64,000 bases of DNA from Oscillospiraceae bacterium (lineage in GTDB: Bacteria; Bacillota; Clostridia; Oscillospirales; Acutalibacteraceae), in the NCBI GenBank assembly GCA_015065965.1, contig SVPH01000003.1, forward strand, positions 1 to 64,000, written 5' to 3'. Shown here piece by piece: positions 1 to 64,000 of this stretch (position 1 is its first letter; the number at the start of each line of letters is the position of its first letter). Below the pieces are notes generated by a model. The model was not told the DNA's origin. It saw nothing but the letters and a program-made list of their open reading frames with translations, and ran no database searches. A program made the translations under genes and the position numbers.

Positions 1-2
1 CT

Positions 3-605
3 AATATTCCCAGCCGAATTGCGCTTTCCGTTTCATCCCAGATTGATTCAAGAACCATTCTTGATTCTGTCGGAGCGGAAAAACTGCTCGGTAACGGTGA
101 TATGCTCTTTAACCCCGTAGGAGCATCAAAGCCAACCCGTGTTCAGGGCTGCTTTATCTCTGATGCGGAAGTTGAGCGTGTTGTAAATCATATCAAATCT
201 CAGGCACAGACAACATATAACGAAGAAACTATTCATGAAATCGAAGCAAAGGCAGCGGCAGCCGAGAGTGCAAAGAAAAAGGTTGTTGACGATGATGAAG
301 ATGGCGATTGGGATCCTATGCTCAATGATGCCATCGAAGTTGTTGTCAATGCAGGCGGTGCTTCAACAACAATGCTTCAGAAAAAACTCAAACTTGGCTA
401 TGCAAGAGCATCAAGAGTTATGGACCAACTTGAAGAAAAAGGAATTGTAGGTCCGTCTGAGGGCGCAAAACCCAGAGCCGTTCTTGTTACTAAACAGCAA
501 TGGTATGAGATGCAGGCTCTTTCGGATGGTGCCGGTGCTCCGAGCATAGATGATGTTTTTGCTGACGATGATGATTATTCGGGATCGGATGATGACTTTG
601 TATAA
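3..605 (+). CDS. ftsK: DNA translocase FtsK/SpoIIIE, C-terminal part (5' end outside window)
   Basis: The reading frame is open from the left edge, so the gene starts outside the window. The visible 200 residues begin in the end of the RecA-like motor ([17 protein letters not shown], then [13 protein letters not shown]), which is highly typical of FtsK/SpoIIIE. They continue into the winged-helix gamma domain that reads chromosome polarity sequences ([20 protein letters not shown]). The protein ends in a very acidic tail ([17 protein letters not shown]), which is unusual but probably harmless. The family pumps DNA through the division or sporulation septum. Whether this is FtsK or SpoIIIE cannot be told without the N-terminus. 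The next gene overlaps its 3' end. Confidence 0.95.
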
Positions 606-2463
606 TACAAACGGCTTTTTGCCGGTTACAAAAGAAGAGATGACTGCAAGGGGATGGGAACAGGCTGATTTTATTTATGTCAGCGGCGATGCCTATGTTG
701 ACCATCCCGCTTTTGGTGCGGCTATAATTACAAGAGTGCTCGAAAATGCAGGCTTTAAAGTTGCTTTTCTTGCACAGCCTGACTGGCGTTCAACCGATGA
801 TTTTATGCGTTTCGGCAGACCGAGGCTCGGTTTTCTCGTAAGCAGCGGCAACATAGATTCAATGGTTGCTCATTATACAGCCGCAAAGAAAAAACGCAGT
901 TCGGATTATTACAGTCCGGGCGGCAAGTTCGGCTTAAGACCGGACAGAGCGGTTATTGTTTATTGCAACAAAATAAGAGAAGCGTACGGCGATATTCCTG
1001 TTGTTATCGGCGGTCTTGAGGCATCTTTGCGCCGTTTTGCTCATTACGATTATTGGGATGATAAAATCCGCCGTTCAATCTTGCTTGATGCTCAGGCAGA
1101 TTTGCTTTCGTTCGGCATGGGCGAGCGTTCCATGGTTGAGATTGCAAAGCGCCTTGATGCCGGTGAAAATATCGCCGATATCCGTGATATCAGGGGAACG
1201 TGTTACAGCGTCGATGTTCGTGAAACGCCATATTACGGCACTGAGTGTCCCTCTTTTGAAAATGTTTGCAATTCAAAAAAAGAGTATGCGGTATCCTGCC
1301 GTATTCAGCAGGATGAGCAGGATTTTTTCAGAGGCAGAGCAGTAAGGCAGCGCCACGGCAGCCGTATGTTTGTTCAGAATCAGCCTGCACTTCCTTTATC
1401 GCAAGAGGAACTTGATGCGGTTTATGATTTGCCTTATATGCGCACTTATCACCCGATGTATGAGCCGATGGGCGGAGTGCCGGGAATTGAAGAAGTCCGT
1501 TTTTCCATTGCCCATAACAGAGGCTGTTTCGGCGGCTGTAATTTCTGCTCTCTTGCTTTTCATCAAGGCAGATATATAACGGCAAGGAGCAAGGAATCCA
1601 TAGTCAGAGAAGCAAAAATCTTAACGGAATTGCCTGATTTCAAAGGGTATATTCACGATATAGGCGGACCTACCGCAAATTTCCGCCGTCCTTCTTGCGA
1701 CGGTCAGGAGAAAAGGGGATTGTGCAAGGGTAAAAAATGCCTTGCCCCCGATATTTGCCCCAATCTTAAATCAAACCACGAAGAATATCTTGATATTCTC
1801 CGTACGGTTCGAGTATTGCCGAAGGTTAAAAAAGTTTTTATCCGTTCTGGTATAAGATATGATTATATGCTTGCGGATAAAAATGACTCTTTTTTTAAAG
1901 AACTCGTTGCACACCATGTCAGCGGTCAACTCAAAGTAGCGCCCGAGCATTGCTCGGCGGCGGTGCTTGATAAAATGGGTAAACCTCATATTGAAGCATA
2001 TCTTGAATTTTCAAAACGTTATTTTAAATACAGCAAAAAAGAGGGTAAGGAGCAGTATCTTGTGCCTTATCTGATGTCTTCACATCCCGGCAGCACGCTT
2101 AAAGAGGCTGTTGAACTTGCACTTTTTCTGAAAAAAATCGGTATCCGTCCTGAGCAGGTGCAGGATTTTTATCCCACTCCCGGTACGGTTTCAACATGTA
2201 TGTTCTATACAGGGCTTGATCCTTATACAATGAAAGAGGTTTATGTTGCAAAAGATCCGCATGAAAAGGCTATGCAGAGGGCGCTTTTGCAGTATTTTAA
2301 TCCCAAAAATGCAGACCTTGTCCGTGAAGCATTGCGTAAAGCGGGCAGGCATGACCTTATAGGTTATGGCGATAAATGCCTGATTATCCCTAAAAAACAA
2401 ACGGTTCCGCAAAGCAGAGAAAGAGGAAAGAGTAACTATGGCAAAAAGAAAAAAATTAAGTAA
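589..2463 (+). CDS. YgiQ family radical SAM protein
   Basis: This is a 624-residue protein of the YgiQ/UPF0313 family of radical SAM enzymes, whose reaction is unknown. The N-terminal half carries the family hallmark [20 protein letters not shown]. The radical SAM cluster motif is seen in [12 protein letters not shown] (C-x3-C-x2-C), where three cysteines bind the 4Fe-4S cluster that cleaves S-adenosylmethionine. A second group of cysteines follows ([16 protein letters not shown]). The start is taken at one of two adjacent ATG codons at 589/592; the upstream ATG at 550 lies deep in the ftsK coding region and adds residues not typical of the family. The C-terminal end is Lys/Arg-rich and overlaps the next gene by 26 bp. 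Confidence 0.93.
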
Positions 2464-3349
2464 AAAACTTCTTTATTTAATTGTTGTAATTGTTGTTGCA
2501 ATTGTTTCTGCAATCGGCACAAATATGGATGAAATTAAAAATCTTGACGGTGATTTACAGAGTGTTCAGGGAACTGACAGTAATTTTCAGGTGCACTATA
2601 TTGATGTAGGTCAGGGCGATTGTTCGCTTGTTGTCTGTGACGGAAAAACATTGCTTATTGACGCAGGCGAGAACGGGCATGAAACAACCGTTATCAATTA
2701 TCTGCGTTCTCTCGGTGTTGAGAAACTTGACTACATAATTGCATCACACCAGCATTCCGACCATATAGGTGGATTGCCTGAAGTTATAGATGAATTCGGC
2801 ATGGACAAAATCATTATGCCAAGGCTTACCGAAGCGCAGACTCCAACCAACAGCACTTATACCGCTTTTCTTAAAGCAATTCAGGCATCAGATGCAAAGG
2901 TTATTTCTTCAAAAGTTGGTGCATCATATACTCTCGGCAGCGCAACTTTTGATATTCTCGGACCTGTTTCAAATGATGCGGAAGATATCAACAATATGTC
3001 TGTTGTGGTTAAACTGACCTACGGTGAAAAAACTTTCCTTTTCACCGGTGATGCCGAAAAAGAAGAGGAAAGAGAAATTCTTGCAACAGGTGCCGACCTT
3101 GACTGCGATGTGCTGAAAGTCGGTCATCATGGCTCGGGAACTTCCTCAGGCACAAATTTCCTTGATGCGGTTACACCCGAAATATGCGTCATTCAGGTTG
3201 GCACCGGTAATGATTACGGTCATCCGCACGACAACATTGTTGAACGCCTTATGAAATATTCCGAAGAAATTTACAGAACGGATATCTGCGGAAGTATTGT
3301 TATAAGCAGTGACGGTAAAAATCTTGATATATCTTATGAGAATCAATGA
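2438..3349 (+). CDS. ComEC-like metallo-beta-lactamase-fold hydrolase, membrane anchored
   Basis: The 303-residue protein has an N-terminal membrane anchor (residues 10-27) and then a metallo-beta-lactamase domain like the C-terminal domain of the DNA-uptake protein ComEC ([15 protein letters not shown]). The metal motif is HQHSDHIGG (H104, H106, D108, H109), with further metal ligands in FTGDAE and GHHGSG. ComEC-type domains of this kind are proposed to act as extracellular nucleases or phosphodiesterases, but this stand-alone form is uncharacterised. An AGAGGAAAG ribosome binding site lies inside the end of ygiQ. It is followed 9 bp later by a DUF3006 gene, a pairing often seen for such proteins. 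A second protein of this class is encoded at 25131. Confidence 0.88.
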
Positions 3350-3358
3350 GGTGTTTGA

Positions 3359-3577
3359 ATGTTTTACAGCATAGACAGAATTGAAGAAGAGGTTGCTTTC
3401 TGCATTGGCGATGAAGAGGAAATACTTCTCCTTTCAACAGATCAGATAATCGGCAGTTACTGCGAAGGCAGCATAATCAGAGAAACCGAAGACGGCTTTT
3501 ATATTGTTGATGAGGATGAAGAAATCAGGCGAAGAAGTTCCAATTTCAGCCTTGCTGAAAGTTTGTTTGATGAATAA
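3359..3577 (+). CDS. DUF3006 domain small acidic protein
   Basis: This 72-residue acidic protein has the layout of the DUF3006 family: a beta-rich start (MFYSIDRIEEEVAFCIGDE), a central segment naming a gating hydrophobic strand, and a short charged helix at the end. The function is unknown. The gene sits directly behind the ComEC-like hydrolase with a GAGGTG ribosome binding site in the gap, so the two are almost certainly cotranscribed. The family is commonly found next to such hydrolases, which suggests a functional pair. The assignment rests on size, composition and position. Confidence 0.7.
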   Translation: MFYSIDRIEEEVAFCIGDEEEILLLSTDQIIGSYCEGSIIRETEDGFYIVDEDEEIRRRSSNFSLAESLFDE

Positions 3578-3597
3578 ATAATTAATTTTTAAAATAT

Positions 3598-3641
3598 AGA
3601 CAAGATTGTTCAATTTTCTCTTGAATAATCTTGTCTTTTAT
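3598..3641 (+). terminator. Intrinsic terminator after DUF3006 gene
   Basis: A 16-bp inverted repeat with one mismatch (AGACAAGATTGTTCAA and its partner) around a 7-nt loop is followed by TTTATT. It closes the ftsK-DUF3006 transcription unit. Its 3' arm contains the -35 box of the next promoter. Confidence 0.8.
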
Positions 3642-3649
3642 TATATAAT
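3621..3649 (+). promoter_or_regulatory. Sigma-A type promoter of miaB
   Basis: TTGAAT and TATAAT are separated by 17 bp. The -35 hexamer lies inside the 3' arm of the preceding terminator hairpin. Transcription would start near 3656, downstream of the longer possible miaB starts, which supports the TTG start at 3684. Confidence 0.7.
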
Positions 3650-3683
3650 AAATTATTATATGCTCAATATGGAGGAATACGGC

Positions 3684-5108
3684 TTGTCGGCAGTTTCAGA
3701 TAAAAAAAGAATAACCGTTCCCGATGAAGAAATTCAGAGGCAAAGGGAGTATACTCAACTGGTTCGCAGTATTGTTGACAGGCGTTTCGAGTCTGCACCG
3801 AAAGCGTTTGTTCATACATACGGCTGTCAGGGCAATGTTTCCGACGGTGAACGCCTCAAGGGTATGCTTGAAGAAATGGGATATGAACTTACGGAGGAAC
3901 TTTCAGAAGCGGATTTGGTGCTTTATAATACATGCGCTATCAGAGAGCATGCCGAGGATAGGGTTTTCGGTAATGTCGGTGCACTTAAGAGCATGAAAAC
4001 GGCAAACAAAGAAATGAAAATTCTGCTGTGCGGCTGTATGATGCAGCAGGAGCATGTTGCCGATAAAATCAGAAAAAGTTATCCGTTTGTTGATATAGTT
4101 TTCGGAACTCATGTTATCCACAGACTTCCCGAGTTCCTTTATACTAGCCTCAGCAAGGGCAAAAAAGTCTATGAACTTCCTGAGTGTGACGGTTATATAA
4201 CCGAAGAACTTCCCGTTCACAGAGACAGCAGTTATAAAGCATGGCTGCCTGTTATGTACGGATGCAATAATTTCTGCAGTTATTGCATTGTTCCCTATGT
4301 ACGCGGCAGAGAACGCAGCAGAGACCCTGAGGTTGTTATTGAAGAAGCAAAGCAACTCGTTGCTCAGGGCTATAAGGAAATTACTCTTCTCGGTCAGAAT
4401 GTTAATTCATACGGCAAATATCCCGATTACGGTTGCAACTTTGCTCAATTGCTCCGCAGACTTAATGATATTGAAGGCGATTTTATTATTCGTTTTATGA
4501 CTTCGCATCCCAAAGACTGCACTTATGAATTACTTGATGCGATGGCGGAGTGTGAAAAGGTTGCAAAGCATCTGCATCTTCCGTTCCAGAGCGGAAGTAA
4601 CAGAGTGCTTGATGCAATGAACAGGCGCTATACAAGAGAAAAATATCTCGGTCTTCTCAACTATGCGTATTCCGTTATGCCGGATCTTTCCGTTACAAGC
4701 GATGTTATAGTTGGTTTTCCCGGGGAAACTTACGATGAATTCCGCGAAACGGTAACACTTGTTGAAGAAGCAAAATTCACTTCGATGTATACTTTCATCT
4801 ATTCGCCCAGAGAGGGTACTGTTGCGGCAAAACTTCCTGACCCTATTTCAAAAGAAGAAAAAGGCAAGTGGTTCAGAGAACTTCTTGATGCGCAGGAAAA
4901 GATTGCTGCAAAACGCACCGCTTCAATGGTCGGCAAAACCTACCGTGTGCTCTGTGAAAGTGTCAGCAAAGGCGGTTTGATAGAGGGCAGGACTCAGGGC
5001 AATATAATCATTGAATTCCCTGCGGATACCTCTGTAATCGGTTCTTTCAGAGAAGTTAAGGTTACAGAATCGCTTACATGGATTCTTCGCGGCGAACTAC
5101 AGCAATAA
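3684..5108 (+). CDS. miaB: tRNA-2-methylthio-N6-dimethylallyladenosine synthase
   Basis: MiaB is a radical SAM methylthiotransferase that turns i6A37 into ms2i6A37 in tRNAs reading UNN codons. The 474 residues contain the UPF0004 domain with its three cluster-binding cysteines (TYGCQGNVSDGE, NTCAIREHAEDR, LLCGCMMQQE), the radical SAM motif YGCNNFCSYCIVPYVRGRE, and a C-terminal TRAM RNA-binding domain. The start is taken as TTG at 3684 because GGAGG at 3671-3675 stands 8 nt before it; the in-frame ATGs at 3606, 3660 and 3669 overlap the terminator, the promoter or the ribosome binding site. MiaA, which makes its substrate, is encoded at 10189 in the same neighbourhood. Confidence 0.96.
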   Translation: MSAVSDKKRITVPDEEIQRQREYTQLVRSIVDRRFESAPKAFVHTYGCQGNVSDGERLKGMLEEMGYELTEELSEADLVLYNTCAIREHAEDRVFGNVGALKSMKTANKEMKILLCGCMMQQEHVADKIRKSYPFVDIVFGTHVIHRLPEFLYTSLSKGKKVYELPECDGYITEELPVHRDSSYKAWLPVMYGCNNFCSYCIVPYVRGRERSRDPEVVIEEAKQLVAQGYKEITLLGQNVNSYGKYPDYGCNFAQLLRRLNDIEGDFIIRFMTSHPKDCTYELLDAMAECEKVAKHLHLPFQSGSNRVLDAMNRRYTREKYLGLLNYAYSVMPDLSVTSDVIVGFPGETYDEFRETVTLVEEAKFTSMYTFIYSPREGTVAAKLPDPISKEEKGKWFRELLDAQEKIAAKRTASMVGKTYRVLCESVSKGGLIEGRTQGNIIIEFPADTSVIGSFREVKVTESLTWILRGELQQ

Positions 5109-5167
5109 TCAGGTAAAAGTACGAGCAAAATTCGTATTATCATATTTTACAGTTAGGAGAAACAAAA

Positions 5168-5578
5168 ATGGACGTAATTGCAAAAGCAAGAGAACTCGGA
5201 GCAATGCTCCAGCAGGACGAGCGTTATGTAAAACTCATGGAAGCACAGAAGGCTAATGAAGAAGATACCGCTCTCAACGAACTTATCGCAAGAATTCAAC
5301 TCGTTCAGATGTCCTTCCAGCATGAGGCTGCAAAAGAAGATAAGAATGAGCAGAAACTTGAAGCATATGACAAGGAATTCGGCGAAATCTATACTCAGAT
5401 TATGGCTAACCCCAATATGCAGGCTTATGAAGCAGCAAGATCAGAGATTGATAAACTCATGCAGTATATCAACTCAATTTTTGCTCTTTGCCTTCAGGGA
5501 GAAGACCCTGCAACATGCGAGCCTCCTCAGGAGCATAACTGCGGCGGCGAATGCAGTTCATGCAGCGGTTGTCACTAA
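5168..5578 (+). CDS. YmcA/YlbF (RicA/RicF) family protein with C-terminal Cys cluster
   Basis: The 136-residue protein is mostly alpha-helical and matches the Com_YlbF family. In Bacillus, YmcA and YlbF form the Ric complex with YaaT, which carries 4Fe-4S clusters and affects RNase Y-dependent mRNA maturation, competence and sporulation. Six cysteines lie at residues 108, 117, 125, 129, 132 and 135, most in a Gly-rich tail, and would suit an iron-sulfur site. Position favours YmcA: in B. subtilis the order is miaB-ymcA-cotE-mutS-mutL. The ribosome binding site TTAGGAG is well placed and a terminator follows. Telling YmcA from YlbF would need a tree. Confidence 0.85.
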   Translation: MDVIAKARELGAMLQQDERYVKLMEAQKANEEDTALNELIARIQLVQMSFQHEAAKEDKNEQKLEAYDKEFGEIYTQIMANPNMQAYEAARSEIDKLMQYINSIFALCLQGEDPATCEPPQEHNCGGECSSCSGCH

Positions 5579-5596
5579 GTTTTGACAAAATTTAAA

Positions 5597-5629
5597 GGGG
5601 CTGCAGAATAAGCAGCCCCGGGATTTTTT
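5597..5629 (+). terminator. Intrinsic terminator between the ymcA/ylbF-like gene and mutS
   Basis: GGGGCTGC and GCAGCCCC form a perfect 8-bp GC-rich stem with a 7-nt loop, followed by a T-rich run. It ends only 19 nt before the mutS start, so mutS is either read through or uses a promoter I did not recognise. Confidence 0.8.
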
Positions 5630-5647
5630 GAAAGGTATGGTAAATTC

Positions 5648-8254
5648 ATGGCAGAACTCACCCCTATGATGAAGCAGTATTTTCAGATTAAGGAAAATTA
5701 TCCCGACACGATTCTCATGTTCCGTTTGGGTGATTTCTATGAAATGTTCTTTGATGATGCAAAGAAGGTTTCGGCTGAACTTGATCTTGTTTTGACAGGC
5801 AGGGATTGCGGTCAGGAGGAGAGAGCACCCATGTGCGGTGTTCCGTTCCACAGTGCCGATTCTTATATTGCACGTCTTGTTGCCAAAGGCTATAAGGTTG
5901 CCATCTGTGAACAACTTGAAGATCCTGCCCTTGCCAAAGGAATAGTTAAACGTGATGTAACAAGAGTTCTTACCCCCGGTACTGTTATTGAAAGCACAAT
6001 GCTTGATGACGGTAAGAACAATTTCCTTGCTTGCATCTGCGCAATGAAGGATTGCGTGGGTCTTTGCTTTGCTGATATTTCCACAGGCTGTGTTCATGCG
6101 ACACAGTTTGAAAGAAAAAATTCACAGCGCAGAATTATAAATGAACTCGGCAGATTTTATCCGAGTGAAATAATAATTAATTCCGATGTGCTGGAACTTA
6201 CACAGGTTACGGATTTTGTTAAAACAAGGCTCCGCTCATCCTGTGATTTGCTTGATGATAATAACTTTGACCTTTCAAAAACTTCCGGAACCCTTTTAAG
6301 ACATTTTAAGGTTTCTTCTCTTTCAGAACTTTCGCTTGACAATGCTGACGGCGCAGTTTGTGCCATAGGCGCATCAATGGAATATCTGAAAGAGGTTCAG
6401 AAATCAGAACTTGAAAACATAAAGAACATTGATTATTACGGCGAAAGCAGTTTTATGCGCCTTGATGTTTCAACGCTTCGTAATCTTGAAATAACCGAAA
6501 CAATGCGCAACAGAGAAAAACGCGGTTCGCTGCTTTGGGTGCTTGATAAAACAAAAACTTCAATGGGCAAGCGCATGCTCAGAAGTTGGCTTGAGCAGCC
6601 TTTGCTCAGCATTGCCAAGATAACCAGGCGTCACAATGCAGTTGAAGAGTTTGTTGAAAATCCTTCACTAAGAGATGATATTATTGAGTCGCTCGCAGGC
6701 TGTCAGGATATGGAGAGGCTTATAACACGAATTGCCTATTCAACGGCAAACGCGAGGGAACTTAAGGGTCTTTCCTCAACCCTTTGCAGATTGCCGCAGA
6801 TTAAAGAACATCTTTCTGATTGTAAAAGCAGCATGCTTTGTGAACTTCAGGGGGATATTCTTCCTCTTGAAGATTTGGCTCAAGTTATTGACAGCGCAAT
6901 CATTGAAGAACCTCCGTTTTCCGTTCGTGAAGGCGGCATGATAAAAGACGGTTTTAACGAAGAACTTGATTCCCTGCGTGATATCGTTAACAACGGCAAG
7001 GGCTATATAGCCGATATTCAACTCCGTGAGCAGGAAAGAACCGGTATCAAGAAACTGAAAATAGGCTATAACCGTGTTTTCGGTTATTACATAGAAGTTT
7101 CCAATTCTTTCAAAGAACTTGTTCCCGAAGATTATATACGCAAACAAACTTTAACGAATTGTGAAAGATTTATTACTCAGGAACTTAAGGAACTTGAATC
7201 AAAAGTTCTCGGCGCTCAGGAAAGAATTGTTAAACTTGAATACGAGATTTTTGATTCAGTCAGAAAGAAAGCGGCAGAGCATATTTTTGAAATTCAAAAG
7301 ACCGCATCGGCGGTTGCCGCTCTCGATGTTATATGTTCATATGCAAAAGTTGCATGTGAAAATAACTATTGCTGCCCTGCAATGAATGCGGGTGACAGAA
7401 TTGCAATTACCGACGGCAAGCATCCCGTTGTTGAAAAGATGATTGATTTTCCGTTTGTGCCAAACGATACTGTTCTTGACTGCGCCGATAACCGCTGCGC
7501 AATAATTACAGGTCCTAACATGGCGGGTAAATCAACATATATGCGTCAGGTTGCGCTTATCTGCCTTATGGCTCAGGCAGGCAGTTTTGTTCCTGCCATG
7601 TCAGCGGAACTTTGTGTGGTTGACGGAATATACACCCGAATCGGCGCATCGGATGACCTTGCATCGGGCTCATCAACATTTATGGTTGAAATGACTGAGG
7701 TTGCGGATATTCTCAATAATGCAACTTCAAAAAGTCTTATTATATTTGATGAAATCGGCAGAGGAACTTCAACTTTTGATGGCATGAGCATAGCAAGAGC
7801 CGTTCTTGAATTTTCAGCCGATAAACGCAAACTGGGAGCAAAAACACTTTTTGCAACCCATTATCACGAACTTACCGAACTTGAAAACAGTGTTTCAGGC
7901 GTTAAGAACTACAACATTGCCGTAAAAAAGAGGGGCGATGATATTACTTTCCTGCGCCGTATTATTTCAGGCTGTGCAGACGGCAGTTACGGTATAGAAG
8001 TTGCAAAACTTGCAGGAGTACCCAATAGTGTTGTTGAAAGAGCAAAGATTGTGCTCAAAGAACTTGAAGGAGAAGGGCTCAAAGTTCCCGTTCGTGTTCA
8101 TGAAGAGCAGGGTAATGAAATGCAGTTGTCTTTCGGTTCATCAAACGCAAATGACATTGTTGAAAAACTAAAAAAACTTGATGTTAATACACTTACGCCA
8201 ATTGAAGCAATGAGCGTGCTTTATGATTTTGTAAAGCAGGCAAACAATAACTGA
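5648..8254 (+). CDS. mutS: DNA mismatch repair ATPase MutS
   Basis: MutS binds base mismatches and small loops and starts repair together with MutL. At 868 residues it is full length. The N-terminal mismatch-reading motif is intact (RLGDFYEMFFDDA, with the Phe and Glu that contact the mismatch). The C-terminal ABC-type ATPase has Walker A GPNMAGKSTYMRQ, Walker B with signature (LIIFDEIGRGTSTFDG) and the ATHYHEL switch. The C-terminal tail (LDVNTLTPIEAMSVLYDFVK) is the usual helix-turn-helix dimer region. It is followed 22 bp later by mutL, as in most bacteria that lack the Dam-directed system. Confidence 0.98.
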   Translation: MAELTPMMKQYFQIKENYPDTILMFRLGDFYEMFFDDAKKVSAELDLVLTGRDCGQEERAPMCGVPFHSADSYIARLVAKGYKVAICEQLEDPALAKGIVKRDVTRVLTPGTVIESTMLDDGKNNFLACICAMKDCVGLCFADISTGCVHATQFERKNSQRRIINELGRFYPSEIIINSDVLELTQVTDFVKTRLRSSCDLLDDNNFDLSKTSGTLLRHFKVSSLSELSLDNADGAVCAIGASMEYLKEVQKSELENIKNIDYYGESSFMRLDVSTLRNLEITETMRNREKRGSLLWVLDKTKTSMGKRMLRSWLEQPLLSIAKITRRHNAVEEFVENPSLRDDIIESLAGCQDMERLITRIAYSTANARELKGLSSTLCRLPQIKEHLSDCKSSMLCELQGDILPLEDLAQVIDSAIIEEPPFSVREGGMIKDGFNEELDSLRDIVNNGKGYIADIQLREQERTGIKKLKIGYNRVFGYYIEVSNSFKELVPEDYIRKQTLTNCERFITQELKELESKVLGAQERIVKLEYEIFDSVRKKAAEHIFEIQKTASAVAALDVICSYAKVACENNYCCPAMNAGDRIAITDGKHPVVEKMIDFPFVPNDTVLDCADNRCAIITGPNMAGKSTYMRQVALICLMAQAGSFVPAMSAELCVVDGIYTRIGASDDLASGSSTFMVEMTEVADILNNATSKSLIIFDEIGRGTSTFDGMSIARAVLEFSADKRKLGAKTLFATHYHELTELENSVSGVKNYNIAVKKRGDDITFLRRIISGCADGSYGIEVAKLAGVPNSVVERAKIVLKELEGEGLKVPVRVHEEQGNEMQLSFGSSNANDIVEKLKKLDVNTLTPIEAMSVLYDFVKQANNN

Positions 8255-8276
8255 TTTATAAAGGAGGTTTCTTAAT

Positions 8277-10202
8277 ATGCCGAAAATCAATGTTCTCCCT
8301 AAACAACTTGCGGAACTTATCGCTGCAGGCGAAGTAGTTGAGCGCCCTGCATCGGTTGTTAAGGAACTTCTTGAAAATTCAATTGATGCCGGAGCGGATA
8401 ATATAACCGTTGAAATCAAAAACGGAGGTATATCATATATCCGCATTACAGACAACGGCTGCGGAATTTCAAGAGAAGATATCCGCAATGCCTTTGTCAG
8501 CCATGCAACAAGCAAAATCTCAACGAGTGAGGACCTCGAGAGTATACTTACCCTCGGCTTCAGAGGCGAGGCACTTGCAAGTGTCAGCGCCGTCGCAAGA
8601 GTTGAGGTTATGACCAAAACCGCCGAGGATGAAATCGGCACAAGATATGTTATTGAAAGCGGCGAAGAAGTATCGCTTGATGATGCCGGCTGCCCTTGCG
8701 GAACAACAATAATTGTCAGGGATTTGTTTTACAAAACCCCTGCGAGAATGAAGTTTCTAAAAAAAGATGTTACCGAAGCAAATGCCGTCGCAGGAGTTGT
8801 TGACAGAATCGCTCTTTCCCATCCCGAAGTTTCAATCCGTTTTTTCAGGGAGGGTAAACAGGTTCTTATTACAAGCGGTAACGGAGATTTGCTTACCTGT
8901 ATCCGTGAAATATTCGGTAAAGATTTTTCATCCGATTTGATTTATGCAGAGTATTCGGGTCAGGGAATTGAAGTGAGCGGTTATGTTTCAAAGCCATCTG
9001 CTTCAAGACCGAACAGAAACATGCAATTTTTCTTTCTCAATAACAGACTTATAAAAACGGGTACAGGCAGTGCAGCGCTCAGCGAGGGATATAAAAATTC
9101 GATTATGGTCGGCAAGTTTCCTTCGTGTGTTCTGAATATAAAAATCAACCCGTCACTTGTTGATGTCAATGTTCATCCTGCAAAAACAGAGGTCAGATTT
9201 TCTGATGAAAGACTGATTTTTAATGCGGTATTCTACGCCTGTAAAAATGCACTTGCCAAAGGCGATACGCCCAAACAGGTGAAAAGAGAACCGTTTACTG
9301 ATTTTTACAAAGCACCCGAAAAAGCACCGGAGCAACTTAAGATAACACAGAAACCTGCACCTGTTGCCGATATTTGGCAACATATTCCCCAAAAAACGGA
9401 ATCTGTTCCTGTTCGGGATGTGCCTGAAGTGAAAATCAATTTTGTTGAAACAAAACCTGTCGATGTTAAGCCTGAGCCTGTAAGAACAGTTACCGCAAGT
9501 GCACCTTTAGATGAGCCGGTAAAAGAAGAAAAAACAGAAGATATTCTTCTCAACAGACCGTCAAAGACAGAAATCAAACAGGAAGTTGTTTCTGAAACAA
9601 AAACAGTTGAACTGAGCAAAACAGATTTTAATGATGAAGAATTTCATCTTGTCGGAGAAGCGTTTAAAACATATATCATCTGCGAATATAAAGGTAAGAT
9701 GGTCATTATAGATAAGCACGCTGCCCATGAACGCATAATTTATGAAAAACTCAAGCGTGATAACAGTGAACGCACACCGCAACTTTTGCTGCTTCCCGTA
9801 ACCGTTACACTTTCAAAAGAGGAATATTCCGCAGTTCTTGAAAATCTGAGTCTTCTCAGCGAAGCAGGTTTTGATGCAGAAGATTTCGGTAACGGCTGCA
9901 TAATTGTCAGGGAATGCCCCATGGAAATTTCTGCCGATGATGTTCAGGATGTTATTTGTGAAATCGCCGGCAGATTTGTTGAAAAAAAACAGGATGTTAT
10001 GTTTGAAAAACTGGATTGGATTTTCCATTCCGTTGCGTGCAGGAGTGCAATTAAGGCAGGCAACTTTACCTCGCATCTTGAAATGGAAAGATTTGCAAAA
10101 CAACTTCTTTCCATGCCCGATATACGCTATTGCCCTCACGGCAGACCTGTACTGATAGAAATGACACAAAGAGAATTGGAGAAGAATTTTGGCAGAGTCT
10201 AA
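8277..10202 (+). CDS. mutL: DNA mismatch repair protein MutL, endonuclease type
   Basis: The 641-residue protein has the GHKL ATPase domain (ELLENSIDAGADNITVEIK, DNGCGI, GFRGEALASV), a variable linker around residues 340-450, and a C-terminal dimerisation domain. That domain holds the nicking endonuclease motifs: DKHAAHERIIYEK, ACRSAIKAG and CPHGRP. They mark a MutL that nicks DNA itself, as expected in organisms without MutH. The ribosome binding site is a strong AAAGGAGG. Its end overlaps miaA by 14 bp, so the two are translationally linked. Confidence 0.97.
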   Translation: MPKINVLPKQLAELIAAGEVVERPASVVKELLENSIDAGADNITVEIKNGGISYIRITDNGCGISREDIRNAFVSHATSKISTSEDLESILTLGFRGEALASVSAVARVEVMTKTAEDEIGTRYVIESGEEVSLDDAGCPCGTTIIVRDLFYKTPARMKFLKKDVTEANAVAGVVDRIALSHPEVSIRFFREGKQVLITSGNGDLLTCIREIFGKDFSSDLIYAEYSGQGIEVSGYVSKPSASRPNRNMQFFFLNNRLIKTGTGSAALSEGYKNSIMVGKFPSCVLNIKINPSLVDVNVHPAKTEVRFSDERLIFNAVFYACKNALAKGDTPKQVKREPFTDFYKAPEKAPEQLKITQKPAPVADIWQHIPQKTESVPVRDVPEVKINFVETKPVDVKPEPVRTVTASAPLDEPVKEEKTEDILLNRPSKTEIKQEVVSETKTVELSKTDFNDEEFHLVGEAFKTYIICEYKGKMVIIDKHAAHERIIYEKLKRDNSERTPQLLLLPVTVTLSKEEYSAVLENLSLLSEAGFDAEDFGNGCIIVRECPMEISADDVQDVICEIAGRFVEKKQDVMFEKLDWIFHSVACRSAIKAGNFTSHLEMERFAKQLLSMPDIRYCPHGRPVLIEMTQRELEKNFGRV

Positions 10203-11136
10203 AATACCGTTAATTGCAATTGTCGGCCCTACCGCATCGGGCAAAACATCACTTGCCGTTGAAATCTGTAAGCGTTATGGTGCAGAAGCGGTTTCCTGCG
10301 ATTCCATGCAGATTTATAAAGGTATGGATATCGCAACAGCAAAGCCGACAATTGATGAAATGCAGGGGATACCTCATCATATGATAGGTTTTCAGAATCC
10401 GGATGAGCCGTTCAGTGTTGCAAAATATTGCGAAATGGCCAAGGAAATTATATTTGATATTTCAAATAGGGGCAAGAAAGCGGTTCTTGTGGGCGGAACA
10501 GGTCTTTATTACAGTTCACTTACCGATAATATCGAATTTCTGCCTGAAGAGACCGATTTTGAATACCGTGAAATGCTCAGGAAAAGAGCAGAGCAGGAGG
10601 GCGCTCAGGTTTTGCTTGATGAACTGTCTGAGGTTGACCCTGAGGCTGCAGAAACTCTTCATATAAATAATCTCGGCAGAATAATAAGAGCACTTGAGAT
10701 ACATCACACAACAGGCAAAACAAAAACCATGCAGAATGAGCAGTCAAAGCAAAGCCCGTCACCGTTTGAAACAGTTACAATTTGCCTTGATGCAAGGGAC
10801 AGGCAGGTTCTTTATGACAGAATTAATAAAAGGGTTGATATAATGCTTGAAGCAGGGCTTCTTGCTGAAGCAAAAGCCTTTTTTGATTCATCTCTTGGCA
10901 GAACGGCCCGTCAGGCAATAGGATATAAGGAACTCAACCCGTATTTCAGCAAGGAAAAAAGCCTCGATGAATGTGTTGAGAATCTTAAAATGCAAACAAG
11001 GCGTTATGCCAAAAGGCAGTTGACTTGGTTCAGGCGTAACGATAAAATCAAATTTCTTTATATTGATGATTACACAAGCGGTGCAGATTTAATTGATGCC
11101 GCCTGTGATATTATAGAAAAGGAGTGCTGCGGTTGA
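10189..11136 (+). CDS. miaA: tRNA dimethylallyltransferase
   Basis: MiaA transfers the dimethylallyl group to A37 of tRNA, giving the substrate of MiaB. The 315-residue protein shows the P-loop GPTASGKTSLA, the DSMQIYKGMDIATAKP substrate loop, the GGTGLYYSSL motif and the C-terminal RRYAKRQLTWFRRN tRNA-binding signature. The start is TTG at 10189 inside mutL, preceded by GGAGAAG. In many bacteria hfq follows miaA, but here an HlyD-like gene follows and no hfq is seen in the window. Confidence 0.97.
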   Translation: MAESKIPLIAIVGPTASGKTSLAVEICKRYGAEAVSCDSMQIYKGMDIATAKPTIDEMQGIPHHMIGFQNPDEPFSVAKYCEMAKEIIFDISNRGKKAVLVGGTGLYYSSLTDNIEFLPEETDFEYREMLRKRAEQEGAQVLLDELSEVDPEAAETLHINNLGRIIRALEIHHTTGKTKTMQNEQSKQSPSPFETVTICLDARDRQVLYDRINKRVDIMLEAGLLAEAKAFFDSSLGRTARQAIGYKELNPYFSKEKSLDECVENLKMQTRRYAKRQLTWFRRNDKIKFLYIDDYTSGADLIDAACDIIEKECCG

Positions 11137-12371
11137 AAGGTAAGGACAGGCTGCTGAAAGTTCTTGCAGCAGCAGCGGCTGTAATTATAGTTATATATTT
11201 TGCGGCAGAGATGTACAGCCTCACAAGCCGTACTTATACAACCGAAACGGTTTATGAGCAAACAGTGCTGGAAACGGTTGATGCAAAGATGTATATAATT
11301 CGTGATGAAACATTGCTTACTACCGCTGTTTCGGGTGTAACCGTTCCGCTTGCAGATAACGGCGAGAGGGTCAGTAAGGGCAGCACCATTGCCGCAGTCT
11401 TTCCGTCGGAGGCTTCGGCTGAAAATTATGCGAGCGTTGAATCACTTGAGAAAAAACTTGAATCATACCGCAAGATTGACAGCCAACTCAGCCTTGATAA
11501 TGTTGATGTCAATAAATTGAATGAAGAAATAAACAGCCGATTTATTTCCATTCTTAACTCTGTGTATGAAAACGATTATTCTGACCTTGGAGATGATAAA
11601 TTATCTTTTGCCGAAAAACTGTCAAGAAAGCAGATTTCACTTGATAAGGATGTTGACTGTACGGCTCAGATTGCTGAACTTCAGAATGAAATTTCCGCTT
11701 TGCAGTCAAGTTCAACTCCATCTGAAATTATAACCGCAGAGTCTGCAGGGTATTATGTAAGCAAGGTTGACGGATATGAAGGTGTTCTGACATGCGCTGA
11801 TGTCGATTCGCTTACAAAAGATAAACTTGAGGATGCATTTAATGCGAAAAAAAATCCTGTTCAGGCGGATTCCATCGGCAAAATAATTGACGGCTACAAT
11901 TGGTATATAGCAACCGTAATTGATACAGCAAAAGTTTCGCAACTTCCTGATGCAAAATCAGTTGATTTGATTTTCAGTGAGTCCGGCGAAGAAAAGGTCT
12001 CAACTTATATTCACTCAGTTAAAGCGATTGATTCTGATGAGTCCCTTGTTATTTTTCGATGCAATCTTATGAATGACAGTCTTACGGGGCTCCGTATGGT
12101 TGATGGAAAAATTGTTGTGAGTGAATACACAGGTCTTAAAGTCAGCAGAGATGCTGTTCGTTTGGATGAAGACGGCAACTCCGGTGTTTATGTACGAAGA
12201 GGTAACATTGTCAATTTCAGAAGCCTTAATATTCTTTATTCTGAGGATGATTTTGTGATTGCATCAAAGCCATCTGAAGACAGTGATATAAAACTTGCAT
12301 ATACTCATGTTAAATTATATGATGAGGTTATTATCTCAGGAAAGGAACTGAAAGATGGAATGGTTATCTGA
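11133..12371 (+). CDS. HlyD-like membrane-anchored protein of the division cluster
   Basis: The 412-residue protein has one N-terminal membrane helix (about residues 8-25) followed by an extracytoplasmic part. It resembles membrane-fusion (HlyD-like) proteins: a biotinyl-lipoyl-like strand region (AKMYIIRDETLLTTAVSGV), a helical hairpin (SLEKKLESYRKIDSQ onward), and a late beta domain. No partner transporter lies nearby. It sits ahead of ylmE-sepF-divIVA, so a role in the envelope or at the septum is plausible but is an inference. The start is taken as TTG at 11133, because AAAAGGAG ends 8 nt before it; a GTG at 11124 overlaps that site. Confidence 0.7.
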   Translation: MKGKDRLLKVLAAAAAVIIVIYFAAEMYSLTSRTYTTETVYEQTVLETVDAKMYIIRDETLLTTAVSGVTVPLADNGERVSKGSTIAAVFPSEASAENYASVESLEKKLESYRKIDSQLSLDNVDVNKLNEEINSRFISILNSVYENDYSDLGDDKLSFAEKLSRKQISLDKDVDCTAQIAELQNEISALQSSSTPSEIITAESAGYYVSKVDGYEGVLTCADVDSLTKDKLEDAFNAKKNPVQADSIGKIIDGYNWYIATVIDTAKVSQLPDAKSVDLIFSESGEEKVSTYIHSVKAIDSDESLVIFRCNLMNDSLTGLRMVDGKIVVSEYTGLKVSRDAVRLDEDGNSGVYVRRGNIVNFRSLNILYSEDDFVIASKPSEDSDIKLAYTHVKLYDEVIISGKELKDGMVI

Positions 12372-13080
12372 CAACGAACGCTATGCTGCCATTGAGGAAA
12401 ATCTGAAGATCATCAATGCCGATATTGCCGAAGCAGCAGTTAAATCCGGCAGAGCAGCGGATGACGTTAAACTTATGGCAGTTACCAAAACCGTTGAGAG
12501 CAAATTTATCAACCATGCAATCGGCAAAGGGATAAAACTTATCGGTGAAAATAAGGTTCAGGAGTTTTTGCTTAAAGAACCTGAATTGGATTTGACCGGT
12601 TGCAAGGCTCATCTTATTGGTCATTTGCAGTCAAACAAGGTAAAAAAGATAGTAGGTAAGGTTGATACAATTCAGTCTGTTGACACGGTTTCTGTTGCAA
12701 AAGAAATAGGTAAACGCTCACTTGAAGCAGGGATAACAACCAACATTTTGCTTGAAGTTAATGTAGGAAATGAAGAAAGCAAGTTCGGTTTTAATCCCGA
12801 TGAATTGGAAGAACGAGCATGCGAAATCGCAGAAATCGGCGGTGTTAATGTTAGCGGATTGATGTGCGTTGCTCCGATTTGTGAAAAAGAAGCCGAAATT
12901 CGCGCAATTTTTTCAAATATGCACCGTATGTTTATTGACATTGGCGCAAAAAAAATGGATAATATAAATATGAGCGTTCTCTCGATGGGTATGTCAGGAG
13001 ATTATAAACAGGCAATCCTTGAGGGTGCAAATCTTGTCAGAGTCGGCTCGGCAATTTTTGGCGCAAGGATTTACAGATAA
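12355..13080 (+). CDS. PLP homeostasis protein YggS/YlmE family
   Basis: This is the 241-residue PLP-binding TIM-barrel protein called YggS, PLPHP or YlmE. It controls pyridoxal phosphate and amino acid balance and has no proven enzyme activity. The PLP lysine lies in LMAVTKTVE. Other family motifs are GENKVQEF, HLIGHLQSNKVK, LEVNVGNEESKFGF and LSMGMSGDYKQAILEGANLVRVGSAIFG. It overlaps the end of the HlyD-like gene by 17 bp. In Firmicutes it is regularly the first gene of the ylm cluster next to sepF and divIVA, as here. Confidence 0.95.
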   Translation: MEWLSDNERYAAIEENLKIINADIAEAAVKSGRAADDVKLMAVTKTVESKFINHAIGKGIKLIGENKVQEFLLKEPELDLTGCKAHLIGHLQSNKVKKIVGKVDTIQSVDTVSVAKEIGKRSLEAGITTNILLEVNVGNEESKFGFNPDELEERACEIAEIGGVNVSGLMCVAPICEKEAEIRAIFSNMHRMFIDIGAKKMDNINMSVLSMGMSGDYKQAILEGANLVRVGSAIFGARIYR

Positions 13081-13098
13081 TTAAGGAGGATTACCAAA

Positions 13099-13593
13099 AT
13101 GGGATTCAAAGAAAAACTTAAGCAGTTTATTAATGTATCGGATGATGATTATATCGACAGTGCAGAGCCTGCATATGAAGATGATTTTGATTTTGAACCT
13201 GTCCGTTCTGCTCCTGCAGGTCGTCAGGCTCAGCAGGCAAGAACAGAGAAAACAACTAATGCAGGTGCAAACAATGTTGTGAATATTAATACATCAAAGC
13301 AGGCTGCCGGTCAGCCCAAGCCCCATGTTGTTTTCCAGAAGATTGACAGATTTGAAGAAGTAGGCGAAGTTGCCGATATTCTTAATGAAAAGAGAATTGT
13401 TATTCTTAATCTTGAAACATGCCCCAACGATGTATCGCAGAGAATCATAGATTTTCTTTACGGTGTTGCTTATGCTAACCACGGCGATTTCAAAAAGGTT
13501 GCAGGCAGAGCATACATAATCACTCCGTATAATGTTCCTGTTTCCGGTGAACTTCTTGATGAACTCAGCGGAATGGGCGGCGAGCAGTACTAA
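13099..13593 (+). CDS. sepF: Cell division protein SepF
   Basis: SepF bundles FtsZ filaments and tethers the Z ring to the membrane. The 164-residue protein has the short N-terminal amphipathic membrane-binding helix (MGFKEKLKQFINVSDDD), a disordered Gln/Ala-rich linker, and the C-terminal SepF domain (residues 80-164) with EVADILNEKRIVILNLE and a glycine-containing FLYGVAYAN segment. The ribosome binding site is TTAAGGAGG. It lies between ylmE and divIVA, the conserved Firmicutes arrangement, though ylmG and ylmH, often present here, are missing. Confidence 0.95.
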   Translation: MGFKEKLKQFINVSDDDYIDSAEPAYEDDFDFEPVRSAPAGRQAQQARTEKTTNAGANNVVNINTSKQAAGQPKPHVVFQKIDRFEEVGEVADILNEKRIVILNLETCPNDVSQRIIDFLYGVAYANHGDFKKVAGRAYIITPYNVPVSGELLDELSGMGGEQY

Positions 13594-13624
13594 TTTTAAA
13601 GTGGAAGAGGACAGGTGAATAATA

Positions 13625-14821
13625 ATGCTTAAAACAGAACAGATTTTGAACGCAAAATTTACTCCCGTCAGCAAGGGTACATACAGTGCAGAGGAAGTTG
13701 ACGCTTTCCTTAAGGTTGTTGCTCAGTCCTATGAAACCCTCACAGGGGAAAAGAATGAACTTATCAAAAAAATCAGCATTCTTGCAGATAAAATTGAAAG
13801 TTACCGTAATGATGAAGAGGCCATTAAACGTTCATTGCTTGATGCTCATAAAATGGCAGATACAATTAATAAAAATGCAACAATAAAGTCTGATACTCTT
13901 ATCAGCGATGCTGAAACAAGAGCGCAACTTATTGTTGACGGCGCTAACAGACAGTCTGCAAAGGCTATTGATGAAGCAAGGGAGCAGGCTAAGGAAATTG
14001 TTGATAATGCAAGAACTGCTGTTGCATCTCTTACCGAAAGAGCACAGAAAGAAACCGAAAGTGCAATTGCAAGTGCTAAAGCAAAGGCATCTGAAATTAT
14101 AGCCAATGCCGAAGAAGAAGGTAAAAAGATTATCGGCACAAGCAAGCAGTCATATGAATTCTATTCTGCTGAACTTGCCAGAATACAGTCAGTATCGGCT
14201 GATTTCAAGGCAGCAATGGCTGCACTTTGCAATGATCAACTCGGTCTGCTTGAAAATGTTCCTGAGTTTTCTGCAGCCGCTGTTGAGATAAAAGAAGAAA
14301 TCAAAGCAGAGCCTGCTGAAGAGGAAGTTGCTTCCGCTTCAGAAGAAATAGTTCCTGAACTTGAGCAGGAATTTGCGGCTCTTGAAGATATCATTGCGGA
14401 AGAACCTGTTGATATCGTTGCAGAAGAAGAGGAAGAACAGGTTGTTTACGTTCCTGATGAATCAGCGGAAGAAGCGGTTCAGGATCAGGCAGAAGAAGCC
14501 GATGCAGAGATTGAAGAAGAAAAGGCTGAGGAAGTAATTATTGATGACGAAGAGGAAGAAGACCTTTTTGCATTCATTGATGAAGTAAGCCTTGATGATA
14601 TTGATATTCCTTCAAGCCTTGATGATCTTATTCCTTCTGTTCCTGTTGTTGCTGAAGATAGTGAAGAAGAACTTGAGGCTGATATTGAGGATATCACTTT
14701 TGAACCCGAAGATGAAGAAGATGACGATGATATGTTTGAAGGCTTCAAAATTGATCTTGATTCAATTGAAGATGACGATGATGATATTACATCGCTTTTT
14801 GATTCAATGTTTGACGATTAA
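13625..14821 (+). CDS. divIVA: DivIVA domain protein with long acidic tail
   Basis: The 398-residue protein starts with a DivIVA-type N-terminal motif (LNAKFTPVSKGTYSAEEVDAFLKVVA), which binds curved membrane at septa and poles. A long Ala/Lys/Glu-rich coiled coil (about residues 35-200) follows. Then comes an extremely acidic low-complexity tail from about residue 220 to the end. Typical DivIVA is 160-250 residues, so the tail is an addition, perhaps a recruitment surface. Position between sepF and lspA agrees with the division cluster. Confidence 0.9.
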   Translation: MLKTEQILNAKFTPVSKGTYSAEEVDAFLKVVAQSYETLTGEKNELIKKISILADKIESYRNDEEAIKRSLLDAHKMADTINKNATIKSDTLISDAETRAQLIVDGANRQSAKAIDEAREQAKEIVDNARTAVASLTERAQKETESAIASAKAKASEIIANAEEEGKKIIGTSKQSYEFYSAELARIQSVSADFKAAMAALCNDQLGLLENVPEFSAAAVEIKEEIKAEPAEEEVASASEEIVPELEQEFAALEDIIAEEPVDIVAEEEEEQVVYVPDESAEEAVQDQAEEADAEIEEEKAEEVIIDDEEEEDLFAFIDEVSLDDIDIPSSLDDLIPSVPVVAEDSEEELEADIEDITFEPEDEEDDDDMFEGFKIDLDSIEDDDDDITSLFDSMFDD

Positions 14822-14837
14822 TTGTTGAGAGGTTTTT

Positions 14838-15320
14838 ATGTTTCAGGCAGTTTCCCTTGCTGTAATAGTTGTTTTGACTGTTATTGATCAGTTAACTAAA
14901 TATATTGCTGTCAATACCGTAAAAATCAACGGACCTGAAGAGTTCCTTTTTGGGCTTTTTCAGTTCAGATATGCAGAAAATACAGGCGCGGCATTCAGTT
15001 CTTTTTCTGATAATACAGTGATTTTAACTGTTGCAACCGTCATTATTCTTGCAGGGTGTTTAATTCTGCTCATGAGCAAAAAAATCAAATCAATGTTTAC
15101 CAATATTTGTCTTCTGCTTATTATTGCAGGCGGTCTCGGAAATGTTATTGACCGAATAATGCATGGATATGTGGTGGATTTTATTGAGCCGTTATTTATT
15201 GATTTTGCTGTTTTTAATTTTGCGGATTGCTGCATAACGGTCGGAGCAATTCTTATGATAATCCGTCAGATTTATGATATTGTTTCCGAGCATAAGAAAA
15301 AGGCTGAAAAAAATGATTGA
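14838..15320 (+). CDS. lspA: Lipoprotein signal peptidase
   Basis: LspA (signal peptidase II) cleaves signal peptides from prolipoproteins in the membrane. The 160-residue protein has four membrane helices. The catalytic aspartates lie in GNVIDRIMHGYVVDFIEP and FNFADCCI. The early motifs DQLTKYIA and YAENTGAAFS match the family. Substrates are present in this window (lipoproteins at 44123 and 59634). It overlaps rluD by 8 bp, a common pairing. Confidence 0.97.
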   Translation: MFQAVSLAVIVVLTVIDQLTKYIAVNTVKINGPEEFLFGLFQFRYAENTGAAFSSFSDNTVILTVATVIILAGCLILLMSKKIKSMFTNICLLLIIAGGLGNVIDRIMHGYVVDFIEPLFIDFAVFNFADCCITVGAILMIIRQIYDIVSEHKKKAEKND

Positions 15321-16257
15321 ACCTATTAATTCAATTGAATATAACGAGCCGGTACGCATTGTAATTCACGAAGATTCAGCAGGGGAAAGACTCGATAAAA
15401 TTCTTTCAAACATGCTTTGTGAATATTCCCGCTCATTTGTGCAGGGTCTGTTTTCAGACGGACTTGTCACTTGTAAAGGGAAAAGCGTATCAAAGAGTTT
15501 CAAACCTAAGAACGGTGACATTATTGAATTTTCGGTTCCCGAGCCTAAAGAAATTTCGCTCGAACCGCAAAACATTCCGCTTGATATAATGTACGAAGAT
15601 AATGACCTGCTTGTTGTCAATAAACCTCGCGGAATGGTTGTTCATCCTGCACCCGGAAATTACGATTCAACTCTTGTTAATGCGCTTTTGTGGCATTGTA
15701 AGGGTAATCTTTCGGGGATTAACGGTGTTATACGTCCCGGCATTGTTCACAGAATAGATAAGGACACAAGCGGCTTGCTTCTTGTTGCTAAGAATGATTC
15801 GGCGCACATTTCGCTTTCTCAGCAGATAAGTGTTCATTCTCTCGACAGAGAATACAGAGCGGTTATTCACGGTCATCTTAAAGATAACGAAGGTATTGTT
15901 GATGCACCGATTGGCAGAAGTCCCGGTGACCGAAAAAAGATGTGCGTTATAAATCAGAATTCCAAAAATGCGGTTACACATTATGAGGTTTTGGAAGAAT
16001 ACAGGGATTTTTCATTTATAAGGCTCAAACTTGAAACCGGACGCACACACCAGATAAGAGTTCATATGGCATATTTGGGTCATCCTGTTGCAGGTGATCC
16101 TGTTTACGGACCCAAAAACGGTGTAACTTCACTTGGCGGTCAGTGCCTTCATGCGGGGCTTATAGGATTTGTTCATCCTTCAACAGGGGAACATATAAAA
16201 ATTGAAGCACCGCTTCCCGATTATTTTACAGATTTTCTTGGGAGAATAAAAAAGTAA
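15313..16257 (+). CDS. Ribosomal large subunit pseudouridine synthase, RluD family
   Basis: The 314-residue enzyme has an N-terminal S4 RNA-binding domain (AGERLDKILSNML) and the pseudouridine synthase domain with the catalytic motif HRIDKDTSGLLLVAKN. It also has the late GRTHQIRVHMAYLGHPVAGDPVYG motif. RluD-type enzymes modify helix 69 of 23S rRNA, but the paralogues RluC and RluA are hard to separate by eye. The start is ATG 15313, which overlaps the lspA stop and gives the usual family N-terminus; the longer frame would run through lspA. Confidence 0.93.
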   Translation: MIEPINSIEYNEPVRIVIHEDSAGERLDKILSNMLCEYSRSFVQGLFSDGLVTCKGKSVSKSFKPKNGDIIEFSVPEPKEISLEPQNIPLDIMYEDNDLLVVNKPRGMVVHPAPGNYDSTLVNALLWHCKGNLSGINGVIRPGIVHRIDKDTSGLLLVAKNDSAHISLSQQISVHSLDREYRAVIHGHLKDNEGIVDAPIGRSPGDRKKMCVINQNSKNAVTHYEVLEEYRDFSFIRLKLETGRTHQIRVHMAYLGHPVAGDPVYGPKNGVTSLGGQCLHAGLIGFVHPSTGEHIKIEAPLPDYFTDFLGRIKK

Positions 16258-17084
16258 TGGAAACAAAAAAATCACTTTCAAACTGGCTTGTTGCTTCAGA
16301 TATTGACGGTACACTTAATAATAAACTCAGGCGTTTACCTGAACGCAATGAAAAAGCAATCAAAAAATTTGTTGAGATGGGCGGCAGATTTACTCTTGCG
16401 TCTGGCAGAAATCCGCAGTCAATGGAAAAGCATTTCAGGCGTTTGCCTATTGCAGGTACACCGGCAGTTGTTATCAACGGTGCAGGTCTTTATGATTTTC
16501 AGAAAAATGAAATGATTTATTTCAGCGCAATGAGCGATGAAGGAATGAGTCTGGCGATTGAAGCGGCAAAAAAGTTTCCGGCAGTTGATGTGATTGTTGT
16601 TGCAAAAGATATAATTTATATAACCGGAACAGGTTGGTTTGGTAAAATGTTTGTTGCGGCAGATAAACTTGCCCATAAACACATAAAGGATATTGACGAT
16701 GTGCCTAAGGAGAATTGGGGTAAGGTTATTTTTTCGGGTCTTCCCATGCATATATCAAAAGTAAAAAAGCATTTTGAATCTATGCAAGATCCTGACTTAA
16801 CTCTTATGTCATCTTCAATTGCAAGTTTTGAAATACTTGCGAGGAATACACATAAGGGTACTGCAGTTCTTAAACTTGCAGAAATTCTCGGCATTGAGCC
16901 GTCACATACGGGCGCAATCGGTGATTATTTCAATGATTTTGATATGCTTAAAACAGTTGGTGTTCCTGCATGCTGCGGTCAGGCGCCCAAAGAACTTAAG
17001 GATATTGCGGAATTCGTCGCATGCCATTGCAATGGCGGTGCAGTAGCGGATTTCCTTGAATACATAGAGTCTAAAGAATTATAA
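16257..17084 (+). CDS. Cof-type HAD phosphatase
   Basis: The 275-residue protein belongs to the Cof/IIB group of haloacid dehalogenase phosphatases. It shows the nucleophile motif ASDIDGTLNNK, the threonine/serine motif (TLASGRNP), the late lysine and the metal site GAIGDYFNDFDML. These enzymes dephosphorylate sugar phosphates, FMN or PLP in the cytosol, and the substrate here is unknown. Its ATG overlaps the rluD stop codon (TAATG), so it is translationally linked to the lspA-rluD operon. Confidence 0.9.
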   Translation: METKKSLSNWLVASDIDGTLNNKLRRLPERNEKAIKKFVEMGGRFTLASGRNPQSMEKHFRRLPIAGTPAVVINGAGLYDFQKNEMIYFSAMSDEGMSLAIEAAKKFPAVDVIVVAKDIIYITGTGWFGKMFVAADKLAHKHIKDIDDVPKENWGKVIFSGLPMHISKVKKHFESMQDPDLTLMSSSIASFEILARNTHKGTAVLKLAEILGIEPSHTGAIGDYFNDFDMLKTVGVPACCGQAPKELKDIAEFVACHCNGGAVADFLEYIESKEL

Positions 17085-17125
17085 TTCAGGCTTCTTAAAA
17101 CAATTCAAATCAGGAGGTGGCTGCA

Positions 17126-17968
17126 ATGGATGCAGTTATCAGAAAGCAGTTAAAAATTAAAGCGTGTAAAGCAAGAATGGGAATTATTGAAGGCGTATTC
17201 AATGCTAAATCGGGTCATCCCGGCGGTTCTCTTTCGTGCGTTGATATCGTAACTTATCTTTATTTTAATCATATGAATATTGACCCTCAGAATCCTCAGA
17301 TGGAGGATAGGGACAGATTTGTTCTTTCAAAAGGACATGCTGCACCTGCTCTTTATTCTGTTCTTGCGCAGAGAGGTTTCTTTCCTGTTGATGAACTCAA
17401 AACACTCAGAAAGAGCGATTCAATGCTTCAGGGTCATCCCAGCATGAAGTATACAGCAGGTGTTGATATGTGTACCGGTTCACTCGGTCAGGGTATTTCA
17501 ACTGCTTGCGGTATGGCTCTTGCTGCTAAACTCGGCGGTAAGAATTACAGAGTTTATACAATCCTCGGTGACGGTGAGATTCAGGAAGGTCAGGTTTGGG
17601 AAGCAGCAATGTTTGCTTCAGCAAAAGGTCTTGATAACCTTGTTGCTGTTGTTGATAACAACGGTCTCCAGATTGACGGTAAAATTTCGGAAGTTAACTC
17701 ACCTTACCCCATTGCCGAAAAGTTCAAATCATTCGGTTGGAATGTAATTGAAATCAGTGCTCACAGTTTTGACGAAATTGATGCAGCGTTTAATGCAGCC
17801 GCTGAATTCAAAGGCAAGCCTTCCGTTATTGTTGCTGACAGTGTCAAGGGCAAAGGCGTTTCGTTTATGGAAGATCAGGTTTCATGGCACGGCACTGCTC
17901 CTAACGCAGAGCAGTATGAGCAGGCTATGAGCGAACTTACACAGGCTCTTGCCGAACTTGAGGCATAA
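17126..17968 (+). CDS. Transketolase, N-terminal (TPP pyrophosphate-binding) subunit
   Basis: This 280-residue polypeptide is the first half of a split transketolase. It carries the thiamine pyrophosphate site GDGEIQEGQVWEAAM...DNNGLQIDG and the early SGHPGGSLSCVDI motif. Transketolase moves two-carbon units between sugar phosphates in the pentose phosphate pathway. The start is ATG 17126 with AGGAGG 8 nt upstream; a GTG at 17117 lies inside that ribosome binding site. The second half follows after 19 bp. Confidence 0.96.
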   Translation: MDAVIRKQLKIKACKARMGIIEGVFNAKSGHPGGSLSCVDIVTYLYFNHMNIDPQNPQMEDRDRFVLSKGHAAPALYSVLAQRGFFPVDELKTLRKSDSMLQGHPSMKYTAGVDMCTGSLGQGISTACGMALAAKLGGKNYRVYTILGDGEIQEGQVWEAAMFASAKGLDNLVAVVDNNGLQIDGKISEVNSPYPIAEKFKSFGWNVIEISAHSFDEIDAAFNAAAEFKGKPSVIVADSVKGKGVSFMEDQVSWHGTAPNAEQYEQAMSELTQALAELEA

Positions 17969-17987
17969 GAAAGGAACGGTGGAAGAA

Positions 17988-18935
17988 ATGGCTGATATTA
18001 TTAAGACTGCTACCCGTGATGCATACGGAAAGGCACTTATTGAACTTGGCGATAAAAATGATAAAGTGGTTGTTCTTGATGCTGACCTTGCGGCTGCAAC
18101 AAAAACAGGTATGTTCAAAAAGGCACATCCCGATAAGTTCTTTGACTGCGGTATTGCAGAAGGCAATATGATGGGTGTTGCTGCAGGTCTTGCTGCATCG
18201 GGATATACCGTTTTTGCAAGCACATTTGCTATGTTTGCTGCCGGCAGAGCATATGAGCAGGTAAGAAATTCAATTTCTTATCCTCATCTTAATGTTAAAA
18301 TCGGAGCAACTCATGCAGGTATCTCTGTTGGTGAAGACGGTGCAAGCCATCAGTGCTGTGAAGATATCGCTCTTATGAGAGCAATTCCCGGCATGACAAT
18401 TATTAATCCTGCAGATGATATAGAAACACGAGCCGCTGTTCTTGCTGCTGCTGATTATGAAGGTCCTGTTTATATGCGATTCGGTCGCCTTGCAGTTCCC
18501 AGAATTTTTGATGAAGATTATAAATTTGAATGGGGCAAGGCAGTTGTTCTTAATGAAGGCACAGATGTTACAATCTGCGCAACAGGTCTTATGGTTGGCG
18601 AAGCAATCGAGGCTCAGAAAATCCTTGCAGAGCAGGGTATCAGCGCTGAGGTTATCAATGTTCATACCATTAAACCTCTTGACAGTGAAACGATTCTCGC
18701 ATCTGCTGCAAAAACAGGTGCAATTGTTACCGCTGAAGAGCATAATATTATCGGCGGTCTCGGCAGTGCGGTTGCTGAAGCAGTTTGCGAAGGCGGCAAG
18801 CCCGTTCCTGTTGTAAGACTCGGCGTTAACGATGTTTTTGGAAAATCAGGTCCTGCTGTAGAACTTCTTCATATTTACGGCTTAGATGCACAGAATATTG
18901 TTGAGAAGGTAAAGCAGGCAATCTCAATGAAATAA
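17988..18935 (+). CDS. Transketolase, C-terminal subunit
   Basis: This 315-residue protein is the second half of the split transketolase, with pyrimidine-binding and C-terminal regulatory domains. Motifs seen are DADLAAATKTGMF, DCGIAEGNMMGVAAGLA and GEDGASHQCCEDIALMRAIPG. The start is ATG 17988 behind GAAAGGAACGG; the longer frame from 17949 would extend into the upstream gene. Together with the preceding gene it makes one enzyme. A hairpin follows at 18948. Confidence 0.96.
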   Translation: MADIIKTATRDAYGKALIELGDKNDKVVVLDADLAAATKTGMFKKAHPDKFFDCGIAEGNMMGVAAGLAASGYTVFASTFAMFAAGRAYEQVRNSISYPHLNVKIGATHAGISVGEDGASHQCCEDIALMRAIPGMTIINPADDIETRAAVLAAADYEGPVYMRFGRLAVPRIFDEDYKFEWGKAVVLNEGTDVTICATGLMVGEAIEAQKILAEQGISAEVINVHTIKPLDSETILASAAKTGAIVTAEEHNIIGGLGSAVAEAVCEGGKPVPVVRLGVNDVFGKSGPAVELLHIYGLDAQNIVEKVKQAISMK

Positions 18936-18947
18936 TTGATGAAATAC

Positions 18948-18983
18948 AGGCGGCTGTTCCTTTTTAGGAACAACCGCCTTTAG
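18948..18983 (+). terminator. Hairpin after transketolase genes
   Basis: A 13-bp stem with one mismatch (AGGCGGCTGTTCC) and a 6-nt loop is followed by only a short T stretch. It may be a weak terminator, allowing part of the transcripts to continue into the next gene, which starts 15 bp further on. Confidence 0.55.
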
Positions 18984-18997
18984 GGTAAGGTGTTAAC

Positions 18998-20836
18998 TTG
19001 AGTAATACAGAGGAAAAGAGAATACCCGATAAAGTTAAATGGATTTTAACGGCTTTGGCTGCGATTATTGCTGTTGTTCTGTTGTCAGTTGTAATTTTTC
19101 AAATTGTAAGCACTTCAAAGCCTGAGAACAACAGTATTATTGTATATAAAAAAGGAATTTCAAGTGTTGTTCGCATAGGTAATTTAGAAACAACAGTTTC
19201 TGATGCTGATGCATCAAATTTTAAATGCGATGAAGAATCGGGCAGAGTGTTTTATACGGTTGATTCATCATATTCTGACAGACTTTATGACCTTTATTAT
19301 ATTGAAAAAAACAGAAGTGAAATCAAAGGCCCTAAAATAATTGATATTGGCGTCAGCCAGAATTACAGTGTAGTATCAGGTAAGGTTTATTATTTAAAGA
19401 AGAATGCACCCGCAGGTGTTTACGAAGGCTGCATCTGCGATATTGATAATAATAAGATTGAAACTTTTTCAGATAACGTTGAGAATATTTATGCTCTTGA
19501 AGGGGCGGAAAAACTCTTTTTTACAAAGATGCACGGTGATAACAGAGTGCTTTATGAGGTTTCCGATGCGGCACAGTCTGAAATTTGCAGGAATGTCGTA
19601 AATATATTCTGTTATAATGATGCGGAAAATCCGCACATCCTTTATGAAAAGAGTTCACTTATTAATAACGGCATGAGTGAACTTTACATTTCTTACGCAA
19701 ACGGCGAAAGTGAAATGATTTGTGATAACACTTATCATGTGATGTTTGATGAGTATGATCCTGACGGCAATCTTTATTATTTCACATCATCAAGTGAGAG
19801 CATATCGTGGAGTTATGTTATAGCCGATCAATATGCCGAATCAGACCTTGAAGTTACTAAGCCGGACAGGAAAGATTTTTGGGCAATATTAGGTGTCTCT
19901 GCGGAATACAACGAAGCATGGCGGGAATATCAGAATAAACTTGTAAGAGATGAGATACGAGCAGCGCTTAATGAATCTGTTGCTGAAGGGGAGTTTTCTG
20001 TTCCGGTGTTTAATGCGTTTGTATATAACTCAAAAGGAACTTATAAACTTGCTGAAAACATTGACCCTAAAAATGTATATGCGGTTGCTTCTTCTGGTGC
20101 ACCGAAAATTGTTTTTGAAAACACAGAAGTTCTTCCGGCAGATACCGATATGAACACTCTTGTTGAAATCGCTCAGCGCAGCACAATGGCGGATGTTATT
20201 GACTATGCAAAAACAATTGTTGATGAAAGTGTTAAGTCGGAGGGTATGGCATACGCTGCATATGGCAGTGAAGGCGCAGTGACATATCCGCTTAAAGGAT
20301 ATGATAAGAGCAGAACACTGTTCTCTTTTACCCGAAACGGCGAAAGACTTTTTGCCTTTGTGCGCGATTCACAGGGCTCAAGGCTCAATCTTTATTCTAA
20401 TACAATCAATGAAAATCTGAAACCGTCTGAAGGAATAGGTGTTGATACGGGGATTTCAAGTTACCGTTTTACAGACGGGTCTGTTGTTTATCTTAAATCG
20501 GATATGAATAAGATATCAGGCGATGTTTTTAATTATAACGGTGAAAAAAGCGTAAAACTTTCAAATGCTGCAAGTGCGTTTATTGTAGAGAATTATAAAG
20601 ATATTATTATTCTGAAAAATCATAATTCTGACATTTCTGAACAGACTGCAGACTATTATCTCTGTGTTGACGGTGAAGAAAAACTTATAGGCAACAATAT
20701 TATTGTTGAAAGTTTTCAGTATACTGAAAGCGGCAAAGCGGCTTATATAACATCGGATAATAACTTGTGGATATACAGCGAAAAAGAATCAGTCTGCGTT
20801 GGCGAAGATGCATCTGAAATTTTGCTTTTGGCATAA
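18998..20836 (+). CDS. Membrane-anchored extracytoplasmic protein of unknown function
   Basis: The 612-residue protein has a short cytoplasmic stretch, one membrane helix (about residues 14-35), and a long exported region rich in beta structure. Repeated short Tyr/Asp segments (VYYLKK, LYYFTS, KVYYLKK-like) suggest a propeller such as DUF5050 or TolB type, but I do not recognise a known family. The central part, about residues 290-330, is helical and charged. The start is TTG 18998 behind a GGGTAAGG site. It is followed after 21 bp by a coiled-coil gene. Confidence 0.7.
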   Translation: MSNTEEKRIPDKVKWILTALAAIIAVVLLSVVIFQIVSTSKPENNSIIVYKKGISSVVRIGNLETTVSDADASNFKCDEESGRVFYTVDSSYSDRLYDLYYIEKNRSEIKGPKIIDIGVSQNYSVVSGKVYYLKKNAPAGVYEGCICDIDNNKIETFSDNVENIYALEGAEKLFFTKMHGDNRVLYEVSDAAQSEICRNVVNIFCYNDAENPHILYEKSSLINNGMSELYISYANGESEMICDNTYHVMFDEYDPDGNLYYFTSSSESISWSYVIADQYAESDLEVTKPDRKDFWAILGVSAEYNEAWREYQNKLVRDEIRAALNESVAEGEFSVPVFNAFVYNSKGTYKLAENIDPKNVYAVASSGAPKIVFENTEVLPADTDMNTLVEIAQRSTMADVIDYAKTIVDESVKSEGMAYAAYGSEGAVTYPLKGYDKSRTLFSFTRNGERLFAFVRDSQGSRLNLYSNTINENLKPSEGIGVDTGISSYRFTDGSVVYLKSDMNKISGDVFNYNGEKSVKLSNAASAFIVENYKDIIILKNHNSDISEQTADYYLCVDGEEKLIGNNIIVESFQYTESGKAAYITSDNNLWIYSEKESVCVGEDASEILLLA

Positions 20837-20857
20837 ATAAAGAAAGGAAACAGTAAT

Positions 20858-21481
20858 ATGGGCAGTGATAAAATATTGAAAAAGACCGCTTTTGGCGGTT
20901 TTAAGAGAGAAGATGTTCTGAATTATGTTGAACAACTTCAGCAAGAGATAGTCGGGCTTAAAAGAGAGGTCAGCAACGGCGTTTCATGCAAACGAGAACT
21001 GGAAAATGTTAAAAGTGCCAAGGACTGTGCAGACAATGAACTCGCTGCTTTGCGTGAAGAAAATGCTGCGCTTAAAGCACAGAATGCAGATTTGATTGAA
21101 AAAAATGCCGCATATACACTTAAAATAGAAGAAGCGCAAGTCAGCATTGAAGATTATGAGAGAAAACTAAGAACATGTGAATCAAAAATTGAAATTATTG
21201 AGCATAAGTTTGCAGAACTTGAAATTACCTGTGCCAGAGTAGGTGATGCCGAAAAATTGATTGAAGAGGCAAAATCTTCTGTTGCTGAGATTGTTGACAG
21301 CGCAAAAATTTCAGTTGTAAATGTAAAGTCAGATATTTTCAATGCAAGCGAAAGAATAAAGACAGCCTGTGTAAATTTTGACAGTTCTGCCGCATCACTT
21401 AAATCAAGTGCTGAAAGTCTTTTGGCAGCGCTTGCCGATGCGACTCAAAAACTTGACTCCATCGGTGCAGAGGAAGCATAA
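20858..21481 (+). CDS. Coiled-coil protein with DivIVA-like N-terminus
   Basis: The 207-residue protein begins with KTAFGGFKREDVLNYVEQLQ, which recalls the N-terminal membrane-binding motif of DivIVA-type proteins. It is then almost entirely coiled coil from about residue 25 to 130, with a further helical region to the end. No enzymatic motif is seen. It may be a septal or polar scaffold, but that is an inference. The AGAAAGGAAAC ribosome binding site is close, and the gene meets the fumarase-like gene with 1 bp between them. Confidence 0.65.
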   Translation: MGSDKILKKTAFGGFKREDVLNYVEQLQQEIVGLKREVSNGVSCKRELENVKSAKDCADNELAALREENAALKAQNADLIEKNAAYTLKIEEAQVSIEDYERKLRTCESKIEIIEHKFAELEITCARVGDAEKLIEEAKSSVAEIVDSAKISVVNVKSDIFNASERIKTACVNFDSSAASLKSSAESLLAALADATQKLDSIGAEEA

Positions 21482-21482
21482 A

Positions 21483-22010
21483 ATGGCAGAGTATAACATA
21501 AATATTAATCAGATTAAACAGTATTCTTCTATTCTTAAAGCGGGCGACAGAGTTCTGCTCAGCGGAACTGTTTATACTTCAAGGGATGCTGCACACAAAC
21601 GCATTTTTGAGTTGCTTGACAGAGGTGAAGAACTTCCGTACGAGATTGAAGGCGCGTGTATTTATTTTGCCGGTCCAACGCCGACTCCTGAGGGAATGGT
21701 TATCGGCAGTTGCGGACCCACAACATCGGGAAGAATGGATGTTTATTCTCCGAGGCTTCTTGACCTTGGTCTTGCTGCAATGATAGGTAAGGGTGAGCGT
21801 AATGAGGCTGTTTGCGATGCTGTTGAAAGAAATAATTCGGTTTATTTCTGTGCAATCGGAGGTGCAGGCGCTCTTTATGCAAGGCAGATAGTAAAATGCG
21901 AGGAAATTGCTTTTAAGGATCTCGGTTGTGAAAGTGTAAAACGCCTTGAACTTGAAGACTTTCCTGTGGTTGTTGCGATTGATTCAAACGGCGGTAACTT
22001 GTTTAAATAA
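21483..22010 (+). CDS. Fumarate hydratase beta subunit-like Fe-S hydro-lyase (no alpha subunit nearby)
   Basis: The 175-residue protein matches the C-terminal (beta) part of class I Fe-S fumarases and tartrate dehydratases (LSGTVYTSRDAAHKRIFELL, YFAGPTPTPEGMVIGSCGPTTSGRMD, MIGKGERN, GGAGALYA). The active enzyme normally needs an alpha subunit that binds the 4Fe-4S cluster, and that gene usually lies directly upstream. Here a coiled-coil gene is upstream and no alpha subunit is seen in the window. The start is ATG 21483; the longer frame overlaps the preceding gene. Confidence 0.88.
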   Translation: MAEYNININQIKQYSSILKAGDRVLLSGTVYTSRDAAHKRIFELLDRGEELPYEIEGACIYFAGPTPTPEGMVIGSCGPTTSGRMDVYSPRLLDLGLAAMIGKGERNEAVCDAVERNNSVYFCAIGGAGALYARQIVKCEEIAFKDLGCESVKRLELEDFPVVVAIDSNGGNLFK

Positions 22011-22011
22011 A

Positions 22012-22289
22012 CATACTTTAATCAACAACAAGCCATAAGGTTTTGAAATGTATATTTCCGCCCCGGCTTCGTTGAAAATCTTTGAAATAGCCTCGTATTT
22101 CTGCAGATTTTTGCCTTGCCGTGACGAAAATCTCCTCTTTCAAAACTGCTTCGCATCTGAAATGCAATAGGTTGCGTGCAGTCGGGGATTTCTTCTCTGC
22201 AGGCATACTGTCGTATGGCAAAGAGAAAAATGCCCGAATGTGTGTGATATTGTGTTTCAGACTTATGTGTTGTTGTTAATTAAAGTATG
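22012..22289. repeat. MITE-like element with terminal inverted repeats
   Basis: The 278-bp gene-free stretch is bounded by inverted repeats. The outer 20 bp (catactttaatcaacaacaa at 22012-22031 against 22270-22289) match with one mismatch. The match continues imperfectly for about 18 bp more (CATAAG and TGAAA blocks). No transposase gene and no clear target-site duplication is seen. A 67-codon reverse frame fills part of it but shows no protein family. The element separates the fumarase gene from a terminator at 22297. Confidence 0.65.
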
Positions 22290-22296
22290 GTATTAA

Positions 22297-22329
22297 AAAA
22301 CGCTTTCTTATGAAAGCGTTTTATTTTTT
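22297..22329 (+). terminator. Intrinsic terminator just before the PiT gene
   Basis: A perfect 11-bp stem (AAAACGCTTTC) with loop TTAT is followed by ATTTTTT. The ribosome binding site of the PiT gene follows at once. It is either the original terminator of the fumarase operon, pushed away by the MITE-like element, or a leader attenuator of the phosphate transporter. Confidence 0.8.
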
Positions 22330-22339
22330 GGAGAGTTAC

Positions 22340-23356
22340 ATGGCTTCTTCTTTAAGTTTTTCTGTTATTCTGACTGTTATAATTACTTTGTCGGTTGCGT
22401 ATGTCAACGGCTGGACCGATGCGCCAAATGCAATTGCATCAAGTGTATCATCAAGGAGCATAAATATACGATCTGCCGTTATTTTGGCAGCCGTTTCTGA
22501 TTTTTCGGGTTCTGTTATTATCGGTATATTTAATAACAGAGTTACACAAACAGTAATGAATATTGCAGATTTCGGCAATGATAACCGTGTTGCGCTTTTG
22601 TCGCTTTGTGCTGCAATGAGTTCGGTTGTATTGTGGGCAGTTCTTGCATGGAAGTTCGGAATACCAACCAGCGAAAGTCATGCACTTATTGCAGGTTTAA
22701 GCGGCGCAAGCATTGCTGTAAACGGCGGATTTAGAGGTATAAATATTAATGATTGGTTTAAAGTTGTTTTCGGGTTGTTAGTTTCTTCAATTCTGGGATT
22801 TGCGGCAGGATATATTATTTCAAAAATAACAGTGAAAATTTTTAGCAACCGTTCCAAACAAAAAACTGATACTCTGTTCAAGCATTCACAAATCTTTGCA
22901 AGTATGCTTATGGCATTCATGCACGGCGCACAGGACTCTCAAAAATTTACGGGTATACTTATGCTTGTTGCAACACTTTCAGGTATTCAATTGAAAAGTA
23001 AAACTCCGTTATGGATGCTTATAATGTGTTCTCTGATAATCGCTTTAGGTACTGCAACCGGCGGTGAAAAAATAATTAAATCTGTGGGTATGGATATGAT
23101 TAAACTACGCAAAGATCAAGGCTTTTCTGCGGATGTTGCAGGTGCGCTTTGTCTGCTTGTATCTACTCTTTTGGGCATGCCGGTAAGCACAACGCATACA
23201 AAAACCTCTGCAGTTATGGGCGTTGGGGTTTCAAAAAGCGCAAAGTCAGTCAATTGGAGAGTTGCGGGAGAAATGGTAATTGCATGGATTCTTACATTTC
23301 CGGGTTGCGGATTGCTTGGTTGGTTAGTCACAAAATTGTTTTTAATAATATTCTGA
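22340..23356 (+). CDS. Inorganic phosphate transporter, PiT family
   Basis: PiT transporters import phosphate with a cation. The 338-residue protein has about ten membrane helices and both PiT repeats: NGWTDAPNAIASSVSSRS near the N-terminus and HGAQDSQKFTG in the second half. Further motifs are GIPTSESHALIAGLSGA and GMPVSTTHTKTSAVMGVG. The start is ATG 22340, with TTGGAGAG 6 nt upstream; the ATG at 22310 lies in the terminator hairpin. A DUF47 protein is encoded directly behind it, the usual partner. Confidence 0.95.
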   Translation: MASSLSFSVILTVIITLSVAYVNGWTDAPNAIASSVSSRSINIRSAVILAAVSDFSGSVIIGIFNNRVTQTVMNIADFGNDNRVALLSLCAAMSSVVLWAVLAWKFGIPTSESHALIAGLSGASIAVNGGFRGININDWFKVVFGLLVSSILGFAAGYIISKITVKIFSNRSKQKTDTLFKHSQIFASMLMAFMHGAQDSQKFTGILMLVATLSGIQLKSKTPLWMLIMCSLIIALGTATGGEKIIKSVGMDMIKLRKDQGFSADVAGALCLLVSTLLGMPVSTTHTKTSAVMGVGVSKSAKSVNWRVAGEMVIAWILTFPGCGLLGWLVTKLFLIIF

Positions 23357-23366
23357 GGTGAGAACA

Positions 23367-23837
23367 TTGAAATTATCTCTCGGTTATTGCAAATATCTTG
23401 ATGATCAGTGCGAAGAAATTATAAAAGCGTTCAGTAACGGAAGCGGCGGGGATTTATGTGCAAAGCAGTTTGAGGTGACTTTTCATAATCTGAAAGATGA
23501 TTTTTTACCGCCTGTTGACAGAGAAGATATTGCAAGTTTATCGCTCATGCTATATTATATCTGCGTTTCTGCAAAAGAATATTATCAGAACAAATCCGAT
23601 CTTCAAAAAAATGATTTATATTCCCAACTTAATTTGATAAGACAGGTTACAAAAGAGTTTATGACAAAAAGAAAAACCTGCGAAGAAAGTATTCGCAGGC
23701 TTACCGAAAAAAATATTGTTTGCAAGATGAAAATTGATAAATCAAAAGCCTCACAAAGAGAATGTGCATTGAATCTCAATGATTGTATTTCAGATTATAT
23801 TAAATGCATTGTTTCGGCGTATTTTAAAAATCTTTAG
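23367..23837 (+). CDS. DUF47 (PhoU-like) family protein, divergent
   Basis: The 156-residue helical protein follows the PiT gene after 10 bp. It contains FLPPVDREDIASLSLMLYYI, which matches the conserved TPxDREDI segment of DUF47/PhoU-like proteins that control PiT transporters. It is shorter than the usual 200-210 residues and diverges elsewhere, so the call relies partly on position. The start is taken as TTG 23367 behind GAGGTG; a GTG at 23358 lies within that site. Its 3' end overlaps the convergent SulP-like gene by 14 bp. Confidence 0.75.
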   Translation: MKLSLGYCKYLDDQCEEIIKAFSNGSGGDLCAKQFEVTFHNLKDDFLPPVDREDIASLSLMLYYICVSAKEYYQNKSDLQKNDLYSQLNLIRQVTKEFMTKRKTCEESIRRLTEKNIVCKMKIDKSKASQRECALNLNDCISDYIKCIVSAYFKNL

Positions 23838-24981
23838 AAACAATTTTTTTGTTCGTGAAAATAACAGAGAGTGCAACAGAAATAAGATATCCGTAAGTGA
23901 TTCCGAAAAACATGCAGATGATAACTGAAACGGCAAAAAGAGTAATGTGTTTTGCAGATGAGAAGGTGTTTTTTATTTCACTCCATTTGATGCTTTGCCA
24001 TGCTCCGACTATGAGAATTACCGCACAGGTATGAACAGGGATCCGTGAAATAAAATCCTGCAAAGAAAAAACAAGAATTGCTGTAATTACTGCAGATAAA
24101 ACTCCTGCGGTAAATTTTTCTTTTTTTATTCCGTAAGGGAGAACAATACAGGAGCCGAATCCGAGAAGACAATTTGATGCTCCGCATAAAATAAAGTCTT
24201 TTCTTGAATGATTTTCATTTTCTGATAATGCATAATATGATGAAAAGAAAAGTGCAACACCGCAATAAAACGCATTTTTATAAGAAATATTCGAAAATGA
24301 ACTTATTAAAGGAAATAAAATATTATCCTTATATTCATTTAATGATAATTTTCCTGCTTCGTTTATTGCCGAAATCATTTCAGGCGGATTGAGGAAAAAA
24401 TTAAGAACCGTAGAAATCAGCAGAGCATAAAAAGCAGCGTTGATTATCTTGCTGTTTTTTTTGAATTTTCTTGGAAAAGTAATCATAATTACAAGAACGA
24501 TCGTGCCGTAAAGCACGCCTCGCCAATTAGGATGAAATCCAAGCGATAGATATGATGCGATAATTTCTCTGACTGTGTTGCCGCTTGCTCCGATACCGAA
24601 ATAATCGGTTGTAAACAGAACTGTTACGGTGAGTGCAACAGATAGAATTACCGCTGAAGATATTGATGGATGAAGTTTTGGAAAACTTGTCTTTTTTTCA
24701 AAACAGCAGAGAACAATAATAAAGCCGCAAATGATAATTGCAAGGGATACGGTTGCCGCACCGAATGCGTTAAAGGCGTATGCGATTATTAAAAAAGAAA
24801 GATATTTCGGCATTTGCTTTTTTTGCTCAACTATGGGAAAAACCAGTGCGGCAATACATGCAACTACTGCACCTGCAAATGTTCCCATGCCCGCACAGAC
24901 TGCCATGCTGAGCGCAAACGGAATAACTGATGTTAAAGTAAACGCCGTTTCTTTTATAAGTGAAACAGATTTATTATTCAA
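23824..24981 (-). CDS. SulP-like membrane transporter without STAS domain
   Basis: The 385-residue protein is almost all membrane helices (roughly eleven). The second half shows features of SulP anion transporters: a NCLLGFGSCIVLPYGIKKEK segment in the position of the conserved gate, followed by HTCAVILIVGAWQSIKWSEI. The cytosolic STAS domain normally at the C-terminus is missing. The substrate cannot be told. The start is TTG with AAGGAG 8 nt upstream on the reverse strand. It is convergent with the phosphate operon and divergent from the 25131 gene. Confidence 0.6.
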   Translation of the reverse strand: MNNKSVSLIKETAFTLTSVIPFALSMAVCAGMGTFAGAVVACIAALVFPIVEQKKQMPKYLSFLIIAYAFNAFGAATVSLAIIICGFIIVLCCFEKKTSFPKLHPSISSAVILSVALTVTVLFTTDYFGIGASGNTVREIIASYLSLGFHPNWRGVLYGTIVLVIMITFPRKFKKNSKIINAAFYALLISTVLNFFLNPPEMISAINEAGKLSLNEYKDNILFPLISSFSNISYKNAFYCGVALFFSSYYALSENENHSRKDFILCGASNCLLGFGSCIVLPYGIKKEKFTAGVLSAVITAILVFSLQDFISRIPVHTCAVILIVGAWQSIKWSEIKNTFSSAKHITLFAVSVIICMFFGITYGYLISVALSVIFTNKKIVSKDF

Positions 24982-25013
24982 AATTTCTACTCCTTAAAAA
25001 TACTTTGACTATT

Positions 25014-25042
25014 AGTTTACATTAAAATCAAAAACTATACAA
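25014..25042 (-). promoter_or_regulatory. Possible promoter of the SulP-like gene
   Basis: On the reverse strand TTGTAT and TAAACT are separated by 17 bp, about 40 bp upstream of the TTG start. The match is moderate. Confidence 0.4.
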
Positions 25043-25091
25043 GCAGTTTTAAAAAACTTTTTAATAAAGTATGGTAAAAAATATAATTATA

Positions 25092-25100
25092 TGATAGAAT
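25092..25100 (+). promoter_or_regulatory. Extended -10 promoter element of the 25131 gene
   Basis: TGaTAGAAT has the extended -10 form. The region 17 bp upstream (TGGTAA) is a poor -35 box, as is usual for extended -10 promoters. It lies 30 bp before the start codon. Confidence 0.45.
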
Positions 25101-25130
25101 ATTGGGACTAAAAATATACGGAGATATCTG

Positions 25131-26132
25131 ATGAATAAAATAAAGATTAAAAAAATTGCAACTTGGATTATTGTACCGCTGATGGCTGCGATATTTTTGC
25201 TTGATATTGCAACTGTTGTTATCAGTAATAATTTTTGCCGCCGTTATCCCGTAACACAGGAAAATTTTGATTATCAGTCGGGCGATGACCGCATCCATTT
25301 TCTTAATACGGCTAACTCGGATTCAATTCTTATTGAAAGTAACGGTAAATTTGCTTTGATTGATGCAGGAGAGGGGAATAATAATCCGAGGCGTAAAACA
25401 GAATATAAGGGCTATGAACAAGAAGTTATTGATTATATAAAAAAAGTTTGTAAAACAGCCGATGGTTCGGTTTATATTGATTTTATTCTGGGAACTCATT
25501 GTCATTACGACCATATCGGATCTTATCATGCTCTAATATCTGATACCGGAATCGGAATCGGAAAAGCATTTTTCAAACAGTTTAACCCAATGATTGCAAA
25601 AGAATATGAGGTGGAGCGCTGGGACATTGACGGCACATATAATCAGATTATATCTGATCTTAATCTCAGAGAAATCGAAGTGATCAGCGATTTGCCCTCA
25701 GAGCCGTTTGAATTCGGTGATTTTACTATTCAGTTTTATAACACTGAAACACCCGATGAACTTGCCGGAAAGGGAGAGAATGCCGCAAGCATCGGTGTAA
25801 AAATAACATTGGGCAGCAAATCGGCTTTTCTTGCTGCAGACATTACGGCATCAACAGGTCTTGAGGAGATTATTGCCGGGCAGGTCGGTGACATTGATTT
25901 ACTCAAAATAGGACATCACGGTTATTACGGTTCTTCATCCCGCGATTTCCTCTCAGTTCTTTCGCCTGAAATTGCAATTGTTACAAATCAACTTGGTAAG
26001 ATTTATCCGAATGTTAAGTGGAATTTAACAATGTCTGCAAAAGTTCCGGTTTATGCAACCTATGATAACAACGGCATTATTGCAACGTTTACGGACAGCG
26101 GAGAAATTGTGCTGACAAACAATATTCATTAA
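25131..26132 (+). CDS. Second ComEC-like metallo-beta-lactamase-fold hydrolase
   Basis: The 333-residue protein has an N-terminal membrane helix (about residues 11-32) and an exported metallo-beta-lactamase domain. The metal motif is GTHCHYDHIGS (H123, H125, D127, H128), with LAADIT and GHHGYYGSSS further on. The layout resembles the gene at 2438, but the sequence differs strongly outside the metal motifs, and no DUF3006 partner is next to it. A stand-alone ComEC-like hydrolase of unknown substrate is the best call. Confidence 0.82.
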   Translation: MNKIKIKKIATWIIVPLMAAIFLLDIATVVISNNFCRRYPVTQENFDYQSGDDRIHFLNTANSDSILIESNGKFALIDAGEGNNNPRRKTEYKGYEQEVIDYIKKVCKTADGSVYIDFILGTHCHYDHIGSYHALISDTGIGIGKAFFKQFNPMIAKEYEVERWDIDGTYNQIISDLNLREIEVISDLPSEPFEFGDFTIQFYNTETPDELAGKGENAASIGVKITLGSKSAFLAADITASTGLEEIIAGQVGDIDLLKIGHHGYYGSSSRDFLSVLSPEIAIVTNQLGKIYPNVKWNLTMSAKVPVYATYDNNGIIATFTDSGEIVLTNNIH

Positions 26133-26165
26133 TATTAAGGATTTATTAATTTAACGTTTATTAAA

Positions 26166-26194
26166 TTGACAAATTGTATGTTGACTGATAAAAT
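26166..26194 (+). promoter_or_regulatory. Promoter of the acyl-CoA synthetase-like gene
   Basis: TTGACA and TAAAAT are separated by 17 bp. Transcription would start near 26201, which excludes the in-frame ATG at 26200 and supports the start at 26257. The same hexamer pair occurs at 34924 and 45511. Confidence 0.8.
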
Positions 26195-26256
26195 CATCTT
26201 TGTATGGTCAGTTAGTATGTATTCGACAAAGTTTTATATCGGACGGTAAGATAAAA

Positions 26257-27888
26257 ATGAATTTGACTTGTTATGATTATTTGAAAGTTTGTGCAAAAAA
26301 AACAGGGGATTTTAATGCTGTCATTGCTTTTGGCAGTAAAATTAAACTTTCAAGGATTATCAGAGATATTGATTCTCTTGCAGCATATATCAACTCAATC
26401 GGTATCGGCAAGGGTGATGCGGTAACAATTTTTTTGCCTAATGTTGCTCATGCATTTACAACTTTTTATGCTCTCAACAAAATCGGAGTTATAGCAAATA
26501 TCGTGCATCCGCTTACTTCTCCGGAAGCACTGAAAGAAAGCATTGATATGACTAACTCAAAAGCAATTTTTATTCTTGATATTCTTGCTGCTCAGTATGC
26601 AGAGATGCTTAATTCAACCGGGATTCCGTGTATAATATGCTCAAATTCGGATTATGTTATTGCACCGATAACACCTGCTTTTAAGGTTTTTGAAAAAATC
26701 AAAGGCAAAGGCATTGAAAAGTTTGCAAATGCTATTAAGTATACAAAGGCTGTTGTAGCAGGCTCAGCAAAAAAATCTGTTGATTATCATGACGGCTCAA
26801 ACATAGCGGTTTATCTTCACGGTGGCGGTACAACAGGTAAAAGCAAAACAATTATGCTTACAAGCAATAACCTCAACAATCTTGCTGAAAAACTTAACAC
26901 GCTTGATATTCCTCATAAAGCAGGCGATGAGTACTCTCTTATGGTATTGCCTATTTTCCACGCCTTTGGTTTAGGTATAGCCATGCACTTCCCGCTTACT
27001 CATGGCTTTACGTCAATTCCCATGCCGCAGTTCAATGCGGAGAGTGCAAACAAATATCTAAAAAAATATAAGGTTACTTTTCTTCTCGGTGTTCCCAACA
27101 TGTTTAAGAAAATGATGGAAGATAAGAATTTTGACGGTCCTCATCTTAAAAATCTCCGTCTTGTTTTTTGTGGCGGTGATGTTCTTCCCGAGAGATTGGT
27201 TAAAGAGTTTAATAAAACTGTTGCCAAAAACGGTGGTAAGGGCAAACTCTTCAGAGGCTACGGTTTAACTGAGGTTTCTTCCGTTTGTACGGTAAATACT
27301 TATGAGAATAACAGAGAAGATTCAATCGGCAAACCTTTGGACGATATCATTGTTCAGATTTGGGATGATATGAGAAACGAACTTCCTGCAGGCGAAACAG
27401 GCGAAATTGTTGTCAGAGGCGATACAGCAATGCTTGGATATTTTAACGGTGATAATACCGTTATTAATGAAGGCGTCTATGTTGATAAAGACGGCAACAG
27501 ATGGGTTCCTACAGGCGATCTCGGATATAAAGATTCAGATGGATTCATATTCTTTACCGGCAGAAAAAAACGTATGATTATAATCTCGGGTTATAATGTT
27601 TATCCCATTGATATTGAAAATGTTGTTCTTCAACTTCCTTTTGTCAGTGAAGTTTGTGCGGTTCAGGGGTATCTTAAAAACAAGCCATGCGTAAAACTTT
27701 GCGTAACGCTTAAAACTGATATGGATAAAGATGATGCTGTCGATAAAATTCAGTCTTATTGCAAAAAGAATCTTGCAAAATTCTCATGCCCAAGAAAAAT
27801 TGAAATTATGGATAGTTTCCCCAGAACCAAAATGGCTAAGGTTGATTTTATGAAACTTTCAGATAAGTTTGACCCAAAAGCAAAGTAA
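26257..27888 (+). CDS. AMP-binding (acyl-CoA synthetase-like) enzyme
   Basis: The 543-residue protein belongs to the adenylate-forming superfamily, which activates carboxylic acids as acyl-AMP and usually passes them to CoA. Motifs seen are the P-loop [18 protein letters not shown], the [11 protein letters not shown] motif, [20 protein letters not shown] with the hinge aspartate, and the late catalytic lysine in [10 protein letters not shown]. The acyl substrate is unknown. No acyl carrier protein or CoA-using neighbour is seen. Upstream is its own strong promoter, and the cyclophilin gene follows after 16 bp. Confidence 0.88.
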
Positions 27889-27904
27889 AGAAAGGATAAA
27901 GAAA

Positions 27905-28501
27905 ATGAGCAAGCAGACAAGAACTCCGCAGCATGGCGATACTGTTGCGGTTATGAAAACAACTCTCGGAGAAATTAAGATTCTTCTTTTCCCTGAGGCA
28001 GCACCTAAAGCGGTTGAAAACTTTACAACTCATGCAAAGAACGGATATTATAACGGAATTATTTTTCACAGAGTAATTCCCGATTTCATGATTCAGGGTG
28101 GAGATCCTACCGGTACAGGCAGAGGTGGAGAGAGCATCTGGGGTAAAAGTTTCGCAGATGAATTCAGCGTTGATTTTCACAATATCAGAGGCGCTCTTTC
28201 AATGGCAAATGCCGGTCCGTCAACCAACGGAAGCCAGTTCTTCATTGTTCAGGCAAAAGAGGTTGACAGCGGTCTTCTTTCTCAGATGGAGCAACTTGCT
28301 GACAGAGGATTCCCCACTGAATGCGTTGAGGATTATAAAGCACTCGGCGGTACACCTTGGCTTGACTTCAAGCACACTGTTTTCGGTCAGGTTGTTGACG
28401 GAATGGATGTTGTTGATAACATTGCAACAGTTAAGACCGGTTTTGGTGACAAGCCTGTTGAAGATGTTGTTATTCTTGGAATTGATATTGAAACAGTATA
28501 A
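27905..28501 (+). CDS. Peptidyl-prolyl cis-trans isomerase, cyclophilin type
   Basis: The 198-residue cytosolic cyclophilin speeds proline isomerisation during folding. It shows [22 protein letters not shown] with the catalytic arginine, [20 protein letters not shown], and [14 protein letters not shown]. No signal peptide is seen. The start is ATG 27905, preceded by AGAAAGGAT. It probably shares the promoter at 26166 with the synthetase gene, and a terminator follows. Confidence 0.95.
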
Positions 28502-28505
28502 ATGT

Positions 28506-28541
28506 AAAAATATCCCCTGCGATTTCGCAGGGGATATTTTT
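28506..28541. terminator. Bidirectional terminator between convergent genes
   Basis: A long stem (AAAAATATCCCCTGCGA, 13 or more pairs) with a very short loop has T runs on both strands. It serves the cyclophilin gene and the reverse-strand PHP gene, whose stop is at 28554. Confidence 0.85.
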
Positions 28542-28553
28542 GTGTTTGTTAAA

Positions 28554-30074
28554 TTAAAAGAGGTTGCCGATAATTCTGATAATCAGACCGCCGTATCTGT
28601 CGATCATAGCAAATATGAAATCAAGGAAACCGAGGTCAAAAATTGAATCATTTCCGTCACCTGCAGCAAGTTCTGCATTAAGAGTAAAGCCCTCGGTATA
28701 AACTATTCCGCCTTCGCCGAAAATCTCTGCTCTTACATAACCTTTAATTTGATCTTCGTAGTCATTAAGATCAAAAGCAGTTCCGTCAGCCTTTGTTGTT
28801 GCGATAAGTTTACCGTCAGAAATCCAGCGGATGATAAGGGCATTTTCTGAATTAATGGTAATGGTATCTTCTGCATCATCAACAGCAATTGATTTAATAA
28901 CCGGTCTGATACCTGTTGAATGGTATCCTTCGTCATTGAGTGCCGAGAAACCTACGCCGACATTGCCGTCATCTGATGAATTTTCAATTTCTTCTCTCTC
29001 TGCATCATATTCTGCAACAAGAGTTGAAAGTTCGTTATAAAGAGCAGTTTCGCCGTAGAGGGTTTTGATTGCCTTAGCAATCTGATCAAGTTCGTCACGG
29101 TTACAGATGCATGTGCTCTGTGGAAGAACTTCGCCGTTGAGAAGAGCATTCTTAACAGCCGCAGATGTTTTATCTGTTGCAAGAACAACAAGGCTTCCGG
29201 TATCAATTTTATCAAGTTGATGGGCATCGCTTGTTGCAATCGCTGTTACGGTTGAGCCTTCCTGAGCGGCTTTTGCAAGCATGATATCCCAGAGTTTTCT
29301 GTCGTATCTTGTTCTGCCGTCGCCTTTGCTGTTTATATCAATTCCAATGCATGAATCGTATTTGTCAATATAACCGTAGAATTTGTTGATATAGTAGTTG
29401 TAAGCCCAGTTATCGGTGTTGTATGCATCTTCCTGATAAAGTTCATATCTGGCCTGGGTATATTCGCCGGGATGGTTGATAACAGAAACACCGCCTGCTT
29501 TGTCAACATTGATAATTGCATCATCATAGTCGCTCAGCATAACCCTGTTATAATCTGCAAACCATGCATTAACATGGGCATTTATTGAAAGAGCATTGTG
29601 TTCAACACCGTAAGGAATGCGGAGAATTTCATGACCGTCAGCGGTTTTAAGGTAATCGTCACCGTTGCGTGAAATCATTTCATAAGCCGTTCCGTTGGCA
29701 AAAGTGCCGCTCTGCTCAAGAAAATCGAGTTCACCTTCGGATTTGCCGATAAGACTCATAACATCCGTAACAATATTTGGGCCGAGAGTGCTGTCAGTCC
29801 AACTCATGTCAACAACACTGTGATCTGTGAAAGAAACAATATCAAAACCTGTTTCGTAATGGCGTTCTATTGATTCTGTAAGTGTATCGTCGCCGTCACT
29901 TGCATTTGTGTGGGTATGAAGAGCGGCCTTGTACTGATTGATTGTTGCCCAGTCAATGTCAGCATAAGGGTTGGTGATTGTGTAACCGTCTGAACTGCCT
30001 TGTGCAAAAGCAAAAGGTGCGCATGTAAGTAACATTGCGGCTGCGATAACGGCTGCAAGAACTTTTTTGAACAT
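28554..30074 (-). CDS. Secreted PHP-domain protein
   Basis: The 506-residue protein has a signal peptide (MFKKVLAAVIAAAMLLTCAPFAFAQ) and a PHP (polymerase and histidinol phosphatase) metal-hydrolase domain. The metal motifs are ALHTHTNASDG, SFTDHS, VINHPGE and ATSDAHQ. A beta-rich domain follows from about residue 390. The last 25 residues form a hydrophobic, amphipathic tail (FLDFIFAMIDRYGG...RIIGNLF), as in two other secreted proteins here. Exported PHP proteins probably act on phosphate esters, and the substrate is unknown. The start is ATG at 30074 with GGAGG 8 nt upstream; the longer frame from 30113 would begin at the promoter. Confidence 0.85.
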   Translation of the reverse strand: MFKKVLAAVIAAAMLLTCAPFAFAQGSSDGYTITNPYADIDWATINQYKAALHTHTNASDGDDTLTESIERHYETGFDIVSFTDHSVVDMSWTDSTLGPNIVTDVMSLIGKSEGELDFLEQSGTFANGTAYEMISRNGDDYLKTADGHEILRIPYGVEHNALSINAHVNAWFADYNRVMLSDYDDAIINVDKAGGVSVINHPGEYTQARYELYQEDAYNTDNWAYNYYINKFYGYIDKYDSCIGIDINSKGDGRTRYDRKLWDIMLAKAAQEGSTVTAIATSDAHQLDKIDTGSLVVLATDKTSAAVKNALLNGEVLPQSTCICNRDELDQIAKAIKTLYGETALYNELSTLVAEYDAEREEIENSSDDGNVGVGFSALNDEGYHSTGIRPVIKSIAVDDAEDTITINSENALIIRWISDGKLIATTKADGTAFDLNDYEDQIKGYVRAEIFGEGGIVYTEGFTLNAELAAGDGNDSIFDLGFLDFIFAMIDRYGGLIIRIIGNLF

Positions 30075-30114
30075 GTTATAAACCTCCGAGAAATTTGATG
30101 ATTTAACGAACAAT

Positions 30115-30143
30115 ATTATAACAGTGTTTGTTAGTTTTGTAAA
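30115..30143 (-). promoter_or_regulatory. Promoter of the PHP gene
   Basis: On the reverse strand TTTACA and TATAAT are separated by 17 bp. Transcription would start near 30108, shortly before the ribosome binding site. Confidence 0.7.
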
Positions 30144-30266
30144 TAGTAAACAAAAAAATTAAAGTAATTTTGGCGCAGAGTTTTAATACTTTAGTTTGAT
30201 ATTTACACTGCAATATGGTATTATTTTATTATATTTTATAATTATAATGGAAGGGAATTTAAAGTT

Positions 30267-31139
30267 ATGTTTATTATCAGAAAAATTTGGTCAATTCTCA
30301 CATTACCTCTTTTAATTATCACTTTGCTTACAAGCCCTGTTGCAAAAACAACGGAAAGCGCAGAACTTGTTTCAAAAGATGTATTCGTGTTTGAAAAAGC
30401 GCTCCTTATGGGTCAGGGAATTGCAACTGACGGTGAATATTATTACACAAGCGGCGCTATAACAGCCCTTAATCTTACCGCACTTGCAAAGTTTACGTTT
30501 GAGGATATGGAAATGGTAGACAGCCATGTTAATCCTTTACCCGATAAATGCACTGACAGAGGCAATGACCATATAGGCGGTATAAGTGTTTATAATGGTA
30601 AAATATATGCTTCGGTTGAGGACAGCGACGAGTATATTTATCCTTGTATTGTTGTTTTTGACTGTGAAACCCTTGAGCCTACAGGGGAAATATATGATTT
30701 ACCCAAAGAAATCTTCGATGACGGTGTTCCTTGGTGCGCTGTTGACAGTGAAACAGGATTTCTCTATGCATCTAAGTGGACAGATATAGAAAAAATTTAT
30801 GTTTACGATACCAAAGATTCCATGAAATTTGTGAAAGAAATAAGCCTTAACGGAATTAGCCCCATTCACCGTATTCAGGGCGGTGAATTCTGCAACGGGA
30901 CTCTCTACCTTTCAAATGACATAGAAGATAACGGTAATTATAAGAATATTCTGAGCGTTGATGTTGAAACCGGTAAAGTTGAAATTGCGGCACTCAGAGA
31001 TGTCGGCGGTGATAATGTTGAGGCTGAGGGTCTGACATTCTGGCCTTCGGAAGACGGCGCAATTATGCATGTTCTTGATTACAATAAGGTAATTGGCGTT
31101 TTTGTTCATCATTACAAAGTTGATTTTGCGGAGAAATAA
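30267..31139 (+). CDS. Exported beta-propeller-like protein
   Basis: The 290-residue protein has an N-terminal signal peptide or anchor (residues 5-27) and then beta-rich repeats with recurring Tyr/Asp and ETG turns (CETLEPTGEIYDLP, DSETGFLYASKW, DVETGKVEIAALR). This pattern fits a small propeller of the SMP-30/glutaminyl-cyclotransferase kind, but no catalytic motif is clear. The ribosome binding site is GGAAGGG. It is followed after 3 bp by a GH43 enzyme and then a lipase-like gene, so it may belong to an operon for carbohydrate or lipid use. Confidence 0.65.
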   Translation: MFIIRKIWSILTLPLLIITLLTSPVAKTTESAELVSKDVFVFEKALLMGQGIATDGEYYYTSGAITALNLTALAKFTFEDMEMVDSHVNPLPDKCTDRGNDHIGGISVYNGKIYASVEDSDEYIYPCIVVFDCETLEPTGEIYDLPKEIFDDGVPWCAVDSETGFLYASKWTDIEKIYVYDTKDSMKFVKEISLNGISPIHRIQGGEFCNGTLYLSNDIEDNGNYKNILSVDVETGKVEIAALRDVGGDNVEAEGLTFWPSEDGAIMHVLDYNKVIGVFVHHYKVDFAEK

Positions 31140-31142
31140 TTT

Positions 31143-31991
31143 ATGCAGTTTAAAGATATTAATATAAGAGACCCTTTTATAATGCCTTATGACGGCAAAT
31201 ATTATCTCTACGGAACAAGAGGAGAAACCGCATGGACATCCGCAAAAGGTTTGGATGTATATGTCAGCGATGACTTGAAAGTTTGGAGCAATGCTCATGA
31301 ATGTTTCACAGTTCCTGAGAATTTTTGGGCAGATAAGGAAGTCTGGGCGCCGGAAGTTCATCTGTATAACGGCATGTTTTATATGTTTGTTTCTTTCCGT
31401 GCCGATAACAGACTCAGAGGTACACAAATTCTTAAAAGTGAATCTCCTATGGGTCCTTTTCTTCCGTTTACCGATGATGCAATAACACCAAAAGATTGGC
31501 AATGCCTTGACGGAACATTTTATGTTGATAAGAACGGTGACCCTTATATTGTTTTTTGTCACGAGCATGTTCAGGTTATTGACGGTGAAATCCATGCAAT
31601 GAAACTCAATAAGGATTTGTCTGCTCCTGCAGGTGAGCCTGTAATGCTCTTTAAGGCATCTCAGCCGGAATGGGCGGATAAGTCACGCGACAGATTTATA
31701 ACTGACGGTCCTTTTATGTACCGTACCGCATGCGGACGGCTTCTGATGATATGGTCAACTTTCACTCCCAAAGGATATGTTCAGGCTGTTGCTTATTCAG
31801 ATAACGGTGAGATTGACGGAAATTGGCTTCACGAAAATCCTTTGTTTGAAGAGAACGGCGGTCACGGTATGATTTTTGAGGATTATAACGGAACAAAGTA
31901 TCTTGTTCTTCATTCTCCTAATGAAAATCCGTATGAACGCCCTGTTTTACTTGAAATCACAGAAGAAAACGGTTCATTAAAACTTAAATAA
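31143..31991 (+). CDS. Glycoside hydrolase family 43-like enzyme
   Basis: The 282-residue cytosolic protein has the five-bladed propeller layout of GH43 arabinofuranosidases and xylosidases. Seen are the catalytic-base segment NIRDPFIMPYDGKYYLYGT, the EVWAPEVHLYNGMFYMFVS motif, the DGTFY pKa-modulating aspartate region and ITDGPFMY. No signal peptide is found, so it probably acts on imported oligosaccharides. It is compact, without the accessory domain many GH43 enzymes have. The exact substrate cannot be read. Confidence 0.85.
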   Translation: MQFKDINIRDPFIMPYDGKYYLYGTRGETAWTSAKGLDVYVSDDLKVWSNAHECFTVPENFWADKEVWAPEVHLYNGMFYMFVSFRADNRLRGTQILKSESPMGPFLPFTDDAITPKDWQCLDGTFYVDKNGDPYIVFCHEHVQVIDGEIHAMKLNKDLSAPAGEPVMLFKASQPEWADKSRDRFITDGPFMYRTACGRLLMIWSTFTPKGYVQAVAYSDNGEIDGNWLHENPLFEENGGHGMIFEDYNGTKYLVLHSPNENPYERPVLLEITEENGSLKLK

Positions 31992-32005
31992 GAAGAGGAA
32001 TAAAA

Positions 32006-33457
32006 ATGAAAAAATTAATTAGTATTACTGTTGCGTTTGTTTTGGTATTTTTAACCTGTGTCCCTGCTTTCTCTGCAGATAAAAATATTTCGGAAAATTG
32101 TGAGAATATTCCCGTTGTTATAGTCAGAGGTATGGACTTTGGCGGACTTTATGTTGATTACGGCACCGAAAATGAACAACCTGCAATTAATACCGATGCT
32201 TGGATGATTGTAAAAGGCGTTCTTAAGGCAATCGGATCGGGTATTATAACAATGAGTTTTGATTCCGTAATCGACGGGGTTGCTGATCTTGCATGCAATA
32301 TTTTCGGGAATTTCACAATGGATGAAAACGGAGATTCGCTTTATAATGTTTCAACTCCTAAGTATCCTGAAAGTGCTGATAAATACGAAAACCTTAAAAT
32401 AGGAACGGATTTTGAGTACGGTATGGTAAGAGCATGCATTGAAACTTTTGGCGAAGGTCATACATACTATGTTAATTATGACTGGCGGCTTGATCCGTTT
32501 GTTGTTGCCGATGATATTAATGCAGCGGTTGAGTCTGCAATAAAAAATACCGGTCATGATAAAGTCAATATTGTTTGCTGCAGTATGGGCGGACTGATGA
32601 CGGTTGCGTATCTCACTGAATACGGTTATGAAAAAGTCAACAGATGTCTTTTTATGTCATCAACATTCTGCGGCGCGCAGGTAGCATCGGATTTGCTTAC
32701 AGGCAAAGTTGATATAACTGCAAAAAATCTCTATAATATGCTCGGTAACAGCGTGAAAGATAACAAAATTTTATCTTTTGTTGTTGATAAAATCTATGAT
32801 TTAGGGCTGTTTGGTTTTATAACCAAAATTACCGATTTCATACTTGATAATTACAAGGATGATGTATATCAGAATGCGATAATACCCGTTTTTGGCAGGA
32901 TTCCTTCGCTCTGGGGTCTTGTTCAGCCTGAAGATTATGAAACGGCAGTTAAATATATCTTTGGCGGCAGAACTGAAAAAAACGCGGCTTTTCTTAACAG
33001 AACGGATAAAATTCAGAATATGATGAACGGCAGAACCGATTTAATTAATGAAATGATTGATTCGGGCGTTGAAATTGCAGTTGTTGCTCATTATGATACA
33101 CCTGTTGTTCCTGTTTATGAAAATGCTCATTTTAACGGTGACGGTACACTTGAAACATATCAGATGTCAGGTTATGCAACTGTTGCACCTTACGGTGAAA
33201 CTCTTGGTGATGATTATATTGCAAAAACTTCTGAATATCTCTCGCCTGACAGAGTGGTTGACCTTTCAACCGCTTTATTCCCCGAGTATACATATATCAT
33301 TAAGGGTGCTCCGCATGTTGCAGGTTCCTACGGAACTGATTACAGCGACTTTTTCATTTGGCTTTTAATATATGACGGTGAGTTTTATGCAGGTGCAAGT
33401 GAGAAATATCCGCAGTTTATGGTTTCTGATTCATCACAAACATTAAGTGAATTTTAA
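32006..33457 (+). CDS. Secreted LCAT-like alpha/beta hydrolase (Ser nucleophile)
   Basis: The 483-residue protein has a signal peptide (MKKLISITVAFVLVFLTCVP...AFSA) and a lipase-type alpha/beta hydrolase domain like lecithin:cholesterol acyltransferase. The YDWRLDP motif precedes the nucleophile elbow VCCSMGG (S193), and the likely catalytic histidine is H437 in IIKGAPHVAGSY. Such enzymes cleave or transfer acyl groups at lipids. It is a clear paralogue of the reverse-strand gene at 36741. It lies 14 bp behind the GH43 gene and a terminator follows. Confidence 0.82.
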   Translation: MKKLISITVAFVLVFLTCVPAFSADKNISENCENIPVVIVRGMDFGGLYVDYGTENEQPAINTDAWMIVKGVLKAIGSGIITMSFDSVIDGVADLACNIFGNFTMDENGDSLYNVSTPKYPESADKYENLKIGTDFEYGMVRACIETFGEGHTYYVNYDWRLDPFVVADDINAAVESAIKNTGHDKVNIVCCSMGGLMTVAYLTEYGYEKVNRCLFMSSTFCGAQVASDLLTGKVDITAKNLYNMLGNSVKDNKILSFVVDKIYDLGLFGFITKITDFILDNYKDDVYQNAIIPVFGRIPSLWGLVQPEDYETAVKYIFGGRTEKNAAFLNRTDKIQNMMNGRTDLINEMIDSGVEIAVVAHYDTPVVPVYENAHFNGDGTLETYQMSGYATVAPYGETLGDDYIAKTSEYLSPDRVVDLSTALFPEYTYIIKGAPHVAGSYGTDYSDFFIWLLIYDGEFYAGASEKYPQFMVSDSSQTLSEF

Positions 33458-33463
33458 AAAATT

Positions 33464-33497
33464 ACAGCGTATACCGAAAAAGGTATACGCTGTTTTT
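33464..33497. terminator. Bidirectional terminator
   Basis: ACAGCGTATACC and its perfect 12-bp complement enclose a GAAAAA loop, with a T run on the plus strand and an A/T run on the other. It lies between the convergent lipase-like and histidine-phosphatase genes. Confidence 0.85.
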
Positions 33498-34185
33498 AAT
33501 ACTTATCAGTTAAATGATTTGTTGCGTTTATGTATTCAAAAACTATGTCACCGTATTTATTGGTTCCCTCTTTATAAAATACAGCCTTAGTTATTCCGGT
33601 ATTATTAAAATCAATATCAAAAGACGGACAGTTGCTGTAACCCATAATTGAAAAAATAACAAAAGTCATATATGCGGCATGGTTTATAACAGCAACTTTT
33701 TCGCCGCTTTTATGATGCGATCGCAGATAGTCAATTGTTTTATATGCTCTTTCAAACATTTCTTTTTCTTTTTTTATGGTGCTATGAAAAACAAGAGGGT
33801 CATTTTCGGTTATACCGTCTGCAAGTTTTGCCGTGGGACAAATTCTGCATATTTCTTCCATACCTGCGCCGGGATATTCGGGAGCAATGCCGGTTTCAGT
33901 AAGCAGAGGGAGGATATTGAGTTCTTTTTCTTCCGGCTGTTTTTTTATAATTTCATTTGCGGTTTGCACTGCTCTGAGAAGTGCGCTTGAATAAACGGCA
34001 TCAAAGTTAATTCCGCTGAGCGCATTACCTGCTTTTTGCGCCTGAGAAATACCAAGTTTGGTCAGATAAGGGTCGTTGGATTCTTTGAGTGTAAGATTTT
34101 CTTTGTCGTAACCCGCATTGCCCATGCTCTGACCGTGACGGATAAGGTAGAGTTCAAGTTCAACAATCGGCTTTTTATTTTCCAT
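33496..34185 (-). CDS. Histidine phosphatase family protein
   Basis: The 229-residue protein belongs to the phosphoglycerate mutase-like histidine phosphatases. The phosphohistidine motif is YLIRHGQSMGNAG, the second arginine lies in SSALLRAVQTA and the late histidine in AVINHAAYMTF. It probably dephosphorylates a small metabolite in the cytosol. The ribosome binding site is AGGAGG. It has its own consensus promoter. A second member of the family is encoded at 59021. Confidence 0.9.
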   Translation of the reverse strand: MENKKPIVELELYLIRHGQSMGNAGYDKENLTLKESNDPYLTKLGISQAQKAGNALSGINFDAVYSSALLRAVQTANEIIKKQPEEKELNILPLLTETGIAPEYPGAGMEEICRICPTAKLADGITENDPLVFHSTIKKEKEMFERAYKTIDYLRSHHKSGEKVAVINHAAYMTFVIFSIMGYSNCPSFDIDFNNTGITKAVFYKEGTNKYGDIVFEYINATNHLTDKY

Positions 34186-34213
34186 AGTATCCTCCTGAAA
34201 TGTTATGAAAAAA

Positions 34214-34242
34214 ATTATATAGAAAAGTTATTGTCTTGTCAA
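34214..34242 (-). promoter_or_regulatory. Consensus promoter of the histidine phosphatase gene
   Basis: On the reverse strand TTGACA and TATAAT are both perfect and 17 bp apart. Its -35 box faces that of the divergent promoter at 34248 with 5 bp between them, so the two form an inverted repeat. Confidence 0.85.
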
Positions 34243-34247
34243 TCTTC

Positions 34248-34276
34248 TTGACAATGAATGGCTTAATTATTATTAT
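34248..34276 (+). promoter_or_regulatory. Promoter of the thiamine pyrophosphokinase gene
   Basis: TTGACA and TATTAT are separated by 17 bp. Transcription would begin near 34283, which excludes the in-frame ATG at 34236 and supports the start at 34308. Confidence 0.8.
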
Positions 34277-34307
34277 ATTAATGAATCAAAAACAGGGGAT
34301 GAGCATA

Positions 34308-34919
34308 ATGAGTGTTTGCTATGTTATCGGCGCAGGTGAGTGTAAAAAACTTGAGTTAAAAAAGGAAAATGGAGATTTTATTATTGCAGCAGACGGCGGT
34401 TATATTTATCTTGAAAATAAAGGAATTAAACCCGATATAATAATCGGAGATTTTGATTCATCATGTAAAATTCCCGACGGCGAAAATGTAATAAAATTAA
34501 ATCCCGTAAAAGATATAACCGATATGTACGCTGCTGTTAAAGAAGGTGTTGACAGGGGATATACCGAGTTTCATCTCTACGGTGCGTGCGGAGGAAGAAT
34601 TGACCATACTCTTGCCAATATTCAACTTGTTGCCTCACTTGCGCAGAAGAATATAAAAGCGTATATACATGACGGCAATACGGTAATCACCGCACTGACC
34701 AACGGTTCTTTAAGTTTTAATTCGGGTTATAAAGGATATGTTTCTGTTTTTTCACATTCCGATAAGTGCGAAGGATTAACTATCAAAGGACTTAAATACA
34801 CGCTTGAAAATGCAGAATTAACAAACTCTTTTTCGCTTGGCGTAAGCAATGAATTTATTGGCATTGAAAGCGAAATTATTGTTAATAACGGAACAGCAAT
34901 TATTGTTTATTCTTTGTAA
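34308..34919 (+). CDS. Thiamine pyrophosphokinase
   Basis: The 203-residue enzyme converts thiamine to thiamine pyrophosphate with ATP. Motifs are FIIAADGGYIYLENKGIKPD, IIGDFDSS (metal-binding aspartates), LNPVKDITDMYAAVK and GACGGRIDHTLANIQL. The start is ATG 34308 with AGGGG 9 nt upstream. The product is the cofactor of the transketolase encoded at 17126-18935, but the genes are far apart. Confidence 0.93.
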   Translation: MSVCYVIGAGECKKLELKKENGDFIIAADGGYIYLENKGIKPDIIIGDFDSSCKIPDGENVIKLNPVKDITDMYAAVKEGVDRGYTEFHLYGACGGRIDHTLANIQLVASLAQKNIKAYIHDGNTVITALTNGSLSFNSGYKGYVSVFSHSDKCEGLTIKGLKYTLENAELTNSFSLGVSNEFIGIESEIIVNNGTAIIVYSL

Positions 34920-34923
34920 AATG

Positions 34924-34952
34924 TTGACAATTAATTTTTTTGCAGTTAAAAT
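34924..34952 (+). promoter_or_regulatory. Promoter of the secreted phosphoesterase gene
   Basis: TTGACA and TAAAAT are separated by 17 bp, right behind the stop codon of the preceding gene, with a start near 34959. Confidence 0.8.
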
Positions 34953-34981
34953 AAACATATTAATTTTGAAAGGAAACAATT

Positions 34982-36415
34982 ATGAAAAAGAACTTTAAAA
35001 GAATTCTTTCGGCTTTTATAGCGGCAGTGATTATGCTTACTGCAACAATCCCTTCGTTTGCACTCAGCAGGGAAGAAATATGGGAAATGTACTGGAACGA
35101 AGAGTATGAAAACGGTGTTATCCTTTTTCCCGGCAGCGATAACAGCGAAATGAATGTATCTTGGTATTATACAAATGAAACAACACCAAGTGTTGTTCTG
35201 AGTGATTCGGCTGCTTTTTCTGAATTTGATACTTTTACCGGTACTTGCGTTGCTGCACCGGACGGTGATTATGCTAATAAAGTAACAATTACCGGCCTTG
35301 AAGCGGGTGAAACATATTACTATAAGTGTATCAGCGGTGATTTTGTATCCAATATTTATTCGTTTTCTACGGACAGCGATGAAAACACGTTTTCGGCTCT
35401 CTATATGACCGATATACATGTTTCACATATCAAGGATGAAGTTCTTGATGATGGTGAACTCAAGAGAACAGCGGGAATATTCAACAACACTCTCAATGAG
35501 GCATATTTGATGCACAGCCCTTCAATTCTTCTTTCAACGGGTGATCAAGCATCTGACGGACTTGAAAGTGAATATAAAGGTTTGGCTTCATCTCTTCTTC
35601 TTAAAAAAATACCTGTTGCAACAACCATCGGCAACCATGACCGTAAGGGTGTTGCTTATAAAACATTTACCAATATGCCCAACGAGCAGGATGATGCTTT
35701 TGTTTCATCATATGTTGGTGAAAACTACTGGTTTACAAAAGGTGATGTTCTTTTCCTTGTTATGGACAGTAACAATGCCAGCGGAATTGATCATAAGAGA
35801 TTTATAAAAGAAGCAGTTGATGAAAATCCCGATGCAAAGTGGAAAGTTATGATGGCGCATCACGACCTTTACAGCGGTAGAATTCCTCACAGAGAAAGCG
35901 AAAATGCCTTGCTCAGAATGATTTGGGGACCTCTTGCTGACGAGTTTGATATTGATCTTGTTCTTCTCGGACACAGCCACTATTACACAGTTACTAATGT
36001 TCTTTATAACGGCAAAACTGTTCAGCCGTATTCGGCAAATATGGTTAATCCCGAAGGAACGGTTTATATGGTTTCAGGTTCGATTACAAGGCCGAGAGAT
36101 GATGATGAAATCGGACTTAATGATGAATGGATAGGCTATGCAAATGTTCCTGATCAGCAAGCGATATATAATGTTCTTGATTTTACCGAAGATTCAATTA
36201 CTGTTTCGTCATACTATTTTGGAAACGATAATGCGTTTAACAGTTATACAATTACTAAAACCGAAGAAAAGGAAGATTCATTTAAGATACCCTCGATTTT
36301 TGACGGTTTTGTAAGATTTGTCGGCACAATTTACGCATGGTTTAATAATATAGGTGTGTATAACGATCTTAAGGAAGACGGCTTTGAGGTTGACTTTTTT
36401 GAAATGGTATTTTAA
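34982..36415 (+). CDS. Secreted purple-acid-phosphatase-like metallophosphoesterase
   Basis: The 477-residue protein has a signal peptide (residues 1-28), an N-terminal fibronectin-like beta domain (about 40-130) and a calcineurin-type phosphoesterase domain. Metal motifs in order are ALYMTDIHVSH, LSTGDQASDG, TIGNHDRKG, MMAHHDLYSG and LLGHSHYY. This layout fits purple acid phosphatase-like enzymes that release phosphate outside the cell. The end carries an amphipathic segment (IFDGFVRFVGTIYAWFNNIG) like those of the proteins at 28554 and 36741. Its promoter and ribosome binding site (GAAAGGAAAC) are clear. Confidence 0.9.
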   Translation: MKKNFKRILSAFIAAVIMLTATIPSFALSREEIWEMYWNEEYENGVILFPGSDNSEMNVSWYYTNETTPSVVLSDSAAFSEFDTFTGTCVAAPDGDYANKVTITGLEAGETYYYKCISGDFVSNIYSFSTDSDENTFSALYMTDIHVSHIKDEVLDDGELKRTAGIFNNTLNEAYLMHSPSILLSTGDQASDGLESEYKGLASSLLLKKIPVATTIGNHDRKGVAYKTFTNMPNEQDDAFVSSYVGENYWFTKGDVLFLVMDSNNASGIDHKRFIKEAVDENPDAKWKVMMAHHDLYSGRIPHRESENALLRMIWGPLADEFDIDLVLLGHSHYYTVTNVLYNGKTVQPYSANMVNPEGTVYMVSGSITRPRDDDEIGLNDEWIGYANVPDQQAIYNVLDFTEDSITVSSYYFGNDNAFNSYTITKTEEKEDSFKIPSIFDGFVRFVGTIYAWFNNIGVYNDLKEDGFEVDFFEMVF

Positions 36416-36424
36416 TAAAGACAG

Positions 36425-36456
36425 AGCGGTACTTCTTCTGTGAAGTACCGCTTTAT
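36425..36456 (+). terminator. Terminator of the phosphoesterase gene
   Basis: AGCGGTACTTC and its perfect 11-bp complement enclose a 6-nt loop and are followed by TTATAAAT. The T tract is weak. Confidence 0.7.
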
Positions 36457-36476
36457 AAATAAATTTAATATTTTAC

Positions 36477-36505
36477 TTGATTTTTAGAGAATGTTAAGTT
36501 ATAAT
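36477..36505 (+). promoter_or_regulatory. Promoter of tRNA-Leu
   Basis: TTGATT and TATAAT are separated by 17 bp. The predicted start is about 8 bp before the mature tRNA 5' end. Confidence 0.75.
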
Positions 36506-36519
36506 AAAAAGGCTGATTT

Positions 36520-36606
36520 GCCGATGTGATGGAATTGGCAGACGTGACGGACTCAAAATCCGTTGGTAGCGATACCGTGCGGGTTCGACCCCCGCCATCG
36601 GCACCA
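36520..36606 (+). tRNA. tRNA-Leu(CAA)
   Basis: An 87-nt tRNA with a long variable arm folds fully. The acceptor stem is GCCGATG with CATCGGC, the anticodon arm ACGGA-CTCAAAA-TCCGT gives anticodon CAA (reads UUG), the T arm contains GGTTCGACCC, and CCA is encoded. UUN-reading tRNAs of this kind are targets of MiaA and MiaB, both encoded in this window. Confidence 0.97.
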
Positions 36607-36610
36607 TAAG

Positions 36611-36652
36611 AACAATCCCCAATGGCATCTTACGCCATTGGGGTTGTTTTTT
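36611..36652 (+). terminator. Terminator of tRNA-Leu
   Basis: A long GC-containing stem (AACAATCCCCAATGGC with one bulge) and 7-nt loop end in TTTTTT. Confidence 0.85.
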
Positions 36653-36676
36653 GAAATACGGAATAATTGTAAAACC

Positions 36677-36715
36677 AAAAGGCTTGTATGGGTAATTAAC
36701 CTATACAAGCCTTTT
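36677..36715 (-). terminator. Terminator of the reverse-strand LCAT-like gene
   Basis: AAAAGGCTTGTATGG pairs with CCTATACAAGCCTTTT around a short loop. On the reverse strand it is followed by GGTTTTAC. It lies 26 bp past the stop codon of the gene at 36741. Confidence 0.7.
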
Positions 36716-36740
36716 CAGCGTTTATAAATTTATGTTTCTG

Positions 36741-38399
36741 TCAAGCGTTCTTTATGCTTTCAAAAATAAACTCAACAAGAATCTTGAACCAGCGTACAAA
36801 TGAGTTTACGGCTACGGTGAGTTTGTCAATAAACGAAGCGGGTTTATAAACATCGGGGTCAGCATCCCAATTTTCAGTATTGCAGTTTTCTTCAGTCATG
36901 GGGTAAAGTAAATCTGCTTTGGTATCATAAACCATAAACTGGCTGTACGGGAAATCGCTAATTGTCAACTGTTTGTCAGCAGTTGCAACATCATAAAGGA
37001 TTTTCAGTTCATAACTTGTCCAGTTTGAATGGCTTGAACCTTTAATAAACCATGTACTGTCAGGGACTAAACAAGTAGAAGCGTCAATAAGTTTGTCTGG
37101 GGAAATGTATTGTCCCTTGCCTTCAGCAGTTCTTTGAGCAATATATTCATCCGAAAGTGTTTCGTATACATTTGAAGTTGTTGCACCGAATGATGAACGC
37201 TTAACTGAAGCAAATTGGTCGGATACAACATCTGAACTTGCGCAGATAGGTATTATCTGATATCCGTATTTTGAGATTACGCCGAAATTTGCTCCGCCTT
37301 TTTTAATCTCTTGAACGAGTTCGGGAATTCTTTGGCGAACCTGTTTGTCATAATTATCAAGTTTTTGAATGAGTCCTGCGTATTTTACTCTCTTTTCGCT
37401 GCCTTCTTCACCGAAAACATAATGCTTTGCAGATTCATAGTCCTCAGGTGATACACAAGCCCAGTAGTTAGGCCATGTATAGAAGGTTGAAAGCGCAAGA
37501 GCAGAGGTTGTGCCTTCAACAAGTTTATCATAAAAAATGTTTTCTGTTGTGCTGATAACACCTTCAAGAAGACCTGTCTGAACAAGCATATCAATGGTTT
37601 CCATAATGAATTCGTCTATGCTGAACATGCCGAGACCTTCAACATCTTGAAGAATTCTCATCAGTGCCGGAGGAGCAATATCAAACTTTGCGCAGATAAC
37701 TTCACTAAGTATTTCTGCACCGCCTACAACGCTGCCGTCCATTGCAATGCCCTGAATATCTTCAACACCGTATTTTGCAACATAAGCCATAACGATGTTA
37801 GTTCCGAGACAAGTTGCCGCAATACCAACTTTTTCGCAACCGGTTGATTTTTTGATATCCTTAATATAAGAGTTGAAATCATCGGCAGTTTCCATGGGGT
37901 CAAGTCGCCAGTCATAACGGAACCAATAGTCATTCCATGCAAAATAGCCTTTGTCACCCTTCTGACTGTTGTTTCTTTTGTATTCCATCTCATCTATACG
38001 GCTCTGTAATAAACCGGAGTTGTTGGTTACATTGCCGTTTTCATCAAGTAAAGAATTAGCAAAGATTTTGCTGATTTCTGTTTCAAGACCGGCATAAAGG
38101 TCATCCCAGTTATCAGTTGCAAGACCCTTGGCAAGTGCAGGGAGAAGGGTTTTTGCCATAGATTTGTATAACTCGCTGTTGTCTGTTCCGTTTTCATTAT
38201 CGTTTTTCAAAAGTTTTGCAAAGTCTTTGTAATGAAAGATTTTATTACCTTCCTGATCATAAAGCGCTTCACCGTCACCTGATATGCGGACAACCGGAAT
38301 CTGGCTTCTGCTTTCATTTGCGTCAACCCATGAAAAAGCAGGTATCATGAGACTGAATACAAGTGAAATTAAAAGAAGAACTGAAATTATTTTTTTCAT
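36741..38399 (-). CDS. Secreted LCAT-like alpha/beta hydrolase with Cys at the nucleophile position
   Basis: The 552-residue protein has a signal peptide (MKKIISVLLLISLVFSLMIP) and is a paralogue of the hydrolase at 32006. Both share YDWRLDP, a D/N-rich helix, the nucleophile elbow, SPD-x4-D-x-ST, and IKG-x2-H near the end. Here the elbow reads ATCLGT, so C197 stands where the paralogue has serine (CSMGG). The histidine is kept (IKGSSHSNW). It is therefore either a cysteine-nucleophile enzyme or inactive. The last 30 residues are an amphipathic tail (FVRWFKILVEFIFESIKNA). The start is ATG at 38399 behind AAGGAAG. Confidence 0.82.
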   Translation of the reverse strand: MKKIISVLLLISLVFSLMIPAFSWVDANESRSQIPVVRISGDGEALYDQEGNKIFHYKDFAKLLKNDNENGTDNSELYKSMAKTLLPALAKGLATDNWDDLYAGLETEISKIFANSLLDENGNVTNNSGLLQSRIDEMEYKRNNSQKGDKGYFAWNDYWFRYDWRLDPMETADDFNSYIKDIKKSTGCEKVGIAATCLGTNIVMAYVAKYGVEDIQGIAMDGSVVGGAEILSEVICAKFDIAPPALMRILQDVEGLGMFSIDEFIMETIDMLVQTGLLEGVISTTENIFYDKLVEGTTSALALSTFYTWPNYWACVSPEDYESAKHYVFGEEGSEKRVKYAGLIQKLDNYDKQVRQRIPELVQEIKKGGANFGVISKYGYQIIPICASSDVVSDQFASVKRSSFGATTSNVYETLSDEYIAQRTAEGKGQYISPDKLIDASTCLVPDSTWFIKGSSHSNWTSYELKILYDVATADKQLTISDFPYSQFMVYDTKADLLYPMTEENCNTENWDADPDVYKPASFIDKLTVAVNSFVRWFKILVEFIFESIKNA

Positions 38400-38481
38400 A
38401 GCATCAACTTCCTTAAAATTTAAAATCAGAGTATAATCAATCATCTTAAAATGATTAATTTATATTCTATATTATAATTTA

Positions 38482-38509
38482 ATTTTAATATAAAATAATT
38501 TTTTGTCAA
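38482..38509 (-). promoter_or_regulatory. Promoter of the LCAT-like gene at 36741
   Basis: On the reverse strand TTGACA and TAAAAT are separated by 16 bp in an AT-rich stretch. It precedes an untranslated leader of about 75 nt with no recognised structure. Confidence 0.6.
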
Positions 38510-38603
38510 CAGACAGATTGGTTAATTAGTATACAAAACAATTTGCACACTTTTGATTAATTTTGCATAAAATCACTAAATGCTTGTTACAACTGTACAA
38601 ATT

Positions 38604-38637
38604 AACAACACCAACAAGAACCCTTGTTGGTGTTGTT
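38604..38637. terminator. Terminator after proS
   Basis: A perfect 15-bp stem (AACAACACCAACAAG) with loop AACC lies just past the proS stop codon. T-rich sequence flanks it on both strands. Confidence 0.8.
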
Positions 38638-38646
38638 TTGTATATT

Positions 38647-40362
38647 TTATTTAAGTCTTTCTGCAATCATTTCTTTAACAGTGTCAATAACTTTTTCAAC
38701 TTCAACTTTAATGCTTACGCTCTTGTCTCTTGTAACAATTTCACAAACGCCCTCTTTGAGATTTCTGGGGCTTACGATAACTCTTACAGGAACACCGAGA
38801 AGATCGGCATCGGAGAACATTGCGCCGGGTCTGATGTTTCTGTCATCATAGATTACTTCCATTCTGTCATCAAGCATTTTCTGATAAAGATCATCGGAAA
38901 CACCTTTGCATTCTTCATCATCCGCTCTCAGACAACAAATCTGAACATGCCAGGGAGCAATGCTCATGGGCCAAATGGGACCGTATTCGTCGTGATGTGC
39001 TTCGCAAACTGATGCAGCGAGTCTTCCAACACCTATGCCGTAACAACCCATGATGGGATACTGGAGATTGCCTTCACTGTCAAGATATTGCATACCCATT
39101 GATTTGGTGTATTTTGTTCCGAGTTGGAAAATATTGCCGACTTCAATACCTCTTGAAATGTTGATTGAAGGTTTGCCGCATTTGGGGCAAATTCCGCCTT
39201 CTTTAATTTTTGCAAGGTCAATATATTCAACTTCGCCGATATCTCTGCTGATTTTAAGACCTGTATAGTGATGGTCAGCCTGATTAGCGCCGCAGGAGAG
39301 ATTGTGAGTGTTTTCAAGTGACTTATCAAAAAGAACAGTGAACTTTTCTCTGTCAAGGTTGTAAGGACCGATAAAGCCTGCGAAAAGACCACAGTCTTCA
39401 GTGATTACTGCAGGATGAACCGCTTCGCCAAGATAGTTTGTCAGTTTTGTTTCATTGATATCAAGGTCACCTCTGACAAAAATAACAACATATTCATCGG
39501 TCATGTTCTTCTGGTAAACAACCGCCTTGCAGGATTCCTCCAAAGGTGTTTTAAGGAAATTACAGATGTCTTCGATTGTATGAATGTCGGGTGTATAAAC
39601 AAGTTCAAGTTCATTTGATTCGCCCTCAATCTTGTTTTCGATAATGCTTTCTGCCGCTTCCATATTTGCTCTGTAATCGCATTCGGAACAAACTGCGATT
39701 GAATCTTCGCCGATAGGGGAGAGAAGCATGTACTCGTGAGAGATGCTGCCGCCCATCATACCTGAGTCAGATGCAACTGTAATAACTTCCGGAATACCTG
39801 CTCTTGCAAAAATACGCTCATATGCTTTGTAGCAAATGTCGTAATATCTTTCAAGATCTTCCTGTGAGGTGTGGAATGAATATGCATCCTTCATTGTGAA
39901 TTCACGAACACGGATAAGACCGCCTCTGGGACGTGCTTCGTCACGGAATTTAGTTTGAACCTGATAAATCATGAAGGGGTATTTGGTGTAACTGTTTGCA
40001 TATTCTCTTACAAGTTGAACGGCTGCTTCTTCATGTGTCATACCGAGAACCATAGGAGCATCGTTTCTGTCCTTAAAACGCATGAGTTCACTGCCGATGC
40101 TTTCGTATCTGCCTGATTCAGCCCAAAGGGATGCGGGCATAACAACAGGGAACTGAACTTCCTGACCGTCAATTGCATCCATTTCTTCGCGGATAATGTT
40201 TTCAATTTTTCTTGTGATTCTTCTGAGGGGCATGAAGGATGAATAGATGCCGTTGGCAACTCCTTTCATGTAGCCGCCCCTGAGCATAAGTGCATGGCTG
40301 TCAATCACGCAATCAGAGGGTTTCTCCTTAAATCGTTCACCTGCAAGTTTGTCAATTTTCAT
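38647..40362 (-). CDS. proS: Prolyl-tRNA synthetase, bacterial type
   Basis: The 571-residue enzyme charges tRNA-Pro. It has the class II synthetase motifs (motif 1 region EEMDAIDGQEVQFPVVMP, motif 2 FRDEARPRGGLIRVREFTMKDAYSF, motif 3 GCYGIGVGRLAAS), the bacterial editing insertion (about residues 225-395) and the C-terminal anticodon-binding domain. The start is ATG at 40362 with GGAGG 8 nt upstream; the longer frame from 40377 includes that site. Expression is controlled by the T-box leader directly upstream. Confidence 0.97.
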   Translation of the reverse strand: MKIDKLAGERFKEKPSDCVIDSHALMLRGGYMKGVANGIYSSFMPLRRITRKIENIIREEMDAIDGQEVQFPVVMPASLWAESGRYESIGSELMRFKDRNDAPMVLGMTHEEAAVQLVREYANSYTKYPFMIYQVQTKFRDEARPRGGLIRVREFTMKDAYSFHTSQEDLERYYDICYKAYERIFARAGIPEVITVASDSGMMGGSISHEYMLLSPIGEDSIAVCSECDYRANMEAAESIIENKIEGESNELELVYTPDIHTIEDICNFLKTPLEESCKAVVYQKNMTDEYVVIFVRGDLDINETKLTNYLGEAVHPAVITEDCGLFAGFIGPYNLDREKFTVLFDKSLENTHNLSCGANQADHHYTGLKISRDIGEVEYIDLAKIKEGGICPKCGKPSINISRGIEVGNIFQLGTKYTKSMGMQYLDSEGNLQYPIMGCYGIGVGRLAASVCEAHHDEYGPIWPMSIAPWHVQICCLRADDEECKGVSDDLYQKMLDDRMEVIYDDRNIRPGAMFSDADLLGVPVRVIVSPRNLKEGVCEIVTRDKSVSIKVEVEKVIDTVKEMIAERLK

Positions 40363-40378
40363 TATGTTTACCTCCAAT

Positions 40379-40622
40379 AAAAAATGCCCCTAAGCCATAT
40401 GGCTTGGGACAAACAAAATAGTCTGCGGTACCACCCAAGTTCAGATTATAATAATCTGCTCTCTAATCCGATAACGGCGGATTTCCGGCAAGGCTTACTG
40501 CAGTTTCAGCCTGCGGCTCAAAGATGGGTTTCGGCGAATTGAATAAGGGCTTTCACCTTCCGCCCTTTCTCTGAAAATCAAAAAACGCTTACTTGATCTT
40601 GTTACTGCCTTTTACATTATTG
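40379..40622 (-). promoter_or_regulatory. T-box leader (proline) upstream of proS
   Basis: The reverse strand carries the T-box sequence GGGTGGTACCGC (about 40426-40437), the hallmark of leaders that bind uncharged tRNA. Upstream lies a structured stem I region starting near 40610 with an AGAGAAAGGG segment. A terminator (CCCAAGCC-ATAT-GGCTTAGGG then ATTTTTT) follows at 40379-40410. The triplet CCC at 40526-40528 in the context AAACCCATC is the likely specifier codon for proline. Uncharged tRNA-Pro would block the terminator and switch proS on. Confidence 0.9.
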
Positions 40623-40628
40623 TATAGT

Positions 40629-40657
40629 ATTCTACACTAAACAAATTAAAAAGTCAA
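40629..40657 (-). promoter_or_regulatory. Promoter of the proS T-box leader
   Basis: On the reverse strand TTGACT and TAGAAT are separated by 17 bp. Transcription would start near 40622, which fixes the 5' end of the leader. Confidence 0.75.
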
Positions 40658-40743
40658 TCTTTAAATTTTATTGTTCTGATTCGAAAATTATGCAAAAGTA
40701 AACAATTGTTGAGAAAAGTAGTCAAAAAGTGTTACAAAAAAAG

Positions 40744-40773
40744 TTGATTTGTATTTTAAGATTGTGTTAAAAT
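40744..40773 (+). promoter_or_regulatory. Possible promoter of the SDR gene
   Basis: TTGATT and TAAAAT are separated by 18 bp (or TTAAAA by 17). It is divergent from the proS promoter. Confidence 0.5.
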
Positions 40774-40819
40774 TTTCTTAGCAAAGAAAATAAAATCCAA
40801 AGAAAGGGTTAGTGTTAAT

Positions 40820-41971
40820 ATGAGTAACAAGTTAAGTGTTGTTACAGGCGGCAAAGGATATGTTGGTTTTGCTCTTGTAAAAGAACTCGAAGCAAGGGGC
40901 GAAAAGATGCGACTTCTTCTTCGCACGGACAGCCCTTATCTTGATGAAATTGAATGTGAAAAGTTTATGGGTGATGTTACCAACCTTGAGGAACTTGAAC
41001 AGGCATTTGAAGGAGCAGAAACCGTATATCATGTTGCTGGCATAGTTGATATCAGCGGCACAAAAGATAAGCAAGTTTGGAAAGTTAACTATGAAGGAAC
41101 AAAAAATGTTGTTGCTGCATGTAAAAAATGCGGCGTAAAAACACTGGTTTATTGTTCATCGGTAGATGCAATTTCTATAAATAATGTAATGAATGTTATC
41201 AGGGAACCTGAAAGTTTTAATCCGGATTTGCTTGAAGGAGCCTATGCAAAATCCAAAGCGGCTGCAACGCAGTATGTGCTTGACAGTGCAGATGATGACC
41301 TTAAGGTGTGCGTTGTTCATCCGAGTTGCTGTATCGGTCCTTATGATAATAACAATACATCAAGCGTCGGTACTATGCTTTCTATGTATCTTAAGGGGTT
41401 GTTTCCTATTACGCTTGATTTTGGCGGATATAACTTTGTTGATGTAAGAGATGTTGCCAAAGGCATGATTTCAGCGGCTGAAAATGGCGGAAACGGAGAG
41501 TGCTATATTCTCAGCGGATATGCTCATACAATTGACGAGTTCATCAGAACTCTTGCATATGTATGCGGTAACAAGCCTCCCAAAATCAAATTACATAAAA
41601 GTATGATTGTTAAACTTTTGCCGCAAATAGAAAAGGTTTTTGATTTGCTCAAACTGCCGCCTGTTCTTAATGAATATTCAATCAGAAAACTTTGTGAAAA
41701 CTGTAACTTTTCATGCTTTAAGGCGAAATCGGAACTTGGTTACAAACCAAGAACTCTTGAAGAGTCACTTGAAGATACTGTTGAGTGGATGCAAAACAAC
41801 GAGATTGTTGAAAAAGAACGTGAAGCAAAAGAAGAAGCCTATAATAAATTAATGCGTGAAGTTGAGGAACTTCATGAAGAGCAGAAAAAACTTGAAAGCA
41901 AATATAAACGCAGAATAGAAGAAATTGAAGAAAAAGCAAAAAAAGAGTACGAAAAAATTAATCAAAATTGA
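40820..41971 (+). CDS. NAD-dependent epimerase/dehydratase with coiled-coil tail
   Basis: The 383-residue protein is an extended short-chain dehydrogenase. The N-terminal NAD(P) motif is VVTGGKGYVGFALVKEL, and the active-site region has SSVDAIS with YAKSK (Tyr and Lys). The fold resembles 3-beta-hydroxysteroid dehydrogenase or dihydroflavonol reductase-like enzymes more than UDP-sugar epimerases. From about residue 325 a highly charged coiled coil runs to the C-terminus, an unusual addition that may drive oligomerisation. It stands alone between terminators and the proS promoter region. Confidence 0.85.
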   Translation: MSNKLSVVTGGKGYVGFALVKELEARGEKMRLLLRTDSPYLDEIECEKFMGDVTNLEELEQAFEGAETVYHVAGIVDISGTKDKQVWKVNYEGTKNVVAACKKCGVKTLVYCSSVDAISINNVMNVIREPESFNPDLLEGAYAKSKAAATQYVLDSADDDLKVCVVHPSCCIGPYDNNNTSSVGTMLSMYLKGLFPITLDFGGYNFVDVRDVAKGMISAAENGGNGECYILSGYAHTIDEFIRTLAYVCGNKPPKIKLHKSMIVKLLPQIEKVFDLLKLPPVLNEYSIRKLCENCNFSCFKAKSELGYKPRTLEESLEDTVEWMQNNEIVEKEREAKEEAYNKLMREVEELHEEQKKLESKYKRRIEEIEEKAKKEYEKINQN

Positions 41972-41975
41972 AAAT

Positions 41976-42011
41976 CAGCCGGCAGAATGCTTTCTGCCGG
42001 CTGAAAATTTT
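41976..42011. terminator. Bidirectional terminator
   Basis: CAGCCGGCAGAA and its perfect 12-bp complement enclose a TGCT loop, with AT-rich flanks on both sides. It separates the SDR gene from the reverse-strand gene ending at 42010. Confidence 0.85.
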
Positions 42012-44109
42012 ATTCTTCAATAAGTCCGTAGTATCTGCCAAACCAGTAGGGGAGAAGATAAACGCTCGGGCTGTTTGCACAGGTTGGTCTGCCGTCATCA
42101 ACTCGGAAAGGATTGGTGTCGTAATTATGGATTACTCTTGCATCAATATCAAGTGCTTCCTTAAGATGAGGCTTGCAGCCCCAACGCTCTTGCTCAGTAT
42201 CGTAAACAAGATCTTTTCTTGATGAGTTAATCATAGGTCTTTGAACAAAATCAAGAGGATATTCACGCAGTGATTTAACAGCATGGTCAAGGTCGCATGC
42301 ATCGTCAGAGAATGCGCCGTAAATGAGGCTGTACCAGGCGCAGTGTTCTGTTCTCTCGTATTCCCAATGATGTCTTGTACCCATAAGCAGGTATTTTCTG
42401 ATTGCAGGGTCTGTTTCCATACGAAGAATTGTTACCGTGCAAAGGAAACCGAGATTATCGTCAATATGGTTTGTGTGTCCGTCAGGCTTTTTATGTTGAG
42501 CAGCATTAAGAAGGTAATGTTCATCAACAGCAAGGCGAAGGAATTCTTTTCTGTATTTTTCATCACCGGATACATGGTATGCAACGCTGAGGAATGTAAG
42601 AATTTCAAGGGAATTGATGCATTTTTCCCAAAGCCACATATTGTTTCTGTTGAGTTGATCGGGGTCCCAGATAGCCCATGTGGTGGGTAATCCGTCAACA
42701 TCACAAAGCCTGTAATTATGTTCAAGAATATGGTCAACTATGTCGCAAAGGATCTCTCTGATGGTTGCTTTTTCTTCTTCGTCAGCGCAGAAATCATAAT
42801 AAAGTGAAAATCCGAAAAAGTGTCCGGTCATTTCATCGCTTGATGTTTCGCCGAGCCATTCACAACTGCCGTCAGGTGCTTCGTGCCATTCCTGACCGTC
42901 AGCCTTTACAACTGTGCCGTAGCCGGGTTCGCCTTCAAAACGCACTGCTCTTGCAGTAAAACCTTTAACACCGGAAATTTTTGTGAGGAAACACATTGCC
43001 TTCATTGAGCGTCTTGCGGCTTCAAGATACTTTTTATCTTTTGTAACTGCGTATGCATATGCAAGCGAGCCGATATATGTCTGAGTCCAGAGACCGTCAT
43101 TATCGCTTATGCTGGGTTTACCGGTACTGATGTCATAATCTTTGATTTGATGAAGACCTGTAACATATCCGAGGGTGCGCAGATATTTATCTTCGGTAAG
43201 GTTGAAGCAGAATTCGGCCTTTTCTTCAAGCGTCATTTCAACTTCTGTTATTTTTGAAACACCGGAGTTTGTTGCAGTCCATATTGAGTTGCCGACTGCA
43301 ATTGCATCGTTAATATCTTTTTCGCATGACCAACGGGTTGCGGGCAAATATTTCTTTGTGCCGTTGTTGAGAATAATAAGACCCGCTTCTGATGAGAGAA
43401 TAACTCTTCCGTCTTTTGCAAAACTTATGTTATAAATTTCTTCTTCGGGAAGAGCGTTGATTTCTTTATGGCCAAACCAATTGCACTTACAGTCAAAAAT
43501 GTAACAACCTTTGTCTGTGCCGAGCCAGAGGAATCCGAGATTTTCGTCAAATTTAATACAGTTGATTTTGAAAACAGGCATGTTTGAATGCTCGGGGAAA
43601 ATTGTCATCCAATGCTTTCTTTTGCCGTTGACAATGCTGAGTGTATCATCGTTTGAAGCAGTGATTTTCTGATTGTTGATAGCGATTTTTCTTGCTTCTG
43701 CTTCGTTGTGGAAGAATTTTATGAACTGACCGTTTTCAAGAATATAGAGAGCATTTTCTGCCAAAAGATAAGTATTGTCAATTCCGCTCATATCACAGAT
43801 ATCTGAATCAAAGTTCTGAAGTTCAGCAATCTTTCCGTCAGCAACGGTGTAAACCGTTCTGTCGGTTGCAAAATAAACTGTGCCGTTTTTAGCGGTAAAT
43901 ATGTTTCTTACCGCGCCGCAAGCGAATGATCCGAATGAGCCGTCTGTCTTTGTGTAATTAAGACCGCTTTCGGTACCGATGTAGACAACTTCGTTTTTAT
44001 CGCTTCCGAGGCAAAGCGCTTTGTCAGCAAGCAATCCGTTGCTTGCACCGTAAAATTCGCATGTGCGCTGAGGATATTTGTTGCTTTTGTAAAATCCTTT
44101 TCTTTCCAT
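42010..44109 (-). CDS. Propeller plus alpha/alpha-toroid protein, putative glycan-active enzyme
   Basis: The 699-residue cytosolic protein has two parts. Residues 1-288 contain repeated two-component-regulator-type propeller blades (VVYIGTESGLNYTKTDG, GFLWLGTDKGCYIFD, SIWTATNSGVSKI). Residues 290-699 are helical hairpins like the (alpha/alpha)6 toroids of glycosidases and lyases. Conserved polar motifs are SDNDG (335-339), TSSDEMTGHF (422-431), GLPTTWAIW (473-481) and YWFGRYYG at the end, all shared with the protein at 62071. I do not recognise a named family. It is the last gene of an operon after birA and a lipoprotein, with AAAGGAG as ribosome binding site. Confidence 0.7.
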   Translation of the reverse strand: MERKGFYKSNKYPQRTCEFYGASNGLLADKALCLGSDKNEVVYIGTESGLNYTKTDGSFGSFACGAVRNIFTAKNGTVYFATDRTVYTVADGKIAELQNFDSDICDMSGIDNTYLLAENALYILENGQFIKFFHNEAEARKIAINNQKITASNDDTLSIVNGKRKHWMTIFPEHSNMPVFKINCIKFDENLGFLWLGTDKGCYIFDCKCNWFGHKEINALPEEEIYNISFAKDGRVILSSEAGLIILNNGTKKYLPATRWSCEKDINDAIAVGNSIWTATNSGVSKITEVEMTLEEKAEFCFNLTEDKYLRTLGYVTGLHQIKDYDISTGKPSISDNDGLWTQTYIGSLAYAYAVTKDKKYLEAARRSMKAMCFLTKISGVKGFTARAVRFEGEPGYGTVVKADGQEWHEAPDGSCEWLGETSSDEMTGHFFGFSLYYDFCADEEEKATIREILCDIVDHILEHNYRLCDVDGLPTTWAIWDPDQLNRNNMWLWEKCINSLEILTFLSVAYHVSGDEKYRKEFLRLAVDEHYLLNAAQHKKPDGHTNHIDDNLGFLCTVTILRMETDPAIRKYLLMGTRHHWEYERTEHCAWYSLIYGAFSDDACDLDHAVKSLREYPLDFVQRPMINSSRKDLVYDTEQERWGCKPHLKEALDIDARVIHNYDTNPFRVDDGRPTCANSPSVYLLPYWFGRYYGLIEE

Positions 44110-44122
44110 CTTTTTCTCCTTT

Positions 44123-44701
44123 TTATTGAATTATTATGGATGTTTGAATATATTTATCAGAATTAATCTCTCTGATTATAATTTTCTTTTCTCCGCTTTC
44201 GCAGTATTCATTTGTTTGGAATGTCCATGAAGCAAAGCCCATTGAATCCGCAATGGCATTATTAAGGTTTTCGCCTGAAGTCATATCCCCGTCAGTTTCT
44301 ATCGAATAAGTTGCGTTGGGTGTTCCCTGAATCATAATTGTTGCAGCGTTTCCTTTAACAACGGGGGTTGTTTTGGTCACAAGGTTAAGACCGTTTTGGA
44401 TTTCGTCAACTGTTCCGCCGTCAACCGCTTTTTGAGTTATAATAATTTCGGTTGTTGCAGTCTGAGCGTTTGTTTCAGATTCTTTTTTTGGCGGATCAGT
44501 TGGTACGGGAGGTACATCAGGTACAAATTGAGTTTGCTCCTGTATTGTTATTTGTTCATTATTGTATGTATAATCCGTGCTGCGTACGGTTGTTGTGGTT
44601 GTATCATCTTTTTCATCTTTTATACTGCATGATGAAAAAACCGTAATGCATATTGAAAGAACAAGCACCGAAGCGGATATGATTTTTAATAAATTTGTCA
44701 T
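44123..44701 (-). CDS. Putative lipoprotein with Thr-rich linker
   Basis: The 192-residue protein has a lipoprotein signal peptide with lipobox VFSSC. A long Thr/Pro/Gln-rich flexible region (about residues 32-90) follows, then a small beta domain (about 110-192). The linker would hold the domain away from the membrane through the cell wall. The function is unknown. It lies between birA (11 bp) and the propeller/toroid gene (13 bp) in one operon. Confidence 0.75.
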   Translation of the reverse strand: MTNLLKIISASVLVLSICITVFSSCSIKDEKDDTTTTTVRSTDYTYNNEQITIQEQTQFVPDVPPVPTDPPKKESETNAQTATTEIIITQKAVDGGTVDEIQNGLNLVTKTTPVVKGNAATIMIQGTPNATYSIETDGDMTSGENLNNAIADSMGFASWTFQTNEYCESGEKKIIIREINSDKYIQTSIIIQ

Positions 44702-44712
44702 TCTTAATCACC

Positions 44713-45411
44713 TTACAATTTAATTGATATTTCGCCCGAAGAAAGGATTTCTTTCTGCCCGTCATCTTTAATAACGATAAGGTTGCAGTTTTTATTTATT
44801 CCTTTTACTTCTGCTGAAAAAACTTTATTGTTCTTTTGATATGAGATTTTTTTGCCGATTATAAACAGGCGTTTTTCGTATTCACACAGAATATCTGTAT
44901 TGTCCTGATTATAAACATATTCAAGAATACTGTTTGTGATTTCTTCGGCAAGAACGGTTTTGCTGCAATCCGTATTAACACTGCCTGCAATATAAAACAG
45001 TTCATCGGGAAAGTTTGACGTTGTCAGGTTTATTCCTACTCCGAGTGCGATATATGTGTTTTCCTTACAGTTGAAACATTCTGTAAGTATTCCGCAAACT
45101 TTAAGCCCGTCAATAAAAATATCGTTTACCCATTTTATTTCGGGTTTTGCTCCAAGTTTTTCAAGTGCTTTACATACAGCAATCGCTGCTGCAGGAGTAA
45201 GCAATTCGCAGTTATGCGGAGCGGGAAACACAAGAGTCATATACAGCCCTGAGTCTTTCGGCGAAAAAAATTTTTTTCCCTGCCTGCCTCTGCCCGCAGT
45301 TTGTTCATCAGCAATTATAAGCGACGGCATAGGCAAATCAAAGGCGTTTTCTTTAGCATATGTGTTGGTTGAAGGTATGGACTGAAGAAAAATCTTATTG
45401 ATATCGGGCAT
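44713..45411 (-). CDS. birA: Biotin-[acetyl-CoA-carboxylase] ligase (no HTH domain)
   Basis: The 232-residue enzyme attaches biotin to carboxylase carrier domains. It has the STNTYAKENA start of the catalytic domain, the adenylate-binding GRGRQGKKFFSP motif, the KWVNDIFIDGLKVCGILTE motif and a short C-terminal domain. The N-terminal DNA-binding domain of bifunctional BirA is absent, so it is not a repressor. The start is taken at 45411, where TTTAGGA gives a proper spacing; an ATG at 45420 touches the ribosome binding site. Confidence 0.93.
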   Translation of the reverse strand: MPDINKIFLQSIPSTNTYAKENAFDLPMPSLIIADEQTAGRGRQGKKFFSPKDSGLYMTLVFPAPHNCELLTPAAAIAVCKALEKLGAKPEIKWVNDIFIDGLKVCGILTECFNCKENTYIALGVGINLTTSNFPDELFYIAGSVNTDCSKTVLAEEITNSILEYVYNQDNTDILCEYEKRLFIIGKKISYQKNNKVFSAEVKGINKNCNLIVIKDDGQKEILSSGEISIKL

Positions 45412-45438
45412 AACATTCATCCTAAATAAAGATAATTG

Positions 45439-45467
45439 ATTTTAACATAATATTGATTTGATTTCAA
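45439..45467 (-). promoter_or_regulatory. Promoter of the birA operon
   Basis: On the reverse strand TTGAAA and TAAAAT are separated by 17 bp. It is divergent from the promoter at 45511. Confidence 0.7.
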
Positions 45468-45510
45468 CATTATTTTATTAGAAATTAACACAAAATATAT
45501 TATTTCAATG

Positions 45511-45539
45511 TTGACAAGTCATTTTATAAATAGTAAAAT
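45511..45539 (+). promoter_or_regulatory. Promoter of the glycyl radical enzyme operon
   Basis: TTGACA and TAAAAT are separated by 17 bp. It precedes the activase gene by about 30 bp and is identical in its hexamers to those at 26166 and 34924. Confidence 0.82.
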
Positions 45540-45572
45540 TTAACATAAATATAAGTGCTCGGTGGTGATGTT

Positions 45573-46277
45573 TTGAAAATACTTCAAAAGGGTTTCAATT
45601 ATTCTCAGGACGGACCGGGTAACCGCCTTGTTTACCATTTTCAAGGCTGTAATTTTGCCTGCAAGTGGTGCTCTAATGCAGACAGTATTCCGCTTGAAAA
45701 TATTAACTCAAAGGAATATTCCGTTGATGATATATTTGATGAAATCATGCGCAGCAGAATGATGTTTTTTGACGGCGGAGGTGTAACCTTTACAGGAGGA
45801 GAAGTCTGTGTTCAGTCTGCAGAACTTATTGTGCTGTTGAAACTGTTAAAAGCCAACGGAATTCACACTGCTGTTGAAACAAACGGCTCAATTCTTGCAC
45901 TCAGAGATATAGCGGAGTATGTTGATTACCTTATTGTTGATTTCAAGCACCATGATGATGAACAGCATAAGAAATGGGTCGGAAGTTCAAATAAAATCGT
46001 TAGAAAAAATATTGAATATTTTTTAAATACAGGCAGGCAGATACATATAAGAATCCCGGTTATTCACGGTGTTAATGATGAACCGCAAGGTTTTGCTGAT
46101 TATTTTAAAGAATTTGATACTTCAAATGCTGTTTTTGAGTTTCTTGCTTATCATGAATACGGCAAGGATAAATGGAACGGAAAGTACGAAATTGAAAACG
46201 GTTTTGTATCGGCAGAAACTATAAAAGATTTTACTGAATTTTTTAATGAATACGGCATGAAAACCGTAGTTACATAA
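45573..46277 (+). CDS. Glycyl radical enzyme activating enzyme (radical SAM)
   Basis: The 234-residue enzyme installs the glycyl radical on its partner enzyme, encoded directly downstream. Motifs are FQGCNFACKWC (C-x3-C-x2-C cluster site), GGVTFTGGEVCVQ and a late RIPVIHGVND. It is compact and lacks the extra two-cluster ferredoxin domain that many activases of C-x-E-class enzymes have after the radical SAM motif; in that it looks like pyruvate formate-lyase activase. The start is taken as TTG 45573 behind GGTGGTG; a GTG at 45555 lacks a ribosome binding site. Confidence 0.9.
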   Translation: MKILQKGFNYSQDGPGNRLVYHFQGCNFACKWCSNADSIPLENINSKEYSVDDIFDEIMRSRMMFFDGGGVTFTGGEVCVQSAELIVLLKLLKANGIHTAVETNGSILALRDIAEYVDYLIVDFKHHDDEQHKKWVGSSNKIVRKNIEYFLNTGRQIHIRIPVIHGVNDEPQGFADYFKEFDTSNAVFEFLAYHEYGKDKWNGKYEIENGFVSAETIKDFTEFFNEYGMKTVVT

Positions 46278-46289
46278 GGAGAAAATGTG

Positions 46290-48617
46290 ATGAATTGTAT
46301 TCTTGGCAGCAGAAAAATAACAGAAATGGCAAAGGCACTTTTTGCCGAAAAGAGAGCAGGTAACCGCCTTGACGGTTGGTTCATTGCAAAAGAGTACGAA
46401 CTTCGTCTGGCAAAAGAATTTGACGGCGAGAACGAGGAAGTCAAAAAGGCTCTTATTCTCAGAGAAATTGTTAAAACAATTCCGATTTATCTGAGCGATT
46501 ATCAGATTTTTGCAGGCACTCAGGATGATGCTTTTGCAAGAAGTTATGCGCTTATAAATCCCGCTTTCAAGGTTGAGGAATTCAGCGGATATTGTGATCC
46601 TGCTGCCGTTTTCTCGGATATTGAACCGAATGATGATATTACTGCTGACAGAATTGAAAAGGCAAGAGCCGAATTTGCCAAAACGGAATATGCCGTTAAA
46701 CTCGGCGAAGTATACGGTAAAAATGAATGTTATACTAAGGAAGTTATTTTTTTCTTTGAGCAGGTAACGGGTCATCTTATTCCTGACATGCGCTATGCGA
46801 TAAAGTACGGCGTCAGAGCAATGATTGATAAAACAGCGGGCAAAAATGGCAACGGTTATAAGGCTTTTGCCATTGCTCTTGAAAGCGCAATCATTCTTGC
46901 TAACCGCTATGCAGACCTCGCTGCAGAGCAGGCAAAAACTGCATCAAATGAAAGAAAAGTCCAACTTGAACTTATGGAGAAAACTTTGCGAAAAGTTCCT
47001 GAAAACGGTGCGGAAAATCTTTGCGAAGCAATACAGGCATTTATCATTATGTGGCAGATTATGTGCCTTGAGCAGACTCCGAATCCGTTTGCTTTTTCTG
47101 TAGGTAATGCTGACAGGATTTTTGAACCTTACAGAAACGGACTTGATCGTGATACAACTGCAGCATTGTTCAAACATTTTCTTGTATTTTTCAATGTTGC
47201 GGACAGAAGTTGGGCGATATCGCAGAATATAATCGTCAGCGGCCGTGATGCTTGCGGTAACGATCTTACAAACGAAACTACATATGCTCTCATGGATGCA
47301 TATTATGATATGAACTTGCCTCAGCCTATACTTTCCGTTAAACTTCATAAAAATACTCCTGCTAAACTTTATGAAGAAATGGGCAGATTTCTTTTCAGCC
47401 CCGGTGTTCTTACACCGTCATTCTTTAATGATGATTCTCTTTATGATGTTCTTTCCTCAAAGGGTGTTGACGGAGAAGACCTTGCGGATATTTCAATTGC
47501 AGGCTGTCAGGAACCTCTTATTATGGGTAAAGATAACGGCAATACAACCAACAGTTGGCTTAACCTTCCCAAGATTCTTGAAATGACTCTTACGGGCGGC
47601 GTTTCAACAATAACAGGTGAGAAACTTGTTGATGTTGAACCTTGTAAACTTGAAAATATAAGAGAGGCATTTTGGAAAAATGTTGAAAAGTTTGTTGCTG
47701 CCATGGGTGAAGCGGCAAACGGTGCTTCGGCTGCGCTGTCAACCCAGCGTGTACCTTTCCTTTCATGTCTTATGGGCGGTCTTGAAAACGGCATAGATGC
47801 AAGAGATATTAATGCACAGGGTACAAAATATAACGGCAGCGGTTGTCTTATTCACGGTGTGTCCGTTATTGCGGATAGTTTTTCCGCAATAGATAAATTG
47901 CTTACTGAAAGACCGCAGGATGCAGATAAACTTGTTGATGCACTCAAAGCGGACTTCAAGGGTTATGAAGATTTACGAGATTTCTTGCTCTCAGCAGATA
48001 AGTTCGGCAACAACATTGAAAAGGTTGATAAAGAAGCAGGTGAGATTGCATCAAAAGTTGCGGATATTGTTTCATCAACCAAAAACTATCTCGGCAATTC
48101 GTTCCGACCCGATTTCAGTTCACCGTCAACTCATCTTCTGTATGGTTACTGGGTTGGTGCAACGCCTGACGGCAGAAAATCAAGAGATATGCTCGGTTAC
48201 GGTGTTGACCCTCTTTACGGCAGCGCAGAGAACGGCCTTGGCTTCCGTATGCTTTCAAATATGCAAATGCCGTTTGAAAAGATGAATGGCGGCTATGCAT
48301 CTCATCTTGGCATTGACCCGAAATATTTCAGTTCTGAAACATATGAAGGTAAAGGCATTGAATTCAGGGATAAAGTTATTAATCCTCTTTTCTTCAATCC
48401 TCTTAAAGAAGGTGTTTCACCTTTCTATCTTTATGTAAATGTTACAACAGCCGAAATACTCAGAAAAGTTCTTGCAAATCCCAAGAAGTATGCTCCGAGC
48501 GGTGTTTATATAATGAGAATCCACGGAACATTTGTTAACTTCCTTGATCTTTCTCCTGCAATTCAGCAGGATATTATTACAAGGCTTGATCCCAAATCGG
48601 CAGCAATAGGTGATTAA
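46290..48617 (+). CDS. Glycyl radical enzyme of unknown substrate (C-x-E class)
   Basis: The 775-residue protein is a glycyl radical enzyme. The active-site segment is IAGCQEP (C406 and E408), the C-x-E arrangement of the eliminases (dehydratases and lyases), not the paired cysteines of pyruvate formate-lyase. The C-terminal radical loop is MRIHGTFVNFLDLSP (G746), a departure from the usual RVSGY. So the likely chemistry is radical elimination of water or another group from a vicinal diol or similar compound. The start is ATG 46290, with AAGGAG 8 nt upstream. The neighbours (activase, sugar kinase, mannose-6-phosphate isomerase) point to a sugar or polyol. Confidence 0.9.
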   Translation: MNCILGSRKITEMAKALFAEKRAGNRLDGWFIAKEYELRLAKEFDGENEEVKKALILREIVKTIPIYLSDYQIFAGTQDDAFARSYALINPAFKVEEFSGYCDPAAVFSDIEPNDDITADRIEKARAEFAKTEYAVKLGEVYGKNECYTKEVIFFFEQVTGHLIPDMRYAIKYGVRAMIDKTAGKNGNGYKAFAIALESAIILANRYADLAAEQAKTASNERKVQLELMEKTLRKVPENGAENLCEAIQAFIIMWQIMCLEQTPNPFAFSVGNADRIFEPYRNGLDRDTTAALFKHFLVFFNVADRSWAISQNIIVSGRDACGNDLTNETTYALMDAYYDMNLPQPILSVKLHKNTPAKLYEEMGRFLFSPGVLTPSFFNDDSLYDVLSSKGVDGEDLADISIAGCQEPLIMGKDNGNTTNSWLNLPKILEMTLTGGVSTITGEKLVDVEPCKLENIREAFWKNVEKFVAAMGEAANGASAALSTQRVPFLSCLMGGLENGIDARDINAQGTKYNGSGCLIHGVSVIADSFSAIDKLLTERPQDADKLVDALKADFKGYEDLRDFLLSADKFGNNIEKVDKEAGEIASKVADIVSSTKNYLGNSFRPDFSSPSTHLLYGYWVGATPDGRKSRDMLGYGVDPLYGSAENGLGFRMLSNMQMPFEKMNGGYASHLGIDPKYFSSETYEGKGIEFRDKVINPLFFNPLKEGVSPFYLYVNVTTAEILRKVLANPKKYAPSGVYIMRIHGTFVNFLDLSPAIQQDIITRLDPKSAAIGD

Positions 48618-49910
48618 ATGAAATTAATCGGAATTGATATAGGCACTACAAGCATCTGCGGCGTATCAGTTGATGCATCAAGCGGTGAAATTGTCAAATC
48701 GCTCACAAAGCAAAACAAATCGTTTATTAAATCTGATAAACCTTATGAACGTATTCAAAATCCCGATATAATAATGGATAGTGTATACGGAATAGTTTCT
48801 GAACTTGGTTTGGATGATGTTGCTGCCATAGGTTTCTCAGGTCAGATGCACGGCATAGTCTATACCGATGCAGCAGGCAAAGCGGTAAGCCCTCTCTATA
48901 CATGGCAGGATGAGCGCGCTTCGATTGAATATGAGCAAGGCAAATCATATGCTAACCACCTCGGCTGCTATGCGGGTTATGGACTTGCAACCGATTTTTA
49001 TAATGATAAAAACGGCATTGTTCCGGATAACGCTGTCAGTTTGTGCACAATAGCGGATTATGCCGTAATGCAACTCTGCGGCATGCAAAAACCACTTGTT
49101 CATATTACAAATGCGGCAAGCCTCGGTTGTTTTGATACGGATAGAAATTGTTTTACAATAAGCAATCCAAGAATTCCGGATGTAACAACAGCGTTTGTCT
49201 CTGCCGGTAAATATAAGGATATTCCCGTCTGCGTTGCCTTGGGAGATAATCAGGCAAGTTTTATCGGCTCTGTTTCCGATACGGACGATGTTCTGATTAA
49301 TGTCGGTACAGGTTCGCAGATTTCATGGCTTACCGAAACACACGTTTCTTGTGACGGTGTTGAAAACAGACCGTTTGACGGCAAACATTTTCTTGCGGCA
49401 GGTTGCGCCCTTTGCGGCGGAAGAGCATTTGCTATGCTTGAAAAGTTCTTCAGAGAAATTGCTGCTCTCGCAGGCTGTGAAGCAGATTCTTTGTATACGC
49501 AGATTGATGATTTGCTCAAAAATAAAACAGAAACAACGCTTGTTACTGATTGCCGTTTTTGCGGCACAAGAAATGATCCTTCCGTCAGAGGCTCAATTTC
49601 AAATATTTCCGAATCAAATTTCACTCCGGCGGATATGGCTTTGTCTGTTCTTAACGGCATGGTAAGTGAACTTTATGATATGTTTAAAAACGGCGGTAAA
49701 ACAGCGAAAAGGCTTGTATGCTCAGGCAATGGCACAAGAAAAAACGCTCCGCTCCGTAGAATAGCATCTGAAATGTTCGGCTGTGAAATAAAAATTCCTC
49801 TTTATGCTGAGGAAGCATCATACGGTGCGGCACTTGCTGCATCGGTTGCATGCGGAATAAACGGTAATATCAGCGAAGCATGCAGACTGATTAAATACAG
49901 GGAGAACTGA
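48618..49910 (+). CDS. FGGY carbohydrate kinase, sedoheptulokinase-like
   Basis: The 430-residue kinase phosphorylates a sugar or polyol with ATP. The N-terminal phosphate motif is IGIDIGTTSICGVSVD, and the substrate region FSGQMHGIVY followed by SPLYTWQDERA resembles sedoheptulokinases. Further motifs are VALGDNQASFIGS, LINVGTGSQISWL and VCSGNGTRKN. Its ATG follows the glycyl radical enzyme stop codon directly, so the two are translated together. The substrate is unproven. Confidence 0.88.
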   Translation: MKLIGIDIGTTSICGVSVDASSGEIVKSLTKQNKSFIKSDKPYERIQNPDIIMDSVYGIVSELGLDDVAAIGFSGQMHGIVYTDAAGKAVSPLYTWQDERASIEYEQGKSYANHLGCYAGYGLATDFYNDKNGIVPDNAVSLCTIADYAVMQLCGMQKPLVHITNAASLGCFDTDRNCFTISNPRIPDVTTAFVSAGKYKDIPVCVALGDNQASFIGSVSDTDDVLINVGTGSQISWLTETHVSCDGVENRPFDGKHFLAAGCALCGGRAFAMLEKFFREIAALAGCEADSLYTQIDDLLKNKTETTLVTDCRFCGTRNDPSVRGSISNISESNFTPADMALSVLNGMVSELYDMFKNGGKTAKRLVCSGNGTRKNAPLRRIASEMFGCEIKIPLYAEEASYGAALAASVACGINGNISEACRLIKYREN

Positions 49911-49912
49911 TT

Positions 49913-50932
49913 ATGTTTTACAATAAACCTATTTTCTTTGAGAAAAACAGGGTTTTCAGAGTTTATACAGGCGGCAAACTTTTTGCCGATTTCTTCGGGG
50001 ATGAGTCAACAGACGGATATTATCCTGAAGAATGGGTTGCATCAAGCGTAAGAGCGCTTAATGAGGGAAGCACCGATGAATACGAAGGCGTTTCAAAAAT
50101 TAAGGGTACTGATTTATACCTTAACGATGCAATTGAAAAATACAAATCTGAAATTCTCGGTTCAAGAGATGATATCGGAATTCTCACAAAAATTCTTGAC
50201 AGTGCAATCAGGCTTCCCGTTCAGGCGCATCCTGATAAAACGTTTTCAGAAAAATATTTTTCTTCAAAATACGGTAAAGAAGAAAGTTGGATAATTCTTG
50301 CAACGCGTCCCGGAGCAAAGATTTTTTATGGATTTAAAGACGGCGTAACGCTTGAGGATTTTTCAAAAGCAATTGATGAGAGCGAAAACGGCTCAAACGC
50401 AATGGAGAATCTGCTTTCTTCAATTGATGTTAAAGCGGGAGATGTTATTTATATTCCTGCTAAAATGGTTCATGCCATCGGCAGCGGATGCCTTTTGCTT
50501 GAAGTGCAGGAACCTACCGATTTTACAATACAGCCTGAGCGTTGGTGCGGTGAATATAAACTTTCGGACAGAGAGATGTATCTTGGCCTTGACCGCGAAA
50601 AAGCGCTTGAGTGTTTTGATATTTCAAAACGCTATCCTGCACCGCTTACGCCTAAGATTATTACCGATGAAAACGGCATTAAATATGAGTCAGTTATTGA
50701 TGAAAACATAACAACCAGTTTTTCTGTCAGAGCAATAACTCTCAGCGGAGGTTCATTTGTGCTCAGCAGGGGAGCAGCGGTTTATGTTGTTACCGATGGC
50801 AGCGGCTCAATTATCGGTGAAAACTACTGTGCTGAAATCAAAAAAGGCGATTATTTCCTTATGCCGGAAAGCGCAAAGGATAAATTTTCAATATCAGGCA
50901 ATAATATCAAAGTAACTGAATGTTTTGCCTAA
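49913..50932 (+). CDS. Class I mannose-6-phosphate isomerase
   Basis: The 339-residue zinc enzyme interconverts mannose-6-phosphate and fructose-6-phosphate. It has the zinc motif [35 protein letters not shown] and [10 protein letters not shown]. The form is the short Firmicutes ManA type. It is 2 bp behind the sugar kinase and in the same operon, so either it processes the product of the pathway or it acts on a related ketose phosphate. Confidence 0.93.
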
Positions 50933-50943
50933 AGGAGGATTCT

Positions 50944-52125
50944 ATGAACACAAACGCAATGTTTAAAATCGGTTACGGACTTTATGTTCTTACCGCCAAA
51001 GAAAACGGTTTTGATAACGGTTGTATCATAAACACCGTTACTCAGGTAACCGCAAACCCCAACAGAATTACTGTTGCCGTAAACAAGGCAAATAAGACGC
51101 ATGATATGATTCTCTCAACGGGAGAATTCAATGTCAGCATTCTTACAACATCGGCTTCTTTTGATATTTTCAAGGCTTTCGGTTTCAAAAGCGGCAAGGA
51201 TACCGATAAGTTTGACGGGTATACTTCGGTAAAAAGAAGCGAAAACGGTATATATTATATTACCGATTCAACAAACGCTTATATTTCCGCAAAAGTTATC
51301 AACGCAACCGATCTCGGTACTCACACTCTTTTCCTCGCTGATGTAACCGATTGTGAAATACTTTCGGAAATTCCGAGTGTAACTTATGATTATTATCATA
51401 AACATATTAAACCGAAGCCCGAAGTGAAAAAGACCGCAAAGGTTTATTACCGCTGCAAGATTTGCGGCTATATCTATGAGGGTGATGAACTTCCTGCAGA
51501 TTTTATCTGCCCGCTTTGTAAACATCCTGCTTCTGATTTTGAAAGAGTTGAAGCAGATGAGGATAATAATTCAGATAAAGGAGAAAATGACATGAATCTT
51601 AAAGGCACAAAAACAGAAAAAAATCTTATGGCAGCATTTTCAGGCGAATCAGAGGCAAGAAATAAGTATACTTATTTTGCTTCAGTTGCTAAAAAAGAAG
51701 GTTTTGAGCAGATTTCTGCTATCTTCCTTGAAACCGCAAACAACGAAAAAGAGCACGCAAAAATGTGGTTCAAGGCTCTCGGCGCTCTTGGTGGTACAGC
51801 AGAAAACCTTCTCCACGCAGCAGAAGGTGAAAACTATGAGTGGACAGATATGTATGCTACCTTTGCAAAAGAAGCAGATGAAGAAGGATTTACAGAACTT
51901 GCTGAAAAATTCCGCATGGTTGCAGCAATCGAAAAGACTCATGAAGAGCGTTATCGTGCACTCCTGAGTAATGTTGAAATGCAGAAGGTATTTGAAAAAG
52001 CAGAAATGACAATGTGGGAGTGCCGTAACTGCGGTCATCTTGTAATGGGCAAAAAAGCTCCCGAAGTTTGTCCTGTATGTGCTCATCCTCAGGCATACTT
52101 TGAGGTTAGAAAAGAAAACTATTAA
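50944..52125 (+). CDS. Flavin reductase-rubredoxin-rubrerythrin fusion
   Basis: The 393-residue protein joins three oxidative-stress modules. Residues 1-155 form a flavin reductase-like FMN-binding domain, 168-203 a rubredoxin ([17 protein letters not shown]), and 217-393 a complete rubrerythrin with its diiron helices ([37 protein letters not shown]) and its own terminal rubredoxin (CRNCGHL, CPVCAHP). Together they can pass electrons to reduce peroxide. An internal AAAGGAG stands 8 nt before an in-frame ATG at 51592, exactly at the rubrerythrin start. So a free rubrerythrin may also be made. The main start has AAAGGAGG. Confidence 0.92.
51577..51594 (+). promoter_or_regulatory. Internal ribosome binding site and start for rubrerythrin
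   Basis: AAAGGAG at 51577-51583 and ATG at 51592 are optimally spaced and in frame within the fused gene. The residues encoded across the junction ([14 protein letters not shown]) form a linker. It looks like the relic or still active start of a formerly separate gene. Confidence 0.65.
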
Positions 52126-52138
52126 TAATTATTTTTTT

Positions 52139-52169
52139 GCCGAGAGCAATCATGCTCTCGGCTTTTTTT
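52139..52169 (+). terminator. Terminator of the glycyl radical enzyme/rubrerythrin operon
   Basis: GCCGAGAGCA and its perfect 10-bp complement enclose an ATCA loop and are followed by seven T. Confidence 0.92.
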
Positions 52170-52188
52170 GTTAATTTTTTAATTTTAC

Positions 52189-52217
52189 TTGAAAGGAACA
52201 CTAAAATGATGTATCAT
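52189..52217 (+). promoter_or_regulatory. Promoter of the zinc-ribbon cyclophilin gene
   Basis: TTGAAA and TATCAT are separated by 17 bp. The -10 box lies in the palindrome AATGATGTATCATT (52205-52218), which could be a repressor site. Confidence 0.6.
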
Positions 52218-52249
52218 TAAAGAAACATAATTTTTTAAGGAGATTTCAG

Positions 52250-53137
52250 ATGAAACTTATTGATACATCGTGCCCCAAATGCGGAGCAAAACTAAAAATT
52301 GACATTGATAAGAAACGCGCAAAGTGTGAATATTGCGGTGCAGAGTTGATAATAGATGATGAAGTAAGGCGATTTAAATATGATAATGCCGAGGAGGCAG
52401 GGTATAATTTTGAAAAAGGTCGTCAAAGAGCAAAGAATGAATTGAAAAAATCAAAAATTGCCGCTCAAAAAACAGCCAATAAACAAGCCAAAACAAAACG
52501 CTTGATTATAGGTTTTATAATTTTTGCCGTAATCCTCAGCGCAATATTTATCGGCGTTAATTTAGTAAACAGACGAACCATACATTCTGATATGTATATT
52601 GAGTCATTAACCGCTGAAGATGAAAGTGTTTTAACTGATAACACCAGAGTTAAATTCACAATGGAAAACGGCAGTACATTCGTTGTTGAACTTTATCCGG
52701 AATATGCTCCGAAAACCGTTGAGAATTTTGTGAATCTTGTTTCTGACGGATTTTATGACGGTATTACATTCCATAGGGTTATTGACGGCTTTATGGCGCA
52801 GGGCGGTGACCCTGAAGGAACAGGATTTGGCGGAAGCAAAGAAAAAATTGAAGGTGAATTTGCTCTTAACGGACATAAAGAAAATACTCTTTCCCATACA
52901 AGAGGAGTAATTTCTATGGCGCGTTCGCTCAATGATTATAACTCGGCATCTTCGCAGTTCTTTATCTGCTATGAAGATTCAACTTTCCTTGACGGTCAAT
53001 ATGCTGCATTCGGCATGGTTGTTGAAGGCATGGAAACGGTTGATTCTTTCCTTGATGTTGAAAGAACATTAGGCAGTGATAATCAGATATCTTCACCGGT
53101 TACACCTATTATTATTGAAAAAGCAGAGGTGATGTGA
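52250..53137 (+). CDS. Membrane-anchored cyclophilin with N-terminal zinc ribbon
   Basis: The 295-residue protein has an unusual layout. Residues 1-40 form a zinc ribbon (C8/C11 and C26/C29), a charged helix follows to residue 83, then one membrane helix (84-106), then a cyclophilin domain (130-295) with FHRVIDGFMAQGGDPEGTG and SSQFFICYED. The Lys/Arg-rich stretch before the membrane helix predicts that the ribbon is cytosolic and the isomerase outside, where it would help exported proteins fold. It is followed 1 bp later by a SecB-like chaperone gene, which fits an export role. Confidence 0.88.
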   Translation: MKLIDTSCPKCGAKLKIDIDKKRAKCEYCGAELIIDDEVRRFKYDNAEEAGYNFEKGRQRAKNELKKSKIAAQKTANKQAKTKRLIIGFIIFAVILSAIFIGVNLVNRRTIHSDMYIESLTAEDESVLTDNTRVKFTMENGSTFVVELYPEYAPKTVENFVNLVSDGFYDGITFHRVIDGFMAQGGDPEGTGFGGSKEKIEGEFALNGHKENTLSHTRGVISMARSLNDYNSASSQFFICYEDSTFLDGQYAAFGMVVEGMETVDSFLDVERTLGSDNQISSPVTPIIIEKAEVM

Positions 53138-53138
53138 T

Positions 53139-53531
53139 ATGGCAAAAAATATTGTGTTCAAAGGATTCAGAGCAACAGAAATTGAATTTGTCAACAAGTG
53201 CGAAAACGGTGCAAAACTTGAGTTTGAGAACAAGTATTCTTATAATGTAAAATACTCTAACAACAATGTTTGTGTTGGCGAAATGGTTGTTGAAGTAAAC
53301 GATAAATCTAATAAAGACAAATTCCATATCAAAGCGGTTGTTCAGGGGATGTTTACTTATAATCCCGAGGTTAAAAGAGAAATTCTTCATGTTCAGACAT
53401 TCAAGGAACTTTTCCCATATGCAAGGACAATGATTTCTTCGCTTACGGTGAATGCAGGTATTCCGCCGGTATTTATTCCTAATTTTGATATAGAATCACA
53501 AAGCATTTATAAATTCGGTAAAAACGTTTGA
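53139..53531 (+). CDS. SecB-like protein-export chaperone
   Basis: The 130-residue protein has a beta-rich first part and ends with FPYARTMISSLTVNAGIPPV and FIPNFDIES, which closely match the conserved SecB region (LFPYxRxxISxLTxxxGFPPxxLPPINF). SecB keeps exported proteins unfolded and hands them to SecA. SecB is best known from Proteobacteria, and SecB-like proteins in Firmicutes are less studied. The gene is tightly linked to the membrane cyclophilin. The identification rests on motif recognition. Confidence 0.72.
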   Translation: MAKNIVFKGFRATEIEFVNKCENGAKLEFENKYSYNVKYSNNNVCVGEMVVEVNDKSNKDKFHIKAVVQGMFTYNPEVKREILHVQTFKELFPYARTMISSLTVNAGIPPVFIPNFDIESQSIYKFGKNV

Positions 53532-53549
53532 TGAAAGGACAGAGAAAAT

Positions 53550-54983
53550 ATGGATATCATGGATTTGGCATCAAAAGGCATAGTGGCAATTACAAAAAAT
53601 TTCGGTAAAAAGGTATGTAAGAACGAAACCGCACCTGAAATTGAGAAGGTTGCGCCCGTTGAAATCAAAGGCAGCGGCTACAGAGCAGGTTTTGCAACTG
53701 ATGAAATTATGCCTGATCTTAACAGCGGTAAAACATACTGGATTGCCGGTCACGGTTCGGGTCACAAAATGGAAGGCGTACTTTCTCCCGTATATATCAG
53801 CGCAGTATGGCTTGACTGCGGCAATGATGAAGGAATGCTCTGGCTTGGCGCGGATATAGTCGGCATGACAAGGGTAGAAGTCAATAAAATTCGCTCAATG
53901 ATTATGGCTTCTGACAAGATAAAGGGTTGCAAGTGTATCAATTTCAGTTGTACTCACAGCCATTCGGGCATTGATACTCTCGGCTATTGGGGCAAACCCA
54001 ACCTTGTCAGCATTCCATCCGACGGTAAAGATCCTGAATATATGGATATGCTCATGAACAAGGCTGTTAAGGTTGCTGAAGAAGCATATGCAAACAGAAA
54101 GAGCGGCAAACTTTACATTGGCGATATCAAAATTGAAAACGGTCTGCAGACACGCAGAGGATTTATTGACAGGCATGAGGTTCTTTCAAGATTCCGTTTT
54201 GTTCCCGATGACGGTGCAAAGGAAACATGGATTCTCAATTTCGGCGGTCACCCCAATTCTCTCGGTGGCGGCAATCGTATGCTCAGCGGTGAATATCCTT
54301 ATTTTATGCGTGAACAGATTAAGGCTGAAAATGGCGCAGATGTTCTGTTTGGAATTGGTGCAATCGGTGCAATGGATGTTGCCGAACTTGATGAAAAAGA
54401 TAACGTTAACTGTATCAAACTGCAGGCTAAGATGATTGCTGATGCAGCCTTGAAAATTGATAACGATAAGGAACTCACCCCTGATATGAAGATTATGCAG
54501 CAGCCTTTCTATCTTCCTGTCGGTAACTATGTTCTTACTCTGCTTGCAATGCGTCATGTTATGAGTTTTAAGGCATACCCCTGCAATGAGAGCGATATAG
54601 GCATTGCAATGATGACTGAACTTACTTACATGTCAATCGGTGGCAAAAAAGTGCTTCTTCTGCCTGGAGAAAGTTTTGTTTCAACCGTTTACGGCGGATA
54701 TATGTCAGCCGATGTTGCTCCCACGGGCAAAGGCCCCGAAATCAATCCCACTCCGCTTGCTGAGATTGCAGGTGAACCTGATATGATTGCTTTCGGTGTT
54801 TCAAATGATATGACCGGTTATGTTGTTCCTCCCAATGATTTTATTCTCAACCCCACTCAGCCTTACCTCAACGGCGTTAAGGATAAAAACGGTCTTAACC
54901 ATTATCATGAAACAAACTCAATGGGTATCGGCGCTCAGAAAGTTATTGCAGATACTTTTGCCGATATGGTGAGCAGATTCTGA
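53550..54983 (+). CDS. Neutral/alkaline ceramidase-like protein, cytosolic
   Basis: The 477-residue protein resembles neutral ceramidases and related amidases. It has the N-terminal YRAGFATDEIMPD strand, the AGHGSGHKMEGVLSP region, WLGADIVGMTRVEV, the zinc motif SCTHSHSGIDTLG and the GPGESF-like LLLPGESFVSTVYGG. Known ceramidases are secreted and near 650 residues with an immunoglobulin-like C-terminal domain; this one has no signal peptide and no such domain. The true substrate is thus uncertain. It is in one operon with the SecB-like gene (18 bp) and the exporter gene (1-bp overlap). Confidence 0.8.
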   Translation: MDIMDLASKGIVAITKNFGKKVCKNETAPEIEKVAPVEIKGSGYRAGFATDEIMPDLNSGKTYWIAGHGSGHKMEGVLSPVYISAVWLDCGNDEGMLWLGADIVGMTRVEVNKIRSMIMASDKIKGCKCINFSCTHSHSGIDTLGYWGKPNLVSIPSDGKDPEYMDMLMNKAVKVAEEAYANRKSGKLYIGDIKIENGLQTRRGFIDRHEVLSRFRFVPDDGAKETWILNFGGHPNSLGGGNRMLSGEYPYFMREQIKAENGADVLFGIGAIGAMDVAELDEKDNVNCIKLQAKMIADAALKIDNDKELTPDMKIMQQPFYLPVGNYVLTLLAMRHVMSFKAYPCNESDIGIAMMTELTYMSIGGKKVLLLPGESFVSTVYGGYMSADVAPTGKGPEINPTPLAEIAGEPDMIAFGVSNDMTGYVVPPNDFILNPTQPYLNGVKDKNGLNHYHETNSMGIGAQKVIADTFADMVSRF

Positions 54984-55768
54984 TGCTTGCGTTAGTATAT
55001 TCTGTTGTTATTCTTATTGCAACAACCCTCGGCGCATTTGTGGGATTGGGCGGAGGAGTTATAATAAAACCGATTCTTGATTTTATCGGTGCAGAGCCGA
55101 GAATGCAGGTTGATTTTCTCTCATCAATGGCGGTATTTACCATGTCCGTTGTTTCAACAGGAAAATCAATCAAAAATAAGGTTAAATTCAAAAAAGATAT
55201 AATTGCCTTTATTTCAGCAGGTTCTGTTGCGGGCGGTTTTCTCGGCAGTTATTGTATGGATTTGCTCGGCAATTTTTTTGCGCAGGAAAATATACGCTGT
55301 ATTCAGGCTTTTGTTCTTGCAACGCTGCTTACTGCAGTCTGCATTTATGTGAGTAAACAGAGTTTTTCTTTCCATGTTAAAAATCCTTTTGCAATTTGCT
55401 TTGTCGGTTTAACGCTTGGTTTTTTTGCATCTTTCCTAGGTATTGGCGGCGGCCCGATAAATGTTGCTGTTTTAACATTGTTTTTCTCGATGAATGTTAA
55501 GGAATCGGCGGTATACTCTGTTGCGATAATCTTTTTTTCGCAACTTTCAAAACTTGCAACAATTTTTGTTTCAACAGGCATTGAACCGTATATACATCAG
55601 TGGAAAACTTTGATTTTTATTCTGCCTGCCGCAATTCTCGGCGGAATAATCGGTTCAAAGTTTAACCGTAAATTTGATGATGTTATAATACGCAAAATAT
55701 TTGTTGCGGTTATGATTTTGCTTGTTATTCTCAATGTTTATAACGGAATTGTATATCTTACTTTATAA
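54983..55768 (+). CDS. TauE/SafE family membrane exporter
   Basis: The 261-residue protein has about eight membrane helices and the two related halves of the sulfite exporter TauE/SafE family (GAFVGLGGGVIIKPILDFIG near the start and GFFASFLGIGGGPINVAVL in the second half). Members move sulfite, sulfoacetate or other anions across the membrane. The substrate is unknown here. Its ATG overlaps the stop codon of the ceramidase-like gene, and a terminator follows. Confidence 0.92.
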   Translation: MLALVYSVVILIATTLGAFVGLGGGVIIKPILDFIGAEPRMQVDFLSSMAVFTMSVVSTGKSIKNKVKFKKDIIAFISAGSVAGGFLGSYCMDLLGNFFAQENIRCIQAFVLATLLTAVCIYVSKQSFSFHVKNPFAICFVGLTLGFFASFLGIGGGPINVAVLTLFFSMNVKESAVYSVAIIFFSQLSKLATIFVSTGIEPYIHQWKTLIFILPAAILGGIIGSKFNRKFDDVIIRKIFVAVMILLVILNVYNGIVYLTL

Positions 55769-55773
55769 AAACG

Positions 55774-55796
55774 GGCGCTGATTTTCAGCGCCTTTT
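55774..55796 (+). terminator. Terminator after the TauE/SafE gene
   Basis: GGCGCTG and CAGCGCC form a perfect 7-bp stem with loop ATTTT, followed by TTTT. It lies 12 bp before the next start codon. Confidence 0.75.
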
Positions 55797-55808
55797 GTCG
55801 GTGATATA

Positions 55809-56855
55809 ATGCTGAATTTTAATGTTGAAAATAAATCCTCATGGGAAAAGATAAAGGAAAGCGGAATGCCTGTCGTTGTTTATGGAATGGGCAACGGTGC
55901 GGATAAAGTGATTGATGAATTCAACCGCCTTGAAATTCCTGTTAAGGGAGTAACGGCGAGTGATGATTTTGTCAGGGGTCAGATGTTCAGAGGATTTAAA
56001 GTTACAAAACTCTCTGAGTTCAGCGGTGAATTTGTTGTTGCCGTTGCATTTGCAACATGTATTCCCGAAGTTATGGAGCATATTTATTCGCTTTGTGAAA
56101 AATACAGAGTGATTGTTCCGTGTGTGCCTGTTTTCGGTGATGAAATTTTTAACCGAGAATTTATCGAAAAGTATGAAAGTGAAATAAATAAAGCATATAA
56201 ACTTTTTGATGATAATTCAAAAAAGATTTTTGAGGGCTGTGTTAACTTTATGTTTGGCGGCGAAATCGCAACTCTTAAAAGTATTACAACAGATAAAAAT
56301 GAAGTTTTTGAAAATATACTGCACTTTGGTGAAAACGAGAGTTATCTTGACCTCGGTGCATACAGGGGCGATACCGTTGAGGAATTTCTGAATTACTGCG
56401 GCGGAAAATATGAAAGCATAACAGCCCTTGAACCTGACAGAAGAACTTATAAAAAACTTTGCGATTATCTTGAAAAAGTTCCGAATTCAGCCGCATATCA
56501 GAAGGCTGTATACAGCGAGATTAAAACACTTTTATTCAGCAGCAAAGCGGGCAGGCAGTCAACAATTTCCGCAAAAGGCGAAGAAATTGAGGCGACAACC
56601 GTTGACGAACTGTGTAAAAATAAAAAGGTGACATATATTAAAATGGATGTTGAAGGTGCGGAATACGCCGCTTTGGAGGGCGCAAAAGCAACGCTTGAAA
56701 CGCAAGAACCTAAACTTAATGTTGCACTTTATCACCGCAGCAGGGATATATTTGAACTTCCGCTTAAAATTGCGGCGATTAACCCCGAATATAAGTTTTA
56801 TCTCCGCCGTCATCCGTATATTCCGTGCTGGGATATGAATTTGTATTGTGTATGA
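55809..56855 (+). CDS. FkbM family methyltransferase
   Basis: The 348-residue protein has a Rossmann-like N-terminal part (residues 1-110, VVVYGMGNGADKVIDEF) and an FkbM-type SAM-dependent methyltransferase domain. The SAM motif is ESYLDLGAYRGDTVEEF, and ALEPDRRTYKKL and YIKMDVEGAEYAALEGA follow. FkbM enzymes methylate hydroxyl groups on sugars or natural products, often in surface polysaccharide loci. No such locus is visible here, so its role is open. The N-terminal module recalls sugar-nucleotide-binding proteins of capsule loci. Confidence 0.88.
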   Translation: MLNFNVENKSSWEKIKESGMPVVVYGMGNGADKVIDEFNRLEIPVKGVTASDDFVRGQMFRGFKVTKLSEFSGEFVVAVAFATCIPEVMEHIYSLCEKYRVIVPCVPVFGDEIFNREFIEKYESEINKAYKLFDDNSKKIFEGCVNFMFGGEIATLKSITTDKNEVFENILHFGENESYLDLGAYRGDTVEEFLNYCGGKYESITALEPDRRTYKKLCDYLEKVPNSAAYQKAVYSEIKTLLFSSKAGRQSTISAKGEEIEATTVDELCKNKKVTYIKMDVEGAEYAALEGAKATLETQEPKLNVALYHRSRDIFELPLKIAAINPEYKFYLRRHPYIPCWDMNLYCV

Positions 56856-56861
56856 AACATA

Positions 56862-56890
56862 TTGACAAGTTAATGATGATATGCTATCCT
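56862..56890 (+). promoter_or_regulatory. Promoter of the padR operon
   Basis: TTGACA and TATCCT are separated by 17 bp. The -10 box overlaps the left arm of the inverted repeat at 56886. Confidence 0.78.
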
Positions 56891-56931
56891 ATGCATAGAT
56901 ACTCGATGTATTAAAAATCTATGTATAGGAT
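56886..56931. promoter_or_regulatory. Inverted repeat, likely PadR operator
   Basis: ATCCTATGCATAGAT (56886-56900) and ATCTATGTATAGGAT (56917-56931) are inverted with one mismatch, separated by 16 bp that contain a second ATAC...GTAT dyad. It covers the -10 box and the transcription start, so a bound protein would block transcription of padR itself. Confidence 0.72.
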
Positions 56932-56939
56932 GATTTTTT

Positions 56940-57275
56940 ATGAAGGTAAGTAAAGAACTTGCAAAGGGCAGCACTGCATTACTTGTTTTAAGTGTTATTT
57001 CAAAAAGAGATATGTACGGATATCAGATTATTAAAAATATTGAAATAGCGAGCGAAACTGTTTTTTCTCTTAATGAAGGAACGCTTTATCCGATTCTCCA
57101 CTCTCTTGAAGCGGAAAAATGCCTTGAATCATATTGGTGTGAGGCAGAGGGAAGAAAACGAAAGTACTATAAAATCACCGATAAAGGCTTGAAAGTACTT
57201 GAGGGAAAAGAAAAAGAATGGAAAGTTTTTTCAACTGCAGTCGGCAAGGTTTTGGGAGGTGCTGAGTTTGCATGA
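56940..57275 (+). CDS. PadR family transcriptional regulator
   Basis: The 111-residue regulator has the PadR winged helix (KGSTALLVLSVISKRDMYGYQII, LNEGTLYPILHSLEAEKCLESYW, RKRKYYKITDKGLKVLE) and a short C-terminal helix for dimerisation. PadR proteins repress genes until a ligand or stress signal releases them, and are usually autoregulated. The inverted repeat over its promoter supports that. The downstream gene, which overlaps it by 8 bp, is a membrane protein, the common partner arrangement. Confidence 0.94.
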   Translation: MKVSKELAKGSTALLVLSVISKRDMYGYQIIKNIEIASETVFSLNEGTLYPILHSLEAEKCLESYWCEAEGRKRKYYKITDKGLKVLEGKEKEWKVFSTAVGKVLGGAEFA

Positions 57276-59004
57276 GCATGTTTTTGATGAGATTCTTGAC
57301 TATTTGTGTTCGGGCATAATGTCAAAAGGCGAAAAGCAGAGAGTAAGAGATGAACTGTATGACCATTTGATGTGTAAATATGAAATAAACATTGCTTGCG
57401 GTATGAATGAAGAAAAAGCGGCAGAAAATGCAATTAGTGATTTAGGCAGCAAAACCGTTTTAAAAGAGAATTTGCAAAAGGTTCATTGGTATTATCCTGA
57501 ACAGAGTATCAAATCCGCTATGTATTTATTGATTTTAGGTTTGATTTCACCTTTTCTTTCGCTAATGTTTAGTAGCATTGAATACATGTTTAATGTGGGT
57601 TCAATAGTATCAATATTATCTCAGATATTGGTTTTCGTTTCTCTATTTACTTTAAGAACGGTCAATAAAAACTTCAGGGATGTTTTTTTCGTAAACATAA
57701 TCACAACAGCATTGTATGTTTTAAACACTGCATTTGAGCCATTTATAACTGATTATTTGTTTATATCTCATTTTATATCGTTAACTTTAGGTGCTTTAGG
57801 TATAGCAAGAAATGTGCTCATTTATTTGGGCTTGAAAGATCTTGTAAAGTGTTGCGACGATGTTAAAATTGTAAAAAACACTGCGTTATATTATTTGATA
57901 GCCTCAAATCACATATTTATATCCTTATTAGAATTAAAATATTCATCAAATCTGAGTTCGTTTTTTGGTGTGTTTTTTGCAATTTCAGCAGTGCTGTATT
58001 TTTTTGTTTTTATTAATAACATGTTGAAAATTTCGGATATACTTTATAGAAGTGACTATGTATTTAAAGTTGATGTTTCTGTAAAAAACAGGGCTTTGAG
58101 TATTGCAGCGGTATTTCTTTTTACAGTTGCAACAATTTGTAGTGCTGATTTAATTTATTCTAAAACGGATATAAACAAATCAGATAACATTCAATATTCT
58201 GTTGAAGATTGTGAAATTGAGCAAAAAGAATATGAACGCATCTGCAAAAATATTGAATCATACGGTATTAACAAAAAATGGGTTTCTGTTATGCCGAAAA
58301 GTGAAATATTGAACTATAAAAATGTAAAAAACAAAACTGAATTGACACCAAGTGCTCAGGAACTGTTGAATTATTATGATCACACACTCAGCGGAGATAT
58401 CTTGACTTTTGGCTTTTATAATGGTAATGACACTTTTAAACGGTTTGCCAATAGTGTTAATGTATATAATTATTCAGTAAGTTTAGGCTTTTCGGAAGAC
58501 GGAATGCAATTAGTTCGTTTTGTTAAAATATTCATAGTTCCGCAAGCATCAGTTAAAAAGTATTATAAAGATGTTGTTGTTTTTGATGATTATGTTGATG
58601 CGATTGATGAGATGTATCCTTTGCCTAGCGACAAACCGCAATGCGGAGATTTGTTGCTTGCCATAAATCAGAATAATAACAAAATATTTAAAAGAGATGT
58701 TAAAATACTTGATTATGATGAGAAAAAGCCAATCAAGGGTTTTGTGTTTGATGTTGAACCGGGCACAATTATTATCTATGCTACTACAAGAAAAATACAG
58801 GATTTAAGTGCAACTATTAATGATTTTGGTTTTACATACTATCATCAGAAATATCCCGTAATCTTTCCTATTAGGAATATTGAAGATTTATTTCTTCATG
58901 AATTTTTTTCAAAACCTTTTACATTCGATATATATAATTATGAGTCAAAACATTTTTATGCAATGCCTGAATGTGAGTATGTTGTTCCCAAAATAAAAGA
59001 ATAG
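57268..59004 (+). CDS. DUF1700-like membrane protein of a PadR pair
   Basis: The 578-residue protein begins with a helical domain (EILDYLCSGIMSKGEKQRVRDELYDHL, residues 5-70, with NAISDLGSK) like DUF1700 and permease-prefix domains seen in membrane proteins beside PadR regulators. Six or seven membrane helices follow (about 80-300), then a large probably extracytoplasmic C-terminal domain (about 305-578) I do not recognise. Base use is more AT-rich than in neighbouring genes, hinting at acquisition. The start is TTG 57268, with GGGAGG 8 nt upstream. Confidence 0.7.
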   Translation: MHEHVFDEILDYLCSGIMSKGEKQRVRDELYDHLMCKYEINIACGMNEEKAAENAISDLGSKTVLKENLQKVHWYYPEQSIKSAMYLLILGLISPFLSLMFSSIEYMFNVGSIVSILSQILVFVSLFTLRTVNKNFRDVFFVNIITTALYVLNTAFEPFITDYLFISHFISLTLGALGIARNVLIYLGLKDLVKCCDDVKIVKNTALYYLIASNHIFISLLELKYSSNLSSFFGVFFAISAVLYFFVFINNMLKISDILYRSDYVFKVDVSVKNRALSIAAVFLFTVATICSADLIYSKTDINKSDNIQYSVEDCEIEQKEYERICKNIESYGINKKWVSVMPKSEILNYKNVKNKTELTPSAQELLNYYDHTLSGDILTFGFYNGNDTFKRFANSVNVYNYSVSLGFSEDGMQLVRFVKIFIVPQASVKKYYKDVVVFDDYVDAIDEMYPLPSDKPQCGDLLLAINQNNNKIFKRDVKILDYDEKKPIKGFVFDVEPGTIIIYATTRKIQDLSATINDFGFTYYHQKYPVIFPIRNIEDLFLHEFFSKPFTFDIYNYESKHFYAMPECEYVVPKIKE

Positions 59005-59020
59005 ACGGAGCGTGTTATTT

Positions 59021-59596
59021 ATGCGTAACGATGAAATGTATTTGCAATTATATCTGATTCGCCACGGCGAAAGCATGGGGAATATTGAAACGGATGAACC
59101 TTTTGATAAAACAAATCCTCCGCTGACACCGCACGGCAAAGCGCAGGCAAAAGCGCTCGGCGAAAGGTTTTCGGATTTAAGTAAATTCACCCTCTATTCA
59201 AGTCCGCTTGACAGAGCAATGGAAACAGCCTCTGCAATTTCTTGCAATATGGTAATTGATGATGATTTGCTTGAAAGGGGAGTGCGTAAAACCGAAAGCG
59301 GTTTTGAGAATTTTGAGGAAAGCGATGAGGAGTGCAAAATAAGGGCAAAGAGAGTGATTGAACGCATAAAATCAAAGCATATCAATCATGAGAATGTTAT
59401 TGTTGTTGCCCACGGAATGTATATTCAGTTTTTACTCAAGGCTGCACTTGAAATTGATGATTCAATGCGTTTTTCGGTTTATAATGCTTCTGTTTCAAAA
59501 GTTAATCTGAGTTTTGACTATCCGCCTAAACTTGCTTTACAGAATGATGTTTCTCATCTTAAAGAAACTGACGGCGAAAAACTCTTCTGGATGTAA
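59021..59596 (+). CDS. Histidine phosphatase family protein
   Basis: The 191-residue protein carries the phosphohistidine motif YLIRHGESMGNIE, the arginine segment SSPLDRAMETA and the late HGMYIQF histidine. It is a phosphoglycerate mutase-like phosphatase of unknown substrate and a relative of the one at 33496. The start is ATG 59021, with GGAG about 10 nt upstream. A hairpin follows directly. Confidence 0.9.
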   Translation: MRNDEMYLQLYLIRHGESMGNIETDEPFDKTNPPLTPHGKAQAKALGERFSDLSKFTLYSSPLDRAMETASAISCNMVIDDDLLERGVRKTESGFENFEESDEECKIRAKRVIERIKSKHINHENVIVVAHGMYIQFLLKAALEIDDSMRFSVYNASVSKVNLSFDYPPKLALQNDVSHLKETDGEKLFWM

Positions 59597-59600
59597 AAAT

Positions 59601-59630
59601 ACCGCCAAAACCTATCGGTCTTGGCGGTTA
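59601..59630. terminator. Bidirectional hairpin terminator
   Basis: ACCGCCAA pairs with TTGGCGGT, with an inner ACC/GGT pairing, and AT-rich flanks on both sides. It separates the phosphatase gene from the reverse-strand lipoprotein gene. Confidence 0.65.
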
Positions 59631-59633
59631 ATT

Positions 59634-60182
59634 TTATAATATTATCATTTCAACATCTTTACAGATTTTGTCCAGTGTTTTGTCAGTTATATCATCAGTG
59701 CCCATGAGTTGCAAAGCATAGGTTGCCGATATGTTATACGACAGCGAGTATACTACATTAAGTACGGTATAGTCGAAATCAGGTCTGATCTCATAAGTTA
59801 TTGCGTATTTTTTTTCATTTGACTCATGTAATACTGCATTAACTGCTGAACCGGGTTCGGAGTGGTACGAATCAACAAGAGAATTAATTGCCTCGTTAAT
59901 GTTTTCTTCGTGCAATTTAATGTGTATGTTCATGTTTTGATATGAAAGACCGCTTTTACCTTTAACCTCATCACTGAGGTGATATGTTACGGTTTTGGAC
60001 TGCGCGGTTGTCCTTACGTTCTCGGGCGTATCACAACCTGCAATAAGTTCGGGTATGTAAAGAAGTTCCGAAGGTGCATCCTGCAATTTTTCTTTAAAAA
60101 ACTCGGTATTCTTGCTGTTGCTGCATGATGAAAATAAAAGCGCACAAAGCAACATGCAGGTTAATATTTTTAAAGTTTTCAC
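59634..60182 (-). CDS. Putative lipoprotein
   Basis: The 182-residue protein has a lipoprotein signal peptide with lipobox LFSSC and a mature alpha/beta part of no recognised family. It probably sits on the outer face of the membrane. It is the last gene of the reverse-strand operon starting at 61916, 17 bp behind the isomerase-like gene. Confidence 0.72.
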   Translation of the reverse strand: MKTLKILTCMLLCALLFSSCSNSKNTEFFKEKLQDAPSELLYIPELIAGCDTPENVRTTAQSKTVTYHLSDEVKGKSGLSYQNMNIHIKLHEENINEAINSLVDSYHSEPGSAVNAVLHESNEKKYAITYEIRPDFDYTVLNVVYSLSYNISATYALQLMGTDDITDKTLDKICKDVEMIIL

Positions 60183-60199
60183 CGTTTCTCCTCCTCAAC

Positions 60200-61024
60200 T
60201 TAAGGCATATAAGGATTATCGTCAAACTCATAATCTTCAGGCATAATAAAGGGTCTGAAGTAGTTGATTGTGTAGTCAATGCCCCATTGACCTTTTTTAC
60301 CCTGCCAATATTCGGAGTGGGGTTCAATTGAAAGCATGCCGTTATAATCTTTTGTGTAAAGAATATCCATTGCAGCGCCCCAGTTTATGCTGTCAAGGCC
60401 TGCGGGTGCATCATCATAAACATCGTTATCAAAATAAACGCATCCTTTAAGATGGAAATGATAGAATCTGTCTCCCCAGTCACGCATTTCGGCAAGATAG
60501 TTTCCGTCGTGATATAGGCAGTGCGAAATGTCGTATTTTATGCCGAGTTCGGGAAGGGCGGAAAGAACAACTTCCCATGCCTTGGGTTCAACTATAAAGT
60601 TTTCCCAGCGGCAGTTATAAACAGCAATTTTAACGCCTTTATCTTTTGAAAAATCAATCAGTTTGCCGAGATAATCAATGGCAATGTTGCAGTTTTCATA
60701 GAAACTTTTGCTTTCAACATAGTTTACGCCGCAGTTGTAAACGGGGCAGCCGATTATTGATGCTGCTTCAATAATGTTTTTATCAGCCTGCAGTGCATCG
60801 GGGATTACTTCTCCGTTTTCATCAATTCTTGTCATGCCCCAGCGGCCCATTGAGCCGACGGCAACGTTATATTTTTCGCTGTAACCTTTTATTTCATGAG
60901 CCTTTGAGAGAAATTCTTCGGAATCATAGTTGTCATTAACGCAGAATTCAACTGTTTCAAGACCCTTGTCATGAACATATTTTATGCAGCCTTCGCTCCA
61001 ACCGTTGATAATACCCAGTTTCAT
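60200..61024 (-). CDS. Sugar phosphate isomerase/epimerase-like TIM barrel
   Basis: The 274-residue protein belongs to the xylose isomerase-like (AP endonuclease 2) TIM barrels. Metal-site residues can be seen in KIAVYNCRWENF, YDISHCLYHDGNYLAEM, HFHLKGCVYF and LSIEPHSEYW near the end. The family covers sugar isomerases, epimerases and dehydratases, and the exact reaction is unknown. It follows the DUF2156 gene by 4 bp and may act in the sugar metabolism suggested by the adjacent glycosidase genes. Confidence 0.85.
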   Translation of the reverse strand: MKLGIINGWSEGCIKYVHDKGLETVEFCVNDNYDSEEFLSKAHEIKGYSEKYNVAVGSMGRWGMTRIDENGEVIPDALQADKNIIEAASIIGCPVYNCGVNYVESKSFYENCNIAIDYLGKLIDFSKDKGVKIAVYNCRWENFIVEPKAWEVVLSALPELGIKYDISHCLYHDGNYLAEMRDWGDRFYHFHLKGCVYFDNDVYDDAPAGLDSINWGAAMDILYTKDYNGMLSIEPHSEYWQGKKGQWGIDYTINYFRPFIMPEDYEFDDNPYMP

Positions 61025-61028
61025 GTTA

Positions 61029-61916
61029 TCAATCCTTTCTTACAATAACTGTATTCTTTTCAATTAATTCAACAGGGTGATAAGAGAGTTTTGATTTTCT
61101 CAATCCTTCATCACCGCAGTCTTCTTCACGGTTTACATATTTTACATAGTCACCAGATGCATACATCCGCAAATATTGATTTGTAAGCATCTGATATGCC
61201 CCGGCATAGGAAATGTCTGCTTTTTCAATATGGCAGAAAAGAGTATCACCTATAATTTCACCGATTGAATATCCGATAACATTGCCGTTTACCTTTAATA
61301 CAGCGCCAAGCATTCCGTAAGTTTCATAATTTTCAAGCACTTCGCAGCACATCTGGAGTTCAAGGTTTGCGCTTTCATCTTTCTCGGAATTAAATGTAAA
61401 ATTTTTGGTGAATTCAATAAGTTCGGGAATAATATCGGGAACAATTGCTTCAAAAGTCCAGTCAGAATAAAGTTTTCTGAATTTGTTAATATGGTTTCTA
61501 GGTGTAGCATATTTTCTGCCGATAAGGTTAAGCAGCGCATCTTTATCATAAAGATAATCAAACCAGTCTCTGTCTGCATCAGCGTTACTGCAGGGATATT
61601 TGTTCAAAACATTTGTTAATTCGTTTTTGTTGACAGAACATAAAATCATGGGAATGTTGTTTTCCTTGCAATGTTCTTCAATAGCATCCAGTGCACCGTC
61701 AATGTTCCTGCCGATGGGATATGCAAAACATAATTCGCCTTTAAATTTTGAAGAAAAAATTATTGTTCCGTCTATAATTGCATATTGATTTTCAAAATAG
61801 TCTCTCCACATCACCGTCGCACCGGCAGACCTGTCGCACTGCCTTGCAGGGTAGGCTGAATAATATGCTTTCAGTGTTGGAATATCATTCATTTCTATTT
61901 TCTTGAAATTTAACAT
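61029..61916 (-). CDS. DUF2156 (GNAT-like, lysyltransferase-related) protein
   Basis: The 295-residue soluble protein matches DUF2156, the GNAT-like double domain also found at the C-terminus of phosphatidylglycerol lysyltransferases. Typical segments are YLYDKDALLNLIGRKYATPR with NHINKFRKLY, and the later ADISYAGAYQMLTNQYL and YVNREEDCGDEGLRKSK. No membrane domain is present. It may transfer an acyl or aminoacyl group, but stand-alone members are poorly understood. It is the first gene of a three-gene reverse operon. Confidence 0.83.
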   Translation of the reverse strand: MLNFKKIEMNDIPTLKAYYSAYPARQCDRSAGATVMWRDYFENQYAIIDGTIIFSSKFKGELCFAYPIGRNIDGALDAIEEHCKENNIPMILCSVNKNELTNVLNKYPCSNADADRDWFDYLYDKDALLNLIGRKYATPRNHINKFRKLYSDWTFEAIVPDIIPELIEFTKNFTFNSEKDESANLELQMCCEVLENYETYGMLGAVLKVNGNVIGYSIGEIIGDTLFCHIEKADISYAGAYQMLTNQYLRMYASGDYVKYVNREEDCGDEGLRKSKLSYHPVELIEKNTVIVRKD

Positions 61917-61948
61917 AATTTTACCTGTCCCGATTTTAATTTCAATGT

Positions 61949-61977
61949 ATTATATCATTTCTTGAAATAATTGTAAA
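61949..61977 (-). promoter_or_regulatory. Promoter of the DUF2156 operon
   Basis: On the reverse strand TTTACA and TATAAT are separated by 17 bp. Confidence 0.75.
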
Positions 61978-62021
61978 TATTTAAAAATTAAACAAAAACC
62001 CAATTTTCTATTGCATATATT

Positions 62022-62050
62022 TTGTTGTTCTGTTATATTTACTGTATAAT
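62022..62050 (+). promoter_or_regulatory. Promoter of the 62071/alpha-mannosidase operon
   Basis: TTGTTG and TATAAT are separated by 17 bp. It is divergent from the promoter at 61949 and lies just upstream of GAGGTG and the start codon. Confidence 0.65.
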
Positions 62051-62070
62051 GTTATTTTTAGAGGTGCTTT

Positions 62071-63849
62071 ATGATTACGCCGTATAAACTTAAATCTCAT
62101 CTGTGCAGGTTCTGCACTTTTTATCAGCCGGAGGATAAAAATGTTCCTGACGAACTGAAAAACTATAAGAATGATTTGCCCAACCTTGAAGGCTTCCCTT
62201 ATCCGCTTCCTTCAAAGAAAACCGATTATACATGCTGTGCAAAAACTGGTGATATCGAATGGTTCGGTGCATCAAACGGTCTTACCCGTTATGATAAAAA
62301 CGCTGAAAGAGAAGAAGATATTATTATGTATTTCAGCGCACCGAGAGATTTGCTTGATAATAATGTAAAAGCAATTATGCCTGACGGTGATAACGTATGG
62401 GTACTTACCGAAACGGGTGCAACATATGTTGAAATGAGACTTGTCGGTGCTGAAGAAAAGGCGGATATGCTTCTTGAGGAAACCCTTAAATATGTAAGCC
62501 GCAGAGGAATGGTAAGCCAAAGATATCTCAGAGAAGGCAGAAATTTTGATTCTGTTTATCCTTATGCAGATTCTGATAACGACGGCAGTTTTACAGTAGG
62601 ATTCTCAATTGGCGAAATTTTTAGATATGCTACTTTCAAAAGGGAAAAAGGTGCTGATCATCCTGATACATTAAAGGCGAAAGAAGTTGCTACAAAAGCA
62701 GTTGAAGCATGCCTTCTTCTTCTGCATATTCATTGCAGAGGAAACGGATTTGCAGCCAGAACATATCTCTGCACAGATCAGCCGGTTCCTGATGACGGTC
62801 TTTTCTTCAGAATCAAGGACGGTAAAGCAACATGTCTTGAAACAACCGATGCCAAAAAGAAAGGTTATGTAGGTACGGTTATTGATGCGTCGGCAGAAGT
62901 TCCGGAAAGGCTTGCAAAACTTTATACCGATCTCGGCTACACAAAAAATGATATTATTTATAAAGCCGATACAAGCAGTGATGAAATAACTCATCATTTT
63001 CTTCATATGCTTATTGCGTACGATCATCTTGCATGTGATGATCCTGAACTTGGCGAACTTATTAAATCATCCGCTGTCGGTCTTATGAATCACATTATTG
63101 ATCACGGTTACGAACTCCATGATTTTACAGGCAAACCCACTTCATGGGCAAAATGGAGTAAACGATATTTTGATACGGAATTCGGCTGGGTTGACGGTGC
63201 ACTTAACTCTGCTCAGGTTCTTATGTATCTGCTTGTTACAATGCATATTACAGGCGAGGAAGGCAAGTGGAGAGAACATTACGATTATCTTATCAATGAA
63301 GAAGGTTATGCCGATATGACTGAAAAGCATTTTGACAGGCTTTATCAGGCAAGCCTTTCGGGTGATTTTATTTTTGTTGAAGATATTATGTATGGTGACC
63401 ATATGCTTGCTGTTCTTGCATTTTTCGGACTTTGTACTCTTGAAAAAGACGAAAAACTTCTTGCAAAATACAGAAAAGGCTTTAAGGCATGGAGAACATC
63501 GCTTGAAAGGGAACATAACCCCGGCTATGATTTCCCTTATGCAATTGCTTGTCCTGATGAAGAAATTGATATGGAACGTATTGCAGAGTGGATGTACAGA
63601 ACAAACAAGAGCCGCCTTGCAGCAGGTGTATCTCTCAAAGGCAGGCACGATATTCCTGTTAAACCGCTTAAAATGGAAGGCAAAGAAATATCTGTTCTAC
63701 TTCCGCCTGATGAAAGATTTATTTCAAAATATGACCGCAATCCTCTTTTCCTTACAAACGAGGATTCCGGCGGTATAATGTGTATTGAAAGTTGTTATGT
63801 ATACACATTTGCCTATTGGATTGGCAGATATTACGGATTCTTTGAATAA
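62071..63849 (+). CDS. Alpha/alpha-toroid protein with short propeller segment, paralogue of 42010
   Basis: The 592-residue cytosolic protein shares its C-terminal half with the protein at 42010. Common motifs are SDNDGSFT (168-175), NGFAAR (225-230), TSSDEITHHF (301-310), GKPTSWAKW (354-362), NPLF and the final YWIGRYYGF. The N-terminus keeps only about one propeller blade (WFGASNGLTRYDKN, VWVLTETGATYV). The toroid fold and the alpha-mannosidase gene 12 bp downstream suggest a glycan-processing enzyme, with conserved D/E/H residues as catalytic candidates. I do not recognise a named family. Confidence 0.7.
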   Translation: MITPYKLKSHLCRFCTFYQPEDKNVPDELKNYKNDLPNLEGFPYPLPSKKTDYTCCAKTGDIEWFGASNGLTRYDKNAEREEDIIMYFSAPRDLLDNNVKAIMPDGDNVWVLTETGATYVEMRLVGAEEKADMLLEETLKYVSRRGMVSQRYLREGRNFDSVYPYADSDNDGSFTVGFSIGEIFRYATFKREKGADHPDTLKAKEVATKAVEACLLLLHIHCRGNGFAARTYLCTDQPVPDDGLFFRIKDGKATCLETTDAKKKGYVGTVIDASAEVPERLAKLYTDLGYTKNDIIYKADTSSDEITHHFLHMLIAYDHLACDDPELGELIKSSAVGLMNHIIDHGYELHDFTGKPTSWAKWSKRYFDTEFGWVDGALNSAQVLMYLLVTMHITGEEGKWREHYDYLINEEGYADMTEKHFDRLYQASLSGDFIFVEDIMYGDHMLAVLAFFGLCTLEKDEKLLAKYRKGFKAWRTSLEREHNPGYDFPYAIACPDEEIDMERIAEWMYRTNKSRLAAGVSLKGRHDIPVKPLKMEGKEISVLLPPDERFISKYDRNPLFLTNEDSGGIMCIESCYVYTFAYWIGRYYGFFE

Positions 63850-63861
63850 TGAGGTATTATT

Positions 63862-64000
63862 ATGAATAACAAGATACATATTATCGGAAATGCTCATCTT
63901 GACCCCATATGGCTCTGGAGATGGCAGGAGGGCTGCGGAGAAGTTCTTCAGACTTTTCGTTGCGCTGTTGACAGAATCAAGCAGTATAAGGGCTTTGTGT
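63862..64000 (+). CDS. Glycoside hydrolase family 38 alpha-mannosidase, N-terminal part (cut by window end)
   Basis: Only the first 46 codons are present. They contain IIGNAHLDPIWLWRWQEG, the GH38 start motif in which the histidine and aspartate bind the catalytic zinc. GH38 enzymes remove alpha-linked mannose from oligosaccharides, here in the cytosol since no signal peptide is seen. The start is ATG 63862 behind GAGGTATT. It is in an operon with the toroid protein 12 bp upstream. Confidence 0.9.
   Translation, partial: MNNKIHIIGNAHLDPIWLWRWQEGCGEVLQTFRCAVDRIKQYKGFV

Follow-up and report, generated by a model that had tools for sequence, protein, structure and literature searches.

A conserved glycyl radical enzyme operon with a sugar kinase and a phosphomannose-isomerase-like protein points to an undescribed breakdown of some sugar-like compound

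The window, that is, the whole stretch of DNA analyzed, comprises 64,000 nucleotides of an Oscillospiraceae bacterium (contig SVPH01000003.1, positions 1 to 64,000). It contains a compact group of genes coding for a radical-SAM activase, a glycyl radical enzyme (GRE), an FGGY-family sugar kinase and a phosphomannose-isomerase (PMI)-like protein. The features of this region are the following:

45511..45539, + strand: sigma-70-type promoter, TTGACA-17 bp-TAAAAT, 11 of 12 consensus positions matched
45573..46277, + strand: radical-SAM GRE activase, 234 aa, TTG start (alternative GTG at 45555)
46290..48617, + strand: glycyl radical enzyme, 775–776 aa (alternative GTG start at 46287)
47505..47507, + strand: Cys407 codon, presumed site of the thiyl radical, within GCQEP, with Glu409 completing C-x-E (from motif and alignment)
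48525..48527, + strand: Gly747 codon, presumed site of the glycyl radical, within RIHGTF (from motif and alignment)
48618..49910, + strand: FGGY-family sugar kinase, 430 aa, PF00370 and PF02782 above cut-offs
49913..50932, + strand: PMI-like protein, 339 aa, TIGR00218 below cut-off, QxHP motif
50944..52125, + strand: flavin reductase–rubredoxin-like–rubrerythrin protein, PF01613, PF02915 and PF21349 above cut-offs
52139..52162, + strand: intrinsic-terminator-like stem-loop, 10 pairs (7 G-C), loop of 4, T-run tail, TTTTTTTGTT

The preliminary description of this DNA proposed a unit of four genes spaced 0–12 bp behind one strong promoter. All four genes lie where it placed them on the + strand, with gaps of 9–12, 0 and 2 bp, and the predicted near-consensus promoter is the top of 24 promoter-like sites in 45300–52300 (shuffled sequences: mean 16.7, sd 4.8). 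The unit is probably larger than proposed: The flavin reductase–rubrerythrin gene begins 11 bp downstream of the isomerase, the strongest terminator-like site (52139–52162) lies downstream of it, and seven close relatives (L053–L058 and L081) have an ORF of 392–404 aa downstream of the isomerase. The transcription unit would then consist of five genes, ending before this terminator.

The activase contains a Radical_SAM domain (PF04055, 76.1 bits, cut-off 29.5) and scores 161 bits with TIGR02494, whose cut-off is 174.35. Its CX3CX2C motif is present in all 89 activase relatives. The strict CX2CX2CX3C pattern is found in none of the 89, as would suit a short form lacking the additional cluster domain, but it also misses YbiY and PflC, so it is uninformative on this point.

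The GRE has a PFL-like domain (332.1 bits, cut-off 24.3), an active-site cysteine in C-x-E and an Arg-x-x-Gly C-terminal loop, as the superfamily requires, and its predicted structure has the GRE fold; two regions of the model, 86–102 and 612–650, both typical of the family, have a pLDDT below 50. The GCQEP motif is present in 96 of 96 family copies, some of which are the same contig twice (e.g., L054/L033, L085/L150, L119/L156, L112/L045, L115/L046 and L123/L047) rather than distinct genomes, and aligns with GCVE or GCIE in reference GREs. In the glycyl loop, R744-I-H-G747 aligns with RVAGY or RVSGF of the references, of which 12 of 13 fit RV[AS]G[YF] and all 13 fit RV[ASG]G[YF], a signature of these aligned enzymes which does not define the superfamily. 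The family departs from it, with His before and Thr after the glycyl-radical Gly: RIHGT[FY] is found in 95 of 96 copies, the sole exception being a copy ended by its contig end.

Whether this enzyme belongs to a characterized family was a question set beforehand, and it lies outside them. The family forms one clade of 40 rows with 100/100 support, apart from YbiW, PflD, CutC, HypD and the glycerol and propanediol dehydratases; identity is 62–100% within the family and 21–27% to the 13 references (cl_L028, a wrong-frame ORF, is left out of both the tree and the identity list). Membership in any curated equivalog was rejected, all scores being far under the cut-offs: TIGR01774 (PFL2/glycerol dehydratase subfamily, 228.8 against 678.2 bits), PRK09983 (PflD/YbiW, 165.1/1109), HypD (173.7/1100), CutC (155.7/1050), HpsG/HpfG (175.3/1000 and 156.7/1000), indoleacetate decarboxylase (116.5/1100), hydroxyphenylacetate decarboxylase (36.9/1150) and PFL1 (59.8/994.2). 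On these sequence grounds, the GRE is a new subfamily that has a sugar kinase and an isomerase of its own. We found no paper on it among the open-access literature searched; it may be an unnamed cluster in the GRE network papers of 2017.

The two sugar enzymes are less precisely placed than had been proposed. The kinase had been called sedoheptulokinase-like. It is an FGGY kinase (FGGY_N 51.2 bits, cut-off 28.8; FGGY_C 47.3 bits, cut-off 27) with a QMHG motif kept in 90 of 90 relatives, but the sedoheptulokinase label is tentative: A 136-residue fragment attributed to sedoheptulokinase gives 14.8–47.3 bits with eight family kinases, no better than the 20.2–47.6 bits of whole E. coli XylB. The best curated model, XylB (TIGR01312), gives 97.3 of the 380.25 bits needed. 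The isomerase had been described as a class I ManA-type enzyme. PMI-like it is, with QxHP, which we take to be the metal-site motif of ManA, in 56 of 56 relatives, but it falls below every Pfam cut-off and below that of TIGR00218 manA (85.8 against 116.2 bits), so it is not a curated ManA. Another PMI-like locus is present in this genome (C55:66222-66578), so the copy in the operon looks specialized and may not work as an ordinary mannose-6-phosphate isomerase.

The linkage of kinase and isomerase to the GRE, checked in related genomes, holds. Among 80 fetched relatives (the search gave 164 matches beyond those listed), the activase is found beside the GRE in 74, the kinase in 76 and the isomerase in 50; some of the 30 loci lacking the isomerase are at contig ends. 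In a set of 61 genomes, kinase orthologues are present in 25 of 25 genomes with the GRE and in 3 of 36 without it, in one case (L170) between genes for N-acetylneuraminate lyase and arabinofuranosidase. Isomerase orthologues are confined to the genomes with the GRE (21 of 25, against 0 of 36), seven of them being unlinked to it; none was found in the other 4 of the 25. At the loci of other GREs, which extend about 1.5–6 kb on each side, no kinase or isomerase homologue was found (0/14). A chance arrangement was rejected: The gene set recurs down to 62% GRE identity while its surroundings change. The carriers are many anaerobic bacteria, mostly from guts of plant-eating animals, and include the cultured Sporanaerobium hydrogeniformans (L088). 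When 398 genomes were sampled from the phylum, only the window's own genome had a match, and the matches listed from plasmid records (40 of 132) are GREs of other kinds, with at most 28.9% identity.

Beyond the four genes there is no universal neighbour, and each telling neighbour is found in one or a few lineages. Genes for fructose-6-phosphate aldolase (FSA), mannose/lyxose isomerase, rhamnose isomerase and psicose epimerase each appear in a single other lineage, which suggests hexose-level chemistry. The preliminary description noted that aldolase, alcohol dehydrogenase and microcompartment genes are absent. The operon in the window indeed has no aldolase, and neither microcompartment shell protein, iron alcohol dehydrogenase nor aldehyde dehydrogenase is present in the subset of neighbours scanned with Pfam. 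In one relative (L152), on the other hand, an FSA gene lies between GRE and kinase; it scores above the FSA cut-off and far below the transaldolase cut-offs. A general FSA-dependent route was rejected, because TAL_FSA and the GRE are not associated (TAL_FSA is present in 12 of 25 genomes with the GRE and in 15 of 36 without it) and the window's genome has no TAL_FSA. Other neighbours are less informative: GH38 genes are present in 46 of 60 relatives, which weakens them as a substrate clue, class II aldolases in 58 of 60 do not discriminate, and close relatives (65–76%) of the L178 MFS transporter are found in just two other genomes with the GRE. The AraC-type and UxaC neighbour labels were assigned by eye.

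The gene set points to an undescribed breakdown of some sugar-like compound. Gene set, conservation, co-occurrence, catalytic residues and separate clade are all read from sequence, and the fold of the GRE from its model; we infer the elimination chemistry, the sugar substrate and the order of GRE before isomerase and kinase. We give a probability of about 0.5 to the operon encoding a route devoted to the anaerobic use of a sugar-like compound, probably at the level of hexoses. In this route, the activase would install a glycyl radical on Gly747, from which the radical would move to Cys407. The GRE, with Glu409 as general base, would abstract a hydrogen atom from a carbinol carbon and then expel an oxygen group from the adjacent carbon, either by dehydration or by opening a C-O-C ring, leaving a carbonyl product that is formally a (deoxy)ketose or an aldose. 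Aldose and ketose would be interconverted by the PMI-like enzyme, and the kinase would phosphorylate the ketose, which would enter glycolysis whole or after aldol cleavage. The preliminary description had placed the kinase first. Since FGGY kinases act mostly on ketoses, it is no less likely that the GRE acts first and the kinase follows. In general, the idea of a radical sugar pathway is favoured by recurrent sugar-type neighbours and by the linkage, while the FSA of L152 qualifies the claim that no aldolase gene is present. Ordinary eliminase chemistry is an extrapolation, given that RIHGTF differs from the loops of the other GREs in the alignment. A more specific proposal, which we make only tentatively, is an undescribed GRE reaction: radical C-O cleavage in a sugar, anhydrosugar or glycoside in free, unphosphorylated form, by means of the altered H-G-T loop and a dedicated activase, with a specialized PMI paralogue and the FGGY kinase carrying the product to glycolysis.

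Other explanations have been considered. A PTS-free route of the YbiW/PflD type, in which the GRE opens free 1,5-anhydroglucitol or 1,5-anhydromannitol to 1-deoxyfructose and the kinase forms 1-deoxyfructose 6-phosphate for aldol cleavage, is unlikely: The GRE is only 22–25% identical to PflD and YbiW and lies in a separate clade, an aldose-ketose isomerase would have no role on a 1-deoxyketose, and the distribution of TAL_FSA described above does not fit. We consider rather improbable a heptose route, in which the PMI-like enzyme turns a manno-type heptose into sedoheptulose for the kinase, and the GRE acts on a heptose exocyclic diol or an anhydroheptulose. The kinase region resembles the fragment attributed to sedoheptulokinase, genes for manno-type isomerases and GH38 are found repeatedly around the operon, and L152 has a transaldolase-family gene. 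Nevertheless, this fragment scores no better than XylB, the L152 gene is an FSA by its cut-offs, psicose epimerase and PfkB neighbours suit hexoses better, and no heptose-specific gene was seen.

Even less can be said for a diol dehydratase in deoxy-sugar fermentation, dehydrating a small diol such as 1,2-propanediol made from rhamnose or fucose, in spite of several points that agree with it. Comparison of the predicted structure (VIA-align) gives closest ties that include the 1,2-propanediol and glycerol dehydratases, the top PDB sequence match is a glycerol dehydratase (195 bits), and rhamnose isomerase accompanies the unlinked isomerase in two genomes. However, identity to these enzymes is 26–27%, the clade is apart, and the shell and aldehyde/alcohol dehydrogenase families are absent from the scanned neighbours. 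Besides, the positions that align with His281 and Asp447 of the dehydratases are not conserved, just His163/164 being kept. It is equally improbable that GRE, kinase and isomerase are adjacent through shared regulation in general sugar fermentation, rather than forming one pathway. The three genomes having the kinase without the GRE and the inconstant linkage of the isomerase would agree with this, but the three genes co-occur even when the isomerase is elsewhere in the genome, and a second PMI-like locus exists.

In anaerobic guts, GREs carry out difficult eliminations on choline, hydroxyproline, sulfonates and diols. A GRE family so sharply bounded, with its own kinase and isomerase, narrows the question of function to a small test with three soluble enzymes and a set of sugars. 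If the link to sugars is true, the operon would be a radical entry into carbohydrate fermentation by the gut communities of ruminants and horses, and the H-G-T loop would offer a way to ask how activase and GRE change partners; if the C-O cleavage proposal is true, herbivore-gut Clostridia would have a radical branch of sugar catabolism.

Several known systems may be compared with this operon. E. coli PflD and YbiW, the GREs of 1,5-anhydrohexitol 6-phosphates, share with it the GRE fold, the C-x-E motif and sugar-type partner genes, and L152 has an FSA adjoining the operon, as in E. coli. They differ in sequence and clade, and in their PTS, in whose place our operon has a kinase and a PMI-like isomerase, in a genome without FSA. 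The B12-independent glycerol and 1,2-propanediol dehydratases (1r8w, 5i2g and the PduB-linked L166) differ in sequence (26–27% identity), in their glycyl loop and pocket residues, and in the microcompartment, aldehyde and alcohol dehydrogenase families, which the scanned neighbours lack. Class I ManA (B. subtilis 1qwr) is, like the operon isomerase, a PMI-type cupin with QxHP, but the latter is under the ManA cut-off, coexists with a second PMI-like locus and has orthologues in GRE-bearing genomes only. Finally, the kinase has both FGGY domains and the QMHG motif, as do kinases of the xylulokinase and sedoheptulokinase type; unlike xylulokinase, it reaches 97.3 of 380 bits for XylB and travels with the GRE.

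The glycyl radical enzyme (GRE) of the window belongs to a new subfamily of GREs, which has sharp limits and a kinase and an isomerase dedicated to it. No prior description of it was found in the open-access literature searched, and one could exist elsewhere. The promoter followed by four adjoining genes noted in the preliminary description is borne out; genes and promoter are located in one likely unit. The order is promoter, radical-SAM activating enzyme (activase), GRE, FGGY-family sugar kinase, phosphomannose-isomerase-like (PMI-like) isomerase, flavin reductase-rubrerythrin gene and stem-loop. The promoter, TTGACA-17-TAAAAT, agrees with 11 of 12 consensus positions; a strong terminator-like stem-loop closes the unit 3' of the flavin reductase-rubrerythrin gene. 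Upstream, a biotin-protein ligase, a small lipoprotein-like ORF and a 699-aa protein are found on the opposite strand.

45511-52162: likely single transcription unit, from promoter to terminator-like stem-loop
42010-44109, minus strand: 699-aa protein without Pfam match, N-terminal half repeat-like
53139-53531, plus strand: SecB-like protein (PF02556, 29 bits, cut-off 26)
53550-54983, plus strand: 477-aa protein without Pfam match, neutral-ceramidase-like by eye

The 699-aa protein stays near the operon in 12 loci, all of the window's subclade. A SecB-like protein is not generally expected in a Clostridia genome. An ORF of 392–404 aa, as long as the rubrerythrin gene, is found 3' of the isomerase in seven close relatives and is absent from other members of the subclade, so we consider this gene a neighbour that was adopted, perhaps to protect against oxygen.

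When 84,980 species genomes were scanned with a pattern, 244 encoding stretches matched. The best 80 of these all have at least 62% identity. Most come from metagenome genomes of the gut of goat, sheep, cattle, deer, buffalo and horse; Sporanaerobium hydrogeniformans and Ohessyouella blattaphilus are the two named isolates among them. Matches are present in 14 of 291 genomes of a class sample, including the window's own (10 of 181 genera), while the only match among 398 genomes of a phylum sample is the window's own.

Counting as linked those genes which adjoin the GRE on the same strand, the best 80 of 244 loci have the activase in 74 cases, the kinase in 76, the isomerase in 50 and all four genes in 48. 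When GREs more than 85% alike are merged, 39 groups remain, with 35, 36, 21 and 20, respectively. Several misses are contig ends (L074, L080, L101 and L129, for example). In 14 control loci with other GREs, an activase homologue is found in 13, a kinase or isomerase homologue in none. In one locus, L130, the four genes are directly followed by another GRE, which has 874 aa, scores 147 bits against the window GRE and is accompanied by an activase of its own.

We have also compared the window's own genome and 60 relatives, 25 with the GRE and 36 without. Kinase orthologues (at least 39% identity) are found in 25/25 GRE-bearing and 3/36 other genomes, isomerase orthologues (at least 39% over most of the length) in 21/25 and 0/36, co-occurrences which are not independent events, since 37 of the 61 genomes belong to one genus. 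Thirteen of the 21 isomerases are in the operon, one is beside it in divergent orientation (G007) and seven are elsewhere. The suggested linkage of kinase and isomerase with the GRE is much strengthened. The own genome has a second PMI-like locus, 34% similar; therefore, the operon copy is not the cell's only PMI. One kinase without GRE (G036:C1, locus L170) is flanked on one side by an arabinofuranosidase gene and on the other by an N-acetylneuraminate lyase gene that scores 360 bits (cut-off 281); this kinase-arabinofuranosidase pair is also found 3' of the GRE in G013, G030, G031 and G033.

Activase, GRE and kinase form a constant core, and almost every genome also carries a PMI paralogue. 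Variable extras are aldose-ketose isomerases of 2,3-cis-aldoses, a ketose epimerase, a ketose-phosphate aldolase and glycosidases. Fructose-6-phosphate aldolase (FSA; TIGR00875, 297 bits, cut-off 246) separates GRE and kinase in L152; further along lie a gene for a protein of the beta-lactamase family, then the isomerase and a ROK-like regulator. In L159 the kinase precedes a D-lyxose isomerase family protein (PF07385, 337 bits; only 258 where NCBIfam requires 350 for D-lyxose/D-mannose), an aldose epimerase and a PfkB kinase. Sugar ABC parts, ROK, psicose 3-epimerase (374.7, cut-off 300) and GntR genes lie 5' of the activase in L121. Unlinked isomerases are followed by an MFS transporter with rhamnose isomerase, above its cut-off (L178, L179), or GDSL esterase (L177). 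GH38 genes join the operon's run in 9 of 96 loci from six lineages (L063, L067, L073, L075, L076, L077, L082, L151, L154), a co-location tempered by the abundance of GH38 in the genus of these genomes. The GH38 mannosidase-type protein adjoining the kinase in L151 (6334-9732, 1132 aa) has a C-terminal Pfam match to aldo/keto reductase. EamA-type transporters are found immediately 5' of the activase (L109, L122) or two genes 3' of the isomerase (L157, L158); no PTS genes occur among the neighbours scanned. A helical-looking family of about 216–227 aa follows the isomerase in L092, L114 and 12 other loci, with no Pfam match in the single member scanned.

The most economical reading is a hexose-level pathway of GRE and kinase, in which a sugar, possibly a deoxysugar, would be the product or the substrate of the GRE and the kinase would trap the ketose. 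Anhydrohexitol, heptose and small-diol versions are kept as rivals. The nearest known chemistry is that of the E. coli YbiW/PflD route, in which, according to the review PMC12441222, 1,5-anhydroglucitol and 1,5-anhydromannitol 6-phosphates are turned into 1-deoxyfructose 6-phosphate. However, FSA is absent from the own genome and shows no association with the GRE, and such a route leaves an aldose-ketose isomerase without a role.
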